Part shown: piece by piece, positions 1-64,000 of the stretch
Layout: each line of letters begins with the position of its first letter
Position numbering within the stretch: the first letter of the stretch is position 1
From: an uncultured Pseudomonadales bacterium
GTDB taxonomy: Bacteria > Pseudomonadota > Gammaproteobacteria > Pseudomonadales > Azotimanducaceae
Length of the DNA stretch: 64,000 bases
Reading direction: 5' to 3'
Assembly: GCA_958296025.1 (NCBI GenBank)
Contig: OY282430.1
Span: 1,860,001-1,924,000, forward strand
Program-made: the position numbers and the translations under genes
Notes under the pieces: generated by a model
Told to the model about the DNA's origin: nothing
Seen by the model: the letters and a program-made list of their open reading frames with translations, nothing else
Databases searched by the model: none

Positions 1-139
1 CCGCCCCTGATGTGAAAAATACTGGCTTTGAATACAGTTATCAACAGTTTTTTTGCGAGTGTCATTGTAGCTGCTTGCGCTGCCCTCGCAGTGCAGCCGC
101 ATCAAACTTGCGCCGGCTGGACGCAGCTACGCCCAGCAC

Positions 140-355
140 TCATGCGAGAGCCTCCACCTCCACCGGGAGGCCGGTCATATGCGCTTGGTTGCTTAGCGGC
201 TCGAAGCTGCTGGGGCCTCTGGGCAGGAGCGCGTTGACGTTCACGCCCGGATAGCCGCTCGCCGCCAGACGTTTGTCGAGGTCGGCTCGGCGGTGGCCGC
301 GGGATTCACGTCTGTAATCGCGCTTGAACCGATGTGTCCGCTCAATCGTCCGCAT
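140..355 (-). pseudogene. truncated YafQ/RelE-type toxin
   Basis: The first 30 or so residues (MRTIERTHRFKRDYRRESRG, then a DLDKRL stretch) match the N-terminus of YafQ-type ribosome-dependent mRNA interferases, partners of RelB/DinJ antitoxins. After that the frame runs into a sequence with no resemblance to the family: the conserved region with the catalytic His residues is missing, and the ORF stops at 71 aa against about 90 usual. The start codon overlaps the end of the upstream antitoxin gene by 14 nt, the normal arrangement for this module. The toxin is most likely inactivated by a deletion or recombination. I could not find the missing C-terminal half in the remaining bases to position 1. 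Confidence 0.6.
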
Positions 356-605
356 GCAGGTCGTCGAACAGGCCTTGGACGTCCTCGAACTGCGGGAGAT
401 TGCCGGTTCGTGCCTCCTTCATGGCCGCGATGGTGGCGGCGTTGGGAACGAGCGGAGCGAAGGGTAGCGCCTTTTCATGCGCAACCCGGGTGAGCAGGAG
501 GCGAACCGCGTCGGAGACGGTCAGGCCCATTGCGGCCAGGACCACTGCGGCCTCCTCCTTGACCTCCCTGTTGACGTGCGCCTGGACGAGCTGGCTGTGT
601 GGCAT
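342..605 (-). CDS. RelB/DinJ family antitoxin
   Basis: About 87 aa with the ribbon-helix-helix core VNREVKEEAAVVLAAMGLTV followed by SDAVRLLLTRVAHEKALPF, typical of RelB/DinJ antitoxins, which bind the toxin and autorepress the operon. An upstream in-frame ATG would add 15 residues. I chose position 605 because family members begin only a few residues before the RHH strand and an AGGG lies about 8 nt upstream. The gene overlaps a truncated YafQ-like toxin, so the antitoxin may now be an orphan. It could still act as a DNA-binding regulator or neutralise a related toxin elsewhere; that is inference. Confidence 0.75.
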   Translation of the reverse strand: MPHSQLVQAHVNREVKEEAAVVLAAMGLTVSDAVRLLLTRVAHEKALPFAPLVPNAATIAAMKEARTGNLPQFEDVQGLFDDLHADD

Positions 606-742
606 GGCGGTCGCCCTGCTGGAATGAAGCTGCATGGCATTGTCGTGCAAGAGCAGCCGCTCTGCAAGGCTCTTGCCCCAACCGATGCTCGGCGCCTGCT
701 TTGGTGGGTTATCATGCCCCTTTCAGGGTTAGCGGCAAGGCT

Positions 743-1414
743 ATGAACCTCACTGGCAAAATCGCCTTGGTGACCGGCGCCGCCGGGGCCTTGGGCAGCG
801 CTGTTGCGAAGAAATGCGCGGAGCAGGGCGCAAGAACCATCTTGCTTGACGTAGTGGCGGGCTTCGCCGAGGGTCCGGGCGAACGCCTGCGGGTGGACCT
901 CACCGATGCGGCTGCGGTGGAGCAAGCCGTGGCGTCCATTGGCGACTTCGATGTGGTCTGCAACATCGCCGGCGGCTTCGACATGGGGCCGAAGGTGCAT
1001 GAGATCACGGACGGCCATTGGGACGCCATGTTCGACATCAACGTCACCACGCTGCGCAACATGCTGCGGGCCACGCTGCCGCCCTTGGTGGCGCGGGGGC
1101 GGGGCAGCGTCGTCAACGTCGGCGCTCTAGGGGCCTTGCAGGGCTTGCCAGCCATGGGTGCCTACACGGCCGCCAAGGCCGTGGTGATGCGCTTGACGGA
1201 GGCGGCGGCGGCGGAAGTGCGGCGTCAGGGCGTGAACGTCAACGCCGTGCTGCCCAGCCTGATCGACACGCCGCGCAATCGGGCGGACATGCCGAAGGCG
1301 GACCACAGCACTTGGGTGCGCCCGGACAGCATCGCCAACCTGGTGTGCTTTCTGGCCTCCGATGCGGCGGTGGACATCCACGGCGCACTGATCCCCGTGC
1401 AGGGCCGGGTGTAA
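743..1414 (+). CDS. short-chain dehydrogenase/reductase family protein
   Basis: A 223-aa Rossmann-fold protein. The cofactor loop TGAAGALG (residues 11-18), the NIAG motif (74-77) and the YxxxK pair (Tyr141, Lys145) mark a classical SDR of the FabG type, and the C-terminal GALIPVQG matches the family's usual ending. The residue 13 positions before the Tyr, normally the catalytic Ser (VNxxS), is Ala128, so activity may be weakened or specialised. The gene lies 25 nt upstream of an HpaH-like hydratase in the same direction and is probably cotranscribed with it, suggesting a role in a catabolic route. The substrate cannot be told from sequence. Longer upstream ATGs give a non-SDR N-terminus, so 743 is preferred. 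Confidence 0.85.
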   Translation: MNLTGKIALVTGAAGALGSAVAKKCAEQGARTILLDVVAGFAEGPGERLRVDLTDAAAVEQAVASIGDFDVVCNIAGGFDMGPKVHEITDGHWDAMFDINVTTLRNMLRATLPPLVARGRGSVVNVGALGALQGLPAMGAYTAAKAVVMRLTEAAAAEVRRQGVNVNAVLPSLIDTPRNRADMPKADHSTWVRPDSIANLVCFLASDAAVDIHGALIPVQGRV

Positions 1415-1439
1415 CCCCGCCGCCGTCAAGCTGACGCCT

Positions 1440-2249
1440 ATGGCCGTGTTGAGCCAACCAGAAATAGAGCAAGCCGCCCAGGACCTGCACGAGGCGGAGC
1501 GTCAACGTCGGCAGATCCGCCCGCTGACCATCCGCCATCCAGACATGGACTTGGCGGACGCCTACGCCGTTCAAGACGCCTGGATGGCCATCAAACTGGC
1601 GGAGGGGCGCAGCGCCAAGGGGCGCAAAATCGGCCTGACCTCCCGCGCCATGCAGCAAGCCATGCAGATAGACGAGCCGGATACTGGGCTGCTGCTCGAC
1701 GACATGTTCTTTGACAGCGGCGCTGCCATTGAAGCGAGTCAGTTCACGGACCCTCGCTTGGAGGTTGAACTGGCCTTCGTTCTCGGCCAACCCCTCAGCG
1801 GGCCGGAGGTGACCCTAATCGATGTGCTGAACGCCACCAGCCATGTTATGCCGGCGGTGGAGATCATCGCCGCCCGCAGCTTCCGCATCGACCCGGAGAC
1901 CGGCAAGCCGCGCACCGTGCGCGACACCATCGCCGACAACGCCGCCAACGCCGGGCTGGTGCTGGGCGGCAGACCCATGCGCCCCATGGACCTGGACCTA
2001 CGTTGGGTCAGCGCCCTGCTGTTCAAGAACGGCGTGATCGAAGAAAGCGGCGTCGCCGCTTCGGTGCTAAACCATCCCGCCAACGGCTTAGTCTGGCTGG
2101 TGCGCCGCCTGGCCGGCCAAGGCCTGGGCTTGGCCTCTGGCGAAATAGTGCTTTCCGGCTCCTTTATTCGCCCGTCCCTCATCACCGCCGGGGACAGCTT
2201 CCACGCGGACTTCGGTGGCCTAGGCAGCTTCGCCGTTGAGTTCGTCTAA
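1440..2249 (+). CDS. hpaH: 2-oxo-hept-4-ene-1,7-dioate hydratase (HpaH-type)
   Basis: A 269-aa member of the 2-keto-4-pentenoate hydratase/FAH-like fold. It is collinear with HpaH through blocks such as LADAYAVQ, KGRKIGLTSRAMQ, PRLEVELAFVL, DNAANAGLVLGGRP, LDLRWVSALLFKNG and VLNHPANGLVWL. HpaH adds water to 2-oxo-hept-4-ene-1,7-dioate in the homoprotocatechuate meta-cleavage pathway, and the metal-binding EVE is present. It follows the SDR gene closely. An HpaI-type aldolase, the next step of that pathway, lies far away at 29.7 kb, and no ring-cleavage dioxygenase is in the window. The exact substrate (HpaH versus MhpD-like) is not settled. Confidence 0.85.
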   Translation: MAVLSQPEIEQAAQDLHEAERQRRQIRPLTIRHPDMDLADAYAVQDAWMAIKLAEGRSAKGRKIGLTSRAMQQAMQIDEPDTGLLLDDMFFDSGAAIEASQFTDPRLEVELAFVLGQPLSGPEVTLIDVLNATSHVMPAVEIIAARSFRIDPETGKPRTVRDTIADNAANAGLVLGGRPMRPMDLDLRWVSALLFKNGVIEESGVAASVLNHPANGLVWLVRRLAGQGLGLASGEIVLSGSFIRPSLITAGDSFHADFGGLGSFAVEFV

Positions 2250-2399
2250 AGGTTCAGGCTAGGCACCGGCCAGCAAGACCGGCCAAGCGCAAGCCCGCAT
2301 GGGCAAAGTGATCAGCCATTGCAGCCGCGTAGAACCGGAGGGGGGGACATCTCCGCATGCAAGTCCCCAAAGTGGGGATGTAGTTTGCAACCGTTTAGT

Positions 2400-2419
2400 G
2401 GGGCTCCCGAAGGAGCCCC
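2400..2419. terminator. perfect 8-bp hairpin, candidate terminator
   Basis: The bases GGGGCTCC, loop CGAA, GGAGCCCC form a perfect 8-bp stem with a stable tetraloop. It lies 20 nt downstream of the stop of the double-glycine peptide gene (minus strand) and 150 nt after the hydratase stop (plus strand), so it could end transcripts from either side. There is no clear T-run on either strand, so an intrinsic terminator is plausible but not certain. A second small hairpin (TCCCC, loop, GGGGA) sits at about 2364-2378. Confidence 0.5.
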
Positions 2420-2439
2420 TTGTCCTGACTCGAAGGCGA

Positions 2440-2622
2440 TCAGGGCACCCACACACAGGCCGTGTCAGTGACGACTACGCGGCCGCCCTTAGGCGAACTG
2501 AAGGCTTTCGCCATCTGGTAGGTGGCGAGAACCACGCTGGCGGAAGCGAATGCAAAAAAAGCCGCGGTGCCCAAAAATCCGCCGCTGGCTTCTTCCTTTT
2601 CCTGCAAGTTTAATTCACGCAT
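2440..2622 (-). CDS. small double-glycine leader peptide, bacteriocin-like
   Basis: A 60-aa peptide whose first 15 residues, MRELNLQEKEEASGG, match the short leader of peptides matured by C39-peptidase ABC transporters: MREL, a hydrophobic/acidic helix, then GG. Cleavage would release about 45 residues that start with a small hydrophobic segment (FLGTAAFFAFASASVVLATY), followed by a Gly/Lys patch and a single Cys near the end. I took the ATG at 2622 because GGAGA sits 7 nt upstream; a TTG 15 nt earlier overlaps that site. No immunity gene, transporter or second peptide is adjacent; the upstream gene is trxB. It could be a bacteriocin, a signalling peptide or a small membrane peptide with a chance GG. 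Confidence 0.6.
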   Translation of the reverse strand: MRELNLQEKEEASGGFLGTAAFFAFASASVVLATYQMAKAFSSPKGGRVVVTDTACVWVP

Positions 2623-2862
2623 TTTTCGCGTCTCCAAAAGTTGAATGGACGGCTACGATGACAGACGGGCCGGTGGGAAATCAACGTCAAGATGAAGACT
2701 TCACCGGCATTTTCACATTGCGATATCAGGAAAAAATGACTTTTGGGCGTTGGCGGGCGGGACGTGCGATTTCTCCGCATCTTGGTGGACGGATAGATGG
2801 CTGGCGATGAGGAGAAATCTGCTGGACAGCTAGGCTGATCCGATGCCGTCCGCACGGGTTGA

Positions 2863-4109
<1,247 letters not shown>

Positions 4110-4475
4110 TCAAACAGCCTTTGGGAACACGCCCAGAACGGCAAGCAGGCTTTCCTCCACATGCCCCATCTCCTGCGCGGACAGCGCTGTGAGCGGCCCA
4201 TCGCCAAGCCGCCCGCGGTCAAGGGTGCGGGGCTGCTCCACAACGACTTGGGAATCATTCCGTAAGCCGCCCCGAGCGGGAACGGTGACCCGCAGCGGCT
4301 CCGCGTCGGGCTGGACCCGTGCGGTGAGCGGGAGGACAACTACCGTGCGAGATTGGGCGTCGCTAAGCCAATCGCCCTGCACAATCAGCACGGGACGGAT
4401 TTTCCCCATCTCGCCGCCGCGGTTGGGGTTTAGATTTGCTACCCAGATCTGCCCCCTTTTGATGGGCTTCGTCAC
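4110..4475 (-). CDS. MazF/PemK family mRNA interferase toxin
   Basis: A 121-aa protein with the MazF/PemK fold: KRGQIWVANLNPNRGGEMGKIRPVL is the classic N-terminal stretch (RGxIWxxxLxPxxGxExxKxRPVLI), followed by VVVLPLTA and LRNDSQVVVEQPRTLD, the strand carrying the conserved Ser/Thr and the Q-x-R element. Such toxins cleave mRNA at short sequences to arrest growth. The start codon overlaps the stop of the upstream ribbon-helix-helix gene by 4 nt (ATGA), so the two are translationally coupled. All expected motifs are present, so this toxin looks intact. Confidence 0.9.
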   Translation of the reverse strand: MTKPIKRGQIWVANLNPNRGGEMGKIRPVLIVQGDWLSDAQSRTVVVLPLTARVQPDAEPLRVTVPARGGLRNDSQVVVEQPRTLDRGRLGDGPLTALSAQEMGHVEESLLAVLGVFPKAV

Positions 4476-4744
4476 GGCGCGTCCCGTTCGCCGGCACTCA
4501 AACCAAGGGCCAATGCTTCATTGTCGAAAGGCAGCGCCTCCTCCGCCAAGGCCGCTGCTTCCCGCGTGTCAACGGCAGCGGCCGCTCGGGTTAGCTGGGC
4601 AATCAGCCGGTCCCGTTTCTGCCGGGCTAGAAACTGCACCAGAGCTTCGCGCAGCAACAGGGACTTCGGTTTGTTGGTGACGGCGGCCTCATCGGCCAAG
4701 CGTGTGCTGAGTTCATGAGAGAGGCGAATGCTGACGACTGACAT
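4472..4744 (-). CDS. ribbon-helix-helix antitoxin
   Basis: A 90-aa protein with an N-terminal MetJ/Arc-type ribbon-helix-helix (VSIRLSHELSTRLADEAAVT, then KSLLLREAL) and a charged, flexible C-terminal tail that would wrap the toxin. It is the usual upstream partner of MazF-like toxins and probably autoregulates the operon. An A/T-rich stretch just upstream on the minus strand contains the 8-bp palindrome ACATATGT (about 4796-4803), a possible operator; that role is inference. Confidence 0.85.
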   Translation of the reverse strand: MSVVSIRLSHELSTRLADEAAVTNKPKSLLLREALVQFLARQKRDRLIAQLTRAAAAVDTREAAALAEEALPFDNEALALGLSAGERDAP

Positions 4745-4869
4745 GGCGTTGTGTTTCCTTTCGCTCTGTCAGACAAAAAATAGCACAAACTGCACTACAT
4801 ATGTACTAAAAGTCTCAATCCCCCCACTAGTCAAGCCCAAGAGAGAATTCTTGACCCTTGAGTGGTTAG

Positions 4870-6033
4870 CTAGCCGTTTCGACCAGACCAACCAGCAAGT
4901 TCTCCACCCCAAAGCCCGTCCAAAAACACATTCCAAGGCAGCACCCGGATGCCATCCACTACTCTCGGCATGGGCTCCATGCACACCAGCAGATGCTGGG
5001 CGAACAGGCTTTCCTCGCGCAGCGCCCGCAGGCCGCGCAGGTCCCTCGCGCCGACGACGCGCTTCGCCTTCACCTCCACGGCGATGTCCGCAAACAGGAA
5101 ATCCACCTCAAACCCAGACTTGGAGCGCCAGTAACGCGGCGTTTCGAGCAGGTGGTGGTCACAGAACGCCTTGATTTCCTGGAAGATGTAGCTCTCGAAG
5201 GCGCTGTCATACTCCGGCGTGCCCGGCGCCAGGCCCCGTCGCCCTTGCAGATGGCGGGCTAGGCCGATGTCGAACAGGTAGTATTTCGCCGTGCTCACGG
5301 CCTTGCGCTTGGCCGTGCCGGAGAAGGCCGGCACCTCATGGGCGATGAAGGTGTCCTTGAGGATGGCGTAGTATTCCCGGACGGTGGAAACGGGCACTTG
5401 GGCGTCGCTGGCCAAGTTGCTGAAGTTGATCATCTCGCCGTGGCCTAGGGCGGCCACCTCCAAGAAGCGGATGAAGGCGCCGATATTGCGCACGACGGCT
5501 TCGGCGGCCACTTCCTCCTTCAGGTAGTCTCCGGCGTAGGCGGCCAAATCCTCCCGGGGTGCATCGGAAAAGTAAATCGACGGCAGCAGGCCGTATTCCA
5601 GCGCCCTCGCCAAGTCGAATTGCTCGCCCAACTCCGCCCGAACGAAGGGGTGCAGGGTGCGGGACCGGGCTCGTCCACCCAAGAGGTTGACGCCCTTGCG
5701 GCGCAGGCTGCGGGCGCTGGAGCCGGTGAGCAGGAAGCGAACGCCGTGCTCCTCGATCATGAGCTGCACTTCGTTCAGAAGATCCGGCATCTTTTGGATT
5801 TCATCAATGACCACCACCGTCGTTTCCGGCACCAACGCCTCGCGGATCAACCCCGGATTCCGGGAAAGCCGCACAAACAGGGCTTGGTCGAGCAGGTTGT
5901 ATGTTGGAAAATCGCCCAATTGCTGGCGGATCAGAGTTGACTTGCCCGTCTGCCTCGGCCCGAACAGGAAGCAGGAGCGCCGTTCGAGCATGTTTCGGAC
6001 ATTGAGGAGGCGGGCGATGAGAGGAGGCGGCAT
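4870..6033 (-). CDS. AAA ATPase with C-terminal DUF4143 domain
   Basis: 387 aa. The N-terminal P-loop ATPase (AAA_14 type) has Walker A GPRQTGKS (residues 25-32), Walker B VVVIDEIQ and the sensor LLTGSSAR. The C-terminal half is the DUF4143 nuclease-like fold with YLFDIGLARHL and the PD-(D/E)XK-like strand GFEVDFLF, then VEVKAK. These proteins are common, often lone, and of unknown biological role; links to toxin-antitoxin or mobile DNA have been suggested for some. Here it stands alone between a MazF module and the paa genes, with its own A/T-rich upstream region. Confidence 0.88.
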   Translation of the reverse strand: MPPPLIARLLNVRNMLERRSCFLFGPRQTGKSTLIRQQLGDFPTYNLLDQALFVRLSRNPGLIREALVPETTVVVIDEIQKMPDLLNEVQLMIEEHGVRFLLTGSSARSLRRKGVNLLGGRARSRTLHPFVRAELGEQFDLARALEYGLLPSIYFSDAPREDLAAYAGDYLKEEVAAEAVVRNIGAFIRFLEVAALGHGEMINFSNLASDAQVPVSTVREYYAILKDTFIAHEVPAFSGTAKRKAVSTAKYYLFDIGLARHLQGRRGLAPGTPEYDSAFESYIFQEIKAFCDHHLLETPRYWRSKSGFEVDFLFADIAVEVKAKRVVGARDLRGLRALREESLFAQHLLVCMEPMPRVVDGIRVLPWNVFLDGLWGGELAGWSGRNG

Positions 6034-6161
6034 CAGTGCTAATTGGTATTGGAGTTGTTAATTATCATGACAATTAACGGCAAAGGTGTCAATTTAACGC
6101 AAAAATAGGGCAAGCCTTCTTGGTCTCCCCGGTTTCGGCGGAGCTGCTCGGCATGAAAACT

Positions 6162-6221
6162 AATACAAAATTCTTAAAAAATCCGAAAATTTGTATTTCT
6201 TTGTGCTAGCCTTGCTAAGAT
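6162..6221 (+). promoter_or_regulatory. candidate promoter and operator of the paa genes
   Basis: A perfect 8-bp inverted repeat (AATACAAA at 6162-6169 and TTTGTATT at 6190-6197, 20 nt apart) overlaps the -35 area of a likely promoter with an extended -10, TGCTAAGAT (6213-6221). The paaA start codon lies 24 nt further on. The repeat is a natural candidate binding site for the PaaX repressor encoded at the end of the cluster. Its sequence differs from the enterobacterial PaaX site as I recall it (TGATTC spaced from GAATCA), so the link is inference. Confidence 0.45.
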
Positions 6222-6244
6222 GTCGGCAACCTTGAGGTGTTTCC

Positions 6245-7237
6245 ATGGCCCCAGCGCTGGAGGAGTTTCAAGCTCGCATCGACCGGGAGGAGCGCATCGA
6301 GCCGCAGGATTGGATGCCGGAAGGCTACCGTCGCACTTTGGTTCGGCAGATTTCCCAGCACGCCCACTCCGAAGTGATCGGCATGCAGCCGGAGGGCGGT
6401 TGGATCAGCCAGGCGCCGTCCTTGGAGCGCAAGGTCATCCTGCTGGCCAAGGTGCAGGACGAAGGCGGCCACGGCCTGTACCTCTACGGTGCGGCGGAAA
6501 CCCTGGGCGTCAGCCGTGACGAGATGATCGACGCCATGCACACCGGCAAGGCCAAGTACTCCTCCATCTTCAACTATCCGGCGCTCACTTGGGGAGATGT
6601 GGGTGCCATCGGTTGGCTGGTCGATAGCGCCGCCATCGTCAACCAAGTTCCCTTGCAGCGCTGCTCCTACGGCCCCTACGCACGCGCCATGATGCGCATC
6701 TGCAAGGAGGAGAGCTTCCACCAGCGGCAAGGCTACGACATCATGCTCGCCTTGGCGCGAGGCAGCGCCGCGCAGCGGGAAATGGCCCAGGACGCCCTGA
6801 ACCGCTGGTGGTGGCCGACCTTGATGATGTTCGGGCCGCCGGACGCCGACTCCATCCATTCCTCCCAATCCTTCGCGTGGAAAATCAAGCGCTACGGCAA
6901 TGACGAGCTGCGCCAGAAGTTCATCGATCAAGCCGTGCCCCAAGCCGAAGTGCTGGGCCTGAAGATCCCCGACGATGATCTGCAGTGGGACGCCGCCACT
7001 GGCCACTACCGCATCGGCGCCATCGATTGGGATGAGTTTCAGCAGGTGGTTTCGGGCAACGGCCCGTGCAGCCGCCAGCGCTTGGCCCATCATCGGCAAG
7101 TGCAGGAGGATGGTGCCTGGGTGCGGGAGGCGGTGGCCGCCCACGCCGCCAAGCATCAGGCCGGCGGTGACGGATTGAAAGCGGATGCGCATAATCCAGC
7201 TAGCGCTCAGGAGGGCGGGGCGGATGCCGCTGTTTGA
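6245..7237 (+). CDS. paaA: 1,2-phenylacetyl-CoA epoxidase subunit A
   Basis: 330 aa; catalytic diiron subunit of the PaaABCE epoxidase that makes ring-1,2-epoxyphenylacetyl-CoA in aerobic phenylacetate breakdown. The ferritin-like core is visible with helix ligands in [12 protein letters not shown] and in [14 protein letters not shown] (ExxH pairs), and PaaA-typical blocks [15 protein letters not shown] and [15 protein letters not shown]. The C-terminal tail is a little longer than in E. coli PaaA (309 aa). First gene of paaABCE; its 3' end overlaps paaB by 14 nt. Confidence 0.96.
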
Positions 7238-7496
7238 GGTGTTCGTCCGCTCCCGGCGCGGGCTGGACCACCAGCATGTCGGCAGCCTGCGGGCGGACGA
7301 CGCGGAGATGGCCCTGCTGTACGCCCGGGAGATTTACACCCGGCGCCGCGAGGGCATCAGCATTTGGGTGGTGCGCTCCGCCGACGTCACCGCCAGCCAG
7401 GAGGAGGATGCGCCGGCCTTCTTTGAACCGGCCGCAGACAAGCCCTTCCGGGACGCCACCTACTACGCACTGCCCAAGGAGGTGAAGAACCTATGA
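7224..7496 (+). CDS. paaB: 1,2-phenylacetyl-CoA epoxidase subunit B
   Basis: 90 aa, small structural subunit of the PaaABCE complex. [20 protein letters not shown] followed by [20 protein letters not shown] and [11 protein letters not shown] are diagnostic of PaaB. I take the ATG at 7224: an AGGAGG lies 9 nt upstream inside the end of paaA. The upstream frame extension has no family similarity. The stop overlaps the paaC start by 4 nt. Confidence 0.95.
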
Positions 7497-8233
7497 GCCT
7501 GCTGCCGGCGGTGGTGGCCTTAGGCGACGACGCCTTGGTGCTCGGCCAAAGGCTCTCCGAATGGTGCGGCAAGGCGCCCCTGCTGGAGGAGGAGATGGCC
7601 ATGGCCAACACGGCCTTGGACTTCCTCGGCCGGGCGCGGCTCTACTACGGCTACGCCAACACCCTGGGCGGGCGGGACGAGGACGGCTACGCCTTCCACC
7701 GGGACGCCCGGGAGTACACCAACCTTTTGCTCTTTGAACTGCCCGGCGCGGACTTCGCCGCCGCCACCGCCCGGCAATTTCTGGTCGATGCCTTTGACGA
7801 ACTGCATAGCGCCGAACTGGCCAACAGCGCTGACGCCACCCTTGCGGACATCGGCGGCAAGGCGCACAAGGAGGCGACCTACCATCGGCGTCACTCCGCC
7901 GCCTGGATGGTGCGTCTCGGCGACGGCACCGACGAGAGCCGCCGCCGAATGCAGCAAGCCTTGGAGGATGTTTGGGGCTACCGGCAGGAGCTGTTCGTCA
8001 ATGCGCCGGCGGAGCAGCCATTGGTGGAGCAGGACATCCTGCCGGACCGCGCCGGGTTGCGAGCGGCTTGGCAGGAGGCAGTGGCCGCAACCTTGACACA
8101 AGCCACCCTGACCATGCCAGCGGCTGGCTGGGCTGTCAAAGGCGGCCGCCAAGGCATCCACACCGAGCATCTCGGCGTGATGCTGGCGGAGCTGCAGCAC
8201 CTGTCGCGCAGCCATCCCGGGGCCAAGTGGTGA
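7493..8233 (+). CDS. paaC: 1,2-phenylacetyl-CoA epoxidase subunit C
   Basis: 246 aa; non-catalytic ferritin-like partner of PaaA that forms the heterodimeric core of the epoxidase. Recognisable stretches are LGQRLSEWCGKAPLLEEEMA, ALDFLGRARLYYGYA, KEATYHRRHSAAWMVRLGDG and GRQGIHTEHLG near the C-terminus. The start overlaps the paaB stop (ATGA). In most paa operons paaD follows; here the next gene, after 110 nt, is paaE. Confidence 0.95.
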   Translation: MSLLPAVVALGDDALVLGQRLSEWCGKAPLLEEEMAMANTALDFLGRARLYYGYANTLGGRDEDGYAFHRDAREYTNLLLFELPGADFAAATARQFLVDAFDELHSAELANSADATLADIGGKAHKEATYHRRHSAAWMVRLGDGTDESRRRMQQALEDVWGYRQELFVNAPAEQPLVEQDILPDRAGLRAAWQEAVAATLTQATLTMPAAGWAVKGGRQGIHTEHLGVMLAELQHLSRSHPGAKW

Positions 8234-8275
8234 GTCCGTTGCCGCAGGGGCTGAACCTATGGACGTCGTTTACTT

Positions 8276-8339
8276 GTTGACCGACCTCGCCATCGGTTCA
8301 GGCGAGGATGTCCCTCTAGCCTGAAGGCTGGTCGGCAAC
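8276..8339. other. long imperfect stem-loop between paaC and paaE
   Basis: The gap where paaD would normally sit contains an extended fold. The outer arms are GTTG-A-CCGACC (8276-8286) and GGTCGGCAAC (8330-8339), complementary apart from one bulged A. The inner arms are TTCAGGC (8297-8303) with GCCTGAA (8319-8325), enclosing GAGG (8304-8307) and CCTC (8313-8316). There is no T-tract and the structure sits inside an apparent operon, so it may be an attenuator, an mRNA-processing or stability element, or a scar of a deletion. Confidence 0.5.
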
Positions 8340-8343
8340 TGCG

Positions 8344-9420
8344 ATGGAAATGCACGAACTAGAAGTTGCGCAGGTGGTGCCGGAAACGCATGAGGCCGTG
8401 CGGGTGACGTTCAGCGTGCCGGCGGCGCTGGCGCCGCAGTACGCCTTTACGCCTGGGCAATATCTGACGCTGGAAAGGGAATTCGAGGGCATCCCCCTGC
8501 GCCGCGCCTATTCCCTTTGCAGCGTACCGGGAGAGCCGCTGCAAGTGGGCGTCAAACTGGCGCTGGACGGCCGCTTCAGCACCTACGCCAACCAAGGCTT
8601 GGCGGCGGGGGAACGGCTGCGGGTGGGGGTTCCCAACGGCGCCTTCACCGCCGACGCCCAGCGCCCGCCGCCGGTGCATGACCTCTGCATCGCCGCCGGC
8701 AGCGGCATCACGCCGGTGCTCTCCATCCTGCGCACCACCTTGGCGCAGCATCCGCAAAACCGCATCACCTTGCTCTACGGGAATCAAACCACCGCTTCAA
8801 TGATGTTCCGCAATGATTTGATGTTCCTGAAAAATCGTTATCTGGACCGCTTCCACCTGATCCCGGTTTTCAGCCAGGAGCGGCAAGATAACGAGCTGTT
8901 CAATGGGCGCATCAACAACGCCAAGGGTGCGGAGCTCATCAGGTGCCTGCTGCCCCTCAAAAGCTTTGACGACTTCTTCCTCTGCGGGCCGGAGTCCATG
9001 ATCTCCGAAGTCACCCGCGGCCTGCGGGCGGAGGGAGTGGCGCCGGGGCGCATCCACTGCGAACTTTTTTCCGCATCCGCCGAGGACGCGGCGCGGCGCA
9101 TCCACAAACATGAGGAAAGGGCGCAACGCTACGGCAGCCGGAAATCCCAGGTTAGTGTGCGCTTCAGGGGGCGTGAGCACCGCTTCGAGCTGGAAGCCGA
9201 CGGGGAGAACCTGCTGGACCGCGCCCGGGCCACAGGCCTGGACCTGCCGTTCTCCTGCAAGGACGGCGTCTGCGCCACCTGCAAGGCGCGGCTGCTGGAG
9301 GGGCGGGTGGACATGGACGTCAACCATGCCTTGGCGGCGGAGGAGGTGGCGGCCGGATTCATCCTGAGTTGCCAAAGCCATCCGCTGTCGAAAAAGGTGT
9401 CGCTGGATTTCGACGGGTGA
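8344..9420 (+). CDS. paaE: phenylacetyl-CoA epoxidase reductase subunit
   Basis: 358 aa; passes electrons from NADPH through FAD and a [2Fe-2S] cluster to the PaaA diiron site. Domain order: FAD-binding barrel (TPGQYLTLE, then RRAYSLCS), nucleotide-binding domain (IAAGSGITPVLSIL, LLYGNQTTASMMFRNDL, FFLCGPESM), and a C-terminal plant-type ferredoxin domain with CKDGVCATC and a fourth Cys in LSCQSHP. Complete relative to family members. Position after paaC supports the role. Confidence 0.95.
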   Translation: MEMHELEVAQVVPETHEAVRVTFSVPAALAPQYAFTPGQYLTLEREFEGIPLRRAYSLCSVPGEPLQVGVKLALDGRFSTYANQGLAAGERLRVGVPNGAFTADAQRPPPVHDLCIAAGSGITPVLSILRTTLAQHPQNRITLLYGNQTTASMMFRNDLMFLKNRYLDRFHLIPVFSQERQDNELFNGRINNAKGAELIRCLLPLKSFDDFFLCGPESMISEVTRGLRAEGVAPGRIHCELFSASAEDAARRIHKHEERAQRYGSRKSQVSVRFRGREHRFELEADGENLLDRARATGLDLPFSCKDGVCATCKARLLEGRVDMDVNHALAAEEVAAGFILSCQSHPLSKKVSLDFDG

Positions 9421-9507
9421 ATCCCCGCACCAAAACCCACTTGGGAAGCCCCTGCCATCGGCCGCCAATGGCCGCGGACTGGGGCCGAACGGGATAACGG
9501 AGAGAGG

Positions 9508-10425
9508 GTGTCTTCCTGGGACATTGAGGCCCTGCTGGGGTCAGCGCTCAGCGGCGTCAAGGCCCGCTCGTTGATCGTCACCTTCATGGGCGATGTGGTC
9601 TCGGTGCAGCCGCGGTCCGTTTGGTTGGGCAGCATCATTGCCGCCTTGCACTGCATCGGCTTAAGCGAGCAGTTGGTGCGCACCACCTGCAATCGGCTCA
9701 CGAAGGAGGGCTGGTTGCTGACCCGCCGCCAAGGCAGGCGCAGCTACAGCCAATTCAGCCCCTTCGGCGCCCGCCAGTACCGTCGCGCCGCAGCCCGCAT
9801 CTACGCCCCGACCAAGCCGCAGTGGGACGGCTGCTGGACCATCCTGTTGGCCGGGGGGTTGCCGCCGCCCCAGCGCGAACGGCTGGCGGAGCAACTTGGC
9901 TGGCTGGGCTTCGGCCGGCTGCGCGGGGACGTTTTTATCCGCGCCGGCTATGGCGACGACCACGGCGACCTGCTGGCGGAACTCGGCATTGATGCGCCGG
10001 TGTTCCGCGCCGAAGGCACTGCCTTGGGCGACCGCCTGCCGCGCCTTTGCCGGGAAACCTGGGCGGTGGAGAGCCTGAACCAAGCCTACCGCCGCTTTAT
10101 GGAGCGCTTCGCGCCCTTGCTCCACATCGCTGTCCAACCTTCGTCGCGCACGGCCTTGCAACTGCGCCTCTGCCTCATACACGAATATCGGCGCATCGTC
10201 CTCACCGACCCGGAGCTTCCCGCCAGCCTGCTGCCGAAGGATTGGCAAGGGGATGCGGCCCGCCAACTCACCGCAGTCCTCTACCATCGCTGGCTGGAAG
10301 CATCGGAGGCTTGGTTGGCGGCGGTTCTGCAGCTGGAAAGCGGCGAGTGGCCGGCCAACGCCGCCGCCTTGGGCGCCCGCTTTCGAGACGCCACCTGGAC
10401 CGGACGGCTAGTGGCGCTCGCCTGA
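9508..10425 (+). CDS. paaX: phenylacetic acid degradation transcriptional repressor
   Basis: 305 aa, matching PaaX in length and layout. It has an N-terminal winged-helix region (ARSLIVTFMGDVV, LGLSEQLVRTTCNRLTKEGWL-like helix-turn-helix, RRQGRRSYS) and a C-terminal domain with WDGCWTILL and LCLIHEYRRIVLTDPELPASLLP, a PaaX_C hallmark. PaaX represses paa genes until phenylacetyl-CoA binds. The start is GTG at 9508, preceded by GGAGAG. It follows paaE by 87 nt, so it may be cotranscribed with the operon it controls. Confidence 0.93.
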   Translation: MSSWDIEALLGSALSGVKARSLIVTFMGDVVSVQPRSVWLGSIIAALHCIGLSEQLVRTTCNRLTKEGWLLTRRQGRRSYSQFSPFGARQYRRAAARIYAPTKPQWDGCWTILLAGGLPPPQRERLAEQLGWLGFGRLRGDVFIRAGYGDDHGDLLAELGIDAPVFRAEGTALGDRLPRLCRETWAVESLNQAYRRFMERFAPLLHIAVQPSSRTALQLRLCLIHEYRRIVLTDPELPASLLPKDWQGDAARQLTAVLYHRWLEASEAWLAAVLQLESGEWPANAAALGARFRDATWTGRLVALA

Positions 10426-10541
10426 ATGACCAACGCCCCCGCTGGATTTCCGGAAAATTGCCAGCAACGGATTGAAGCCAAAAGGCATCTATTTGGCGGA
10501 CAAGCGGCTTGGTTCAACATCCGGGCTAGGGCCTGTTGACT

Positions 10542-10973
10542 CTAGCTGGTCACGGACTGCGTGAACAGCGCGAAGGGTAGGGAAAGGACCATGTAGAGGA
10601 ACAGCAACGCGAAGCCGACGATAAGGGCCACCAACACCACCCGGCCGGGACCGTGGAGGCCGCCGCCGGACGCTTGGTGGTAGTCGATGGCCGCCCCTTG
10701 CAGGCGACTGGTCAGAAACCAAGTTGTTGCCCCTTGCAAGGCCAGCAGGGCCAATAGCCAGCCTGGCGATGGCGGCAGAACCCAGCCCATCAGCAGGAAG
10801 GCGCCGTAAAGAACCAACCCGCCTTGAAGGATGCGCCGAGCCAAGCGCGGCTTTCCTAAAACGAGGTAGTTGGTGGCCGCCATGTAGATGGCGGCCGCCA
10901 AAGAGCCAAGGACGGCACCGGCCACCATGCCGTTGACGGAGTAAAGGCGTTTGTCGGCGAGGAGTTGGTTCAC
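10542..10973 (-). CDS. conserved hypothetical membrane protein
   Basis: 143 aa with four predicted hydrophobic segments (about residues 18-36, 50-68, 72-88 and 112-132) and short charged loops; N-terminus MNQLLADKRLYSVNGMVAG. I do not recognise the family. It lies alone between paaX and the divergent FrnE-like gene, and their start codons are about 100 nt apart. Confidence 0.65.
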   Translation of the reverse strand: MNQLLADKRLYSVNGMVAGAVLGSLAAAIYMAATNYLVLGKPRLARRILQGGLVLYGAFLLMGWVLPPSPGWLLALLALQGATTWFLTSRLQGAAIDYHQASGGGLHGPGRVVLVALIVGFALLFLYMVLSLPFALFTQSVTS

Positions 10974-11009
10974 GATTGTTCGCCAGCGGCTTGATTGCGG
11001 GTCAGTCTA

Positions 11010-11015
11010 TATAAT
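11010..11015 (+). promoter_or_regulatory. consensus -10 box upstream of the FrnE-like gene
   Basis: A perfect TATAAT stands in an otherwise GC-rich intergenic region, 59 nt before the start codon at 11075. No good -35 is found at 16-18 nt; TTGATT at 10991-10996 is only 13 nt away. It could also serve a start site nearer the divergent membrane-protein gene. Confidence 0.4.
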
Positions 11016-11074
11016 CGGTAACCGGAGGGAAGCCTCGCGGTCAAGAAAACCAGTGCAGGCTGGGAGTTTAAGCG

Positions 11075-11716
11075 ATGCGAATCGAAATCTTCTCGGATGT
11101 GGTCTGCCCTTGGTGCTACATCGGCAAAAGGCGCCTGGACCGGACCTTGCAAACCCCGCTGGGGCAGGGGGTGACTCTGCGCTGGCGGCCCTACCAGCTG
11201 TATCCGCGCCTGCCACCGGAAGGCATTGACCGTCACGAGCACCTCAAGGCCCGTTATGGTGCGAACGCCAGCCTAGGCCAGATGCCCAAGCGCCTTGAGG
11301 CCGAAGCCGAGGATGTGGGCATCCGTTTCGACTTCGCTGCCATCAAACGGCAGCCCAACAGCTTCCAAGCCCATCGCCTGTTGGAATTCGCCAAACCTCG
11401 ATGCGCTCAGCATGAACTAGCGGAAGTGCTGTTCAACTTCCACTTTTGCCTTGGCGAGGACGTGGGGCGAACCGCCACTCTCATTGAAGCGGCGCGGCAA
11501 GCCGGCCTGGATGGCGAGAAGGCCGCCGCCCACCTACGGGGAAATGAGGGCGCGGAGGAGGTCCGCAGGCAACTTGGCCGGGCCATTGACCTTGGCATCG
11601 CCGGCGTCCCCTGCTACCTGATGGCCGGTCGCTTCACGTTGCCAGGTGCCCAAACCGAAGACGTGATGGCTCAGTTCATCGAACGCGCTCGGCGCATTGC
11701 AGAGCCTACCGCCTAA
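11075..11716 (+). CDS. DsbA family oxidoreductase (FrnE-like)
   Basis: 213 aa, cytoplasmic (no signal peptide), thioredoxin fold with the helical insertion typical of FrnE. The active site CPWC is at residues 11-14 (IEIFSDVVCPWCYIGKRRL) and the cis-Pro loop is IAGVPCYLMAGRF near the C-terminus. FrnE-type proteins act as cytoplasmic disulfide oxidoreductases, and some polyketide-pathway relatives are isomerases. It is monocistronic and convergent with cysE. Confidence 0.88.
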   Translation: MRIEIFSDVVCPWCYIGKRRLDRTLQTPLGQGVTLRWRPYQLYPRLPPEGIDRHEHLKARYGANASLGQMPKRLEAEAEDVGIRFDFAAIKRQPNSFQAHRLLEFAKPRCAQHELAEVLFNFHFCLGEDVGRTATLIEAARQAGLDGEKAAAHLRGNEGAEEVRRQLGRAIDLGIAGVPCYLMAGRFTLPGAQTEDVMAQFIERARRIAEPTA

Positions 11717-11809
11717 TCGTTCCAGCAAAGCCGTGTCCCCCGCATGAGGTCCTGCAAACCACTGGGTTTTGGCTGCGCGGGCGTTGGAACTGCCAATAGG
11801 CGCGGCTGC

Positions 11810-12634
11810 TTAGCCGAGTTGTTGATCCATGGCGTGGGCCGGCAGGCCCTCGGTGGTGCCGACGATCTTGGCCGGGATGCCGGCCACGGTGACTTGGCTG
11901 GGCACATCCTGCAGCACGACGCTGCCGGCGCCCACCTTGCTACCGGCGCCCACCTCCACATTGCCGATGATCTTGCAGCCGGCGGCCAACAAAACGCCGC
12001 GGCGGATTTTCGGATGTCGGTCGCCGGTCTCCTTGCCGGTGCCGCCCAAGGTAACGGCGTGCAGAATGGACACATCATCTTCCACCACGGCTGTTTCGCC
12101 CACCACAAGGCCGGTGGCGTGGTCAAGCATGATGCCGGCGCCGAACCTCGCCGCGGGATGGACGTCAACGCCTAAGGTGACGCTGATCTGGTTCTGAAAG
12201 AACCGCGCCAAGGTCTTGCGCTTCTGCCCCCAAAGCCAATGGGCGATGCGGTGCGCTTGCAGGGCGTGAAAGCCCTTGAAGAACAGGAAGGGCGTCAGCA
12301 GGTCCTCACAGGCCGGGTCCCGGGTGAAGGTGGCCACCATGTCCGTGGCGGCGGCCTGCAGAATGTTCGGGTCGGCCTCGATGGCCTCCTGAATGACGTC
12401 CCTAATCAACATGGTGGGCAGCATGGGGTTGTCCAGCTTGCTGGCCAACCGAAAGCTCAGCGCTGCCCCAAAGCTGTGGTGGTTGAGCACGGTGGCGTGG
12501 AAGTAGCTGCCCAAAAACGGCTCCTCGCCGGCCTTTTCCCGAGCCTCCCGCCGCATGATCGGCCACAGGTCCGCCGGGCTCCTAAACGGCCCGGCATCGG
12601 CGGAATTCAAGGCGTGGATGGGGGTCTGCGTCAT
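11810..12634 (-). CDS. cysE: serine O-acetyltransferase
   Basis: 274 aa; transfers acetyl from acetyl-CoA to L-serine, the first committed step of cysteine synthesis. It has the N-terminal SATase helical domain (LWPIMRREAREKAGEEPFLGSYFH-type) and a left-handed beta-helix of hexapeptide repeats with the catalytic DHATGLVVGETA and GGTGKETGDRHPKI. The length equals E. coli CysE. An IS inserted about 230 bp upstream, in the same orientation, may have altered its promoter. Confidence 0.96.
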   Translation of the reverse strand: MTQTPIHALNSADAGPFRSPADLWPIMRREAREKAGEEPFLGSYFHATVLNHHSFGAALSFRLASKLDNPMLPTMLIRDVIQEAIEADPNILQAAATDMVATFTRDPACEDLLTPFLFFKGFHALQAHRIAHWLWGQKRKTLARFFQNQISVTLGVDVHPAARFGAGIMLDHATGLVVGETAVVEDDVSILHAVTLGGTGKETGDRHPKIRRGVLLAAGCKIIGNVEVGAGSKVGAGSVVLQDVPSQVTVAGIPAKIVGTTEGLPAHAMDQQLG

Positions 12635-12859
12635 TTCAGCCGCTCCGCTAGCGGACGCCGGTGACGGGGCGAATGATCAATCCATCTCCTGACCGACGCA
12701 GCAGGACTTCGTTGACGCCCTCAAATTTATGGGCTTTTGGAATGCTCACGGCTTGACTGCGGCCACTGGTGAAAAGCTTGGCGACGATTCCCATGACGGC
12801 CTCGGCTTTTCACCTTGGTGCGGGTATATCACGGGGATAGGCGTCGTGCAAGGCGTTCT

Positions 12860-12868
12860 GGTAGGCGT
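12860..12868. repeat. 9-bp target-site duplication, left copy
   Basis: GGTAGGCGT lies directly outside the left inverted repeat of the insertion sequence and is repeated exactly at 15002-15010, outside the right one. This is the signature of a transposition event. Confidence 0.9.
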
Positions 12869-12886
12869 CAGCAGTTCTCATTTTGG
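12869..12886. repeat. left terminal inverted repeat of the IS
   Basis: CAGCAGTTCTCATTTTGG, exactly complementary to 14984-15001; similarity stops after base 18. Confidence 0.92.
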
Positions 12887-12955
12887 GTGTTGTTCGCGGC
12901 TCCGGTCGAGTTTGTGGTGTTCGGTTGATGTCGGGTTGGGAGTGGGACGCGGAGT

Positions 12956-14245
12956 TCAGGGCGGCTGGGCGGCGGTACCGCCGGTAGCGAGCAGTGACAG
13001 GAGGTTGTTCCAGTCGGGGAACAGCCGGTATTCGGTGACGGTTCGCAGGTGTTCGAACAATCGGCGCCGGGTGCCGAGGCGCCGGCGGGCGCTCTGCCAG
13101 AGCGTCTCGGCGAGTTCGCAGGCGCTGTGGAGCGAGAAGGCGAGCAGGTTGAGGACGACCAGCACGCCGGCGAGGGTGTCGTTGCCGTGGCCGAAGTTGT
13201 GTTTGAGGTGGTAACCGTGCTGCTTGAGGACGTTGAAGGTCTCGTTCTCGATCTTCCATCGGGCGCGGGCGCAGTCGGCGAGTTCGGCGACGTTGTCGCG
13301 GTCGACGTCGAGGCTGGTGACGAAGGTGCCGCGGTGGGTGACGGTGCCGTCGGGTCGCGCGCTGGTGATCTCGAGCCAGTTGACGCGCAGGGCGTCGTCG
13401 CCGTCGCGGATGGGCAGGTCGGTCATCCACCGGTAGCGGTGGATGCGCCGGCGGGCGCCGGCGCCGGCGGTGGCGCGGCGGGTGGGCGGGCGGATGCCGT
13501 CGAGGTGCTCGCAGAGGGTCTTGTGGCTGGCCGGCTTGGCGGTGAGCAGGAAGTCGCCGCCGCTGTCGAGCATCGCCCGGCAGACGGGCTGGCAGGCGTA
13601 CAGGTCGTCGCCCAGGTAGACGGGGCGCAGTGGCGCGCAGCGGGTTCCGTGGCGTTGCAGCCAGCGCTTGGCCGCCTCGCGTTCGCAGTCCTGCTTGGCG
13701 GCGCCGTCGCGGGGCGCCACGAACTCCGGGGGCAGCGGCAGCGTGCGGGCGTGGCCGGGCGCCACCAGGGTGGCGGCCAGCATCTGGTGGAAGTGCTCCG
13801 TGGCGCCGTCGCTGCGCTTGCGGGTCGCGCAGTGCGGGCAGTGGATGCTGCGCGAGCGGAAGAACTCCGTGCCGTCCAGGGCGACGAGCAGCCGGCCGTC
13901 CAGGCGGCGCATGGATGCCAGGGCGCCGTGCGCGTCGAGGTCCGCGGCGATGGCGTGGAACTCGTCGTCGAAGTGCGCCGTCGGCACGCCGTCGAGCAGT
14001 TGCCGGATGTGGTTGTCGCAGGGGATGCGGGCCAGGCCGAACAGCGTGTGCGCGTTGGACCGCGTGCGTCCCTCGGCCAGCGCGCGCTGATGCGCCAGGA
14101 ACGACGGCGACTGCATGAAGAACACCGACAGCGCCGCCATGGCGACGTCCGCCATGGCGTACCGGCGGTTGCGGCCGCGACGCGGGTCCGGCAGCCCGGC
14201 GAAGCACGCCCGGAGCCGTTCCAGATGGCCGCCGAGGAGCTTCAC
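12956..14245 (-). CDS. DDE transposase of the insertion sequence
   Basis: 429 aa beginning at a GTG that overlaps the methyltransferase stop (GTGA). Likely catalytic residues are Asp in LVALDGTEFFRS, Asp in PVYLGDDLYAC and Glu in WKIENETFNVLKQHGYHLKH, which ends in the conserved NFGHG. An N-terminal LPDPRRGRNRRYAMADVAMAALSVF is typical of the group. I recall such proteins being labelled ISNCY or IS4-like. A Cys-x2-Cys (IHCPHCATRKR) sits between the first and second Asp. The open frame upstream of 14245 is an out-of-frame read of the methyltransferase gene and not part of the protein. Confidence 0.88.
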   Translation of the reverse strand: MKLLGGHLERLRACFAGLPDPRRGRNRRYAMADVAMAALSVFFMQSPSFLAHQRALAEGRTRSNAHTLFGLARIPCDNHIRQLLDGVPTAHFDDEFHAIAADLDAHGALASMRRLDGRLLVALDGTEFFRSRSIHCPHCATRKRSDGATEHFHQMLAATLVAPGHARTLPLPPEFVAPRDGAAKQDCEREAAKRWLQRHGTRCAPLRPVYLGDDLYACQPVCRAMLDSGGDFLLTAKPASHKTLCEHLDGIRPPTRRATAGAGARRRIHRYRWMTDLPIRDGDDALRVNWLEITSARPDGTVTHRGTFVTSLDVDRDNVAELADCARARWKIENETFNVLKQHGYHLKHNFGHGNDTLAGVLVVLNLLAFSLHSACELAETLWQSARRRLGTRRRLFEHLRTVTEYRLFPDWNNLLSLLATGGTAAQPP

Positions 14246-14928
14246 GGCGGCGCCTGCGCTTCCACTGCCATGACCGCGGCCAGCACCGCCAGGCGCTCCG
14301 CCGGAGGCATCGCCCGGTAGCGCCGGCCCCAGCTCGCCGCCTTGCGCTTGACCGTCTGCCGGTGCGTGAAGTCCCGCCCCGCGCACGACGCCCAGTGCAC
14401 CCGGTCCGGTTCGAAGTTGAACCACACCTTCTCGGTGACCACGCCCGCCTGGTTCATCACCTGCAGCGCCACGCTGCGCCAACCGCAAAGCAGCTCGTCG
14501 TAGAGCGCCGACGGGTACCCCGACACCATCACCGCGCACGGCAGCCCCTTGAGCAGTTCCAGCAGCGCCGCGTGGTCCGCGTCCCCGTAGTCGTGCCGGT
14601 AACGGCGCCCGGACTTGCGCGCCGCGCGCAGGTACGGCGGGTCGCTGTAGACCAGCTCCGAACCGTCGAACGCGAAATCGGCCAGATACCCGTGGCAGTC
14701 CGCGTTGACCAGTTCCACCGCATGGCCGCACTCGAATGACGACAGCGCCCGCGCGTCCAGGTCGATCCCGATGTTGCGCAGCGCCGCCGGCTTGCGCTTC
14801 ATCACCGCGCCCCCGCCCAAGTGCGTCTCAATGTACACCGCGTGCGGCGGCATCAGCGCGACCAGCGCCTGCCACAGCCCCGACGACGCCTTCGATCCGA
14901 ACCACGGGTTGCCCATGGCCCGCACCAT
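14242..14928 (-). CDS. D12-class N6-adenine DNA methyltransferase (IS passenger)
   Basis: About 228 aa of the Dam/D12 family. The N-terminal GNPWFGSKASSGLWQAL (motif X-like), the AdoMet loop YIETHLGGGAVMKRKP, and the catalytic SDPPYLRAARKSG (DPPY, motif IV) appear in the order expected for alpha-class adenine methyltransferases. The gene lies wholly inside the IS, and its stop overlaps the transposase start. No cognate restriction gene is present. It may methylate the IS or host DNA to tune transposition or to evade restriction; that is inference. Alternative starts are GTG 14934 and ATG 14916. Confidence 0.88.
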   Translation of the reverse strand: MVRAMGNPWFGSKASSGLWQALVALMPPHAVYIETHLGGGAVMKRKPAALRNIGIDLDARALSSFECGHAVELVNADCHGYLADFAFDGSELVYSDPPYLRAARKSGRRYRHDYGDADHAALLELLKGLPCAVMVSGYPSALYDELLCGWRSVALQVMNQAGVVTEKVWFNFEPDRVHWASCAGRDFTHRQTVKRKAASWGRRYRAMPPAERLAVLAAVMAVEAQAPP

Positions 14929-14983
14929 AGGCACAACGTCCTATGCTGTCAAGCCTCCCTCAATCCGGCGCTATGTAAAAATG

Positions 14984-15001
14984 CCAAAATGAGAACTGCT
15001 G
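14984..15001. repeat. right terminal inverted repeat of the IS
   Basis: CCAAAATGAGAACTGCTG, the exact reverse complement of the left repeat. Confidence 0.92.
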
Positions 15002-15010
15002 GGTAGGCGT
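15002..15010. repeat. 9-bp target-site duplication, right copy
   Basis: GGTAGGCGT directly after the right inverted repeat, identical to 12860-12868. Confidence 0.9.
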
Positions 15011-15033
15011 AAAGCTAGTTGTTCGGAAGACGC

Positions 15034-15990
15034 TCAGTGAAATGCGCCTAGGCGATACAGGCGCCAGACCAAGGGCCAAGCGAACAGCAGGGGGTAGCGG
15101 CGCTGCCGTTCTGTGGCTTTGAGGCGAATGCCGGAGTGCCGTTCGAGCTTCCAGAGCATGTAATCCACTGGGGCCGCAAAGGTCAGGGCGGATTTGACGA
15201 TGCGCAGCGCGGACAAGGCTTTGCCCGTCGCCTGTACCAGGGCCCATGGCGGACGATGGCGGAGGACATTCGGCTTGGCGGTGTTGCGGAAGTCCTGCAA
15301 CAGCTGGTCGTAGTAGGCTTGGTTGGCGGCGTACAGGGCCTCGCGTTTGCTCGGTCGTTCGGAGCGCATTTCGGCGGCGTAAGTGCGGGCGAACACTTCC
15401 CGCCAAAAATCGACGGGGCGCCCCGATGGCGGATTGCGCCCGACCTCGGCCATTAGGCGTTGCGCGGAGTGGGCGGCTATGGCCGCCAGGCGCTGGCGGA
15501 TTTCCTCGTTGCGGTAGAAGACGATGCGGTTGGGTTGGGCGAACCTCGCCCAAAAGTAGGGGTGCAAGTCCAACGTTACGGCCTTCAGCAGTTGATGGGT
15601 GCGCAACACGCTGATTTTGGCTCGGCGGCCGTCAACGGCAAGATCATGGACGTTGGGCGGCAACAGGCCGCCCAGCCAGCGATGCAGGCGCGGCCTTGGC
15701 GGGTATTCGTCAAGCAGAACGTACAGGTCTGGCATGGCGTCGGCCACGCCGCGCAGATAGGAGCCATAGAGGATAACAGCGTCCAAACGCTCCCCGTAAC
15801 GCTCCACCAGCTGTTCGGCAAACTTGGCGATTAGAGAGCCCTCAGCCGGGGAGCGCGAGGGGGGAACCCCTCGCATGAAAGAGCCCTCAGCCGGGGAGCG
15901 CGAGGGGGGAACCCCTCGCATGAAAGAGCCTTCAGCCGGGGAGCGCGAGGGGGCACCCCTCGCATGAGGAGACCCTTGTTCACGAACCAT
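15034..15990 (-). CDS. nucleotidyltransferase-fold protein with repeat insertion
   Basis: About 318 aa. After the repeat-derived N-terminus, LIAKFAEQLVERYGERLDAVILYGSYLRGVADAMPDLYVLLDE matches the minimal nucleotidyltransferase fold (GS..RG...D.Y). The rest is alpha-helical with no motif I recognise, and the target is unknown. The start at 15990 overlaps the stop of the upstream CDP-alcohol phosphotransferase gene by 11 nt, which suggests a shared operon. Residues 7-51 are three 15-aa units (GS-FMRGVPPSRSPAE type) from the tandem element at 15836-15970. Removing them would join MVREQ directly to GSLIAKF. Homologues should lack this block. Confidence 0.7.
   Translation of the reverse strand: MVREQGSPHARGAPSRSPAEGSFMRGVPPSRSPAEGSFMRGVPPSRSPAEGSLIAKFAEQLVERYGERLDAVILYGSYLRGVADAMPDLYVLLDEYPPRPRLHRWLGGLLPPNVHDLAVDGRRAKISVLRTHQLLKAVTLDLHPYFWARFAQPNRIVFYRNEEIRQRLAAIAAHSAQRLMAEVGRNPPSGRPVDFWREVFARTYAAEMRSERPSKREALYAANQAYYDQLLQDFRNTAKPNVLRHRPPWALVQATGKALSALRIVKSALTFAAPVDYMLWKLERHSGIRLKATERQRRYPLLFAWPLVWRLYRLGAFH
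15836..15970. repeat. three tandem copies of a 45-bp palindromic element
   Basis: Units at 15836-15880, 15881-15925 and 15926-15970. The first two are identical and the third differs slightly. Each holds the hairpin GCGAGGGG, loop GGAA or GCA, CCCCTCGC (8-bp stem). 45 bp equals 15 codons, so the array keeps the host gene in frame and is translated. A further partial copy in inverted orientation is at 17022-17051. Confidence 0.9.
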
Positions 15991-17251
15991 AGGCGCGTCT
16001 GGTGGAGGCGAAGGTGCGGTAGGCGCGAGGATGCCGTTGGGCTGCATCCGACTGCGCCAGCCAAGATGTGAGGGGGCCGCTCCTCAGCCGTATGCAGCAA
16101 GCCCACATCAAGCGCCAGAGCAGCACTAGAGTGGAAAGCAGGGTCCAAACGGCCAGTAGCCAGAAGCCCGCAACGGGCGCGCCGGCCAGCCAACCGAGGG
16201 TAAGCAGCACCAAGCAAGGGTTGCGGCGGGCGGTGAACAGGCGGAAGTAGGCGTCGAACGGGCGCCAAGCGAAGAGGGTGGCGTCGCCAAGGCCGTGGAA
16301 GGCGCCCTCAATGACCCGCCCACCGACGTAGCCGATGAGGATGCACCACATCAGGGCTGCGAAATCAAGGCCGAAAAGAGGCTCCAAGGGCAGCAGAGAC
16401 AGGCCCCAAAACCAGTACCAGAAAGGTGGATGCAGGATGTCCATGCCGTGGTCCAGCGCATGGCCGAACTGGCTTGATTGGACGGTGACCCGGGCCAGCT
16501 TGCCGTCCACCGTGTCGAGAAAGGTCATCATCCAGGCCAGTGCCAAGCCCAACCCGTACGAACCGGCGAAAAACAGCCAACAGGCGGCCAGCATCAACAG
16601 AAAGCCGGCGACGGTGACGCTGTTCGGAGAGATGCGTTTGTTGGCGCAGAACCGCACGGCGGCCTTGGCCGGCACAGGCCACCACCACTTGGTTACGAAA
16701 TCCGTGACGCCCTTGTAGGAAGCGCCGTAGAGGCGGTCCTCCAAGGCGGGCGCCGACTCGGTGGTGATGGGTTCGAGCAGCGGCGCCGCCGCCTTGCGCA
16801 GCTTGCCCTCGAAAGCGCCCAAGTCCTGCGCCCTGATGCGGGGAAAGCCATCCGCCCCGTGGCCGGATGCGTTGCTCAACAGGGCGGTGGCGGCCAGAGC
16901 GTCGCTGGCGGCGACAATGGCGGCCGCAGGCGTTTCGCCATCCATCAGCACAACGCCAGCGGGCGCTGGTCTTTCCTTGGCGCTGGTGATGTTAGTCTCA
17001 TCATCGGGGGCAGGTGGCGACGGGTGCCCCCTCGCGCTCCCCGGCTGAAGGGTCTCAATTAAACTACTGAGAGTCCGTGGTTCGTACAGGTAGTCTTGCC
17101 GCACCATTAGAATGGGTTCGGTGGCGTCGGCCGGCGGCCTGTCTGGCGCATCGGTCACGCCGACTTCGGCCATTTGCCGGGATAGGCGCTCTTGGCTGGT
17201 CAGGCCCCACAACCGCACATCGGAGGCACCTAGGATGACTGCGATGGTCAT
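15980..17251 (-). CDS. CDP-alcohol phosphatidyltransferase with N-terminal NTase-like domain
   Basis: 423 aa from the ATG at 17251. Residues 1 to about 170 start MTIAVILGASDVRLWGLTSQ and resemble a degenerate MobA-like nucleotidyltransferase domain. The C-terminal half is a membrane CDP-alcohol phosphotransferase with the signature DTVDGKLARV, eight residues, then GHALDHGMD, and about six membrane segments. This two-domain plan recalls inositol-phosphate cytidylyltransferase/DIPP synthase enzymes, but the N-terminal NTP motif (GxGxR) is not evident. It likely makes a phosphodiester-linked lipid or polyol. Residues near 70-85 (LQPGSARGHPSPPAP) come from a palindromic element inserted in frame. 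A GTG at 17305 would add 18 residues. Confidence 0.8.
   Translation of the reverse strand: MTIAVILGASDVRLWGLTSQERLSRQMAEVGVTDAPDRPPADATEPILMVRQDYLYEPRTLSSLIETLQPGSARGHPSPPAPDDETNITSAKERPAPAGVVLMDGETPAAAIVAASDALAATALLSNASGHGADGFPRIRAQDLGAFEGKLRKAAAPLLEPITTESAPALEDRLYGASYKGVTDFVTKWWWPVPAKAAVRFCANKRISPNSVTVAGFLLMLAACWLFFAGSYGLGLALAWMMTFLDTVDGKLARVTVQSSQFGHALDHGMDILHPPFWYWFWGLSLLPLEPLFGLDFAALMWCILIGYVGGRVIEGAFHGLGDATLFAWRPFDAYFRLFTARRNPCLVLLTLGWLAGAPVAGFWLLAVWTLLSTLVLLWRLMWACCIRLRSGPLTSWLAQSDAAQRHPRAYRTFASTRRAYGS
17022..17051. repeat. partial inverted copy of the palindromic element
   Basis: These 30 bases are the exact reverse complement of 15929-15958 in the tandem array. The second hairpin arm is missing. 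The copy lies in frame inside the CDP-alcohol phosphotransferase gene and is read in the opposite orientation to the array in the neighbouring gene. Confidence 0.88.
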
Positions 17252-17492
17252 TGCAACTCGTGTGGAAAAAGGGCGATTATGCGGCACGCTGTGCGCTTGC
17301 TCCACATCTTTGCTCCGCGCCTAGTGTGCCGTCCCGCAAACAAATGGGTTTTTGCCCAACAACCAACCGCTTGCCGGTTTTACGCCATGCCCCAGCAAAC
17401 ATCTTTCCGCAAAGCGCAGCAGGGGCGGGTGCCTAGCTTTCCGCGGAGGGCCTGCCTGTGTTCCTCCGCCAGCGTTCATCCCTGCTTGCTGA

Positions 17493-18875
17493 ATGGATGC
17501 GCCAATGGCTGAGGATGCCGGCCGAGCTCCACCCAGAGACCGGCAGGGTGTGGATGGTTCAGGGCCCGGCGGCGCTCGGATGGCCAAAAACCTCGGCTGG
17601 CTGCTGAGCGGCCGCAGCGGCGGTGCCCTCATCATGCTAGCGGCCTTGACGCTGATGGCCCGTACTTTGGGGGCGGCGGATTTCGGCGTGGTGCTGCTGC
17701 TGCACAGCTCGGCCCTGATGATTCGGCAACTGTGCAACCTGCGCGCCTCGGAAGCGACCATCATGTACGGGGTGCCCTTGGTGGAGGCTGGGCGACGGGC
17801 CGACTGGGCCAGGTTGCTGGGCGCCTTGTTTCGCTTGGACGCGCTGACCGCCTTGCTGGCCGGGGCGGTGGCCGCAACGCTGCTTGTCTTGGCGCCGGAC
17901 CTCTTCGCCGCCACCGGTCTGTTTGAGCTCAGCCCGGAACTGCAGCTGGCGTCCTGGTGCTATGTGGCGGCGCTGCTGCTGCCGGCCAACGGCACGGCGG
18001 TGGGCAGCTTGCGGGTGTTGAACCGCTACCGGCTGCACAGCGGTCTGCATTTGGCCGGGCCTGTTGCGCGGCTCTTCGGCATAGCGGTCTGCGGTCTGCT
18101 TGGGCTGGCGGCGCCTTGGTACGTCGTGGTTTGGGCCTTAGCCCTTGGCTTGGAGCAGTTCGTTCTGCTGGCGGCCGCAGCCGTGCTTCTGTTGCGGCGT
18201 TCCGAGACACCGAACTTCGGCGCTCCGATCAGGCGGGTGCTTGGGCAGCACAAAGACGCCGCCGGCTTCCTGAAAACCGTATATTGGCAATCCAATTGCG
18301 ACATGCTGCCGCGCCACGCCTCCATGTTGCTGGCCGGCGGCCTGTTTGGCGCGGACGGCGCCGGCGTCTTTCGTTACGTTCGGGACTTGGTGGAGGTTCT
18401 GCGCAAACCTGCGGCGCTGCTGCGCCACGCCATCTTTCCCGACCTGCGCAGCCTGTGGGATCATGATCGGCCAGTCTTCATGCGCCTGACTTGGCGCACC
18501 TGCTGGGTTCTGCTGGGCGTCGGCGGTCTGTTCGTCGCTGCGGCCCTCGGCGGCGGCGGCCCACTGCTGCGGGTGCTGGCCGGGGAGGAGTTTGCGGCGG
18601 GCGCCGGCTTGTTGACGCTGCTGGTCGGCGCGGCAACCTTGGACCTAGGAGGCGCCGCCCTGCGCCCGGCCAGCTACGCCATGGACAAGGCCAAGCAGGT
18701 GCTCGGCATTCAGCTGGTGGCCACGGCCCTCTATTTTGTGGCCTTGCCGGCCTTGAGCGGCGTCGTTGGTCTGCAAGCCGCCGGCTGGGCGGCCCTGCTG
18801 GGGGCTCTCTGCAACCTGGCTGGCCTTAGCTGGCTGGTCCGGGGAACACAAACGGCGGGTTACCGTCCCTGTTGA
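17493..18875 (+). CDS. polysaccharide/lipid flippase-like membrane protein
   Basis: About 460 aa with 12 or so hydrophobic segments, beginning KNLGWLLSGRSGGALIMLAALTLMARTLGAADFG, the usual first helix of Wzx/MATE-type exporters (polysaccharide biosynthesis protein family). It is probably an inner-membrane flippase for a lipid-linked glycan. It is divergent from the CDP-alcohol phosphotransferase and 99 nt before the NeuA-like gene, which supports a surface-glycan role. ATGs at 17493, 17505 and 17580 are possible; the last starts just before the first membrane helix and may be the true start. Confidence 0.8.
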   Translation: MDAPMAEDAGRAPPRDRQGVDGSGPGGARMAKNLGWLLSGRSGGALIMLAALTLMARTLGAADFGVVLLLHSSALMIRQLCNLRASEATIMYGVPLVEAGRRADWARLLGALFRLDALTALLAGAVAATLLVLAPDLFAATGLFELSPELQLASWCYVAALLLPANGTAVGSLRVLNRYRLHSGLHLAGPVARLFGIAVCGLLGLAAPWYVVVWALALGLEQFVLLAAAAVLLLRRSETPNFGAPIRRVLGQHKDAAGFLKTVYWQSNCDMLPRHASMLLAGGLFGADGAGVFRYVRDLVEVLRKPAALLRHAIFPDLRSLWDHDRPVFMRLTWRTCWVLLGVGGLFVAAALGGGGPLLRVLAGEEFAAGAGLLTLLVGAATLDLGGAALRPASYAMDKAKQVLGIQLVATALYFVALPALSGVVGLQAAGWAALLGALCNLAGLSWLVRGTQTAGYRPC

Positions 18876-18974
18876 AACGCACCTCATTATGGAACAGCTG
18901 CACGCCCTAAGCTCACCGCTACACGATCTTCCGCACTCGGTGGCTGAGCTCGCAACCGCCAGCGAGCAGGCGCC

Positions 18975-20147
18975 ATGACCCGTTGGGTGGCCCTGATGCC
19001 GCTGCGCGGCGGCTCCAAGTCCATCCCCGGCAAGAACCTTCGGGCCATCGCCGGCCGCCCTCTGTTCAGCTGGAGCCTGCGCGAAGCCATCGCCTCCAAC
19101 TGCTTCGACGACGTTTATGTGGTGACGGATTCGGCGTCCATTCACCGAGCTGTCGGGGAATTGTGCCCACAGGCCGTCGTTTTGGACCGTTCCGCCAGCG
19201 TCGCGGACGCCGCCGACACCGAGTTGGTCTTGGAGGAGTTTCAGGCGCGGGTGTCCTTTGACGTCGTCTGCTTGATCCAGGCCACCTCGCCTTGGACTCA
19301 GGCCGAGCACTTCCGCGAGGCGAAGGCGCGGTTTGAAGCCGCCCCTTGGGATTCCCTGCTGACGGTGGCGCCGATGAAGCGGTTCTTTTGGTCCGCGGAC
19401 GGCCGGCCGCTGAATTACGATCCCGCCAACCGCCCCCGCCGTCAGGACTTGACGGGCCAGCTCACGGAAAACGGTGCCTTCTACTTCACCAAAGCCGATG
19501 TTCTACAGCGCTGCCGGGTGCGCCTTGGCGGCAAAATCGGCCTGTACGAGATGCCCGCAACCACCTTGCTGGAAATCGACGAGGCGGCCGACTGGGTGGC
19601 GGCGGAGCAACTGCTGCTCAAGCAGCTTGCCGCCTCCATCCACAAGCAGGGCAAGGACATCCGGGCCTTGGTGCTGGATGTGGACGGCACCCTGACCGAT
19701 GGCGGCATGTACTATGACGCCACCGGGGAGGCCATGAAAAAGTTTGACACCCGAGACGCCCACGGCATGTTGCTGCTGCGGGACCAAGGGATTCACTTGG
19801 CGGTCATCACCGGGGAAGACAGCAAGGCGGTGGCGGCGAGGATGCAGAAGCTGCGAATCGATGAGTACCATCCCGGCATCCAGGACAAGCTGCCGGTGTT
19901 GAGGCGCCTGTCCTGCAAATGGGGCATTCCCTTGCAGCACATCGCCTACATGGGAGATGATTTGGGCGATGTCCAGTGCCTGCGCCACGCCGGTTTCTCC
20001 CTGTGTCCGGCGAACGCCGTGCCGGCCGTCAGGCCTCTTTGCCACTACCAAACCACGGCCGCCGCCGGCGCCGGCGCCGTCCGCGAAGCCTGCGACCTGA
20101 TCATGAAGTGGACGTCCGCTGGCGAAGAATCGGTCGCTCAGCCATGA
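18975..20147 (+). CDS. acylneuraminate cytidylyltransferase-HAD phosphatase fusion
   Basis: 390 aa in two domains. Residues 1-225 form a CMP-sugar synthetase (NeuA/PseF/KdsB-like): WVALMPLRGGSKSIPGKNLR holds the CTP loop, and CLIQATSPW and TENGAFYFT are family blocks. Residues 230-390 form a KdsC-like HAD phosphatase with LVLDVDGTLTDGGMYYD, the Thr/Ser motif AVITGED and the acidic motif YMGDDLGDVQCL. The fusion resembles bifunctional NeuA proteins that activate a nonulosonic acid and remove a phosphate from its precursor. No NeuB or NeuC homologue is in the window, so the sugar is unknown. Confidence 0.9.
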   Translation: MTRWVALMPLRGGSKSIPGKNLRAIAGRPLFSWSLREAIASNCFDDVYVVTDSASIHRAVGELCPQAVVLDRSASVADAADTELVLEEFQARVSFDVVCLIQATSPWTQAEHFREAKARFEAAPWDSLLTVAPMKRFFWSADGRPLNYDPANRPRRQDLTGQLTENGAFYFTKADVLQRCRVRLGGKIGLYEMPATTLLEIDEAADWVAAEQLLLKQLAASIHKQGKDIRALVLDVDGTLTDGGMYYDATGEAMKKFDTRDAHGMLLLRDQGIHLAVITGEDSKAVAARMQKLRIDEYHPGIQDKLPVLRRLSCKWGIPLQHIAYMGDDLGDVQCLRHAGFSLCPANAVPAVRPLCHYQTTAAAGAGAVREACDLIMKWTSAGEESVAQP

Positions 20148-20257
20148 GCGGGCGCGTGCGACGGCAAGGGCTTGGGCCGCGTGTTGCGCTCATAGGCAAA
20201 TCAGCTGGTCGATCGTCTTGCAAGCCATCCAGCCGCAAAGGAATTGCGCCCTAGGTT

Positions 20258-21136
20258 ATGCGTCTGATTCACTTTTCCGACCCGCATTTGACGGATCTCC
20301 GCGGCATCCCCGCGAAGGGGCTGTCGGCTAAGCGATACCTGGGCCGCCTTTCCTGGCACCGCCGCCGCTTCCGTCATCTCAGGTCGAATTTGGATGCCTT
20401 GTGTGCGGCGATTATGGATTTGCAGCCGGATCTGATCGTCCTGACCGGGGACCTGACCCACACCGGCTTGCCGGAAGAATTGGCACAAGCGGGGGCCTGG
20501 CTGCGCAGCCTCGCCCCGCCAAACCGGATATTGGTGACGCCGGGCAACCATGACCTTTACGCGCAGGATTCCTGGGCCGCCTGCGCGGATCATTGGGGCG
20601 AGTACCTGCCTGCTTCGCCGTCAAGTGGCCAGGACGACAAGGATGCCGACCATTGGGCCGGCTTCCCTGCGCACCGAACCTTCGACGGCATCCACATCTA
20701 CGGCCTTAATAGCGCCTTGCCCACGGCGATCGGCTTAGCCAGCGGCGAACTCGGCGCCCTGCAACGGCAACGCCTGGCCAAACTGTTGGCCGAAACCCCC
20801 AGCGCTGCCCTCAAGGTGCTGGCCTTGCACCATCCGCCACTGCCCGAGGTCATGGGCAAACGCCGGGCTCTCCTGGACGCCGCCGAGCTGCAGCCGCTGC
20901 TGCCCGGCGGGCACATCGTCCTGCACGGCCACGGCCACTGGAACCGCAGCTATGCCGCCGGCAACACCCGCATCTTCGCCACGGGCTCCGCCTCCACAAC
21001 GCAAGCGCCGTTCCGCCTGTTTGACATCCAGCCCATGGCCGCGGGCTTCAACGTGCGCATGGAACTGCAAGTCAAGCAAGGGGACGCCTTCCGATTGGCC
21101 GAATCCACGGAATTCGTCGCAAACATTCGGCCTTGA
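20258..21136 (+). CDS. metallophosphoesterase
   Basis: 292 aa of the calcineurin-like superfamily. All five metal motifs are visible: DPH (residues 8-10), VLTGDLTHTG, VTPGNHD, ALHHPP and LHGHGHWN. No signal peptide, so probably cytoplasmic. It follows the NeuA-HAD fusion by 110 nt in the same direction and is convergent with lptG. Family members include cAMP phosphodiesterase (CpdA) and UDP-diacylglucosamine hydrolases; the substrate here is not clear. Confidence 0.88.
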   Translation: MRLIHFSDPHLTDLRGIPAKGLSAKRYLGRLSWHRRRFRHLRSNLDALCAAIMDLQPDLIVLTGDLTHTGLPEELAQAGAWLRSLAPPNRILVTPGNHDLYAQDSWAACADHWGEYLPASPSSGQDDKDADHWAGFPAHRTFDGIHIYGLNSALPTAIGLASGELGALQRQRLAKLLAETPSAALKVLALHHPPLPEVMGKRRALLDAAELQPLLPGGHIVLHGHGHWNRSYAAGNTRIFATGSASTTQAPFRLFDIQPMAAGFNVRMELQVKQGDAFRLAESTEFVANIRP

Positions 21137-21167
21137 CGGTCCGCTGCATGGGATATGCGCCTCTGAG

Positions 21168-22232
21168 CTACCTCCTTGCCCTCAAGAGCAGCAGGGTCGT
21201 CGTCAACAACAGCAAGTCTGGGGCGAGGCCCGTCACAGGCGGCGGCAGGCGGTGCAGTAGGCCCATTTGCAGGCTGGCCTGCTCGGTTAGGTGGAAGCAC
21301 AAGCCGATTAGGGCGCAGAGGGTCACGCGGCTGCCCAAGGGGGTGGTGCGCATGGCGCCGAAGACGAAGGGGATGGCCAAGAGGCCCATGCCGAATAAGC
21401 TGGCGGCTAGGCCGATCTGTTGCCAGAGCAGGACGCGGTAGCGATGTGCGTCCAGGCCGTTCCGGTCCAAGTGGGCGATGTAGCGGACGAGGTCGGCCGG
21501 CGCCAAGGCGTGGTCCGCCCGCAACAGGGCGGTCACCTGTTCGGGGTCGATGTCGCTACGCCAACGCAGGGTGGTGTGCGTGCTGCGCTCAACGCCTTGG
21601 GTGCCGAAATTGGTGGTGCGCACATTCCGCAGCAGCCATTCACCCGGCGCTAGCACATCCGCCGTCGCGGCCTGCGTGAGTTGCGCTACCCGACCGTCTT
21701 GATCCAAGGCGTAGATTTCGATGTTTTGCGGCATGGTGCCGTAGCTCACCCCGCCGATGCGGATGAGGCTGGAGCGGCTGCGCGTCCAAAAGGCGTCGTC
21801 CCCGGAGGGCGCCGCAGTCGTGGAGCTTTGGCTGCGCAGCTGAGCCGCTTCGCTTGCAAACAGCGGAATGATGGTTTGCTGGGCGGCGAGCGCCGCCGCC
21901 AGGATGGTCAGCAGCAACAGCAACAGGGGGCGGGTCAGGCGCAGGACGCTCAGGCCCCCAGCTTGCATGGCGGTGAGTTCGGCGTTGTTGCCCAGCATTC
22001 CCAAGCCGATGACTGTGCCCAGCAAACAGGTCACCGGCAGCAGATCCAGAGCGATGCGCGGCAGTTCAAAGCCCGTGACCCGCACCGCATCCAAGGTGCC
22101 GAACGCCCCCTTGCCCACATCCTCCAGTTGCTCCGCCAGCGCCACGAAGCCGAACAAACCCAAAAAGAGCAGGAAAACCGGGGTGCCGCCACGCACCAGC
22201 GCCCGCAGCAGATGGCGGTCCAGCAAGGTCAA
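21168..22232 (-). CDS. lptG: LPS export ABC transporter permease LptG
   Basis: 354 aa; one of the two inner-membrane permease subunits of the LptB2FG transporter that extracts lipopolysaccharide. N-terminal membrane helices include LLDRHLLRALV and the coupling-helix region ALYA-like MLGNNAELTAMQAGGLSVLRL (E..A..A.G.S). The periplasmic jellyroll follows, then three C-terminal helices (FVFGAMRTTPLGSRV). The start is most likely a TTG at 22232 that overlaps the lptF stop by 4 nt (TTGA). The longer upstream frame is out-of-frame lptF. Confidence 0.93.
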   Translation of the reverse strand: MTLLDRHLLRALVRGGTPVFLLFLGLFGFVALAEQLEDVGKGAFGTLDAVRVTGFELPRIALDLLPVTCLLGTVIGLGMLGNNAELTAMQAGGLSVLRLTRPLLLLLLTILAAALAAQQTIIPLFASEAAQLRSQSSTTAAPSGDDAFWTRSRSSLIRIGGVSYGTMPQNIEIYALDQDGRVAQLTQAATADVLAPGEWLLRNVRTTNFGTQGVERSTHTTLRWRSDIDPEQVTALLRADHALAPADLVRYIAHLDRNGLDAHRYRVLLWQQIGLAASLFGMGLLAIPFVFGAMRTTPLGSRVTLCALIGLCFHLTEQASLQMGLLHRLPPPVTGLAPDLLLLTTTLLLLRARR

Positions 22233-23410
22233 GGCGCAGCCCAGCGGGAGACCAGCCAAGCCGCGGCGAGGCTTGCCGTCAAGCCGGCCGGCGCCCACCA
22301 GAGGTGGGGCAGGGTGCCTTGCTCCACTGCGGTGCGGGCGATGCCGATGAAGTTGAAGTAAAGCGCATAGATGATCGCCGCTGCCAGCACCCGGGCGTAA
22401 CGTCCGCCGCGCGGCCGCACCCGGCTTAGCGGAACCGCCATCAACGCCAGCAGCAGGGTGGAAAGCGCCGTGGAAGCCCGCCATTGGGCTTCAGCGCGGT
22501 CCTCGTGGTGCGGGGAGGCTATCAGCTGGCGGGTGGTTGCCGCCTTGGGCTTGTGCTCAAGCGGCTTTGCAATGATCGCTGGGGTCCAGATGGTGAGGGA
22601 GCCGAATCTTCCAACCAAGTCGGGCGAAGGGTCGGCAAGGGCGGCGCACGGACCGGTGTTGGCGTGGCCGAGCCGCGCCGCCGAATTCTCCGGTTGGTCG
22701 TTCAAGCCTCGCGGTGCGCCTGGGAAATCTTGGCGGCAGCCTTGGGCGGATTCCGCTCCATTGGGCGGCTGCCGGTAAACGAAGGCTTGCAACAGCTCCA
22801 GCTGATGAGCGTCCGGGCGGGCGAAGGCATTGAGCCGGCCTCGTCCTGCGGAAATCACCTCCAAGGCGTCGTCGCGCCAAGAGCGGATGAAGACCCCTTG
22901 GAGGTTCCCTTGCTCCCCCCGGCCGTCGAGAAAGATCGCGCGCTCCGCGTCGCCGTAGATGTGGAAGCGGCCCGGTGACAGGGCATCGAGCTCCACCGCG
23001 GCGGCGGCATCCGCCTCTAGGCGATAGAGCAGGTCGTAGGCCCAAGGGCGCGCCCACAGGGACAGCACCGCCACCGCCGCGGCCACCGCCAGGGCCATGC
23101 CCAGCACAGGCGTCAAAATGCGGTTTTCACTGACGCCGGCGGCCCGCAGCGCAATGATCTCCCAATCTGAGTAGAGGCGCCCCAAGGCGACGATCAGGCC
23201 GATGTACAGGGCGATGGGCAACAGCACCTCCAAGGCGATCAGGGCCTTGAGGGCGGTCAGATTGAACACCGCGGAGGCGGTCAACAAGCCTTCGTTGGCC
23301 TCGGTGAGAAAGCGGGTTAGGCTAAAGGCGATGAACAACCCGATCAGAAATAGGGCGATGAGGCAAAAGGGCTTGCTGGTTTCCCCTGCCAAATATCGGT
23401 CCAGAACCAT
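22229..23410 (-). CDS. lptF: LPS export ABC transporter permease LptF
   Basis: 393 aa, partner of LptG. Begins MVLDRYLAGETSKPFCLIAL; has EVLLPIALYIGLIVALGRLYSDWEIIALRAAGVSE (coupling helix with E..ALRAAG) and C-terminal helices after LMAVPLSRVRPRGGRYARVL. About 25 residues longer than E. coli LptF, with an apparent low-similarity insert around residues 200-240. The start ATG (23410) overlaps the divergent lptA-like start codon (CATG), so there is no intergenic promoter region. Confidence 0.93.
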   Translation of the reverse strand: MVLDRYLAGETSKPFCLIALFLIGLFIAFSLTRFLTEANEGLLTASAVFNLTALKALIALEVLLPIALYIGLIVALGRLYSDWEIIALRAAGVSENRILTPVLGMALAVAAAVAVLSLWARPWAYDLLYRLEADAAAAVELDALSPGRFHIYGDAERAIFLDGRGEQGNLQGVFIRSWRDDALEVISAGRGRLNAFARPDAHQLELLQAFVYRQPPNGAESAQGCRQDFPGAPRGLNDQPENSAARLGHANTGPCAALADPSPDLVGRFGSLTIWTPAIIAKPLEHKPKAATTRQLIASPHHEDRAEAQWRASTALSTLLLALMAVPLSRVRPRGGRYARVLAAAIIYALYFNFIGIARTAVEQGTLPHLWWAPAGLTASLAAAWLVSRWAAP

Positions 23411-23927
23411 GTTCGCGCCCGTTTGTGTCCTTGTGCTTGCCGCGGCCGCCTTCGGGGCGGCGCCATCGGCGCAAAAGCTGTCGCAACCCGATGATGAACT
23501 CATACTAATTCGGGCGGACCGGGCTTGGGAAGCGGCGGCGCAAGGCGGCGGCGATTCCGGTGCCCAGGTGCTGCACCTGGAGGGCAACTTTGAGATGCGC
23601 GGCCCGGATTGGCGGGTAACGGCGAATTCCGCGCAAGTGCATGGTCCCCTGGACGATCCCTCCGAGCTCATCGTCCTCGGCGCACCGGCCAGTATCGTCT
23701 TCACCGACGCTGACGGAGACGCGGCGATCGGGCAGGGCGGGCGCATCGTTTATTGGCGATGGCGGGATCTGCTTGAGCTGCATGACAACGCCGTGCTCAA
23801 GTCCGGCGACCTGTCCGTATCCGGTTCCAAGATCATCTACGACCTCGAAGCGGAGCGCCTGCAATCCAGCGGCGAAGACGGCATCGAGTTTGTGCTGTCT
23901 GGACAGGTGGCCAGCGACTGGGATTGA
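23409..23927 (+). CDS. LptA/OstA-like periplasmic protein
   Basis: 172 aa with a signal peptide (MFAPVCVLVLAAAAFGAAPS) followed by an OstA-type beta-jellyroll: LEGNFEMRGPDWRVTANSAQ, GQGGRIVYWRWRDLLELHDN, LSVSGSKIIYDLEAERLQ. LptA proteins form the periplasmic bridge that carries LPS from LptBFGC to LptDE. Its placement back to back with lptF supports an LPS-transport role, although lptA usually lies with lptC and lptB. It could be the only LptA or an accessory OstA protein. An alternative start at 23361 (MRQKGLLV) would overlap lptF by about 50 nt. Confidence 0.72.
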   Translation: MFAPVCVLVLAAAAFGAAPSAQKLSQPDDELILIRADRAWEAAAQGGGDSGAQVLHLEGNFEMRGPDWRVTANSAQVHGPLDDPSELIVLGAPASIVFTDADGDAAIGQGGRIVYWRWRDLLELHDNAVLKSGDLSVSGSKIIYDLEAERLQSSGEDGIEFVLSGQVASDWD

Positions 23928-24025
23928 CCGCCCGACGCCACATGCCGGGCCTTAGACGATCAGGGGCGACCGCCCGACGCGCATCCGCACGCCGACGGGA
24001 CGCGGCAGCAAAAAAGCATTACAAC

Positions 24026-24847
24026 CTATTGATTTATTGAAAAATTACACCAGACCGGGCAATGGTCTGAAGGCCTCTCGGCAGCGCGAATGTCATAGTC
24101 GATGCCGCAATCCTCCACGGCGCCGGCCAAGGCCGCCGTGGTGAGCACCAAGTCGATGCGCAGGCCGCGCTTGGGGTCCCGCTCGAAGCCTCGGCTGCGG
24201 TAGTCGAACCAGCTGTACAGGCGTTCCCCCGCATCCACATGGCGGGGATAGGCGTCCGTCAGCCCCCAATCCAACAGGGCCGCCAGCCAGGCCCGCTCCT
24301 CCGGCAGAAAGCTGGTTTTGCCAGTTCTGAGCCAACGTTTGCGGTTGTCCTCGCCGATGCCGATGTCGGCCTCCTCCGGCGCTACGTTCATGTCCCCGGC
24401 GACGATCAGGGATTCGGCCGGGTCGCAGCGATCGCGCAGGTAGCGCAGCAAATCGGCGTAGAACTGCGCCTTCGCCGGAAACTTGACCGGATGGTCGCGA
24501 CTTTCGCCCTGCGGGAAATAGCCGTTGACGATCCGCACGGCGCGTCCGTTGACTCGGTAGCGGGCGGTGATGAAGCGCCGCTGTTGGTCCGCTTTGCGCC
24601 AAGGAAAGCCGAGCTGCGCATCCGTCGGTGGCGTTCGGGAGAACAGGGCGACGCCGTAGTGCCCCTTCTGCCCGTAGATCAGCAAGTGCTCGTAGCCGAT
24701 GGCGCGCACCGCCTGCAGGGGAAATTCGGGGTCATCCACCTTGGTTTCCTGCACCGCAATCACGTCTGGGCGGTGCTGCTGCTCGATGGCTTCGATTTGA
24801 TGCAGGCGGGCGCGAATGCCGTTGGCGTTGAACGTCACGAAGCGCAT
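24026..24847 (-). CDS. xthA: exodeoxyribonuclease III
   Basis: 273 aa; AP endonuclease and 3'-5' exonuclease for base-excision repair. Starts MRFVTFNANGIRARLHQIEA; metal ligand Glu in VIAVQETKVDD, catalytic VAGDMNVAPEEADIG (GDxN), and the C-terminal YSWFDYRSRGFERDPKRGLRIDLVL with SDHCPVW (active-site His). Length and motifs match XthA. Monocistronic, divergent from the uvrY/gacA-like gene. Confidence 0.96.
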   Translation of the reverse strand: MRFVTFNANGIRARLHQIEAIEQQHRPDVIAVQETKVDDPEFPLQAVRAIGYEHLLIYGQKGHYGVALFSRTPPTDAQLGFPWRKADQQRRFITARYRVNGRAVRIVNGYFPQGESRDHPVKFPAKAQFYADLLRYLRDRCDPAESLIVAGDMNVAPEEADIGIGEDNRKRWLRTGKTSFLPEERAWLAALLDWGLTDAYPRHVDAGERLYSWFDYRSRGFERDPKRGLRIDLVLTTAALAGAVEDCGIDYDIRAAERPSDHCPVWCNFSINQ

Positions 24848-25016
24848 GGTCGTCTCCGTTGCTCAGTGGGGCGCTATCAGGCTGATATCAACGACATATT
24901 GATTAGCCGACATCGCTTGAGTTCCTGTACGACATCGGCCAGCCGGGATTGTCCGCCGAAAGCCCGTCGCTAGGGTGTTGGCGCACGAAAATAACAACAT
25001 TCTTTCGGGAGGGCAA

Positions 25017-25682
25017 ATGATACGAATTCTCGTGGTGGATAGCCACCGCCTATTCCGCATGGGCTTGAGAAAGATGTTGCCGGAGGCTAATGGTTTCAGC
25101 ATTGTGGCGGAGGCGGAAAGCGGCGAGCAAGCCGTGGACTTGGCCAAGGAACTCATGCCCCATGTGGTGTTGATGGACATTCTGATGCCCGGCATTGGCG
25201 GCATTGAGGCCACCATCCGCATCCGTCGCATGAACCCGGACGTCAAGGTGATTGCGCTGACGGCCTGCGAGACCAATCCCTTTCCGGTGCAGATGCTGCG
25301 CGCCGGGGCCATCGGCTACCTCACCAAGGGTGTGCATCAGGACGAGCTGCACATGGCCATCCGCAAGGTCTATGCCGGGCGCCGCTACGTCTGCTCGGAA
25401 ATCGCCCAGCGGTTGGCCATTGAAGCCTTTGACGAGGATCAGGGTTCGCCCTTCAACCGCCTGTCGGGTCGGGAGATGCAGATCATGTTGATGATCATCA
25501 ACTGCCACAAGGTTGTTGACATATCCGAAAACCTGCACCTGTCGCCGAAAACCATCAACAGCTACAGATATCGAATATTTGAAAAGCTGTGCGTCACCAG
25601 CGATGTGGAGCTGACCTTGCTGGCGGTGCGCTACGGCCTGATTCGTCCAGAGTCCACTGGCCTCGCCGCCGCACCGGGCTAA
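25017..25682 (+). CDS. uvrY: response regulator, UvrY/GacA family
   Basis: 221 aa; FixJ/NarL-type regulator with receiver domain (phospho-acceptor Asp54 in HVVLMDILMPGIGG, conserved Lys in GYLTKG) and a LuxR-type helix-turn-helix (LSGREMQIMLMIINCHKVVD, LHLSPKTINSYRYRIFEKL). Strongly resembles GacA/UvrY, which with a GacS/BarA kinase controls the CsrA-binding small RNAs. The ATG at 25017 has GGGAGGG just upstream. It precedes uvrC and pgsA, the same order as in E. coli and Pseudomonas. The kinase is not in the window. Confidence 0.92.
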   Translation: MIRILVVDSHRLFRMGLRKMLPEANGFSIVAEAESGEQAVDLAKELMPHVVLMDILMPGIGGIEATIRIRRMNPDVKVIALTACETNPFPVQMLRAGAIGYLTKGVHQDELHMAIRKVYAGRRYVCSEIAQRLAIEAFDEDQGSPFNRLSGREMQIMLMIINCHKVVDISENLHLSPKTINSYRYRIFEKLCVTSDVELTLLAVRYGLIRPESTGLAAAPG

Positions 25683-25765
25683 GGGCGTCCGCGCAAGGCG
25701 GGGCCGGCGCCGCCGTCCGACCGAAAAACAGGTCACAGGGAGCTTTCGGGTTATATTGGGCGGCC

Positions 25766-27595
25766 ATGACGGCTGTTGACCATTCCCCGCACCTCCATTC
25801 CGTCCTTGCCGGCCTCAGCCAAAAGCCGGGCGTGTACCGCCTGCTCGACGGCGGCGGGGCAGTGCTCTACGTTGGCAAGGCGCGCAACCTCAAGCGCCGC
25901 GTCAGCAGCTATTTCCGCGCCCGCCGCCTCGACGGCAAGACCTTAGCCCTGACCGCCAAGGTGGCGGACATCGCCGTTACGGTCACGCACAGCGAAACCG
26001 AGGCGCTGCTGCTGGAGCAAAGCCTCATCAAGCGGGAGCGCCCGCCCTACAACGTGGTGCTGCGGGACGACAAGTCCTATCCCTACATCCAGCTGACCGC
26101 CGCAGAGGACTTTCCGCGCCTGAGTTTCCACCGCGGCGCCCGCCGCAAAAAGGCCAGCTACTTCGGCCCCTATCCCTCCGCCAGTGCGGTGCGGGAGAGC
26201 CTCAACATTCTGCAGAAGCTGTTCCGCCTGCGGCAATGCGATGACAGCTTCTTCAAGAACCGTTCCCGGCCCTGCCTGCAGCATCAGATCCAGCGTTGCA
26301 GCGCACCCTGCGTCGGCCTCATCGAAAGGGAGGCCTACGGGCGCGACGTCGCCTTGGGCGTGTTGTTTTTGAAAGGGCGCGGCAGCCAGGTCTTGGAGGC
26401 GTTCAAGCGGAACATGCAAAGCGCCGCCGAACGGCTGGATTTTGAACGCGCCGCTCGCTATCGGGACCAAATCGCCCAGCTGCAGCGGGTGCAGGAGCAG
26501 CAGCACATCCAAGCCCCCGAAGGCGACGTGGATCTATTCGCCGTGGTCGATGCCGGAGGCCAGGCCTGCATTCAGGCTCTGTTCATCCGCTCGGGACGGA
26601 TGATCGGCCAGCGGGCTTGGTTTCCCCGCAACGAGCTCGGCGTGGCCGAGGCCGACTTGCTGGGCGCCTTCCTATCGCAGTTCTACCTTGGCGGTGCCGA
26701 GCGAGACATGCCCAAGACCATCATTCCATCCCTACCCATAGAGGACGGCCCAGTTTTGGCCGCGGTTCTACAGGAGCGCCTCGGTCGTCGGGTGGAGTTG
26801 GCGGCGGCGGTGCGCGGCCAGCGGGCCCGTTGGCGGCAACTGGCCTTGGAGAACGCCGCCGCCAGCCTAAGCGCCTACCTCGCCGATAAGCGCAACCTTT
26901 TCGCCCGTTTGGTCGGCCTGCAGGAGGCCTTGGGCCTTGAGGAGCTGCCGGAGCGTTTGGAATGCTTCGACATTAGCCACACCGCCGGCGAAGCCACTGT
27001 GGCGGCCTGTGTGGTGTTCAACCGGGATGGACCGTTGAAGTCCCACTACCGCCGGTTCAACATCAAGGGCGCGGTGCCGGGGGACGACTACGGCGCCATG
27101 GAGCAGGCCCTGCGCCGCCGCTACACCCGTCTGCGCGAAACCGAGCAGGCGCTGCCGGACGTACTGGTGGTGGACGGTGGGAAAGGTCAAGCCAGCCGCG
27201 CCCAAGCGGTGCTGAAGGAACTGCAGGTGGAAGGCGTGCAGGTGTTGGGGGTGGCCAAGGGCTTCGGGCGCAAGCCCGGCCTGGAGCGCTTCTTCGTGCA
27301 GGGCGGGGAATTGCCCTTGTCGCCCCATTCCGCCGCCTTTCACTTGCTGCAGCACATCCGTGACGAGGCGCATCGCTTTGCCGTCACCGGACATCGGCAG
27401 CGGCGCACGAAGCAACGGCGGCGTTCCGCGCTCGACGACGTGCCCGGCGTCGGCGCCAAGCGGCGGCGGGGCCTGCTGACCCACTTCGGCGGGCTGGCCG
27501 CCTTGAAGGGCGCCAGCGTCGAGGAGATCGCCAAGGCACCGGGTATTAGCCGCCGCTTGGCCGAGCAGGTGTTCGGCGTCCTACACGCTGGCTAG
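25766..27595 (+). CDS. uvrC: excinuclease ABC subunit C
   Basis: 609 aa; makes both incisions in UvrABC nucleotide-excision repair. N-terminal GIY-YIG nuclease (PGVYRLLDGGGAVLYVGKARNLKRR), Cys-rich segment (LRQCDDSFFKNRSRPCLQHQ, IQRCSAPCVG), UVR domain, RNase-H-like C-terminal nuclease (ECFDISHTAGEATVAACVVF, VVDGGKGQ), and a terminal double HhH (LDDVPGVGAKRRRGLL, APGISRRLAEQVF). Start ATG at 25766; the upstream frame overlaps the end of uvrY and is not coding. The stop is 4 nt before pgsA. Confidence 0.97.
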   Translation: MTAVDHSPHLHSVLAGLSQKPGVYRLLDGGGAVLYVGKARNLKRRVSSYFRARRLDGKTLALTAKVADIAVTVTHSETEALLLEQSLIKRERPPYNVVLRDDKSYPYIQLTAAEDFPRLSFHRGARRKKASYFGPYPSASAVRESLNILQKLFRLRQCDDSFFKNRSRPCLQHQIQRCSAPCVGLIEREAYGRDVALGVLFLKGRGSQVLEAFKRNMQSAAERLDFERAARYRDQIAQLQRVQEQQHIQAPEGDVDLFAVVDAGGQACIQALFIRSGRMIGQRAWFPRNELGVAEADLLGAFLSQFYLGGAERDMPKTIIPSLPIEDGPVLAAVLQERLGRRVELAAAVRGQRARWRQLALENAAASLSAYLADKRNLFARLVGLQEALGLEELPERLECFDISHTAGEATVAACVVFNRDGPLKSHYRRFNIKGAVPGDDYGAMEQALRRRYTRLRETEQALPDVLVVDGGKGQASRAQAVLKELQVEGVQVLGVAKGFGRKPGLERFFVQGGELPLSPHSAAFHLLQHIRDEAHRFAVTGHRQRRTKQRRRSALDDVPGVGAKRRRGLLTHFGGLAALKGASVEEIAKAPGISRRLAEQVFGVLHAG

Positions 27596-27599
27596 GCCG

Positions 27600-28175
27600 A
27601 TGTGCGGAGTTAACTTGCCGAATTGGGTGACCTTGGGCCGCATTCTGCTGGTGCCGATCTTCGCCTTGGCCTATTTGCTGCCCTTCCCTGGCACCTATTG
27701 GCTGGCCAGCGCCCTGTTCGCCTTGGCGGCTGTCTCCGATTGGCTGGATGGCTATTTGGCGCGCAAGCTGGGCCAGACCACCCATTTTGGCGCCTTCATC
27801 GACCCGGTGGCGGACAAGCTCATCGTGGTGACCGCTTTGACTTTGTTGGTGGGCAGCCACGCCAACTTTTGGATGACCTTCGCCGGCATCGTCATCGTCA
27901 GCCGCGAAGTGTTCATCAGCGCCTTGCGCGAATGGATGGCGGAGATGAACCGGCGCGGACAGGTGGCGGTGGTGCGGTTGGCCAAGGTCAAGACCGCGTT
28001 GCAGATGGTCGCCGTCGCCATGCTGCTGGCGCAGCCGCCGGACTTGGGAAGCGCTTGGGTGCTGGTGGGCTATGCGCTGCTGTACGCCGCCACCGTCATG
28101 ACCCTGTGGTCGATGACCATCTATCTTCTGGCCGCCTGGCCGACCTTGGCCAGCGGCTTAAAGCACCGGCGCTGA
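27600..28175 (+). CDS. pgsA: CDP-diacylglycerol-glycerol-3-phosphate 3-phosphatidyltransferase
   Basis: 191 aa inner-membrane enzyme that makes phosphatidylglycerol phosphate. NLPNWVTLGRILLVPIF is the typical N-terminus. The CDP-alcohol motif reads SDWLDGYLARKL, then GAFIDPVADK (DG, AR, G, D, D all present). Four to five membrane helices. Four nucleotides after uvrC, so translationally linked in the conserved uvrY-uvrC-pgsA unit. Confidence 0.96.
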   Translation: MCGVNLPNWVTLGRILLVPIFALAYLLPFPGTYWLASALFALAAVSDWLDGYLARKLGQTTHFGAFIDPVADKLIVVTALTLLVGSHANFWMTFAGIVIVSREVFISALREWMAEMNRRGQVAVVRLAKVKTALQMVAVAMLLAQPPDLGSAWVLVGYALLYAATVMTLWSMTIYLLAAWPTLASGLKHRR

Positions 28176-28349
28176 TGCGAAGCGCCTAGGCGGCACCTCC
28201 AATCCGCAGCCATGACCCACCGCGGCCCAATGGGCTCGACGGGGCAGGATGGAAGTTCCAAGGTGGTTGTCGGCGCGGCCCTTGGTTACACTTCAACCCG
28301 CGTTGTGCGGGGCGCCGCGCAACTTGTCAGCTGAGGCCCCGGGGGTTTG

Positions 28350-29357
28350 ATGCCGACCGAAATTCTCATGCTTGTCGGCTTCGCCTTGGCCGCCTATTCG
28401 GTGGTGTCCAACGACTCCATCCAAACTCTGGGCACCTTCCTGGCCTCCAATGCGCACCGGCCCTGGTGGCTGCTATGGCTGTTCAGCAGCGGCATCCTAG
28501 TCGCGGTGCTGGCCTACGGCTGGCTGGCCTATGACGGAGACCCGGCCTACGGGCGTCTAGCCGCCTTTCCAGAGCCGGAGGGGGGCATCCACTGGCTGCA
28601 TGTGCTGGCGCCTTTCACCCTGTTGGTGCTGACCCGTTTTGGCGCCCCGGTCAGCACCACCTTCCTGGTGCTGAGCGTCTTCGCGCCGGGCAACATTGAA
28701 GCCATGCTGGTCAAGTCCCTGGCCGGCTACGGCGTGGCTTTCGTCCTCGCCATCGGGGTGTATTTCACCGTGCGCCGGCTCAACGACTATCTACGCCGTT
28801 CGGCCGGCACCGCCGAGGCCGGTGCGCTGCGCTGGGTGGTCCTGCAATGGGGGACCACTGCTTTTTTGTGGAGTCAGTGGCTGATTCAGGACTTGGCCAA
28901 CATCTTCGTCTTCCTGCCCCGCACCATCGGCCTTTGGGCGCTTTTGGGCGCCGTTGCCACCTTGGTCGTCATGCAGGCCGTCATCTACTATCAGCGGGGC
29001 GGCGCCATTCAAAAGGTGGTCACCACCAAGACCATGACCCAGGACACCCGCTCCGCCACCATCATCGACTTCATCTACGGCCTGATCCTGCTGATCTTTA
29101 AGGAGTGGAGCAACATGCCGATGAGCACCACCTGGGTGTTCCTCGGCCTGCTGGCGGGGCGGGAGGTCGCCCTGACCATTCAGGTGGGCGGCTCGGGCTT
29201 GGCCGCCTTCAGGCTCATCGGTCGGGATGCGGCCAAGGCCTTTGCCGGATTGGTGGTCAGCGTTCTATTGGCCTTGGCCGGCATCCTGTGGGCCAGATGC
29301 CAACTGGACCAATCCTGCTACGCTGAGGCATGGCAAGGCTTGGCCGCGCTGTTGTAG
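28350..29357 (+). CDS. PiT-like multipass membrane protein
   Basis: 335 aa with about nine hydrophobic segments. The N-terminal half has SVVSNDSIQTLGTFL and RFGAPVSTTFLVLSVFAPG; the C-terminal half has MPMSTTWVFLGLLAGRE. The ND...GT element and two P-[VM]-S-T-T motifs in separate halves resemble the inverted-repeat signature of inorganic phosphate (PiT) transporters (NDVANxxGT, PVSTTH). It is shorter than most PiT proteins and the usual His is absent, so the transported ion is unknown. Start ATG 28350 has a G-rich ribosome site before it. No cotranscribed partner is evident. Confidence 0.6.
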   Translation: MPTEILMLVGFALAAYSVVSNDSIQTLGTFLASNAHRPWWLLWLFSSGILVAVLAYGWLAYDGDPAYGRLAAFPEPEGGIHWLHVLAPFTLLVLTRFGAPVSTTFLVLSVFAPGNIEAMLVKSLAGYGVAFVLAIGVYFTVRRLNDYLRRSAGTAEAGALRWVVLQWGTTAFLWSQWLIQDLANIFVFLPRTIGLWALLGAVATLVVMQAVIYYQRGGAIQKVVTTKTMTQDTRSATIIDFIYGLILLIFKEWSNMPMSTTWVFLGLLAGREVALTIQVGGSGLAAFRLIGRDAAKAFAGLVVSVLLALAGILWARCQLDQSCYAEAWQGLAALL

Positions 29358-29408
29358 CATCGGCGGCTGAATGCAGTCGGCCGGCGGAGGACGGCGCCAA
29401 GCCTCAGC

Positions 29409-29600
29409 ATGAAGAATTACCCGCCCACACCCCAAGAGTTGCGCGAATGGATGAACCGCAAGGGTCTCTCCAGCAAGGACGTGGCCAAGGCGCTGCGCCT
29501 CTCCGACGGGCGGGTGGTGCGCTTCTGGACATCGAAGAAAGACCCGCGACCCATCCCTTACCCCAGCTGGTACACCCTGCGCCATAAATTCGGCAAGTAG
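29409..29600 (+). CDS. small helix-turn-helix protein
   Basis: 63 aa, almost entirely an XRE-like helix-turn-helix: PTPQELREWMNRKGLSSKDV (helices 1-2), AKALRLSDGRVVRFWTSKKD (recognition helix region), then PRPIPYPSWYTLRHKFGK. It may be a small DNA-binding regulator. It lies between the PiT-like gene (52 nt) and the aldolase gene (90 nt), all on the plus strand, and could regulate either. Partner and target are unknown. Confidence 0.68.
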   Translation: MKNYPPTPQELREWMNRKGLSSKDVAKALRLSDGRVVRFWTSKKDPRPIPYPSWYTLRHKFGK

Positions 29601-29653
29601 GGGGGTAGGGCGCCGCACCCGCGCCGCCTTTGCGGATGATGCGGATGGACGCA

Positions 29654-29662
29654 TGTTAAAAT
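29654..29662 (+). promoter_or_regulatory. candidate extended -10 upstream of the HpaI-type aldolase
   Basis: TGTTAAAAT has the TG-n-TAAAAT form of an extended -10 element, 28 nt before the ATG at 29691, with GGGAGG at 29681-29686 as the ribosome site. No clear -35 is seen. Confidence 0.35.
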
Positions 29663-29690
29663 TGCGCCCTACACGCCAAAGGGAGGATCG

Positions 29691-30452
29691 ATGCGGCCAA
29701 ACAAAGCGTTGGCGGCTTGGCGCCGGGGGGAGCAGACGCTCGGCGGCTGGCTGTCCTTGGCCAATGTCCACAGCGCGGAGACCATGGCCAATCTGGGCTT
29801 CGACTGGTTGTGCATTGACCTGCAGCACGGTCTGTTGGACTATCAGGACCTCACCGTCATGCTGCCGGCCATCTCCACCACGGACGTCACGCCCTTGGTG
29901 CGCGTGCCTTGGAACGAACCCTACGAAATCATGAAGGTGCTGGACGCCGGCGCCTACGGCGTGATCGTGCCCATGATCAACAACCGGGCTGAGGCCGAGC
30001 AGGCGGTAGCGGCCTGCCGCTACCCGCCCCGGGGCAACCGCTCCTTTGGTCCCATTCGCGCCGCCCGTCACGGACGCCTCAGCTACGCCGAGCAGGCCAA
30101 CGACGAGATCGCCTGCATCGCCATGATCGAAACCGCCGAGGGCATTGAACGGGCCGAGGAAATCGCGGCCACGCCGGGCCTGGACGGGGTGTACATCGGC
30201 CCTTCGGATCTGGCCTTGGCCATCGGCCTGCCCCCAGAAGGGGACAGCGACCATCCGGATCAGGTCGCCGCGGTGGCGAAAATCCAGGCGGCCTGCCGCA
30301 AGCACGGCGTCGCCGTCGGCATGCACACCGCCAGCGAAGCCTTCACGCGGCGCTACCTGGAGATGGGCTTTCACTTCGTCACCCTCGGCTCGGAACTCAA
30401 CTTCCTCGCCCACCACGCCGCCGAGCGCCTAGCCGCCGCCCGTGGTGGCTAG
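29691..30452 (+). CDS. HpcH/HpaI family aldolase
   Basis: 253 aa class II pyruvate aldolase, likely 4-hydroxy-2-oxoheptanedioate aldolase (HpaI) or 2-dehydro-3-deoxyglucarate aldolase-like. TIM-barrel landmarks: GFDWLCIDLQHGLLDY, VRVPWNEPYEIMKVLDAGAYGVIVPMI, metal-binding MIETAEGIER, and GVYIGPSDLALAIG. The 3' end overlaps the next ORF by up to 11 nt. It could act after the HpaH-like hydratase at 1.4 kb, but the genes are 28 kb apart, so this is only a possibility. Confidence 0.9.
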   Translation: MRPNKALAAWRRGEQTLGGWLSLANVHSAETMANLGFDWLCIDLQHGLLDYQDLTVMLPAISTTDVTPLVRVPWNEPYEIMKVLDAGAYGVIVPMINNRAEAEQAVAACRYPPRGNRSFGPIRAARHGRLSYAEQANDEIACIAMIETAEGIERAEEIAATPGLDGVYIGPSDLALAIGLPPEGDSDHPDQVAAVAKIQAACRKHGVAVGMHTASEAFTRRYLEMGFHFVTLGSELNFLAHHAAERLAAARGG

Positions 30453-32184
30453 GGGCGTCGCCGCATTCGGCCCAATGCTGCAGCCCGGTGCGCCGGCGCC
30501 GCCCGACTACTACCGCAATAACCTGTTGCGCGTCCTGCGCTTTGTGCGGACGAGACATGTCGATCTGCTCACGCCCGTTGACTTGCATTTCATGCTCGCC
30601 ATCGAAGGGATCAGCACCGCTGCCCAACGCCTATTCGCCAGATTGATTGGCCGCAAAGGGCCTCTGTTGCGGCTGGACAGGATCGAATACGCTGAAGTAC
30701 AGGACGCGAAGGCCGCCATTGAGGAGTTAAGGGCCGCCGGCTTGGTGCATTTGGGCGCGGATGCGCCGTCGGAGGATCTCTTGCGCCTGTTGACCCGTGC
30801 GGAGCTGCGGACGCAGTTCGAAGCGGCGTCCGGGGAGGGCGGTCCAACAACTGCTTTTGCCGGACGAACGCCGGCGAACAAGCCCGCCTTAATCGCCGCC
30901 ATCGCCGAGCTTTGCTCGAAGCCCGACATCCGCGCCCGTGTGCAAGGCGTCTCCCCTTGGTTGACCACGGCCGGCGGGCCCAGCTTACAGGTGGCCCACC
31001 TGTTGTTCTTCGGCGACAGCCACCGGGACTTCAGCGTCTTCGTGCTTGAGGATTTGGGCCGGGTGCGTTACGAGGACTACCCCTTGGAACGAAATGGGCG
31101 CCCGTTCGCCAACCGCAACGAACTCAATGCCTATCTCCAGGCACGGCAGCTCAGGGAATTGGTCCGCTGTTTGGATGCACAACCAGTGCTCGCCCGCCCC
31201 TTGGCCAAGGCCCTACGGGAGCGTCCCGCGCCGCCGTCCCGCTTGGAGCGCAACACCCTGAACCGCGCCCTCAACCGTTTGGGACGCCGGTTTGAGCGGG
31301 CCGGCGAGGTGGACGAGGCCTTGGCCTGCTACGCCGCCAGCACCGCCCATCCGGCCCGGGAGCGGCAAGTGCGGATACTGCGGCGGATGCACAAGGACGC
31401 CGCCGCCGCCGCTTTGCTGGAAGCCATGCGTCAGGTGCCTTGGGACCTAGAGGAGGCGGCTTTTGCGGAGCGCTGTCCCTCCGCATCCTCGGTTGCCGGC
31501 CTAGGGCGCCGCCGCCCGCGCGTAGGGCCGCCCTTGACGGTGATTGAGTTGGCGGCTGCGCCCGATGGGGACATCGAGCGGTTCGCCATGACGATGTTGA
31601 CCGAAGGCGGCGGAGAGGTTTGGCATCTGGAAAATCACTTGCCCCGAGGCTTGGCGGCGCTGGCTTTTTGGGACGTGCTGTTCGCGCCGGTGCCAGGGGC
31701 GTTTCTGCATCCCTACCAAGACGGGCCGCTGGATCTGTTTTGGGATGACTTTGCCAAGGTGCGGGCACCGGCCATCGCCGCCAAGAAGCGTCGACTGGCC
31801 GATGCGGAGGAGTTCGGGCGCATCCTGCGCAGCACCCTTGCGGCGAAAGTCGGCACCGCCAACCGGCTGATGAGTTGGCGGCATTTCGATGCCCATCTCC
31901 TGGAGCGAATCCTCACCGCCGTTCCCCACCGACAGCTGCTGAGCTTAGCCTGCCACGTCATCAACAATCCCGCCGCCGCCCGTACCGGCTTCCCTGACCT
32001 GTTGGTGATCAACGATGGCGCCTACGAATTTGTCGAGGTGAAGGGGCCCACGGACGTCTTGCGCCCGCCCCAACGGATTTGGTTCAAATTCCTCACCGAC
32101 AACGGCTTCAATGCCCGAGTGCTGAAGTTCAGGGTCGCCAAGGCAAACGCCCCGCCGGATGGCCGGCGGGGCGGCGGAAAATGA
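30442..32184 (+). CDS. FAN1-like VRR-NUC domain nuclease
   Basis: 580 aa resembling bacterial FAN1, a structure-specific 5'-flap/interstrand-crosslink nuclease. The N-terminal part (PDYYRNNLLRVLRFVRTRHVDLL) and a helical/TPR-like middle precede the C-terminal VRR-NUC domain. There GFPDLLVINDGAYEFVEVKG, then PTDVLRPPQRIWFKFL, supply the PD...ExK active site and the conserved Gln. A likely additional acidic residue is in MSWRHFDAHLLERIL. The start is GTG at 30442 (overlapping the aldolase gene) or ATG at 30475. The 3' end overlaps the helicase gene, so the two are probably one repair unit. Confidence 0.88.
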   Translation: MVARGVAAFGPMLQPGAPAPPDYYRNNLLRVLRFVRTRHVDLLTPVDLHFMLAIEGISTAAQRLFARLIGRKGPLLRLDRIEYAEVQDAKAAIEELRAAGLVHLGADAPSEDLLRLLTRAELRTQFEAASGEGGPTTAFAGRTPANKPALIAAIAELCSKPDIRARVQGVSPWLTTAGGPSLQVAHLLFFGDSHRDFSVFVLEDLGRVRYEDYPLERNGRPFANRNELNAYLQARQLRELVRCLDAQPVLARPLAKALRERPAPPSRLERNTLNRALNRLGRRFERAGEVDEALACYAASTAHPARERQVRILRRMHKDAAAAALLEAMRQVPWDLEEAAFAERCPSASSVAGLGRRRPRVGPPLTVIELAAAPDGDIERFAMTMLTEGGGEVWHLENHLPRGLAALAFWDVLFAPVPGAFLHPYQDGPLDLFWDDFAKVRAPAIAAKKRRLADAEEFGRILRSTLAAKVGTANRLMSWRHFDAHLLERILTAVPHRQLLSLACHVINNPAAARTGFPDLLVINDGAYEFVEVKGPTDVLRPPQRIWFKFLTDNGFNARVLKFRVAKANAPPDGRRGGGK

Positions 32185-34687
32185 GCGGTCCGCCGTGATC
32201 GCAAAGGCGACCCGCCGCACCTTGCCGGTGCGTTGGCTGGCGGAATTCACCCACCGCGTCGGCGATCTCTACGCCTACCGGGGCGGCCCGACCAAGGCCA
32301 GCGAGGGCATTGCCACCCAACGGCGCCAGCAGCGGGACCGCCCGCCCAGCTACCGAACCGAAGTAGCGGTTCGCCTGGACTTCAAATTAGGCGCCTATGG
32401 CTTGGACTACCGCTTGCAAGGTCGGGTTGACGGCCTGGACTTGGCGGCGGACCCGGCCCTTGTTGAGGAATTCAAGACCACCCGCACGGACCCGGCCTTG
32501 GTGCATCGCCACGACGGTCCGGTGCATTGGGCGCAAGCCAAGCTCTACGCAGCCATGCTGGCCGAGGAACATTCCGAGCGGATGAACTGGCGGCTGCGGC
32601 TGCTGTACTGCCATCCGGACAGCGGGCAGGTGCAGGCTTTCGAGGAGCGGCAAAACGCCGCTGAGTTAGTCGCCTTCCTCAAGGCGACGCTTGCCCGTTT
32701 TGCCGACCTGATTGGCCGGTTGTTGGCGCATCAGACGCAACGGGACGCTTGGCTGGCGGAGCGTGCATTTCCCTTCCCCAGCTACCGCCCGCATCAGCGA
32801 GCCACGGCGCGGCGCTGCTACCAAGCCTTTGCCAACGGGGAGTCCTTGCTGCTCGAAGCGCCCACCGGCAGCGGCAAGACGGTCACCCTGCTGTACGCGG
32901 CGCTCAAGAGCCTGCCGACCACCGAGGCCGCCAAGCTGCTGTTCCTGACCGGCCGAGGCACTGGCGCCGCGGCGGCGGAAGCGGCATTAGGGCTTTTGGA
33001 CGGGGGCAGTGGGCGCATCCGCCGCATCACCTTGGCGGCCAAGGAGAAGCAGTGCCTGGCCAAGCAATGGCTGCCGACCAACGAGACTGCGGATGTCGGC
33101 GCAACCCTTGGCCGCCTCACCCATTCGCGGAGCACGCCCTGCGACGCACAACTATGCCCCTACGCGAAGGGCTATTTCGACAAGCGCAACGCGGCCTTGG
33201 CGGCGCTGCGTTGCGAACCGGCCATCAGCCCGGAACGGGTGCGGGAGATCGGGCGTTTCCACGAGGTTTGCCCCTATGAACTTTCCTTGGATGCCGCCCT
33301 TGAAGCCGATGTGGTGATCGGCGACTACAACTACGTCTTCGATCCCATCGTGTCCTTGCAGCGCTTTGCAGGAGGAGAGGACATCCATCTGTTAGTGGAT
33401 GAAGCCCACCAGCTGAGTGGACGCGCCCAAGAGATGCTGTCGGTCAGCCTGCATCGCAGCACGGTCAAGGCTGCCCTTCGGGAAGGGCCACCAGCCCCCA
33501 TCAGCAAGGGGCTGCGGGCCATGGACCGCGCCTTGGTCGAACTGCGGCGCCGCACCATCCACCCGGCGGGGGCCCGCATCGATCCACCAGCGGCATTGAC
33601 CCGCGCTGTCGAACGCTTCCTCAAAGCCCTGCATGGAGATGAAATCCGCTTGGATCGCTTTCCGGCGGCGCAGGCGGCGGCCTTGGCGGCACAGCGTTGG
33701 CAGCGGGGCGAAGGCTGGCGCAGGGCCGATGCCTTCGTGTATCTGCTGCACACCTCCAGGCGGGAGATCGAGGTGGTCCTGCAATGCTTGGATCCCAGCA
33801 CACATCTCGCCGAGGTGCTGGCCCGCTACCGCAGCAGCGTCCGCTTTTCCGGCACCCTGTCTCCCTTGCCTTTGTACAACGCCCTGCACGGCCTTGCGGA
33901 CGCTCCAGCGGAGCGGGCCGGCAGCCCTTTTCGGTCCCGCCAATTGGCTGTCCTGCTGGTTTGGGACATCAACACCTACTTCAATTCCCGACAGAAGTCG
34001 ATGCGGCAACTTGTTGACTTAACTTCGGATATCGCCACTTCTCATCCCGGCCACTACCTGCTGGCCTTTCCTTCCTACTCCTACCTGAACGGCTTCGTGG
34101 AAGCGGCCCAAGGGGCTTTGCCGCCGGCTGCTCTACATGCCCAAGGGCAAGATATGCCAGACCCTGAGCGAGCGGCCTTTGTCGATGCCTTCACCGCCGC
34201 CACGCCCCCGGCCTTCGCCGCCGTGGTGCTCGGTGGCGTCTTCGCGGAGTCCGTGGACTTCGCCGGGTTCCTCGACGGCCGGACAGGAACGACGGGCCAA
34301 TTGGGCGTTGAAGCGGGGGTGCCGAGTGTCGAAGGGAAGGAGCTTGACCGCGCCGGATTTCAACTCAGCGGCGTGCTGGTGGTCGGGGCCGGCCTGCCGC
34401 CGCCCAGCCTGGCTCGCGCCAGCCAAGAAAGCTACTTCGACGCCAAGTCCGGCAACGGCGTCGAGGTGGCCTATTTGCAGCCGGCCATGACCAAGGTGCT
34501 GCAGGTGGCCGGGCGGCTGTTGCGCTCGCCCTCTGATCGAGGCGTTCTCTGCCTGATCGATCCGCGCTTCCGCCATGCCGAACAGCAGCGCTTCTTCCCC
34601 GCCCATTGGCGTCCGCTGCCGGTGCGCGGCGCCGAGGTGGGGGTGGCGGTGGCAAATTTCTGGCAAGAGTCTATGCTTAACGGCTGA
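32159..34687 (+). CDS. RecB-like nuclease fused to XPD/DinG-type helicase
   Basis: 842 aa. Residues about 60-150 carry a RecB/Cas4-type PD-(D/E)XK signature: GRVDGL, VEEFKTT (ExK) and HWAQAKLYAAM (QxxxY). The remainder is an SF2 XPD/DinG-like helicase: Walker A APTGSGKT (about residue 234), four Cys suggesting a 4Fe-4S domain (in EKQCLAK, TPCDAQLC and EVCPYEL), Walker B LLVDEAHQL (about 415), motif V-like GGVFAESVDFAG and motif VI QVAGRLLRSPSDRG. It would unwind 5'-3' DNA and possibly degrade it. The start is ATG 32159 or GTG 32195; both overlap or abut the FAN1-like gene. Confidence 0.85.
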   Translation: MAGGAAENERSAVIAKATRRTLPVRWLAEFTHRVGDLYAYRGGPTKASEGIATQRRQQRDRPPSYRTEVAVRLDFKLGAYGLDYRLQGRVDGLDLAADPALVEEFKTTRTDPALVHRHDGPVHWAQAKLYAAMLAEEHSERMNWRLRLLYCHPDSGQVQAFEERQNAAELVAFLKATLARFADLIGRLLAHQTQRDAWLAERAFPFPSYRPHQRATARRCYQAFANGESLLLEAPTGSGKTVTLLYAALKSLPTTEAAKLLFLTGRGTGAAAAEAALGLLDGGSGRIRRITLAAKEKQCLAKQWLPTNETADVGATLGRLTHSRSTPCDAQLCPYAKGYFDKRNAALAALRCEPAISPERVREIGRFHEVCPYELSLDAALEADVVIGDYNYVFDPIVSLQRFAGGEDIHLLVDEAHQLSGRAQEMLSVSLHRSTVKAALREGPPAPISKGLRAMDRALVELRRRTIHPAGARIDPPAALTRAVERFLKALHGDEIRLDRFPAAQAAALAAQRWQRGEGWRRADAFVYLLHTSRREIEVVLQCLDPSTHLAEVLARYRSSVRFSGTLSPLPLYNALHGLADAPAERAGSPFRSRQLAVLLVWDINTYFNSRQKSMRQLVDLTSDIATSHPGHYLLAFPSYSYLNGFVEAAQGALPPAALHAQGQDMPDPERAAFVDAFTAATPPAFAAVVLGGVFAESVDFAGFLDGRTGTTGQLGVEAGVPSVEGKELDRAGFQLSGVLVVGAGLPPPSLARASQESYFDAKSGNGVEVAYLQPAMTKVLQVAGRLLRSPSDRGVLCLIDPRFRHAEQQRFFPAHWRPLPVRGAEVGVAVANFWQESMLNG

Positions 34688-34709
34688 CGCCCACTTGGCC
34701 TCTTCGCGC

Positions 34710-36122
34710 ATGGCCTTCCGCCGCACCAAGATCATCTGCACCATAGGTCCCGCCACGGCCAAGTATCCGGTTCTGGAGCAAATGGCCGCCGCCGGCATGG
34801 ACTTGGTGCGCCTCAACATGTCCCATGCGGACCATGCCGGCGCCGCCGAGATCATTCAATGGATCAAGACCCTTAACCGCCGCCTGCCGGATCCGATTTC
34901 GGTGATTCTGGACACCCAGGGGCCGGAAATCCGCACTGGCGTGGTGGCCGAGCCCTTGGACCTCAAGTCCGGCCAAGTGGTGTCCCTTTCGGTGCGCAGC
35001 GATGACGACGTGGAGACCTCCTCCATCCAGGTCAACTACCAGGAGCTGATCGATATCCTGGAGCCGGGCAACCGGATCAGCGTGGACAACGGCCTCATCA
35101 ACTTCGAGGTGCTGGAGAACCGGGGCAAGCGGCTGCTTTGCCGGGTGCTCGACGGCGGCCGGCTGGGCAGCAAGCGGCACGTCAACCTGCCCGGCGTGCG
35201 CATCGACCTGCCCTCCATCACCGCCAAGGATCGGACCGACATCCAATTTGGGTTGCAGCAGGAGGTGGACTACATCGCCGTCTCCTTCGTCGGCACCGCC
35301 CAGGATGTCGAGGCGGCGCGCTCCATCATCCGCGAGGGGCGCGGCCGCACCCTGATCATCGCCAAGATCGAAGACATGCAGGGGCTGGCCAACATCGACG
35401 CCATCGCCCAGGTCGCCGACGGGGTCATGGTGGCTCGGGGAGACTTGGGGATCGAGACGACCATTGCCGACCTGCCCAACGTGCAGCGGCGCATCGCCCA
35501 TGCCTGCGCCCGTTGGGGGCGGCGCTGCATCGTTGCCACCCACCTGCTGGAGTCCATGATCCACAATCCCATCCCCACCCGCGCCGAAGTGACGGATGTG
35601 GCCAACGCCGTCTATGAAGGGGCGGATGCGGTGATGCTGTCCGGGGAGACCGGCATCGGTTCGCATCCGGTGCGTTGCGTCGCTCAATTGGCGGAGATCA
35701 CCGAAGCGGCGGAGAAATATCCAGGTCTTGGCTACGAGCGAGATCTGCTGGCCCCTACGGACAAGCAGCAACTGGCGATTCACGCGGTGGCCTTGGCGGA
35801 GTCCATCAAAGCGGATGGCATCGTGGTCATCACCCGCCGCGGCGTCACCGCCGATTTGGTCACCAACGCCCGTCCGCCCAAGGTGCCTATCTGCGCCATT
35901 ACTAACGACAGCCGCACCCGCCGCCGCCTGCGCCTCAACCGGGCCGTGGCCAGCTTCCGCACGGAGTTCAGCCAGGAGCCGGAGAAGACGCTGCAACGGG
36001 CTTTCGCTAAGCTGCGCGAGCGTGGCGTGTTGGGCGAAAACGCCAAGGTGGTGGTGATTTCCGACGTGTTGGCCGGTGCGGAAACCCAGACGGACGCGAT
36101 CCAGATCCGCCGGCTCAGTTAG
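34710..36122 (+). CDS. pyk: pyruvate kinase
   Basis: 470 aa; converts phosphoenolpyruvate and ADP to pyruvate and ATP. Family blocks: RRTKIICTIGPAT, MDLVRLNMSHA, LDTQGPEIRTG, the signature IIAKIEDMQGLANID and VMVARGDLGIE, and TRAEVTDVANAVYEGADAVMLSGETG. The start at ATG 34710 places the protein at the family's normal N-terminus. Its 3' end overlaps the convergent TauE-type gene by 8 nt. Isozyme type (PykA versus PykF) is not decided. Confidence 0.96.
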   Translation: MAFRRTKIICTIGPATAKYPVLEQMAAAGMDLVRLNMSHADHAGAAEIIQWIKTLNRRLPDPISVILDTQGPEIRTGVVAEPLDLKSGQVVSLSVRSDDDVETSSIQVNYQELIDILEPGNRISVDNGLINFEVLENRGKRLLCRVLDGGRLGSKRHVNLPGVRIDLPSITAKDRTDIQFGLQQEVDYIAVSFVGTAQDVEAARSIIREGRGRTLIIAKIEDMQGLANIDAIAQVADGVMVARGDLGIETTIADLPNVQRRIAHACARWGRRCIVATHLLESMIHNPIPTRAEVTDVANAVYEGADAVMLSGETGIGSHPVRCVAQLAEITEAAEKYPGLGYERDLLAPTDKQQLAIHAVALAESIKADGIVVITRRGVTADLVTNARPPKVPICAITNDSRTRRRLRLNRAVASFRTEFSQEPEKTLQRAFAKLRERGVLGENAKVVVISDVLAGAETQTDAIQIRRLS

Positions 36123-36933
36123 CCGCCGCCCAAGCGGAGTGCAGCATCCGCAGCGCCGCCACAATCAGCAACAAGCCGAACAGCCGGCGCAGCGCCAAAG
36201 CTCGAACGCGGTGCGCCGTGCGCACCCCCAAGGGTGCCGCCAGCACAGCCCCGGCGACGACGCCTAGGCCGCTGGGCACATGCACATAGCCCAGCATGTA
36301 TTCCGGGGCGGACGCGATGACCGGGGCAAACAGGATGTAGCCCAGAGCGCCGGCCGCGGCCAACGGCACGCCGAGGCTGCTGGAGGTGGCGGTGGCTCTG
36401 TGCATCGGCGTGTTGAAGTACACCATGGTGGGCACCATGACATTGCCGCCGCCGATGCCGGCCACCCCGGACACCAAGCCGGTGCCGAAGCCGATGACGC
36501 CGGCTGAGGCCGGGCCGGGAAAGCTGCGGTTGGGGCTTGGCGACCACTGGGTCAGCATGACGATCGAGACGAAGCCGAGGAAAGCGCCGATGAAGCCGCG
36601 AAACAAAAACACCGGTAATAGGGGCGCCAGCCCGCCGGCCGCGGCGGCGCCCAGCACCACCGGCGCCGCCCAGCGCTTGGCGATCATCCACTCCACCTTG
36701 CCGGCACGGACCTGTGTCCAAGCCGCCGACCCGGAAACGAAGACGATGCAGGCTAGCGATGTGCCCACCGCCGCCGCGGTGCTGTGCGCCAAGGGCAGCA
36801 GCTCCGTCCAGTCGAATAGGATGATGAGCGCCGGCACGATGACGATGCCGCCGCCAATACCCAGCAAGCCGCCAAGAAAGCCGCTGACGCAGCCCACTGC
36901 GAAGCACAGGAAAGTAAAGAAAGTCAGGTCCAC
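36115..36933 (-). CDS. TauE/SafE family membrane exporter
   Basis: 272 aa with eight predicted membrane helices in two repeats. The first is CVSGFLGGLLGIGGGIVIVPALIILF and the second TGLVSGVAGIGGGNVMVPTMVYFN, both with the GIGGG motif of TauE/SafE (sulfite exporter/anion permease) proteins. The substrate is unknown; relatives handle sulfite, sulfoacetate or other organic anions. Divergent from the MORN-repeat gene, convergent with pyk. Confidence 0.9.
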   Translation of the reverse strand: MDLTFFTFLCFAVGCVSGFLGGLLGIGGGIVIVPALIILFDWTELLPLAHSTAAAVGTSLACIVFVSGSAAWTQVRAGKVEWMIAKRWAAPVVLGAAAAGGLAPLLPVFLFRGFIGAFLGFVSIVMLTQWSPSPNRSFPGPASAGVIGFGTGLVSGVAGIGGGNVMVPTMVYFNTPMHRATATSSSLGVPLAAAGALGYILFAPVIASAPEYMLGYVHVPSGLGVVAGAVLAAPLGVRTAHRVRALALRRLFGLLLIVAALRMLHSAWAAAN

Positions 36934-36969
36934 TTAGGGTAAGGTACGCCGGCCCCTGCCGCAAGTCCA

Positions 36970-37815
36970 ATGAACGCTAGTTTAATGAAGATGCCTCTGC
37001 GTCACCAAGCCGCCGCTTTGGTGCTGGTGTTGATCTTCGCCGCCACCGCCGAAGGTCGTCCTGTCACAATGGACAATGGCGACGTTTATGACGGCGACCT
37101 AGTGGATGGCGTGCGCACCGGCCGGGGCGTCTATGTATGGGCCAACGGCAACCGCTACGAAGGGGATTTCCTAGCCAACCAGATGCATGGCCAAGGTCTG
37201 TTCACCTGGCGCAACGGAGACCGCTATCAAGGCCAGTTCGTAAAGGGCCGGCGCACCGGTCAAGGCCGTTTCGAGTGGCGCTCCGGGGCGGTTTACGAGG
37301 GTGCGTTCAAGGATGGGGAACTGCATGGTCACGGCGTTTTCACCGCGCCGGACGGTGGCCGCTATGACGGCAGCTTCGTGCAGGGCGCCCGTACTGGCCA
37401 AGGGGCCTTCGCCTGGCCCAACGGCAGCCGCTACTATGGGGACTTTGAAGACGGCGAACGGCACGGCTTGGGGGTGTTCCATTGGCGCGACGGCACGGTT
37501 TATCGGGGCCAGTTCCAAGGGGACAAGATGCACGGCTACGGGGTCAAGGCCCAGCCGGACGGGATCATGGAGCTGCAGCACTGGCGGGAGGGTGCGCTGC
37601 TTTCCCGTGCGCCGTTGATGGAAGAGGAACGCTGCCGGCTGCGCCTGGAAGGACGGTCCTGGATGTTTCGCAGCCATTCCTGCATCAATGGCTTGGCGCA
37701 CGGGCGCGGCCTAGCCACTAGCCTGGACGGGGAGCTCATCATCATCGACGGCTACTTCGTGCTGGGCAATTTGGTCGAAGGGAAGATGAAGACCATCTGG
37801 TTTGAAATACTCTAA
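36970..37815 (+). CDS. exported MORN-repeat protein
   Basis: 281 aa. An N-terminal signal peptide (LRHQAAALVLVLIFAATAEG) is followed by seven or so MORN repeats of about 23 residues (YDGDLVDGVRTGRGVYVWANG, then YEGDFLANQMHGQGLFTWRNG, and so on), then a non-repeat tail with two Cys that could pair in the periplasm (MEEERCRLRLEG, FRSHSCING). MORN repeats bind lipids or proteins; no catalytic motif is seen. It lies 37 nt before the pseudokinase gene, suggesting a joint role. Confidence 0.85.
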   Translation: MNASLMKMPLRHQAAALVLVLIFAATAEGRPVTMDNGDVYDGDLVDGVRTGRGVYVWANGNRYEGDFLANQMHGQGLFTWRNGDRYQGQFVKGRRTGQGRFEWRSGAVYEGAFKDGELHGHGVFTAPDGGRYDGSFVQGARTGQGAFAWPNGSRYYGDFEDGERHGLGVFHWRDGTVYRGQFQGDKMHGYGVKAQPDGIMELQHWREGALLSRAPLMEEERCRLRLEGRSWMFRSHSCINGLAHGRGLATSLDGELIIIDGYFVLGNLVEGKMKTIWFEIL

Positions 37816-37851
37816 CCGGCCGTTCCTGCGGCCTAGAGCGCACCGACTGTA

Positions 37852-40110
37852 GTGGACATCCCCGGCTTCCAGATCGAGCGGGAACTCAGCCGCAGCGATG
37901 GCACCCGGGTCTATCTGGCTTCACAACTGCATCCCTACCGCCGGGTCGCGGTGAAGGCGGCGCGATGCGCCGGCGAGGACCCCGAGGCCCAACTGCGGGA
38001 AATGCTGGGCCATGGCGCCCTGCAACCAGGTTTCCAGCATCCGCACATCGTCCACATCCGCAAGGCCGGCGCAGAAAGCGCCTTCCTTTACTTGGTGATG
38101 GAATACTTGGAAGGCGGCACCTTGGAGCAGAACTTGGCTTGGGGCTTGGCCTTGGACAAGCTGCTGCGCATCGCCGCCGACCTGTGCAGCGCCTTGGACC
38201 ACGCACATGCGCAAGGCGTCGTGCATGGCGGCGTCAGGCCTAGCAACATCCTGTTCCGTTCCGAGGCGGAGGCGGTGCTCACAGACTTCTGCCCTCTGGC
38301 CCGGTTTGCCGGCGGCCGAGCCTTGCCGGATGTGCGGCAGCGGGGCTTCATGAGCCCGGAGCAGGAAGCCGGTGCCCCCTTGACCCCCCGTTCCGACCTG
38401 TTCAGCCTTGGCGCGGTGTTGTACTACGCCCTCACCGGAGAGGTGGTTCGCGGCCCCGCTGCGCATTTCGGTCCGCAAAGCGACCTGCTGGCCCTCACCG
38501 CCAAGCTGCCGGACCACTTGAAGGCATTGCAACCGATCCTGGACAAGGCCTTGGCGACTGAGCCGGACCGCCGCTTTCAGTCCGGTGCCGCGTTCGGGAA
38601 AGACCTCGAGACGGTGCGTCAACTCGCCGCCTTCAACCTTTTTTCGATCAAGACCGCGGCGGTCAATGCACAGGAAATACAGCGGATAGAGCACGGGCCA
38701 GCCAATTTTGTGTCCCGGGATGTCGTTGGAAACGAACTCAAATCCCAACAGCGGCCTCTCCGTTGGCGAAGGTGGGCTTTGGCGGCAATGGCAGCCTCAC
38801 TGCTGGCGGCCGGCGCGGCCTACTGGGTTCGTCAGCCGCCGCTCTGGCTGCCGGACTTGTTGGCGCCGTTCGGCTTGGCGGAGGGCCCGACCATGCAGAG
38901 CGCATGGCTTGAGGCGCAAGCGCTGCAAGAGGATCCCGAGCAGCGGCTGAGCGCCATCGTCGCCGGGCATCGCCGGGTGCTGGCCGCGGACCCGGACTTC
39001 GCCCCGGCGCTGGAGGCCTTGGCCGGACTGGCCGACCAATGGCATCAGAACGTCTTGGCCGCCTTGCAGCAAAGCGATCTCGGCGGGGCGGCGGAAAGAG
39101 TGGTGGAGATGCAGCTGGCCTTCCCCGATGACGAACGGCTGGTTGATTTGGAGCGCCGCCTCATCAACCGCCGGACGGCGGATACTTTGCTGGCCACCAG
39201 CCAAGCCCTGCTGCGCAGCCAGGGCATTTCGCAAATTCCCGCCGCCACCGTGGCCATCCAAACCTACCAGGAGGTCCTGCGTCTAACTCCTGGACATCCG
39301 GGCGCCCTGGCCGAACTGGCCACCCTGGCCGAGCATTACGCCGGCTTGGCCCAAGAGGCGATCGACCAAGGCGATGTGGACACCGCCATCATTTATCTGG
39401 AAAGGGCGGCGATGGCCAATGACCAACTGCCCGTTTTAGCCGAGGTGCGCGAGCAACTTCAGCTGGCGACCACTGCCTTGGCGACCGTAGATGAGCTGCT
39501 GCAGCAGGCCGGCACCCATCGTGTTCAAGGCCTGCTCGTGCATCCGCCGGGCGAGAACGCAGCGCAACTGTACAACCGAGTCTTGGCCATGGACCCGGAC
39601 AACAGCATCGCTCGACAGGGCCTAAACGAAGTGACGGCGCAATTGCTGGCCGACGCGGCAGGTTTGTTCGAGGCCGGGGATCTGCAGAAGGTGGAGGCGT
39701 TGCTCGACCAGGCCAGCGCCGCCGGCATCGGTGCCAACACCCTTAATGAAATCAAGGCCAGCCTCGACCGGCAGGTGCAGGCGCTGGCCACCGTCAGCGA
39801 AAAACTCGAGCAGGCGCAGGCGCTTCTGGAGCAGGGCTTCATTACGCAGCCCCAGGAAGGCAACGCCGTCTCCGTGCTGCGGGAGATTCAACGGCTGGAC
39901 CCAGACAATGCCGCGGTTGGGGAACTGCTGGACGAGGCAGCCGCCCGGTTGGCCGCAGTGGCTCAAGAAGCCTTTGCGGCTGGTTTGCGCGACGACGCCC
40001 GCCACTATTTGGACCTAGCCCTGACCGTGACCCCGGACCAAGCGGACTGGCGAGCCCTCCGCCAATCCTGGCAGGGCGAAGCGAAAGTTTCGCCACAGGC
40101 GGAAAAATGA
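37852..40110 (+). CDS. membrane-anchored protein pseudokinase with repeat-rich C-terminus
   Basis: 752 aa from a GTG start. Residues 1-265 have the Ser/Thr kinase fold: VAVKAA with Lys35, MEYLEGGTLEQNL, and MSPEQEAG plus SDLFSLGAVLYYALTG. The catalytic loop, usually HxDxxPxN, reads HGGVRPSN (125-132), so the catalytic Asp is Gly; the DFG is DFC (145-147). This predicts weak or absent phosphotransfer. A single membrane helix (RRWALAAMAASLLAAGAAYW, about 305-325) leads to a 420-residue helical, TPR-like periplasmic region with periodic AL..A....A.G. Upstream MORN and downstream MBL genes are close. It may act as a scaffold or nucleotide sensor. Confidence 0.83.
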   Translation: MDIPGFQIERELSRSDGTRVYLASQLHPYRRVAVKAARCAGEDPEAQLREMLGHGALQPGFQHPHIVHIRKAGAESAFLYLVMEYLEGGTLEQNLAWGLALDKLLRIAADLCSALDHAHAQGVVHGGVRPSNILFRSEAEAVLTDFCPLARFAGGRALPDVRQRGFMSPEQEAGAPLTPRSDLFSLGAVLYYALTGEVVRGPAAHFGPQSDLLALTAKLPDHLKALQPILDKALATEPDRRFQSGAAFGKDLETVRQLAAFNLFSIKTAAVNAQEIQRIEHGPANFVSRDVVGNELKSQQRPLRWRRWALAAMAASLLAAGAAYWVRQPPLWLPDLLAPFGLAEGPTMQSAWLEAQALQEDPEQRLSAIVAGHRRVLAADPDFAPALEALAGLADQWHQNVLAALQQSDLGGAAERVVEMQLAFPDDERLVDLERRLINRRTADTLLATSQALLRSQGISQIPAATVAIQTYQEVLRLTPGHPGALAELATLAEHYAGLAQEAIDQGDVDTAIIYLERAAMANDQLPVLAEVREQLQLATTALATVDELLQQAGTHRVQGLLVHPPGENAAQLYNRVLAMDPDNSIARQGLNEVTAQLLADAAGLFEAGDLQKVEALLDQASAAGIGANTLNEIKASLDRQVQALATVSEKLEQAQALLEQGFITQPQEGNAVSVLREIQRLDPDNAAVGELLDEAAARLAAVAQEAFAAGLRDDARHYLDLALTVTPDQADWRALRQSWQGEAKVSPQAEK

Positions 40111-40155
40111 ATATCCTGGCCCGCCGCAAGGGCAGCCGTTGATGAGCCGTCGCTT

Positions 40156-41058
40156 ATGGCCATGAAAATTCCCTTTCGCCGGAAACTGGACTTCACCTAC
40201 GGAGAAGTTGCGCAGGTCGCGCCCGGCATTCGCCGCATCATCGCCGAAAACCCCAGCCCCTTCACCTTCTACGGCACGGGGACCTACATTGTCGGGCGCG
40301 GTGAGGTGGCGGTCATCGATCCCGGGCCGGCGGATGCGGCGCACATCGACAGGCTCTTGGATGGCATCGCCGGTGAGACGGTCAGCCACATCTTCGTGAC
40401 CCACACGCACATGGACCACTCCCCCGGCAGCCGCCTGCTGCAGGAGCGCACCGGCGCCAAGACCTATGCCTACGGTCCCCACGGCGCCGGCAAGTTGGAG
40501 CAGGGCGTGCCCGTCGAGGAGGGGGGCGACATGGCGTTTCAGCCCGACCAACTGCTCGGCGATGGGGAAATTCTGCAAGGAGGCGGCTGGTCCCTGGAGT
40601 GCGTTTACACCCCCGGCCACACCTCCAACCACATGTGCTACCAGCTGCGGGAGCGCAAGGCGCTGTTCACCGGCGACCACGTCATGGGCTGGTCCACCAG
40701 CATCGTGTCGCCGCCGGATGGGGATATGGCGGCCTACATCGCCAGCCTGGAGAAGCTGCTGCTGCGTGACGATCTGGTTTATTGGCCCACCCACGGACCA
40801 AGCATTGAGGACCCCAAGCCCTATGTGCGCGCCTTCATCACCCACCGCCAAGAGCGGCAGGAGCAGGTGCTGGTTTGCGTCCGCCAAGGCGTACGGCGCA
40901 TTGAGGACATGGTGCCGCAGATTTACGCCGAGTTGCCGGAGTTCATGTATCCAGCGGCGGCCCGCAGCGTACTCGCCTCAGTGGTTCACCTTGTCGAACT
41001 GGGGCGCCTGCGCACGGATGGCGAGGCTCAGCTGGCGGCCCGATATTGGTTGGGCTGA
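40156..41058 (+). CDS. MBL-fold metallo-hydrolase (LACTB2-like)
   Basis: 300 aa metallo-beta-lactamase fold: metal motif HTHMDH in FVTHTHMDHSPGSRLL, then YTPGHTSNHM, LFTGDHVMGW, and a C-terminal winged-helix-like part (AAARSVLASVVHLVELGRLR). This layout matches the LACTB2/glyoxalase II-like group. The substrate is unknown; relatives are RNases or thioesterases. The 3' end overlaps the convergent histidine kinase gene by 31 nt. Confidence 0.88.
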   Translation: MAMKIPFRRKLDFTYGEVAQVAPGIRRIIAENPSPFTFYGTGTYIVGRGEVAVIDPGPADAAHIDRLLDGIAGETVSHIFVTHTHMDHSPGSRLLQERTGAKTYAYGPHGAGKLEQGVPVEEGGDMAFQPDQLLGDGEILQGGGWSLECVYTPGHTSNHMCYQLRERKALFTGDHVMGWSTSIVSPPDGDMAAYIASLEKLLLRDDLVYWPTHGPSIEDPKPYVRAFITHRQERQEQVLVCVRQGVRRIEDMVPQIYAELPEFMYPAAARSVLASVVHLVELGRLRTDGEAQLAARYWLG

Positions 41059-43244
41059 TCCACGGGCGTCTCTCCGCTGGAAGCAGCCGCTTCCCCTTGG
41101 TTAGGCGGCACAGCTTTGGCGGCGGCCAAGGGCAGTTCCGCCATCACCGCCACGCCGCTGTTGTCGGCTAGGTTCATCGCCCGCACATGGCCGCCGTGGT
41201 GTTCGGCGATGACCCGCACGACATACAAGCCTAGGCCGAAGTGCAGCCGGTTGTGCGGTCCACGATGGCTGACCATGGAGTCGAACAGGGACTTGCCGGA
41301 GGCGTCTGGCAGCACCGGCCCCCGATTGGCCACGACGATGCGCAGATAGTCCCGCCGCACGTCGAGCTGCACGGTGATGGGGGTGCCGGGGCGGTGGAAG
41401 TCCAAGGCGTTGTCAATGATTTTGTCGAGCAGCTGTTCGATGCGAAAATCCGAGGCCTCCGCGTAAACCGGGCGGTTGACGCCGCGATAGACGTACTCGC
41501 AGTCTGGATGACCGGCGGTGCAGTTGGCCATGTAGCTCTTCAGCAGTTTTTGGATGTCCACGATCTCCAGCTCCTCGGCCTTCAAGGACTCCTCCAGGTT
41601 GGCCGCATCGGCTAAGTTCTGCACGATGGAGCCGATTCTGATGACGCCGCTCTTGGCGCTGGCCAGATACTTGCTTTCCTGCACTCCGGGGCTTTCCTCG
41701 GCGAGGTTTTGCAGGGAGGTGCTCAGCGTGTTGAGCGGGTTGTTGATTTCGTGGCGCAGGGTGCGCGGCATGTTCTCCAGGAAGTGATTGTGCTGATGCA
41801 GCTTGGAAAGCATGTTGGAGATGCTGCGGGCTAAGTCACCGATCTCGTCGCCGCTGTTGATCTCCCGGCGCAACTTTGCCGCTTGCAGGCGTCCGTAGTG
41901 GTCAATGGCGGTGCTCGCCTCCCGCCGCAGGTGGCGGATGCGCCAAGCTAGACGCCCGGCGAAGGCCAGCAGGGCGATGAGCACCGCCAATAGGCTGACC
42001 ACGGAGAACAAAATGACCTGTTCCAACGCCGCCCGTTGGAAGCTGAGGATGTGGTCGATGTTCTGCTCCACCACCACGGCGCCGATAACGGCGTCCTTGG
42101 AGACGATGGGGTGGGCGGCCATGATGATCTCCAGCTGCTCGTCCAAGGCGCGGCGCAGGGCCAAGGACTCGCCCTCCAAGGCGGCGCTGATGACGTCGGC
42201 GGCGGACTGCACCGGCGTAACGCCGGCCTCGTCCACCCAAGGCGTGAGTGTGCTGATGCGGTGAATCACCGGACGCATCGCCTCAAAGCTCTCGTGAATG
42301 AGGCCGGAGAAGAAATCCTCATCGGTGCTGGAGATCGCCGCGATGTGGGCACCGGCCTCCGCCCGCACCCGCTGCTGCGCGTCGATAACTAGGATGCGCG
42401 CCCCGGAGTAGCCCAACCCCTGGATGATGTTCAGCACCTCCGGCGAACGCAGCACCACGAGATTGAAGCTTTGTTCGCCGCCCTTCGGAAGGGTCTGCGT
42501 CAGGTTGGTCAGTTGCCGGGTCTGCGCATCGTCCACATCGGCTAGGGAGACGGCGAAATAGCGCCGCGAACCGAGCATGTCCAGGGGCAGACGAAACTCC
42601 AGGTTCCAACCGGATGTGGACGGCGCCATGAAACCCTGCACACCGGTTTCCGGGGCGCCGGTGGTGGCAAAGCGCCAGTCCTCGTCCATGCCGTAGGCGG
42701 TGACCACACCGGGTTCGGCAAACACCAGGCTGATGCGGCCGTCGCCGCCATCGGAACGGATGAACGAAAGGCGTAGTTGGTCGGCGTTGTCCAGACGCAG
42801 GTAGTCCGGGTCCCGATAGACGAGGTTCCTGTCCACCGCCTCCACGAAAACGTGAAGCTGGCCGGCCCGCTCCCCCAAGGCCAAGCGAAAGGCGCCGTCC
42901 TCAGCGGCGGAGGAACCGAACAGCAGCAGCCGTTCAGTGCCCTCATCCCCCCAATCTTCGTAGCTGCCGTCCAAGCGAATATTGTTCTGCAAAGGGCGGG
43001 CGAACAAGGACTCATAGTCCTCGATCTTGACGGGCAGGTCATTGAACAGATCCTCCCGCCCGTTGAACAGGGTGGAGATGCCCTCGGCGGTTAGCAGTTG
43101 CGCTTGGGACTGGCCTTGCACCAGCAGGCGCTCCATCTCCAGCAGCTGGCGGTAGCTGAACCAGGGCACCACCAGCAGGGTGAGGCTCAGCAGCATCAGC
43201 TTGGTGCCGATGCGCGGCCCGCGGAAGCCTTTGCGCAGCCTCAT
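41028..43244 (-). CDS. pdsS: sensor histidine kinase resembling the dedicated-sortase-system kinase
   Basis: 738 aa. One membrane helix (KLMLLSLTLLVVPWF), a roughly 400-residue periplasmic part that begins with a CBM9-like stretch (NNIRLDGSYEDWGDEG), a second helix (VILFSVVSLLAVLIALLAFA), HAMP, the phospho-acceptor His in MPRTLRHEINNPLNT, an N box (LLDKIIDNALDF) and a G box (HFGLGLYVVRVI). The layout and length recall the kinase of the proteobacterial dedicated sortase system. The start overlaps the regulator's stop (ATGA). No sortase or sortase target is in the window, so the name is provisional. Confidence 0.75.
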   Translation of the reverse strand: MRLRKGFRGPRIGTKLMLLSLTLLVVPWFSYRQLLEMERLLVQGQSQAQLLTAEGISTLFNGREDLFNDLPVKIEDYESLFARPLQNNIRLDGSYEDWGDEGTERLLLFGSSAAEDGAFRLALGERAGQLHVFVEAVDRNLVYRDPDYLRLDNADQLRLSFIRSDGGDGRISLVFAEPGVVTAYGMDEDWRFATTGAPETGVQGFMAPSTSGWNLEFRLPLDMLGSRRYFAVSLADVDDAQTRQLTNLTQTLPKGGEQSFNLVVLRSPEVLNIIQGLGYSGARILVIDAQQRVRAEAGAHIAAISSTDEDFFSGLIHESFEAMRPVIHRISTLTPWVDEAGVTPVQSAADVISAALEGESLALRRALDEQLEIIMAAHPIVSKDAVIGAVVVEQNIDHILSFQRAALEQVILFSVVSLLAVLIALLAFAGRLAWRIRHLRREASTAIDHYGRLQAAKLRREINSGDEIGDLARSISNMLSKLHQHNHFLENMPRTLRHEINNPLNTLSTSLQNLAEESPGVQESKYLASAKSGVIRIGSIVQNLADAANLEESLKAEELEIVDIQKLLKSYMANCTAGHPDCEYVYRGVNRPVYAEASDFRIEQLLDKIIDNALDFHRPGTPITVQLDVRRDYLRIVVANRGPVLPDASGKSLFDSMVSHRGPHNRLHFGLGLYVVRVIAEHHGGHVRAMNLADNSGVAVMAELPLAAAKAVPPNQGEAAASSGETPVDQPNQYRAAS

Positions 43245-43942
43245 TGCGGCGTCCACCGATAGCCGAAGCCGTATTCGCTCTTGATGCAGGCGAAGGTCGG
43301 ATCGACTTTCTCGAACTTCTTGCGGATGTTGCGCATGTGGGTGTTTATGGTGTTGTTGGTCACCAAGCTCTGCATGGTGGCAGCCATCAGGGTTGCGTAG
43401 CTGACCGCATGGCCGGGGGCGCGCACCAGCTTGGCCAACATGCGGAACTCCGTGCCGGAGAGGTCGATGCGGTGCCCCCGCCAGGAAACCAGCAAGGCTT
43501 CCTGATCCAAGCCGAGGCGGCCGATGCGCCGGGCGGTGGAGCTTTCCTGTTCCGGGTTTTCCGCCCGCACCTCGCTGATGCGCAGCAATGAGGAAATGCG
43601 CTCCGCCAAGTACTCCAGGGAGATGGGTTTGGGCAGGTAGTCCCAGGCGCCGAGGCGCAGCCCGGATATTTTGTCGATCTCGTTGATGCGCTCGGTGAGG
43701 AAAATAACCGGCAGGGCAGGGGACTTGGACAGCAGCTCCCGGCACAGCTGAAAGCCGGCGTCCACCTCGTCGCCGAGGATAATGTCCAGAATCACCAGAT
43801 CCGGCAGATCGTCCTCCATGCAGTCTCGGGCTTCTTGGCGGCTGCCGTAGGCGACCACCTCATAACCCTTCTTGATGATGGCATCCGCGTAGTTGGCCCG
43901 CTGGTCTGGGTCATCCTCGACGATGGCGATGCGCTTGGCCAA
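43241..43942 (-). CDS. pdsR: OmpR-type response regulator paired with the kinase
   Basis: 233 aa. Receiver domain KRIAIVEDDPDQRANYADAI with the phospho-acceptor Asp53 (LVILDIILGDE), Thr in IFLTERI and Lys in YLPKPISL, then a winged helix (SGTEFRMLAKLVRAPGHAVS, TINTHMRNIRKKFEKVD, YGFGYRW). The GDEVDAGFQLC insertion resembles regulators of the proteobacterial dedicated sortase system. The start is a TTG at 43942, decided by AGGAGG 5 nt upstream; an ATG 54 nt earlier has no such site. Cotranscribed with the kinase gene. Confidence 0.8.
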   Translation of the reverse strand: MAKRIAIVEDDPDQRANYADAIIKKGYEVVAYGSRQEARDCMEDDLPDLVILDIILGDEVDAGFQLCRELLSKSPALPVIFLTERINEIDKISGLRLGAWDYLPKPISLEYLAERISSLLRISEVRAENPEQESSTARRIGRLGLDQEALLVSWRGHRIDLSGTEFRMLAKLVRAPGHAVSYATLMAATMQSLVTNNTINTHMRNIRKKFEKVDPTFACIKSEYGFGYRWTPQ

Positions 43943-43947
43943 CCGGC

Positions 43948-43953
43948 CCTCCT
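43948..43953 (-). promoter_or_regulatory. consensus Shine-Dalgarno deciding the TTG start of the regulator
   Basis: AGGAGG on the minus strand, 5 nt before TTG 43942. The resulting N-terminus MAKRIAIVEDD is the usual receiver-domain start. Confidence 0.75.
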
Positions 43954-44168
43954 GTCGCTGGAGCGGCACCAACGCCGCAACCGTCAATTTTGCCACAGGG
44001 CCGGACGATCTGCATGTGGTCCGCCGTCGCTAACTGGCGGCCTCAGCCCATCAGCCCGTCGCAATTGACCGATCCAGCCGACACCCCTAGACTTTCCCCA
44101 CTTCGCCACTGTCGTTTCCAAGGCGGCCAGCGTTTGGCTACTGATGCAGGGAGGCATCCCACCCGCCC

Positions 44169-44738
44169 ATGTCGTCTGCAACCCTCATCATCTGCCTCAC
44201 GGGGGCGGAATGCAGCGGCAAGACCACCTTGGCGGAGGCCTTGGCGCAAAGCTACGGTGTACCCTTGGTGGAGGAGGCGGCGCGATCCTATCTCGCCGAT
44301 AGACCGCGCTACGACCGTACGGACGTGCTGGCTATTGCCGAGGAGCAGATGCGTTTGGAGTGCGCCGCCCTAGCCGGCAAGCCGCCTTTGCTGATCTGCG
44401 ATACCGACTTGCTGGTGATTCGCGTATGGTGGGAAGTGAAGTATGGGGCGTTGCCGGATACACTCCGCCAAGCCCTCGCTGAGCAAAAGCCGAGGACCTA
44501 TCTATTGACGCGGCCGGACATGCCTTGGGTGCCGGACCCGCTGCGGGAGAGCGGCGGCGATCGCCAAGGGCTGCATGGTCGATATCAGCATCTACTGGCC
44601 GCTGCCGGTCATACCCATGCTGAGGTGCGTGGCGATTGCCAAACCCGCCTCGCGACAGCGAAGCGCAAAATCGACCATTGGCTAAAAAATCATTCGGACA
44701 TGCGCTTCCGCCCTAAAGGCGGCCGGGTAAACCGCTAG
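44169..44738 (+). CDS. NadR-like AAA ATPase/ribosylnicotinamide-kinase domain protein
   Basis: 189 aa P-loop protein: Walker A TGAECSGKTTLAEAL, then YGVPLVEEAARSYL, the acidic CDTDLLVIRVWWEVKYG and YLLTRPDMPWVPDPLRE, all diagnostic of the C-terminal kinase domain of NadR (AAA_28). It lacks the nucleotidylyltransferase domain, so it may phosphorylate nicotinamide riboside or a related small molecule. It is followed by the PPTase gene 66 nt later. Confidence 0.85.
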   Translation: MSSATLIICLTGAECSGKTTLAEALAQSYGVPLVEEAARSYLADRPRYDRTDVLAIAEEQMRLECAALAGKPPLLICDTDLLVIRVWWEVKYGALPDTLRQALAEQKPRTYLLTRPDMPWVPDPLRESGGDRQGLHGRYQHLLAAAGHTHAEVRGDCQTRLATAKRKIDHWLKNHSDMRFRPKGGRVNR

Positions 44739-44804
44739 GGAGGAGCCGGCGACGATCATCAAGGGGTTCGTGCATCCGCCGGGCAAACCCATCACAATGG
44801 CGCC

Positions 44805-45500
44805 ATGTCGGCACCAGACTCAGGCTTCTGCAGGACCACCGCCGCAACGGCTGTCGGCAGCCCGGTGTCCCCTGTGCTGGATCTCAACTTCGGCTTGCCG
44901 CCGGGCGCCGTCGCCTTAGCGATTCCGCTCGACGACTATCCGCTGCCGTCGGAGGAGGCGCGTTGCGTGCAGACGGCCAGCATCAAGCGACGAAGACAGT
45001 TCGCTAGCGGCCGCCAAGCGGCCCGAACTGCCTTGCGACGGCTGCATGGAGCGGAACGCCCGGTCTTGCGCGTTGGCCGAATGCCGCTCTGGCCGGCGGG
45101 CTTCGTCGGTTCAATCAGCCACTCGGGTGCGTTGGCCGCCGCGGCGGTGGCCAAAGGCGAGGTTGTGCGCGGCATCGGCATCGACTTAGAGCGCATCGAC
45201 CGGCTCAAGCCGCCTGTGCAGCGCAAAGTGCTGACTGCTGGGGAACGTCAAGGGCCTTGGCCGGACCCACGCCAAGGAGCGTTGGCCTTCAGCGCCAAGG
45301 AGGCCGGCTACAAGGCGGTCAACCCCATCACCGGCACCTACATCGCCCTGTTGGAAGCGGAGGTCGAGGTGGACTGGAAGCGGTGCGCCTTTCGCCTGCG
45401 CTATCTGGGCGAACAGGCGTCCAACCGCTTGCTGAACCAAGGCGTCGGCGCCTTCCGCTTCATTGACGATCAGGTCGTCACGCTGTTTTGGCTGGAGTAG
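44805..45500 (+). CDS. 4'-phosphopantetheinyl transferase, EntD/Sfp type
   Basis: 231 aa; moves phosphopantetheine from CoA to carrier proteins. Motifs: KRRRQFASGRQAAR, GFVGSISHSGALAAAAVA, the magnesium motif GIGIDLE and FSAKEAGYKAV. The EntD subclass usually serves siderophore or secondary-metabolite carriers. No such cluster is adjacent, so it may be the general PPTase of the cell. Confidence 0.88.
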   Translation: MSAPDSGFCRTTAATAVGSPVSPVLDLNFGLPPGAVALAIPLDDYPLPSEEARCVQTASIKRRRQFASGRQAARTALRRLHGAERPVLRVGRMPLWPAGFVGSISHSGALAAAAVAKGEVVRGIGIDLERIDRLKPPVQRKVLTAGERQGPWPDPRQGALAFSAKEAGYKAVNPITGTYIALLEAEVEVDWKRCAFRLRYLGEQASNRLLNQGVGAFRFIDDQVVTLFWLE

Positions 45501-45535
45501 GGTAGGGCAAGAGGTCGGGGGGTATCGTACCGGAC

Positions 45536-46777
45536 ATGCAAGCCGTCGTCGGCATCGCCATCCTGTTCGGCGTGGCTTGGCTGCTCAGTGAGGACCGCAG
45601 CCGGGTCAACTGGCGCCTGTTGGCCGTTGGCTTGGCCATGCAGGCGTTGCTGGCCCTGCTCCTGCTCAAGGTTCCGTTGGTGAGCGAGCTGCTGCTCGGC
45701 GTCAATGTCTTGGTGCGGGCCGTGGAGCGCGCCACTCAAGCCGGCACCAGCTTGGTTTTTGGCTACTTGGGGGGTGGCGCTGCGCCCTTTCGCGTCGATG
45801 TGGAGGGCGCACTTTATCTGCTTGCCTTTCGTGTGCTTCCGCAAATCCTAGTGTTCAGCGTCTTGGTGGCTGTGCTTTGGCACTGGCGGATTCTGCCTTG
45901 GATCATTCGCGTCTTTGGCGCCTTGCTGCGGCGTTCGCTCGGCGTGGGCGGGCCAGTCGGCACCGCCGGAGCGGCCAGCGTGTTTCTGAGCATGGTGGAA
46001 GCGCCTCTGGTGATTCGCGCCTATTTGGCCGGCCTGTCCCGCTCCGAGCTGTTTTCGATCATGACCTGCGGCATGGGCACCGTGGCCGGCACTGTCATGG
46101 TGCTGTACGCCAGTGTATTGCAGGAGGTCATTGAGGGTGCCTTGGGGCACATCCTGGTCGCCTCGATCATCAACGTCATCGGCGCCATCCTGATTTCCAG
46201 GACGATGATTCCGCCGACCGCAGCGGAGCGCGAAGGGGCACAGGTGTCCTTGGCTTACGCCGGCACCATGGACGCCATCACCAAGGGCACCGCCGACGGC
46301 CTGCGGCTGGCGCTAAACGTGGGCGCTATGCTGGTCGTGCTGGTCAGCTTGGTGGCGCTGGTCAACCAAGCCCTTTCCGCCATCGAGGTGGGTGGCGCCG
46401 GGCTTACCCTAGAGCGCATCCTCGGTTGGGCCTTCGCGCCGGTGGCTTGGCTGATGGGGGTGCCTTGGCAGGAGGCGCACACCGCCGGCGGCCTGCTGGG
46501 CGTGAAGCTGGTTTTGAACGAACTGGTGGCCTACCTGCAATTGGCGGCGCTGGTGGGGGGCGGAGAGGCGTTGAGCGCCGGGACGCAGCTGATCCTCACT
46601 TATGGGCTGTGCGGGTTCACCAACTTCGGTAGCCTCGGCATCCTTCTGGGCGGCCTGTCCGCGTTGCTGCCGGAAAGGCGATCTGATCTATTAGAATTAG
46701 GTCCTAAAACATTGATTTCAGGAACTTTGGTATCTTGCATCACTGGGGCTTTGGTCGGCCTGATAGGCCGCATTTAG
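45536..46777 (+). CDS. concentrative nucleoside transporter (NupC family)
   Basis: 413 aa, multipass. CNT signature near the C-terminus: LGVKLVLNELVAYLQLA (GxK...NEf.Ay) followed by ILTYGLCGFTNFGSLGI. Also RVLPQILVFSVLVAVLWHWRILP and SVFLSMVEAPLVIRAYL (gate domain). Imports nucleosides with H+ or Na+. It starts 36 nt after the PPTase gene and is convergent with exbD. Confidence 0.92.
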   Translation: MQAVVGIAILFGVAWLLSEDRSRVNWRLLAVGLAMQALLALLLLKVPLVSELLLGVNVLVRAVERATQAGTSLVFGYLGGGAAPFRVDVEGALYLLAFRVLPQILVFSVLVAVLWHWRILPWIIRVFGALLRRSLGVGGPVGTAGAASVFLSMVEAPLVIRAYLAGLSRSELFSIMTCGMGTVAGTVMVLYASVLQEVIEGALGHILVASIINVIGAILISRTMIPPTAAEREGAQVSLAYAGTMDAITKGTADGLRLALNVGAMLVVLVSLVALVNQALSAIEVGGAGLTLERILGWAFAPVAWLMGVPWQEAHTAGGLLGVKLVLNELVAYLQLAALVGGGEALSAGTQLILTYGLCGFTNFGSLGILLGGLSALLPERRSDLLELGPKTLISGTLVSCITGALVGLIGRI

Positions 46778-46815
46778 CACATCGTGACGGGCCGACTGGC
46801 AAGCGCCTCAGCGGG

Positions 46816-47229
46816 TTAGGGATCCGCAGCTAGGGACACGTTTAGGACCCCGGCTAGATGGGCGGAGTCCATCACATGGATCATCGTTCTGGTTTGAGAG
46901 TGCGGGTGGGGATGGATGACCACGGGCGCTTCCGGGTTCTCCGCGTGCAGACGCTCGATGTTGGCCCGCACGGAGCGCCAGTCCACATCCCGCTGGGCGA
47001 TGACGATGCGGTCCCGGTTGGTGATCCGCACCAGGATGCTTCGTTTGTTCGGATCGACCGTCTTGGGCTTGTCGTCCTCCGGCTGATTGACGTCCAGCCC
47101 CACCTCCTTGACGAAGGTGGCGGTGACGATGAAGAAGATCAGCATGATGAACACCACATCCAGCATGGGAGTCAGGTTGATCTGCTCGTCGCCCTCATCA
47201 GAGGCGTGGCCGGCAATGGTCCTGCGCAT
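46816..47229 (-). CDS. ExbD/TolR biopolymer transport protein
   Basis: 137 aa: one N-terminal membrane helix with the key Asp (INLTPMLDVVFIMLIFFIVTATF) and a periplasmic domain (RITNRDRIVIAQRDVDW, VVIHPHPHSQTRTMIHVMDSA). Works with ExbB to energise TonB or a related system. No ExbB or TonB gene is adjacent, so it may belong to a set encoded elsewhere. The start at 47229 has a G-rich ribosome site; an upstream start at 47256 lacks one. Confidence 0.88.
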   Translation of the reverse strand: MRRTIAGHASDEGDEQINLTPMLDVVFIMLIFFIVTATFVKEVGLDVNQPEDDKPKTVDPNKRSILVRITNRDRIVIAQRDVDWRSVRANIERLHAENPEAPVVIHPHPHSQTRTMIHVMDSAHLAGVLNVSLAADP

Positions 47230-47397
47230 TGAATGCCCCCCTATGGATTCTCTCAATTACGGCAAACATCATATCCCATAATTCGGCAAGTGGAAGCGCT
47301 TTTGCGGCCCGCGTCAAAACGGTTCGAAATCCGGCTGGCGGCCCTTGCCCACTCGGCTTAGACTAAGGCCGTGCAAGAACGACAAGGGAGGTTCAGC

Positions 47398-47715
47398 GTG
47401 AAGATGGGGCGAAGCGTTTTCGGCCTTCTGCTCGGTGTGCTTTTGGCGGCCAGCTGCCAGACCTATCGGGATGGGCAAACGCGTTCGGTTGGGGAGCTGA
47501 CCGACGACACCGCCATACAGGCCAAGGTCAAAACCCAATTGGTAGTGGACAAAGTGGTGGACGGCTTGCGCCTGAACGTGGAGGTCCAGCGCGGCGTGGT
47601 CAGCCTCTATGGAACCGTCGCCTCGGAGACGGTGCGCCAGCGGGTGCTGGAGATCGTCGGGTCGGTGAAGGGCGTACGTTCCGTTCAGGACAAACTGCAG
47701 GTTCAGGAGCGCTAG
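47398..47715 (+). CDS. BON-domain lipoprotein
   Basis: 105 aa from GTG 47398 (GGGAGG 6 nt before it). The signal sequence ends LLAASC, a probable lipobox with Cys as the lipidated residue. One BON domain follows (DDTAIQAKVKTQLVVDKVVD, VEVQRGVVSLYGTVAS, VKGVRSVQDKLQV), as in OsmY/DolP-type envelope proteins that bind phospholipids. Its 3' end overlaps hemF by 4 nt in convergent orientation. Confidence 0.83.
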   Translation: MKMGRSVFGLLLGVLLAASCQTYRDGQTRSVGELTDDTAIQAKVKTQLVVDKVVDGLRLNVEVQRGVVSLYGTVASETVRQRVLEIVGSVKGVRSVQDKLQVQER

Positions 47716-48635
47716 CGCAGCGGCGGTCCGCCGGCAGCGGAGGCGAATTCCTGTTCCAGCCAGTGCCGCGGCTGCAGGTAGAACTCGAGTAACTCCGCCT
47801 CTGGAGATCCAGGGGTGGGTGCATGGTCATAGCGCCACTTCGCCAACGGCGGCAAGGAGGCCAGCACCGATTCGATGCGCCGCCCGCTTTGCAAGCCATA
47901 GCGGGTGCCCCGGTCGATGGCTAGGTTGAACTCCGCGTAGCGCCCGCGGCGCAGCAACTGCCATTCCCGCTGCCGCTCGCCGTAGGCCATCTGGCTGCGC
48001 CTTTGCAGGATGGGGCCGTAGGCCGGCATGAAGGCTTGGCCAACGGCCTCGGTCAGCCGCAGACTGGCCTTGAAGCCGCCCTCGGTCCAGTCATCGAAAA
48101 ACAGGCCGCCGACGCCCCGCGACTCGTTGCGGTGGCCGAGATGGAAGTACCCGTCGCAGGCCCGCTTCATCCGTGCGTAGTGCCGTCCCGTCGCCTTCTG
48201 CGCCGCCCAGTGCCAAGCCACGCAGTCCTCGACAAAGCCGTAGCAGGGGGTCAGGTCGAAGCCACCGCCGAAGTGCCAAGCCGGGGGCGCGGCCTCGACT
48301 TGGAAGAAGCGCAGGTTGAGATGCGCAGTGGGCGCGTAGGGGTTGCGCGGATGCACGATCACGGAAACGGCCGCCGCCTGAAAGCCGCAACCGGCCAAGT
48401 GCGGGTTGCGCTCGCTGGCCGCTGCCGGGAGGGCGCTGCCCATGCTGTGGCTAAACTGCACGGCGGCCTTTTCCACCACAGGCCCGTCCTGCAGCACTCG
48501 CGGCTGGCCGAAGCCGCCATCGGGCTGATCGATGCGCTCCAAGGAGAAGCGGGCGGTGCCGTCCAAGGCCTCCAATTCGGCGCACAACGCCTTCTGCAGC
48601 CCAAGGAAATAGGCTTTGACTGGTTCAATGTCCAT
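47712..48635 (-). CDS. hemF: aerobic coproporphyrinogen-III oxidase
   Basis: 307 aa; O2-dependent oxidative decarboxylation of coproporphyrinogen III in haem synthesis. Conserved blocks: NPYAPTAHLNLRFFQV, AWHFGGGFDLTPCYGF, GVGGLFFDDWTEGGF, and REWQLLRRGRYAEFNLAIDRGTRYGLQSGRR. Length and motifs are complete. Divergent from the HMGS-like gene. Confidence 0.97.
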   Translation of the reverse strand: MDIEPVKAYFLGLQKALCAELEALDGTARFSLERIDQPDGGFGQPRVLQDGPVVEKAAVQFSHSMGSALPAAASERNPHLAGCGFQAAAVSVIVHPRNPYAPTAHLNLRFFQVEAAPPAWHFGGGFDLTPCYGFVEDCVAWHWAAQKATGRHYARMKRACDGYFHLGHRNESRGVGGLFFDDWTEGGFKASLRLTEAVGQAFMPAYGPILQRRSQMAYGERQREWQLLRRGRYAEFNLAIDRGTRYGLQSGRRIESVLASLPPLAKWRYDHAPTPGSPEAELLEFYLQPRHWLEQEFASAAGGPPLR

Positions 48636-48786
48636 CTGTGCCGGCCATTATGCCGCAGCAGCAGTCCCGCAACCGGCAGCAGCCCGAGAAATAGGCCGTG
48701 CGTCGCCGGCGGCATGGCCCAACAAGCTCTCCGACCGATGGTCGGACGGGGTGTGGGCCTGACGCGACACTAGGCCGCATTCGAGT

Positions 48787-48816
48787 TTGTGGTTCGGCTC
48801 TTGCCTTCGTTAGAAT
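48787..48816 (+). promoter_or_regulatory. candidate sigma-70 promoter of the HMGS-like gene
   Basis: TTGTGG (48787-48792), an 18-nt spacer and TAGAAT (48811-48816), about 30 nt before the TTG start at 48847; AGGGAGG lies just before that start. Confidence 0.4.
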
Positions 48817-48846
48817 GACCGCCCCACTCGGGTTCAGGGAGGCACT

Positions 48847-50295
48847 TTGGTCGGCATCACCGCTTTTGGCGGCTATGTTCCCAAGCGGCGCCTGCAGCGC
48901 CAAGCCATCGTCGATGCCCATGTCTGGGCGGATCCAAGCCTCGCTAACAAAGGCCGCGGAGAACGGGCCATGGCCAATTGGGACGAGGATGCCGTCACCA
49001 TGGCGGTGGAGGCGGCCAGGGCCTGCCTGCACGGCGGCGCGCAGGAGCCCGGGGCGATTTACTTCGCCAGCACCAGCGCCCCCTTTGCGGACCGGCAGAA
49101 TGCCGGCATCGTCAGCACCGCTCTTTCCCTGCCGGAGAGCATTGCCTCCTTGGACATCGGCGCCAGTCAAAAGGCCGGCACCTCGGCACTCCTGCAGGCG
49201 GTCGGCGCGGTGCAAGGCGGTCTGTACGAATCCGCCTTGGTGGTGGCTGGTGAAAAGCGCCGCAGCAAGGCGGCCAGCGCCGGGGAGTTAGCGTACGGGG
49301 ACGGCGCCGCAGCCTTGACCCTGGGGCATGAGGGTGTGCTGGTGGAATTCGTCTCCGCGCAGAGCGCCACCGTCGATTTCATCGATCACTTCCGTAGCGC
49401 CACCGAAACTTATGACTACGCTTGGGAGGAACGTTGGATTCGGGACGAGGGCTTGGCCAAGATCGTGCCGCCTTGCGTTGCCGGCGCCTTGGCCAAGGCG
49501 GGGTTGGAGGCCGGCGACGTCGATCACTTTATCATGCCAAGCACCATTGGCCGGGCGGTGGCCGGCATCGCCAAGAAGCTGGGCATCGCTCCCGCCGCCA
49601 TCGCCGACAACCTGTACGCCGTCATGGGGGAAAGCGGTGCCGCCCATCCCTTGGTGATGCTGCTGCACAGCCTGCAGACCAAGGCCAAGCGAGGGGAAAT
49701 TCTGCTGTTGGTCGGCTTCGGTCAAGGCTGCGACGCCATCGTGCTGCGCAGCACCGCCGCCTTGGCGGACTACCGCAGCGCCCAAGGCGTCGCCGACGCC
49801 TTGGCCCGCCGGCAGCCGGAGGAAAACTACCAAAAGTTCCTTGCGTTCAACGACCTGATTCGGCTGGAGAAGGGCATGCGGGCGGAAGCCGACGACTACA
49901 AGACCGCCCTGTCCGTCACCTATCGGAAACGAGACATGCTGCTCGGCTTGGTCGGCGGGCGCTGCACTCAATGCGGGGCGATGCAGTTTCCGCGCACGGA
50001 CATCTGCGTGAACCCGCAATGCCACGCCAAGGGTGCGCAAGAGCCCTGTTCCTTTCGTGACCAGCCGGCCAAGATTCTCACTTGGTCGGCCGACTATCTG
50101 GCCTACACGGCGGACCCGCCCAGTCACTATGGCATGGTCGCCTTTGACGAGGGCGGGCGCTTTATGACGGACTTTACCGACGCGGTGGTGGGCGGAATCG
50201 AGGTGGGCATGCCGGTGCGCATGGTGTTTCGCATCAAGTCAGTGGACCGTCGGCGCGGTTTTGTCCGCTATTTCTGGAAAGCGACGCCGGCCTGA
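48847..50295 (+). CDS. HMG-CoA synthase/KAS III-like protein fused to DUF35
   Basis: 482 aa. Residues 1-330 have the thiolase fold of the HMG-CoA synthase/KAS III group (VGITAFGGYVPKRRLQR, YGDGAAALTLG, YAVMGESGAAHPLVMLL). The catalytic-Cys region reads DIGASQKAGTSALLQA, so Gln108 stands where the Cys of archaeal HMGS (ACKAGT-like) is expected. The C-terminus is a DUF35 module: a Zn ribbon (RCTQCGAMQFPRTDICVNPQC) and an OB fold (KILTWSADYLAYTADPP). A thiolase gene follows, giving the same three modules as the archaeal thiolase/DUF35/HMGS complex. True HMG-CoA synthesis seems unlikely without Cys. TTG start with AGGGAGG upstream. Confidence 0.8.
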   Translation: MVGITAFGGYVPKRRLQRQAIVDAHVWADPSLANKGRGERAMANWDEDAVTMAVEAARACLHGGAQEPGAIYFASTSAPFADRQNAGIVSTALSLPESIASLDIGASQKAGTSALLQAVGAVQGGLYESALVVAGEKRRSKAASAGELAYGDGAAALTLGHEGVLVEFVSAQSATVDFIDHFRSATETYDYAWEERWIRDEGLAKIVPPCVAGALAKAGLEAGDVDHFIMPSTIGRAVAGIAKKLGIAPAAIADNLYAVMGESGAAHPLVMLLHSLQTKAKRGEILLLVGFGQGCDAIVLRSTAALADYRSAQGVADALARRQPEENYQKFLAFNDLIRLEKGMRAEADDYKTALSVTYRKRDMLLGLVGGRCTQCGAMQFPRTDICVNPQCHAKGAQEPCSFRDQPAKILTWSADYLAYTADPPSHYGMVAFDEGGRFMTDFTDAVVGGIEVGMPVRMVFRIKSVDRRRGFVRYFWKATPA

Positions 50296-50322
50296 GGCAC
50301 GCATGGCCGGCAGATTCCCGGC

Positions 50323-50344
50323 GGGGCCTGTCGATGCAGGCCCC
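50323..50344 (+). terminator. perfect 8-bp hairpin after the HMGS-like gene
   Basis: GGGGCCTG, loop TCGATG, CAGGCCCC, beginning 28 nt after the stop codon; an ATTTT stretch follows 10 nt later. It could be an intrinsic terminator or a partial attenuator before the thiolase gene. Confidence 0.45.
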
Positions 50345-50459
50345 ATGTGGCGATTTTGCGGCTGGCCCAGAGTGGGGCAGGGCGGCAGGGAGCGTCAGGA
50401 CGGTGCGCAACGCACCGATCCCGACTGAATTGACAGCAACGCATTGAGGGTTTATCGAC

Positions 50460-51659
50460 ATGGCAACAGGCATCAAGGACAAGGTGGCCATTCTCGGCAT
50501 GGGCTGCTCCCGCTTTGGGGAGCGTTGGGAGAGTGGCGCGGAGGAACTGATGGTGGAGGCGTTCGGCGAGGCCATTGAGGACGCCGGCATCGATGTCAGC
50601 GAAATAGACGCAGCTTGGTTCTCAACCCATTACGAGGAGATCAACGTCGGCAAGGGCGGCCTGCCGCTGTCCATTGCCTTGCGCCTACCCAACATCGCGG
50701 TCACTCGAGTGGAGAACTTCTGCGCTTCCGGCTCCGAGGCCTTTCGTGGCGCGGTTTACGCAGTCGCTTCCGGTGCCTGCGACATCGCCTTGGCCTTGGG
50801 CGTCGAGAAACTCAAGGACACCGGCTACGGCGGCCTGCCCGGGGGCTTGGGCGGCACCTTGGCGCCGCAGTGGGTAGCCAAGGGGTCAGCACCTGGCAGT
50901 TTCGCTCAGCTGGCCAGCGCCTACCAAGCCAAGCACGGGGTGGCCCGGGAGGACCTGAAGCGGGCCATCGCCCATGTTTCGGTGAAGAGCCACGCCAACG
51001 GGGCCAAGAATCCCAAGGCCCATCTGCGCCGGGAGATCACGGAGGAGGCCGCCATCAACGCCCCCATGATCGCGGAACCCTTGGGCCTCTACGATTGCTG
51101 CGGCGTTAGTGACGGGGCCGCCGCCGCCATCGTCACCACCCCGAAGATCGCCAAGAAGCTCGGCAAGGAGAACATCGTCAGTGTCAAGGCGTTGCAGCTT
51201 TCCCTGTCCAACGGCTCCGAATCCGGCCACAACTCTTGGGACGGCAGCTACTTCCACACCACCCGCATCGCCGCCAGGAAGGCCTATGCGGAGGCCGGCG
51301 TCAAAACGCCCCGGCAGCAGGTCAGCATGTTCGAGTGCCATGACTGCTTCTCCATCACCGAGATGGTCACCGTTGAGGACCTGCAGCTTTCCGATGAGGG
51401 CGGCGCCATCAAGGACGTCATGGACGGCTTCTACGACGCCGACGGGCGCATTCCCTGCCAGATCGACGGCGGCCTGAAATGCTTTGGCCATCCCATCGGC
51501 GCCTCCGGCATCCGCATGCTCTACGAGATGTACCTGCAGTTGCAGGGCAGGGCGGGGGAGCGGCAATTGCCCGACCCCTCCATTGGCATGACCCACAATC
51601 TAGGCGGCTCGCCCATGAGCAACGTCGCCGCGGTCTGCATTGTTGGAGCTTACGCATAG
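50460..51659 (+). CDS. SCP2-type thiolase/acetyl-CoA acetyltransferase-like
   Basis: 399 aa. Nucleophile Cys88 in VENFCASGSEAFRGAVYAV, His in MFECHDCFSITEM, and the C-terminal GGLKCFGHPIGASGIRMLYEM with the second catalytic His/Cys region, so it looks catalytically complete. The lack of a long covering loop suits the SCP2/non-decarboxylating thiolase clade found with DUF35 partners. It follows the HMGS-like/DUF35 gene by 164 nt on the same strand. Likely substrate is an acyl-CoA; degradative versus biosynthetic direction cannot be told. Confidence 0.88.
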   Translation: MATGIKDKVAILGMGCSRFGERWESGAEELMVEAFGEAIEDAGIDVSEIDAAWFSTHYEEINVGKGGLPLSIALRLPNIAVTRVENFCASGSEAFRGAVYAVASGACDIALALGVEKLKDTGYGGLPGGLGGTLAPQWVAKGSAPGSFAQLASAYQAKHGVAREDLKRAIAHVSVKSHANGAKNPKAHLRREITEEAAINAPMIAEPLGLYDCCGVSDGAAAAIVTTPKIAKKLGKENIVSVKALQLSLSNGSESGHNSWDGSYFHTTRIAARKAYAEAGVKTPRQQVSMFECHDCFSITEMVTVEDLQLSDEGGAIKDVMDGFYDADGRIPCQIDGGLKCFGHPIGASGIRMLYEMYLQLQGRAGERQLPDPSIGMTHNLGGSPMSNVAAVCIVGAYA

Positions 51660-51713
51660 GACGAACAGGGCGGGAACCTAGGGCAGGGCGGCCGCATTCG
51701 CCCGGAAGTGAAC

Positions 51714-52607
51714 ATGGCAAGGAAGGGCATCATTCTGGCCGGGGGCGCCGGCACCCGGTTGCATCCCACCACCCTGGGCGTCTGCAAGCAGTTGCTGCCG
51801 GTCTATGACAAGCCCATGGTTTACTACCCCCTCTGCACCCTCATGGAGGCCGGCATTCGGGATATTCTGCTGATCTCCACACCCTCGGACATCGGCCGTT
51901 TTGAGCAGGTGCTCGGCGACGGCAACCGCTGGGGGCTTTCCTTGCAGTACGCGGTGCAGCCGCAGCCGCGGGGGCTGGCTGAGGCGATCATTCTTGGCGA
52001 GGCGTTCTTAGGCGGCGCACCTTCGGCCCTGATCCTAGGCGACAACATCTTCCACGGCAGCGGCCTTTCCCGCTTGTTGAAGGAGGCTTCGGCGCAGCCT
52101 AGCGGCGCCACGGTGTTCGCCTATGCGGTGCGCAATCCGCAGGCTTTCGGCGTGGTGGCGTTTGACGCAGCGGGGCGCCCGCTGTCCATCGTGGAAAAGC
52201 CCGCGCAGCCTAAGAGCCGCTACGCCGTGACTGGCGTTTACTTCTATGACGCCGAGGTGGTGGACATCGCCAAGTCGATTCGGCCTTCACAGCGTGGTGA
52301 ACTGGAGATCACCGACGTCAACCGCATCTACCTCGAGCGCGGCGCCCTGCAGGTGCAGCGCCTCGGCCGCGGCGTGGCCTGGCTGGACACCGGCACGCCC
52401 GACGCCATGCTGGAAGCGGCGCACTACATCCAAACCCTGGAGCGGCGCCAAGGCCAGAAGGTGGGCACCCCGGAGGAGATCGCCTGGCGAGCCGGCTGGA
52501 TCAGCAGCGCAGAGCTTGCGGACTTGGCCAAGCCGCTACGCAAGAGCGCTTACGGGGCGTATCTATTGGAACTGCTGCAACCGACCGCCGGGGACCAACC
52601 GGACTGA
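51714..52607 (+). CDS. rmlA: glucose-1-phosphate thymidylyltransferase
   Basis: 297 aa; makes dTDP-glucose, the first step toward dTDP-rhamnose and other deoxysugars. Motifs: [68 protein letters not shown] and [16 protein letters not shown]. The start is ATG 51714; GTG 51708 is also possible. Other rml genes are absent from the window. The gap 52608-52803 after it holds nothing I can support. Confidence 0.95.
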
Positions 52608-52803
52608 ACCTGCACATGGCCCCTGCGCTGTGCAAAGACGGCGAGGCCCCATCAACAACCCCCAGGGTCGAGCTCCTTATTCCGCCCAGCGGCGTTGTCG
52701 CTTGCTCGTGCGGGGCGGGCCACAGGGTGCCCGAGCCGCCTTGCTGGCCGAGAGAACGCCTCTGGGCGGGGCCAATCCAGATCCTGTTAACCGGCTGCTA
52801 GCG

Positions 52804-53409
52804 TCATTCCCCATCGCTTTGCGCATCCGTGCCTAGAAGCAGTTGACCCGCCGCCTGCTGATTCGCTGCAACCAGCGTGGCCTTGGCTGCCGCCGCGTGG
52901 TCAGAAGAGCCGATCAGTAGCGTATGCAGCCCCATGGCGGCGCCCGCTTCGATGTCTCGGCCGGAATCGCCGATCATCCAGGAACGGGCCATATCGACTG
53001 GGTAGTCCAGGGCCACCAGCGCTTGCTGGATCAGCCCAGGCTTCGGCTTGCGGCAGGCGCAGTCATGCGCCTCTAGGTGCGGGCAGAAAAAGACCCCGTC
53101 GATCACGGCGCCGCATTCGGCAACTGCGGCGCACAGGTTGCGGTGGATGGCGCTGAGCGCTTGCGGCTGCACAAGCCCCTTGGCGACGCCTTGCTGATTG
53201 GTGATCACCACTAGCCGGTAGCCGTGGTCCGTCAAGGCCTTGAGCATGTCCAGGGCCCCGGTGGCGAAGCGGAACTGTTCCCAGGTTTGAATGTAGTGCT
53301 GCGCTTTTGGCGCTTCGTTGATCACGCCGTCACGGTCCAGGAAGGCCACCTTGTGGCCGTTCTGCGGGACGGGTGCGGTTGCGGCCCGGCGCCTGTCAAA
53401 AGTTCGCAT
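52804..53409 (-). CDS. gmhB: D-glycero-beta-D-manno-heptose 1,7-bisphosphate 7-phosphatase
   Basis: 201 aa HAD-IIIA phosphatase of ADP-heptose synthesis for the LPS core. Motifs: VAFLDRDGVINEAP (nucleophile Asp), VVITNQQGVAKG, and the Zn-binding FFCPHLEAHDCACRKPKPG (C, H, C, C) and MIGDSGRDIEAG. The N-terminus is about 20 residues longer than usual and the ATG lies within a 16-bp AT palindrome with no ribosome site, so a downstream start is possible. Confidence 0.88.
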   Translation of the reverse strand: MRTFDRRRAATAPVPQNGHKVAFLDRDGVINEAPKAQHYIQTWEQFRFATGALDMLKALTDHGYRLVVITNQQGVAKGLVQPQALSAIHRNLCAAVAECGAVIDGVFFCPHLEAHDCACRKPKPGLIQQALVALDYPVDMARSWMIGDSGRDIEAGAAMGLHTLLIGSSDHAAAAKATLVAANQQAAGQLLLGTDAQSDGE

Positions 53410-53422
53410 AATATATATTATG
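53407..53422. promoter_or_regulatory. 16-bp perfect AT-rich palindrome at the gmhB start
   Basis: CATAATATATATTATG reads the same on both strands and includes the gmhB ATG (53407-53409). In a GC-rich genome this is striking. It may hold the -10 region of the promoter or an operator, and it makes the annotated start nearly leaderless. The remaining gap to 53594 shows nothing further. Confidence 0.45.
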
Positions 53423-53594
53423 TTAAATTAAAGATCGGCTGCCGCAAGCCGCTGCCGGGATGGGAGCGCCCCGCTCCGAGTCGCCGGGGCTCAGCGCTGA
53501 TTCAGGTTGTCCGTGCAGCCGTTGCGGGTCAAGCTGGCGGCTCAACATCTTAAAGGCGCGTGGATGTCGGTCTTGCACGTATTTGTTTTGTCAT

Positions 53595-54113
53595 TCAGCG
53601 CCCGAAGGTCAGCCGCAGCTGGGCATCGACATGGCCTGGGGCCTGATGGGCGTCGATGGACGCCCGCTCGACGACCACGCCGCTGCCGTCCTGCAGATGC
53701 GCGACCAAGCCGATGACCTGGTCGAAGGGCTGCTCCTGCAGCAAGACGCTGACGGTGCCGCTACTCTCCGGCTGCAAGCGGTTGAGGCGTACGCCCACGG
53801 CATCGGCCGCCTGAGTGACAATGGGAATGATGGCGGCGGCGTCCATCGGTGCGACGTTGCCGGCGTTGCGTGCCGCCGCCCGGGCACCGGTTTCGTTGGC
53901 GGACATCCAAGCCAACAGCTGGCGGGCGTTCTGCAACCGCCCGGTCTGCTCCTCCTGCCAGTAAAGCAGCGGCCGCGCCAAGCCTAACCAAAGGAACGCC
54001 ACCAGTGCGATGGCGACCAAGGCGCCGTACACCCATTGCTCATGGATGGGCTTGCCGCGCCACCAAGCCGCTGCCGGGGAGGCTCGCCACGCATTCAGCA
54101 GTCGTTCGCGCAT
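53595..54113 (-). CDS. gspM: type II secretion system protein GspM
   Basis: 172 aa inner-membrane protein of the T2SS platform: short cytoplasmic N-terminus, one helix (YGALVAIALVAFLWLGLARPLL), then a periplasmic ferredoxin-like domain (VGVRLNRLQPESSGTVSVLL, PFDQVIGLVAHLQ). Last gene of the operon, 10 nt after gspL. Low sequence conservation, but position and layout are clear. Confidence 0.87.
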   Translation of the reverse strand: MRERLLNAWRASPAAAWWRGKPIHEQWVYGALVAIALVAFLWLGLARPLLYWQEEQTGRLQNARQLLAWMSANETGARAAARNAGNVAPMDAAAIIPIVTQAADAVGVRLNRLQPESSGTVSVLLQEQPFDQVIGLVAHLQDGSGVVVERASIDAHQAPGHVDAQLRLTFGR

Positions 54114-54123
54114 TTGGATGCTC

Positions 54124-55437
54124 TTAAACGCCGCGCAGCCGGAACCGGGCGCGCACGCCCTCGTCCACCTCTTCGGCGGAAACGATCTCCGTCTGCAGCC
54201 CGGCTTGGGCGGCCAAGGCTTCGCGCAGGGCCTCCACCTCGCCGTAGTGCTCCACCAAGAGGTCCACGTTGAACTCTCCCCTGCCCCGGTGGTAGTCGAT
54301 GCTGGCGACGGTCATGTTGGGCTTGACTACCGCCGCCAAGTGACCCACCAAATCGACCAGCGAACGGCTTGCGCCGCCGGGTGCGTCCGCCCCTAGTTTG
54401 GCGCTGAGGCGCCGCCGCAAGCTCTGCACCGTGACGCTGCGGTCCGCCGGAAAGATGTCACGGTACAGGGCTAGGGACTGCGCCTCCAAGGCGTCCGCCT
54501 GGGTAGCGGACCACCAGCCCTTGGCAGTCAAGACCAGCAGGCCGACCAGCAGCCACAGCGCCGCCAAGGTGCCGATGCGCCGCCATGCGCTGGTTTGCGC
54601 GGTGGCCCTTTGGCCGGGCTTATAGGGTCCTTGCAACAGATTGATGGCCGCAGCGCGGTCGGGCCAGCGTTCCGCCAAATAGCCGATCACGCCCTTGGCG
54701 GCGCCGTTCTCCAAGGCGGCTTCGGTTGCCACATCGATATCGGCGGCGAGCTGACTCCGTTCAAGGTCAGCCAACGTGCCGTTGATGCAGTGGACGGCCC
54801 TTACCTGGAGGACGGCCAAGGCCATTGCGAGGTTCGCTCGCTCCACGGGAGCGGCTTGGCCACCGCAACGGACCAAGGCGGCTTCGCCGTCGAACAGGAC
54901 GCTGGCGCGGTCTGCTGCGGTGGGCAGCAGTTCGGATTCCGCCAGCAGCCACTGGGGCGCCAACCCCACCGAAGCCAAGCAAGCCAGCCAATTCTCCAGC
55001 GCAGGCTTGGCGATTAGGCAGCAGCGCACCGGCGCACCGCTTTGCACCGGCCCCGGCGAGATGTGCAGGTTGTCGATGTCCTCCGCCACGAATTCCTCGA
55101 CCACGAAGGGCAACGCCTGCCGCATTTGCCCGGGCCGGCGGCCAGGAACCTGGCATTGCAGACAGAGAACACATGTGTTGGAGGCGAAGGCCACAACCAG
55201 CGGCGCCTCGCCAGACGGGTCGAGAACGCCGCCCTCTCCAGCGGCCAAGGCCTGTAAGCCCTCGTAGTCCGCCCAACCCTGTTCGCGATGGCCGGCGCCG
55301 TCATCGAACAGCCATTCGCAATGCAAGCGGAAGCCGGCGGCAAGGTCTTCGGCGAGGGGTTCGGCGGCGTCCTCGGACCGTTGCCCAAGCAAAGGTTCGG
55401 CGGGGGTCAGCAGGCGGATGAACAGGGTGGATGGCAT
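54124..55437 (-). CDS. gspL: type II secretion system protein GspL
   Basis: 437 aa: N-terminal cytoplasmic actin-like domain that recruits the ATPase GspE (VEEFVAEDIDNLHI, LLAESELLP, INLLQGPYKP), one membrane helix (IGTLAALWLLVGLLVLTAKGWW) and a C-terminal periplasmic ferredoxin-like domain (NMTVASIDYHRGRGEFNVDL). Follows gspK by 14 nt. Confidence 0.92.
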   Translation of the reverse strand: MPSTLFIRLLTPAEPLLGQRSEDAAEPLAEDLAAGFRLHCEWLFDDGAGHREQGWADYEGLQALAAGEGGVLDPSGEAPLVVAFASNTCVLCLQCQVPGRRPGQMRQALPFVVEEFVAEDIDNLHISPGPVQSGAPVRCCLIAKPALENWLACLASVGLAPQWLLAESELLPTAADRASVLFDGEAALVRCGGQAAPVERANLAMALAVLQVRAVHCINGTLADLERSQLAADIDVATEAALENGAAKGVIGYLAERWPDRAAAINLLQGPYKPGQRATAQTSAWRRIGTLAALWLLVGLLVLTAKGWWSATQADALEAQSLALYRDIFPADRSVTVQSLRRRLSAKLGADAPGGASRSLVDLVGHLAAVVKPNMTVASIDYHRGRGEFNVDLLVEHYGEVEALREALAAQAGLQTEIVSAEEVDEGVRARFRLRGV

Positions 55438-55451
55438 GGCTCGGGTCCGCG

Positions 55452-56645
55452 TCAGCTCGCTTCGGTTTGCGGGGCGAATTGGGAAAGGAAATCCCGCCCC
55501 ATGTCTCTCGATATCAGCTTGATGCCGCCACTTTCAGGGTTGCGGTGCAGCACGGATGTTAGCACGGCGACGCTTTGGCCGACTCGGACATGCACCTGAA
55601 CCTCAAAATACCGGCTTTTGACGTCCAGAAAGTTGATGACTGGCTGAAATTCGGCATGTAGGGGGTTTGGGTTGTTCTCCACTGCGGCAAACTCCTTGAC
55701 TGTGGCAAAGGGCCGCTCCGTTTCCATCCAATCCATGAGCTGCAGCAGCCTGAGTTCATCCAGTCCCGGCACCAACGCCGCCAAGGCTTGGCCCTTGGCC
55801 GTATTGACGTTGATCTTCATTTCCGCAGTGGGTAGAACGCAGACATGCGGCGCCAATTGGTCGAAGCGGTCCGGCGTCATGCCGCGCAGCAGGCGCAGTT
55901 CCGAGACGTGGGCCAGCCGGTGGTCCGCGGTCCGGTAGGCGGGGTCCATGCCTAGGTAGTCCCGGTCCTCGGCGCCCACGGCGCCGACATTGACGGTGCG
56001 CACCTCCTGATCTTCGTCCATCCAATCCCAGAGCGCGTCCGCAATCATCTCCGGCTCCGGGACGTACAGATTGCGCAGCAGATTGGTGAAGCGGACGAGG
56101 TGCTGTTGGCGTCTTTCGAGCACCTTGGCGGGGTCGGGGCGCCCATTGCCGCTCAGGTCGCCATTGCCCGCCTCTTCGCCGTCCGCACCCCTGTTGCTTT
56201 CCCCTTGGGCTTCCCCGCTGCCACCGCCACCCCCATCCGCAGCTTGAGCGCCGTCAGCGGTGGCGATGGCGTTGAGGTTGAAGCAGCTGTTCAGGTCCTT
56301 GGCCTGTATCTCGATGAAGCCCACGCCGTCCATCTCCAAGGGTGGCACGGCCTGGGCCCAAGGCTCGTCCAGGCTGTCGATGATCAGACCGGGCTCCTCC
56401 TCGCGATCCTCTTCAAAGTCTTCGTACAGGATCTGCCGGGCCAGCGCCTCGCCGCCCAAGGCGTAGGCCAAGGCTTGGTCATAGCCGATGCTGTTCTGGC
56501 TTTGCGCCAGGTTCAGGCTGTGCTGAGCCGTCACCCGATGCATGATGGCGGCCAGAATCGCCGCCACCAAGAGCACGCTGATGAGGGCCACGCCCTGCGC
56601 TCGGCGATGGTTGGCGCCTTGGGCTATCCGTTGGCTTGAGTCCAT
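55452..56645 (-). CDS. gspK: type II secretion minor pseudopilin GspK
   Basis: 397 aa, the large pseudopilin capping the tip. Prepilin-like N-terminus QGVALISVLLVAAILAAIMH, the typical QALAYALGGEALARQIL, then CFNLNAI, ALWDWMDEDQE and INVNTAKGQALAALVPGL. It has an unusual Gly/Asp/Glu-rich insert (about residues 133-175) absent from GspK of E. coli or Vibrio as I know them. Between gspJ and gspL. Confidence 0.93.
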   Translation of the reverse strand: MDSSQRIAQGANHRRAQGVALISVLLVAAILAAIMHRVTAQHSLNLAQSQNSIGYDQALAYALGGEALARQILYEDFEEDREEEPGLIIDSLDEPWAQAVPPLEMDGVGFIEIQAKDLNSCFNLNAIATADGAQAADGGGGGSGEAQGESNRGADGEEAGNGDLSGNGRPDPAKVLERRQQHLVRFTNLLRNLYVPEPEMIADALWDWMDEDQEVRTVNVGAVGAEDRDYLGMDPAYRTADHRLAHVSELRLLRGMTPDRFDQLAPHVCVLPTAEMKINVNTAKGQALAALVPGLDELRLLQLMDWMETERPFATVKEFAAVENNPNPLHAEFQPVINFLDVKSRYFEVQVHVRVGQSVAVLTSVLHRNPESGGIKLISRDMGRDFLSQFAPQTEAS

Positions 56646-56683
56646 CAGCCCCGCCCTACCCTGTTGCCGTCATCCATTGACGC

Positions 56684-57421
56684 TCAAGCCTCGCCGCCGG
56701 CCACCAACCAAATGCGTTCCACCACGCCGAACGGAGCGCACTCCAAGCGCATGAAGATGGCCGCCAAGGCAGGAGAACCCTCGTCTCCTTCGGCACCGGG
56801 ACGCAGCGGCCAAAAGCTGTGCTCATCGCCTTCGACGTCCAAGGCAAGGAACTCCACCTGCCGCACTTCCTTCAGCAGCCGTTGGGTTCGAGGCTCGGAG
56901 TCCTGGCTGCGGTCCAGCACGTTCCAGTAGGCGCGCAGCAGGTTTCCGTCCTGCAGCCGGTAGGCCACCCGCTGCACTTCGGCGCGGCGCGCGTCCAAGG
57001 GGTTGCGCCAACCCAAGCGAGAGAATTCGATCATGCCGTCGTTGCCGATCATCACTGACGGCATGGGCTCCCCCAGCATGTCGCGGATGGGGCGATTGGT
57101 GATCTGCATCAGATCCCGCTTCAGGATGAGCATGGCCCGCTGCATCTCGCCGAGGCGCTCCGAGCGCACGCCCATGGTGGCCTCGTTGGCCAGCACTTGG
57201 GACATCAGCGTCGCCGAGATGCCGCCCACCACGGCGAAGATGGCCAAGGCCACCAGCATCTCTATCAGGGTGAAGCCGCTCTGCTGGATTTTCCTAAGCG
57301 GTATGAACGCCGAACCGAACATACGGCCACGAAGGTTGCGCCCCATCCCTGCCTTGGACCTGCGCGACAGCCCGTCCGCAGTGACCCGCCCCCGATGTTC
57401 ACGCCGCCGTGCAGCCGCCAT
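56684..57421 (-). CDS. gspJ: type II secretion minor pseudopilin GspJ
   Basis: 245 aa with the prepilin motif SGFTLIEMLVALAIFAVVGG after a long basic leader (about 48 residues) and the GspJ blocks LILKRDLMQITNRPIRD and MIEFSRLGWRNPL. Prepilin peptidase would cleave after the Gly. The ATG at 57421 overlaps the gspI stop (ATGA), which supports the long leader. Confidence 0.92.
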   Translation of the reverse strand: MAAARRREHRGRVTADGLSRRSKAGMGRNLRGRMFGSAFIPLRKIQQSGFTLIEMLVALAIFAVVGGISATLMSQVLANEATMGVRSERLGEMQRAMLILKRDLMQITNRPIRDMLGEPMPSVMIGNDGMIEFSRLGWRNPLDARRAEVQRVAYRLQDGNLLRAYWNVLDRSQDSEPRTQRLLKEVRQVEFLALDVEGDEHSFWPLRPGAEGDEGSPALAAIFMRLECAPFGVVERIWLVAGGEA

Positions 57422-57897
57422 CAGCGCCGCCCGATGAAGCTGACCGAGCGGCTCAAGGGTCCCACCTCCTCGCCGCCCACCAATTCATGGACGGCAATCT
57501 CCACCCGGTACAGGGTGGGATGGGAGGTCGACGTCAGGCTTTGCCGCACCCGCCAGCGGCGCCCGCCGAGGATCACCGTCTCCGACTGGCGGCCCGACGT
57601 CACCGGGCTCGGATTGTTCAAGCGGCTGAGCTGGATGCGGGCCAGTTGGTTCTCCGCCACCCAATGGGCGACGGTGCGGCGCTCCACGGACCAGGTTTGC
57701 GCGGCCACATTGCCCACCGCGGTGGCGACCACCAAGCCGGTAAGCGACAACACCACCAAGGCGATCAGCATTTCAATCAGTGTGAAGCCGCACTGGCGAC
57801 GACTGGCGCAAGCACCCCTTAAGTCAATGGATGTCGACCCGTTGGCCCAGGCGCTTAACGCCAAGTCGATGCTTTTGCTTGCAATGAGCCGCATCAT
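57421..57897 (-). CDS. gspI: type II secretion minor pseudopilin GspI
   Basis: 158 aa. Prepilin motif CGFTLIEMLIALVVLSLTGL at residues 36-55, followed by AAQTWSVERRTVAHWVAENQL and ARIQLS, typical of GspI (VAHWVAENQ element). The 36-residue leader is long; a later non-ATG start cannot be excluded. Overlaps gspJ by 1 codon and follows gspH by 11 nt. Confidence 0.92.
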   Translation of the reverse strand: MMRLIASKSIDLALSAWANGSTSIDLRGACASRRQCGFTLIEMLIALVVLSLTGLVVATAVGNVAAQTWSVERRTVAHWVAENQLARIQLSRLNNPSPVTSGRQSETVILGGRRWRVRQSLTSTSHPTLYRVEIAVHELVGGEEVGPLSRSVSFIGRR

Positions 57898-57908
57898 GCG
57901 GAAATGCG

Positions 57909-58478
57909 CTAAGCGCTTGGTTCAGCCGTGGCCGGCGTCAAGCCGTCGCTGCTGACCACCCAGGGGTTGGCCTCCCATTCCGGGGTCAGCGTCCAGGCAA
58001 AGGGCGTCATTTCGCCGCTGGAGAAGATCAGGATGTCCGGCAGGCCGCTTTTCTTTTTCCTTTTCCTTTTTCTTTTTTCCTCGTCCGCATCACCGCTGAA
58101 GTCTTCCGCCAAGTCCTCCTCATCTACGCCCATGCCCTCCACTTCAACCCAGAATTCGATGCGCGGCGTCAGGTCCTCTTCCAGGAACGGGCGGTAATTC
58201 TGCTCCACCCAACGCCCGGTAAGGGGATCGAACTCGACGAATCGGTAGGCGTTCCTCTCCACATGCAAACCCCATTCCCGGTTACGCTGCAAGGCGTTTT
58301 CCCGGGCCAGTTCGACGCGCACCGCGACGCGCTCCGCCATGCCCCGCAGGCGCTGGGTGTCGTCCGCGCCGGTGAAGCCGAGCACCACCGTTCCCATCAG
58401 CACGGCGGCGATGGCGATGACCACCAGGACTTCCAGCAGCGTGAAACCCGGCACCGAATTCCGTGCTCTACTGTGCAT
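57909..58478 (-). CDS. gspH: type II secretion minor pseudopilin GspH
   Basis: 189 aa. Prepilin motif PGFTLLEVLVVIAIAAVLMG, then RVELARENALQRNREWGL and YRFVEFDP, as in GspH. An acidic-then-basic insert (DEEKRKRKRKKKSG) encoded by a 35-nt homopurine tract lies before the C-terminal strands (GLPDILIFSSGEMTPF) and is not a family feature. AGA/AGG Arg codons there contrast with the CGN codons used elsewhere. Confidence 0.9.
   Translation of the reverse strand: MHSRARNSVPGFTLLEVLVVIAIAAVLMGTVVLGFTGADDTQRLRGMAERVAVRVELARENALQRNREWGLHVERNAYRFVEFDPLTGRWVEQNYRPFLEEDLTPRIEFWVEVEGMGVDEEDLAEDFSGDADEEKRKRKRKKKSGLPDILIFSSGEMTPFAWTLTPEWEANPWVVSSDGLTPATAEPSA
58048..58082. repeat. 35-nt homopyrimidine/homopurine tract inside gspH
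   Basis: An uninterrupted run of C/T on the plus strand built of TTTTCC- and TTTTTC-like units, prone to slippage. It encodes the Lys/Arg-rich insert of GspH. Confidence 0.85.
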
Positions 58479-58651
58479 GTTGCACCGTCTCTTGTTTCGC
58501 GCTGCGAGCGATTGGAACCAATGCGCTGGGGCGGCGCCTTGAAATGGCGCTGGACATGGGCCTTGAAGCGCTGCTTAAGCCCGCCCACCGACACGGAATA
58601 AGCCAGCGCCTTCGGCTGGGCGCTCCTCGCAAAGTTGGGGAAACGGGTGCG

Positions 58652-59068
58652 CTACAAAGGGATGTCCGCATCGACGCCCTCGCCGCCCTCCACGCCGTCT
58701 GCGCCGTAGGAGAACAGGGTGTAGTCGCGGCCGTTGCGTTCATAGATGTAGGGGGAGTTCCAAGGGTCCGTGGGCAGGTCCTTGATGTAGCCGTCCGGGT
58801 TCCAGTTCTTGGCTTCGGGAAAGCCCGAGGGCCGGCTGACCAAGGCCTCCAAGCCTTGGTCCGTGGAGGGGTATTGGAAGTTGTCCAAGCGGTACATGTC
58901 CAAGGCGCTAGCCAGGACGCGCAGGTCCGTTTGCGCGGCGGTGATGCGGGCTTGGTCCGGACGGGACAGCAGGTTCGGCACGATCACCGCGCCGAGAATG
59001 CCGATGATGACCACCACCACTAGGATTTCGATCAGGGTGAACCCCTGTTGGCCGCGTCCGCCAGTCAT
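58652..59068 (-). CDS. gspG: type II secretion major pseudopilin GspG
   Basis: 138 aa. Short leader and prepilin motif QGFTLIEILVVVVIIGILGA, PNLLSRPDQARITAAQTDLR, YPSTDQGLEALV and DPWNSPYIYERNG with the C-terminal calcium-site region. It forms the pseudopilus shaft. 173 nt separate it from gspH and 179 nt from gspF; these gaps show no gene. Confidence 0.95.
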   Translation of the reverse strand: MTGGRGQQGFTLIEILVVVVIIGILGAVIVPNLLSRPDQARITAAQTDLRVLASALDMYRLDNFQYPSTDQGLEALVSRPSGFPEAKNWNPDGYIKDLPTDPWNSPYIYERNGRDYTLFSYGADGVEGGEGVDADIPL

Positions 59069-59247
59069 TGCCGTAGCCTCCAGGCTGCAACCTGTGTCGG
59101 GGTGGAGTTTAGCACGCCGCCCGAAGGAATGATGCGCTTGGCGGCGCCTTCCTCAAACCTCCTCCTTCTCTGCTCCACGCATGGAGTGGAAAATCTCCCA
59201 ATGCGCAAGGCATGGCCCGAAGACCGCCCTTCCCCGCTCAGGGGCCA

Positions 59248-60465
59248 TTACACCAGTTGGTTCATGTTCAGGATGGGCAGCAGGATGGCCATGACGATGA
59301 ACATCACCATGCCGCCCATCAGCAGCAGCATGAAGGGCTGGAACAATGCCACCAAGGTGGCGACGATGCGCTCCACCTCGGCTTGTTGATGGCGGGCCAC
59401 TCGGTCGAGCATGGCGTCCAACTCTCCGGAGGCTTCGCCGCTGGCGACCATGTGCAGCAGCATGGGCGGAAAATGCCCCACGCCTTCCAGGCCGGCGCGC
59501 AGGCTGGCGCCCTCGCTGACCCGCTGGGTGGCCTCCTTGAGAAGCTGCTGCAGCCAAGTGTTGGAGACCACTTCGGTAGCGATGCGCATGGCGTCCACCA
59601 AGGGCACGCCGCTGCCGTTGAGGATGCTCAGGGTGTTGGCGTAGCGGGCCGCCGAGGCCGCCTTGGTGATGCGCCGCACCAGCGGCAGGCCGAGCTTGTG
59701 CCGGTCCCAAGCCAAGCGCGGCGCGGGGCGGCGCAGCAGGCTTTGCACACCGAGGATCAAGGCGGCGACCGCCAGCAAGGCCAGCCACCACCATTGCTGC
59801 GCCCAAGTGGAGGTGCCGATCAGCAGGCGGGTGCTCCAAGGCAACTCCCGCCCCATGTTGTCCAGCACTCGGATCATGTCCGGCACCACGAACACCATCA
59901 GGGCGCCGACGATCAATATCGCCAAGAAGAACAGCACGATGGGGTACAACAGCGCCATCTCCACATTGCGCCAGGCCTCGAACTGCCGCTCCGTGTAGTC
60001 GGCCAGGTTCTCCAGCACCCGGTTCAAATAGCCGGACTGCTCCCCTGCGGCCACGGTGGAACGGTACAGCGCGTTGAAGCTGGCCGGGAACTCGCCCAAG
60101 CTGGCGGCCAGCGAATGCCCTTCCAGCACCCGGCTGCGCACCGCCATCAGCAAGGCGCTGACGTGCTGCTTCTCCGCCTGTTGGGCCACCGCACTCAAGG
60201 CCTCGTCCAGGGGCAGCCCGGCGCCGATTAGGGTGGCTAGCTGGCGGGTCACCAACACTCGGTCTAGGCCCTTCAGCTTACGTCGGAAGTGGGGGATGGA
60301 CGTCTGCCGCCCGTCATCCTCGGCTTCGGCGGTGGCCTCCACGGTCAACGGCGCCAGCCCTTGGTCGCGCAGCAATTGACGGATTTGGCGGATGCTGTCC
60401 GCCTCCAGCACCCCCTTGCGCCGCCGCCCGTTGACGTCTAGGGCGGTGTATTCAAATGCGGCCAA
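59248..60465 (-). CDS. gspF: type II secretion inner-membrane protein GspF
   Basis: 405 aa platform protein. FEYTALDVNGRRRKGVLEAD N-terminus, two copies of the T2SSF domain (VLVTRQLATLIGAGLPLDEAL and RRITKAASAARYANTLSILN), three membrane helices, and the C-terminal FMLLLMGGMVMFIVMAILLP. Between gspE and gspG. Confidence 0.95.
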   Translation of the reverse strand: MAAFEYTALDVNGRRRKGVLEADSIRQIRQLLRDQGLAPLTVEATAEAEDDGRQTSIPHFRRKLKGLDRVLVTRQLATLIGAGLPLDEALSAVAQQAEKQHVSALLMAVRSRVLEGHSLAASLGEFPASFNALYRSTVAAGEQSGYLNRVLENLADYTERQFEAWRNVEMALLYPIVLFFLAILIVGALMVFVVPDMIRVLDNMGRELPWSTRLLIGTSTWAQQWWWLALLAVAALILGVQSLLRRPAPRLAWDRHKLGLPLVRRITKAASAARYANTLSILNGSGVPLVDAMRIATEVVSNTWLQQLLKEATQRVSEGASLRAGLEGVGHFPPMLLHMVASGEASGELDAMLDRVARHQQAEVERIVATLVALFQPFMLLLMGGMVMFIVMAILLPILNMNQLV

Positions 60466-60503
60466 TTGCCAAACCCCCGCCGCACGGCGCTAGGCCCTCG
60501 CAC

Positions 60504-62033
60504 TCACCTAGTGACTCGCAGGACCTCGGGCAGGGAGGTCACTCCGGCCAGAACCTTGGCCCGACCGTCCTGCTGAATGCTGGCGGAACGGCGCCGTGCG
60601 CACTCGGCCAAGGCCTGCTCCGAAGCACGGTCATGGATGCGTTGGCGCATCGCCTCGTCGATGATCACCAGTTCGTAGATGCCGGTTCGCCCCCGGTAGC
60701 CGCTCTGTCCGCAGGCCTCGCAGCCAGTGGGGTCGAAGATGGTGGCGGCGTCCAGCTGCAGAAACTCGAGTTCCGAGGGCCGGGCCGGCCGCTCGGCGCG
60801 GCATTGCCGACACAGCACCCGCACCAAGCGCTGGGCGAGGCAGCCGACCAGGCTGGAGGAGAGCAAAAAAGGTTCGATGCCCATGTCCACCAAGCGGGTC
60901 ACCGCCCCCACCGCGGTATTGGTGTGCAGGGTGGAGAGCACCAAGTGCCCGGTCAAGCTGGCCTGCACGGCAATTTCGGCAGTTTCCAAATCTCGGATTT
61001 CGCCCACCATGACCACATCCGGGTCTTGCCGCAGAATGGCCCGCAAGCCCCGGGCGAAGGTCATGTCCGACTTCAGGTTGACTTGGGTTTGCCCCACTCC
61101 CAGCAGGTTGTACTCAATCGGATCCTCCACCGTGAGAATGTTCATGGTGCTGGTGGAAAGCTCCGAAAGGGAGGCGTACAGGGTGGTGGTCTTGCCGGAG
61201 CCGGTGGGGCCGGTCACCAGCAGCACGCCGTGCGGCCGTTGCACCAGGTCGCGGACGCGCCCCAAGTCCTGCTCCGACATGCCCAAGCGGGAAAGCTGCA
61301 GGCGCCCGGCTTGCTTGTCCAGCAGCCGCAGCACCACCCGCTCGCCGTTGCCGACTGGCATGGTGGAAACCCGCACGTCCACCTCCCGGCCGCCGATGCG
61401 CAGGCCAATGCGGCCGTCTTGCGGGATGCGCTTCTCGGCGATGTCCAGCTTGGCCATGACCTTGATGCGGGACACCAGCAAGGGCGCCAGCTGACGCTTG
61501 GGCTGCACCACCTCGCGCATGATGCCGTCCACCCGAAAGCGCACCACCAAGTCTTTCTCAAACGTCTCCACATGCACGTCGGAGGCGTTCTCCCGGATGG
61601 CTTCCGTCAGCAGTGCGTTGATTAAGCGGATGACCGGGGCGTTGTCCTCCTGCTCCAGCAGATCCTCGGTCTCCGGCACGGCGTCGGCGAGGCTGGCCAG
61701 ATCCATTTCATCGTCCATGTCCGCCACCATCTGCCGCGCCTCCGAGGCGTCTCGGGCGTAGGCGGTGGCGAGGATCGCCTCGAACTCCGCATCGTCCACC
61801 AAGCGCAGGCGCAGGGGCCGTCCGGCGAAGCGGCGGACCTCCGCTAGGGTGGCCAAGGACGGGGCGCCCCGGCAAACCACATCGGCCTGTTCCGCGCCCA
61901 CCGCCCCGTTAAAGTCGGTGATGGCGGCGCCGAAGCGCCGGGCGAATGAGAACGGCAGCCGCCGGACGCCGTCGCCGCCCGCCTCGTCGTCCGCCGCCGC
62001 GTGGGCAACTGTTGCCTCAACAACCTCGCTCAT
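60504..62033 (-). CDS. gspE: type II secretion ATPase GspE
   Basis: 509 aa hexameric ATPase. N-terminal GspL-binding domain, Walker [18 protein letters not shown], Asp box [11 protein letters not shown], Walker [21 protein letters not shown], His box [11 protein letters not shown] and the zinc-binding CRQC...CEAC. The start at 62033 overlaps the stop of the upstream amidohydrolase gene (ATGA); a start at 62078 would give a longer overlap. gspC and gspD are not in the window. Confidence 0.95.
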
Positions 62034-63163
62034 CCTGGCGCCATCCCGGCGGACTGCAGCGACGGTTTGTCCGCGCAAATGGGCGGCGCCGAGTAGTCCA
62101 ACTGCAGCAGTCTGAAGTAATTTTCTCCCAGCGCAATGCCGCGGAACGCCTCGTCGCTCAGCTGCTTATGGATGCGCCCGGTGATCTCAAGCTCATCCCG
62201 GTAGTCCTCAAACGTCTTGCCGCCGGAGGCAACGAAGTCCGTGCCCGGCAGAAACCGCGTTGGGTGGGCGTCGATGAGATCGACGTACAGAGGGCGCTTG
62301 TCCCGGTGCGACAGCACCTCGTCCTCAATGACCCGCCAGGACAGATCGATCATCAAGTTGGGGTGGCGGTCCAACAAGGCCGTCACCTCGGCGATGTGCC
62401 GCGGCGCGTCCACCACCACCAACTCCCGGGAAAGCCCCAGATGCATCCAGACGATTTTGTTGTCCGGGTACCGATGCAGAACCTCGGAAATCCACGGCAG
62501 GAACTCGGTCAGGTTGGCGTTGTGACCTAGGTCGGAGTGGATGGCAATGGGGATGCCCCGCTCACGCAGGCGCGTCATGAAGGGCCGCCAATTGGCGATG
62601 GTCGCCAGGGGGACCGGCGCGTGGCCATTGTTGAAAAGGGCCTGCTTGACGAGGTTCACTTCCCCCATCCAGCGGAAGATACCGGGGAACTCCCGGTCCA
62701 GCAGCTCCATCCCTTCGACCACGGATTGCGGGTTGGCCAAGTCCGCAAAGGTCATGGAGAGCGTCAGAACGACGTTTTTTGGGCGCAGCGCAAGGAAGTT
62801 GGCGGCGTTGACGAAGTCGTTCTTCAGCGTCGGCAGCACCGGTGTGCCCGGACAATCCAAATAGTAGGTGCAATCTGAATGCACCGGCAGGGCTTGGCCG
62901 ATGCCATAGACATTGGCGAACAACACCCCGGCCCGCTCAAGATGCGCCACCATCTCCCGAAACGGAACGGCCGGGCCACCGAACGGGCGGAAGTGTAGAT
63001 GCGTATCCACCACCGCCGTTGACGGCATCGCCTCCCGATCATAGCAGGGAGCGCCCCCTTGGAACATTTCCAGCGTCGGGCGGGGCGCATCGCTGGCTTG
63101 GACGGCGAAATGGCTTCCGACAGCTAGGACAACGAGAATGATTCGCCATGAAGTCAAAGTCAT
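62030..63163 (-). CDS. exported amidohydrolase-family protein
   Basis: 377 aa. A signal peptide ([20 protein letters not shown]) precedes a TIM-barrel amidohydrolase-2-like fold: [13 protein letters not shown] (metal HxH), [20 protein letters not shown] and [11 protein letters not shown] (Asp). The substrate is unknown. AAGGA lies 7 nt before ATG 63163. The stop overlaps gspE (ATGA), so it is translated from the T2SS transcript and may be a cargo or simply a passenger of the operon. Confidence 0.8.
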
Positions 63164-63278
63164 GGGCAAGTCCTTGGGTAAGCCGCCCAAGTTACGCAAC
63201 GGCAGGCTTCTTTGCAACCCCTTGCTCTGCAAAGCCGAGCGTTTGAGACCCCAGCAACGCCAGCGCAACTTCCGGTTG

Positions 63279-64000
63279 TCAACGGGCCTTCTCTGATCTA
63301 TCGAGAAACAGCAGCAGCACCGCTAGCGCCGCAACGAAGGGCGCCAGGCGTTCGAGAATGTCGCCCGGCGTGTGCGGCAGCACATAGAAGACGACCGCCA
63401 GCGTGAACCCCGTCGCAATGGAGAGCAACACGCCAAGGGGTTTGGGCCGCATCCCGGCTAGCCTAAGAATGAGGGTGGGGCCGAACGCGGCGCCCACGGC
63501 CGTCCAGGCGATCAATGCGCGGGTGAAGATTCTTTCCTCCAGAAATAGGGCGACCAGCACGGCGAGCGCCACCAGAACCACGATGGTCAGACGGGAGATC
63601 AGCAGGCTGCGTTGGGCGAGATTCCTGCCCAGCCCCAAATCATGGGTCGCGGAGGAGGCGGCAACCAGCAATTGGCTGTCGGCGGTGGACATGATGGCGG
63701 ACAGCACCGCCGCCAGCAGCACGGCGCCGACCAGCGGCGGAAACAGGCTGTCCGTCAGGAGGAAGAACAGGGTTTCCTCGTTTTCCACCCCCGAATACAG
63801 GATGTGCCCCGCCAGGCCCAGAAAGCACATGCCGAAAAACACCAGCAGGTACCAGCAAATGGCGATGACCCGCCCCTGACGCAAGGATTGCGCGTCGCGC
63901 AGCGCCATGAACCGAACCATCAGGTGCGGCTGGCCGTAAGTGCCGAAACTGACGCTCAGGTTGCCGGCGATCACGCCGAGGGCCAGCAAGCCGGCGTTGC
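63279..64000 (-). CDS. sodium/solute symporter, PutP-like (5' end beyond the window)
   Basis: The last 240 or so residues of an SSS-family transporter. VSFGTYGQPHLMVRFMALRD and LSAIMSTADSQLLVAASSAT match the C-terminal core of PutP (Na+/proline symporter), followed by AWTAVGAAFGPTLILRL. The frame remains open to the window edge at 64000, so the N-terminal half is not visible. It precedes the amidohydrolase gene by 115 nt on the same strand. Confidence 0.85.
   Translation of the reverse strand, partial: NAGLLALGVIAGNLSVSFGTYGQPHLMVRFMALRDAQSLRQGRVIAICWYLLVFFGMCFLGLAGHILYSGVENEETLFFLLTDSLFPPLVGAVLLAAVLSAIMSTADSQLLVAASSATHDLGLGRNLAQRSLLISRLTIVVLVALAVLVALFLEERIFTRALIAWTAVGAAFGPTLILRLAGMRPKPLGVLLSIATGFTLAVVFYVLPHTPGDILERLAPFVAALAVLLLFLDRSEKAR

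Follow-up and report, generated by a model that had tools for sequence, protein, structure and literature searches.

A Dam-like methyltransferase recurs with its promoter repeat upstream of unrelated transposases: a candidate self-limiting module of insertion sequences

In this study, we show that one lineage of small Dam-like DNA methyltransferases (MTases) has been paired repeatedly with different transposases, and comparison of promoters shows an inverted-repeat site that appears to follow the MTase, and neither the transposase nor the host. To account for this we tentatively propose, at somewhat less than an even chance, that MTase and promoter operator form a portable, self-limiting cassette that ISAs1-like, IS66, DDE_5 and Tn5-type insertion sequences (ISs) acquired in front of their transposase genes. 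Such a cassette would couple transposition to epigenetic state, with a burst when the cell is new to the element and unmethylated, and silence once all copies are marked. The element from which the analysis starts is an intact IS, both genes of which lie on the minus strand of the window (the whole 64-kb stretch of DNA that was analysed):

12860..12868, plus strand: left target duplication, GGTAGGCGT, 9 bp
12869..15001, minus strand: insertion sequence, 2133 bp; seven copies on the chromosome
12869..12886, plus strand: terminal inverted repeat CAGCAGTTCTCATTTTGG, transposase-3' end
12956..14245, minus strand: transposase, 429 aa, GTG start, ISAs1/ISNCY-like DDE kind; PF13808 and PF01609 matches, both below the Pfam cut-off
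14242..14245, minus strand: GTGA, overlap of transposase start and MTase stop
14242..14916, minus strand: Dam-like (D12 class) adenine MTase, 224 aa, starting at the conserved ATG
14924..14929, minus strand: -10 element TATGGT, 17-bp spacer
14926..14945, no strand assigned: 20-bp inverted repeat CATAGGACGTTGTGCCTATG (minus-strand reading), candidate operator or methylation site, in the spacer and overlapping the -10 element
14947..14952, minus strand: -35 element TTGACA
14984..15001, minus strand: terminal inverted repeat at the promoter end, agreeing with the other end at 18/18 positions
15002..15010, plus strand: right target duplication, GGTAGGCGT, 9 bp

The preliminary description of this DNA had reported perfect 18-bp inverted ends and a perfect 9-bp target duplication, and both readings stand: CAGCAGTTCTCATTTTGG recurs inverted at all 18 positions, and GGTAGGCGT agrees on the two flanks at all nine. 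The 3.9-Mb host chromosome carries seven full-length copies at about 100% identity, each with its own perfect 9-bp duplication, and therefore the structure is not a product of chance. In one of them, L004, the transposase gene carries a deletion of 1 nt. With ends, transposase, duplication and several occupied sites all in place, as in an intact, mobile IS, the best explanation is a recently active multi-copy element of an ISAs1/ISNCY-like DDE kind. The transposase scores 26.3 bits against PF13808 (cut-off 32.3) and 19.9 bits against PF01609 (cut-off 23), and an NCBIfam search with the window protein matched no transposase model; since the protein does not pass the family models, we use the label ISAs1-like only, and the family is not firmly assigned. 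A relative (L240) has a transposase that clears the PF01609 cut-off, at 26.5 bits, and a plasmid homologue of 37% identity carries an ISNCY annotation.

The MTase gene lies first. As had been described, its stop and the transposase start overlap, with GTGA common to both genes and the MTase frame ending at 14242; the same overlap is present in L009 and L240. The HLGGGAV and SDPPY motifs noted earlier are both found, and the protein has the motif I glycine loop, the DPPY motif IV and the Dam-like fold of D12-class N6-adenine MTases. Key residues are invariant, with DPPY intact in 24/24 aligned sequences. A fold comparison gave E. coli Dam as the best PDB match (E 5e-6, TM about 0.5), and a PDB sequence search with the MTase profile returned DpnM alone (E 0.004). 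The match to phrog_56 is 2.3e-23; that to PF02086 reaches only 17.1 bits, below the cut-off of 22, and that to the Dam family TIGR00571 25.3 bits, below the curated cut-off of 114.85. The best explanation is a small orphan enzyme, for which adenine methylation is predicted from motifs and fold. An upstream GTG at 14934 was rejected as its start, as it falls inside the promoter and relatives use the ATG at 14916 (MGNPWFGSK); the message is probably leaderless.

MTase relatives of 60-73% identity lie upstream of unrelated transposases, namely those of IS66, a DDE_5 element and a Tn5-type remnant. Together with the ISAs1-like element, these four kinds have the MTase directly upstream on the same strand, the position of the Tn5-type remnant's MTase in the tree being less firm, and a branch of the tree separates IS-borne MTases from phage ones. 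No transposase was identified within 1.3 kb at L012, and none of these kinds within the fetched stretch at L241 (genome G324) and L084. Five loci that end at contig ends (L239, L042, L013, L015 and L016) were left out of this reading of partner genes. At L240 the promoter is gone, and the MTase lacks its first 20 residues.

TTGACA-17-TATGGT is the sole promoter-like site found across 12800-15100, and its core holds CATAG-N10-CTATG, 38 bp inside the promoter-side end of the IS. There is no second such site in the window at up to one mismatch, and the host genome contains exactly seven perfect sites, all inside the seven IS copies (reversed-pattern control, 0), which argues that there is no host regulon. 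In other genomes, perfect sites coincided with IS copies in 4/4 cases in G279 (three at contig ends), with the MTase in 1/1 in G870 and in 0/1 in G247; reversed-pattern controls gave 6 sites in G324 and 5 in G239, chance sites explained by the AT-richness of these genomes. Of 13 MTases that are IS-borne or belong to the IS clade, 11 have TAG-N10-CTA, read by eye, at the same place in the promoter, a count that leaves out L014 and L178 (start not found), L239 (whose start is lost), L176 and L240 (both without the N-terminus) and L015/L016 (same as L009). As these promoters span four kinds of transposase, the transposase is unlikely to be the binder. The left half-site is missing in L010 and L012, and among the remaining IS66-type elements and those of G247 the outer bases of the repeat vary.

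Similar repeats occur with MTases of some phages and plasmids. In 28 dereplicated phage loci, the roughly 19 kb next to the MTase contain 25 sites within one mismatch, and the roughly 265 kb outside contain 12; 17 of the 28 loci have none beside the MTase. A de novo search of 62 upstream regions for perfect 5-N10-5 repeats returned CATAG 12 times, CATCG 9 times, CACAG 4 times and every other half-site once. By spacing, 10 was the most frequent (35 of the 62 regions; 30 for 8, 25 for 14 and 24 for 4), the other even spacings scoring too partly because the palindrome extends inward. CATCG was found with 9/11 YPGGK-type MTases versus 0/51 others, suggesting that the half-site, CATAG or CATCG, follows the MTase subgroup; CATCG needs three changes, two of them forced, and with so few evolutionary changes shared ancestry could explain the covariation. 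Perfect repeats of these types are absent from the plasmid promoters of L251, L252, L254, L257 and L264. One-mismatch sites are present in L254, and L251 has perfect sites elsewhere within its 5.7 kb.

In each of three pairwise comparisons, dN/dS is lower for the MTase (0.21-0.31) than for the transposase (0.36-0.43), so that the MTase is under the stronger purifying selection. The earlier claim of a functional link and no chance capture gains from this: the MTase is intact in 7/7 IS copies of the host, its dN/dS is low and its lineage occurs with transposases of several kinds, all of which speaks against a recent functionless capture. Related copies lacking the MTase had been named as the finding that would count against a link; none with identical ends occurs in the host, but a cousin IS with only loosely similar ends (37% transposase identity, 9-bp duplication) has no MTase inside, which makes the MTase an added module. 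CATAG-N10-CTATG is likewise absent from this cousin. The idea of an MTase gene captured a single time and since carried neutrally, without function, could draw on the cousin's ten full copies reached without it, on decayed copies of both genes among relatives (L176, L177) and on a related MTase that lacks the catalytic DPPY and has lost one frame (L197/L239); given the dN/dS values, the DPPY motif intact throughout the alignment and the association with four transposase kinds, we regard such hitch-hiking as very improbable.

We propose, with the odds about even, that the MTase represses its own operon via the promoter repeat, which would give a transposition burst on arrival and self-limitation later. 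From a single operon, the MTase would be made first and then the transposase by overlapping translation. The MTase would act on the inverted-repeat site, by methylation or by binding, and so block RNA polymerase. In a naive cell the promoter would be free, allowing a burst of MTase and transposase; as MTase built up, every copy would be shut down in trans, limiting transposition and copy number. Operator and MTase would make a self-contained module, acquired repeatedly by IS lineages and used by phages and plasmids for the MTase alone.

Other readings of the same arrangement deserve consideration. The MTase could mark the IS and its carrier replicon for survival of restriction in a new host, with the operator only keeping a potentially toxic MTase low. 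Homologues, all below 60% identity, are found on 178 plasmid records (130 conjugative) and in phage contigs, and protective orphan MTases of mobile elements are covered in a review (PMC12707154). However, the seven copies are chromosomal, an IS cannot transfer alone, and the overlap with or closeness to unrelated transposase genes and the shared promoter would be left unexplained, making this anti-restriction role rather doubtful, although with a real chance of being right. A host regulator could instead bind CATAG-N10-CTATG, with the MTase unrelated to its control; the repeat is of a dimer type and lies over the -10 element, as for HTH repressors, and a Sphingomonad plasmid locus (L251) has a site array beside an HTH gene. 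Yet the host genome has no perfect site outside the IS, and similar sites go with the MTase in unrelated hosts and some phages and plasmids, so that a host regulator seems quite improbable.

Methylation could also act on transposition itself, as Dam does on IS10, IS50 and IS903, with hemimethylated ends or promoter after replication timing the jump. The operator lies close to the promoter-side end, PMC9296519 describes promoters of the IS4/IS5 families as being under Dam control, and a search of the host genome found no Dam above the cut-off, so that the IS could bring its own. The analogy with Dam control of IS10/IS50 drawn in the preliminary description is nevertheless not supported. Dam/GATC control of the ends was rejected, as GATC is absent from ends and promoter, the MTase is below the Dam-family cut-off and the host shows no Dam above it. 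Moreover, the repeat sits in the promoter and not in the ends, and the ends of the different ISs have no convincing shared motif by eye (CTCA recurs in three of the four, not counted beyond chance). Replication timing of this kind is therefore unlikely.

The restraint of small ISs is usually ascribed to weak promoters, frameshifting, antisense RNA or the Dam of the host, and methyltransferases are named as passenger genes in reviews of ISs. A literature search, weak as evidence of absence since most subscription reviews lay outside it, returned nothing on an MTase inside such ISs or on the CATAG-N10-CTATG repeat. If our model is correct, an IS with its own MTase and matching promoter switch would have self-contained epigenetic control of copy number. 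The repeated recruitment of one MTase lineage by different transposases opens the benefit of an accessory gene to an IS to direct test, and for a family of orphan methyltransferases in phages and plasmids the repeat is a candidate site of regulation.

Compared with known systems, the window element resembles ISAs1/ISNCY-like ISs in having a 9-bp duplication and a DDE transposase that weakly matches PF13808 and PF01609, but it has an MTase upstream in the same operon. Transporter ISs also carry a passenger gene inside their ends; here, in contrast, the passenger precedes the transposase gene and overlaps its start, the promoter is the passenger's own, and members of its lineage are found with different transposases. 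Orphan D12 MTases of phages and plasmids (phrog_56; the methylase of IncP plasmid pB1 beside Upf31.0) are homologous enzymes of about 42-60% identity, part of them with the same kind of promoter repeat, but without a transposase gene directly after them in the loci examined and with the CATCG half-site in the YPGGK group. According to the same review (PMC12707154), MTases limit their own promoters by promoter methylation in AhdI and LlaDII and by a fused repressor domain in EcoRII, Ecl18kI and SsoII; the window MTase, for which such autoregulation is inferred, differs in having no partner nuclease in the element, a transposase gene downstream and none of the fused N-terminal HTH of known repressor MTases. 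Finally, as described in PMC7157771, the element-encoded repressor TnpR of Tn3 has been proposed to give a burst on invasion and then shut-off, and toxin-antitoxin pairs in Tn3 transposition modules were gained several times beside transposition genes; the module there is a resolvase or toxin-antitoxin pair with Tn3, whereas here it is a DNA methyltransferase with small ISs.

The insertion sequence (IS) of the window is one instance of an operon found repeatedly, in which a methyltransferase (MTase) gene is followed by a transposase gene behind a promoter with a dedicated site. The preliminary description of an intact IS was upheld: the terminal inverted repeats were recovered by direct reading, repeat search and scripts, and the target duplication, the GTGA common to both minus-strand genes and the D12-class motifs of the MTase are all present. 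The features are as follows.

12860-12868 and 15002-15010: perfect 9-bp target duplication, GGTAGGCGT
12869-15001, minus strand: the IS, 2133 bp
12869-12886 and 14984-15001: terminal inverted repeats, 18 bp, perfect
14242-14245, minus strand: GTGA shared by the two genes
14242-14916, minus strand: MTase gene, 224 aa
14926-14945: CATAGGACGTTGTGCCTATG, the inverted repeat spanning promoter spacer and -10
14952-14924: TTGACA-17-TATGGT, the only promoter-like site found within 12800-15100

On the single 3.9-Mb contig of the host chromosome there are seven full-length copies, each flanked by its own perfect 9-bp duplication, different from those of the others. Relative to the window copy, five copies carry one or two substitutions and one (L004) carries a 1-nt deletion within its transposase gene, and the MTase protein is identical in all seven; this near-identity, with each copy bearing its own duplication, points to a recent expansion. 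In NG86 comparisons among the window copy, L009 (a relative in genome G279) and L240 (a shortened relative in G867), dN/dS was 0.21, 0.27 and 0.31 for the MTase and 0.43, 0.36 and 0.36 for the transposase, so that constraint is stronger on the MTase in all three pairs. Outside the IS, a 45-bp unit occurs in three tandem copies (96% match) within 15835-15967, and another, partial copy lies on the opposite strand about 1.1 kb away (17017-17056); these repeats fall within open frames.

The transposase, called ISAs1/ISNCY-like here, matches PF13808 and PF01609 weakly, both below cut-off; L240 passes PF01609. Identification of the MTase as Dam itself was rejected by the curated cut-off (25.3 vs 114.85 bits), and the phage DNA methyltransferase family phrog_56 matches it at 2.3e-23. 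The nearest PDB structure to its AlphaFold model (mean pLDDT 77.8, pTM 0.69) is E. coli Dam (E 5e-6, TM about 0.5), and the protein ends in a basic, helical C-terminal region. We set the gene at 14242-14916 because intact close relatives begin at the residue corresponding to ATG 14916 and GTG 14934 falls within the promoter. A second, longer Dam-like frame (317 aa; L208, L242) lies just left of the window at G000:C1:1859064-1859849, and reaches 61 bits with the Dam model, short of its cut-off.

A protein search of the host's family (150 genomes) found relatives of the transposase at E 1e-20 in 13. Wherever identity is at least 64% and the upstream side is present (the host, G279, G280, G277 and G867), the MTase is there. 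L009 (MTase 87%, transposase 82%) has the layout and GTGA overlap of the window IS, with ends CAGCAATTCTCATT; L240 keeps both genes, its promoter and MTase N-terminus being gone; L177 (G280) and L176 (G277) have both genes, decayed. L013/L198, L015 and L016 are interrupted by contig ends, and G274 has just a 3' fragment of this transposase kind. G889 carries a cousin (transposase 37%), a 1657-bp element in ten full copies with ends CAGCGATTCCCGCTAA and CAGGTTCTCCCGCTAA; of six copies inspected, five have an exact 9-bp duplication and one has a duplication matching at 8/9 positions. Its transposase frame begins within about 170 bp of the element end, leaving no room for an MTase, and the host-family search of 206 genomes, which had MTase matches in 15, gave none in G889. 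Since the MTase accompanies close relatives and is absent from this cousin, it was added in one branch of the transposase family.

The same MTase lineage also precedes other transposases. A single scan of genome contigs gave eight MTase loci, three ending at contig edges; the partner is a window-type transposase in L009 and an IS66-type transposase or remnants in L010, L011 (weak PF13007 match, E 0.0055) and L014, and no transposase was identified in L012. A class-level sample of 274 genomes had any MTase match in 16, host included, of which we examined the closer. Two MTase-IS66 loci lie in G234 (L174, L175), one of them bounded by perfect 14-bp ends GTAACTGCTCACCC (683-696/2919-2932) without a target duplication; a third MTase of this genome sits at the edge of a contig. 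G247 carries one MTase-IS66 copy (L173) and a 2679-bp element in nine copies, whose transposase matches PF13546 DDE_5 (3.2e-13); 7-bp duplications flank three of its eight near-full-length copies. In G239, a Tn5-type remnant (PF02281, 3.8e-8) has a frameshifted MTase, a transposase without its N-terminal part, and perfect 22-bp repeats either side of the two genes, whose right arm overlaps the transposase frame at its end. An MTase remnant adjoins an IS66 C-terminus in G120 (L178); no transposase of these kinds was found with the partial MTase of G196 (L179) or beside that of G208 (L021, MTase 45%). A phylum-level sample of 398 genomes had strong MTase matches in five, host included; a look at the neighbours in G324, one of the other four, showed no such transposase.

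Wherever a transposase was identified, the MTase gene comes first and the transposase gene second, both on one strand. The junction is GTGA in the window, L009 and L240 and ATGA in L011; in the remainder, the transposase start follows the MTase stop within about 60 bases. In L174 (1455-1457) and L175 (1502-1504), the two genes share a frame and are separated by a single stop codon plus a few further codons, so readthrough would give a fusion. In a midpoint-rooted maximum-likelihood tree of 46 MTases, a 95/83 branch sets 28 phage MTases apart from 15 IS-clade ones (two with unknown partner); placed less firmly, the Tn5-type row and L239 (unknown partner) fall on the phage side near this branch. 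The ISAs1-like MTases form one group (99/89), and the tree requires five changes for IS66-type and at least three for transposase type.

The -35 begins 36 bases ahead of the MTase ATG, and the message is therefore probably leaderless. Of 13 IS-clade or IS-borne MTases compared, 12 have an exact TTGACA upstream (TTAACA in L180) and 11 have, by eye, TAG-N10-CTA at the expected position (missing in L010 and L012); four of these regions (window, L009, L013, L180) contain CATAG-N10-CTATG unchanged, and those of L177, L011 and L173 differ from it at one base. Among 62 upstream regions, 35 have perfect 5-N10-5 repeats (shuffled mean 9.2). Spacing 10 is the highest among spacings 0-20, other even spacings being raised as well (8: 30; 14: 25; 4: 24; 6: 23), in part through the inward extension of the palindrome. 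At spacing 10 the half-sites are CATAG 12 times, CATCG nine, CACAG four and every other once.

The half-site follows the MTase subgroup. Plasmid and genome MTases with an N-terminal YPGGK have CATCG-N10-CGATG instead, a link first noticed in plasmids and afterwards checked in genome loci, where three of five have the site (L023, L075, L076) and L021 and L077 do not. CATCG occurs in 9/11 YPGGK rows vs 0/51 others (Fisher p 3e-9, a statistic that ignores relatedness), CATAG and CACAG being confined to those 51; a quick tree requires three changes for CATCG, two of them forced. TTGAC lies seven bases ahead of the site in eight of the nine; the ninth, L262, emerged only from the repeat comparison across the 62 regions. 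A stricter CATCG pattern, which misses the L023 site in G015, had six perfect matches over six genomes (control 0): two at MTase promoters (G404, G551), one about 800 bp upstream of the MTase of G208, and three elsewhere. In plasmid loci L260 and L256, the YPGGK-type gene overlaps at its end a following gene annotated 8-oxoguanine DNA glycosylase, possibly a two-gene unit.

In the host genome, exact CATAG-N10-CTATG occurs seven times, always inside the seven ISs (control 0). We counted it in eight other genomes, each with a reversed-pattern control (in brackets): in G279 (0), 4/4 sites belong to IS copies, three of them lying at contig ends; 1/1 is at the MTase in G870 (1); 4/6 flank the MTase in G324 (6); the counts are 1/2 in G239 (5) and 0/1 in G247 (2); and G280 (2), G867 (0) and G889 (2) have none. 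Around phage MTases (28 dereplicated loci, up to one mismatch), 25 sites lie beside the gene in 28 x 680 bp (counted as 18,480 bp) and 12 in 265,297 bp elsewhere, a density about 30 times higher; 11 loci have at least one such site and 17 none. Some phages and L074 have arrays of two to five sites, on one or both sides, at the same tolerance. In L074/L241 (G324) and L103, arrays spaced mostly about 26-29 bp flank a phage-type MTase gene on both sides and look like a cooperative operator or an iteron array. The Sphingomonad plasmid pHSL3 (L251) has perfect repeats at 1245, 5268, 5298 and 5326, three forming an array beside an HTH regulator gene, and none at its MTase promoter.

What reads the site can be narrowed from these distributions. 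The transposase is unlikely to be the binder because four transposase kinds share the site, and a host regulator is unlikely because no further perfect site exists in the host. The MTase is the simplest candidate, and would act at the promoter by methylation or by binding alone. By analogy, one small enzyme may serve as a brake for several IS kinds, a mechanism that is unusual and testable. Promoter methylation regulates the AhdI and LlaDII restriction-modification systems and repressor-MTases regulate EcoRII and Ecl18kI (PMC12707154), Tn3 TnpR is an element-encoded repressor giving a burst and then repression (PMC7157771), and the IS10, IS50 and IS903 promoters are under Dam control (PMC9296519). 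An IS with an accessory gene and an autoregulated MTase are each of an already-known kind.
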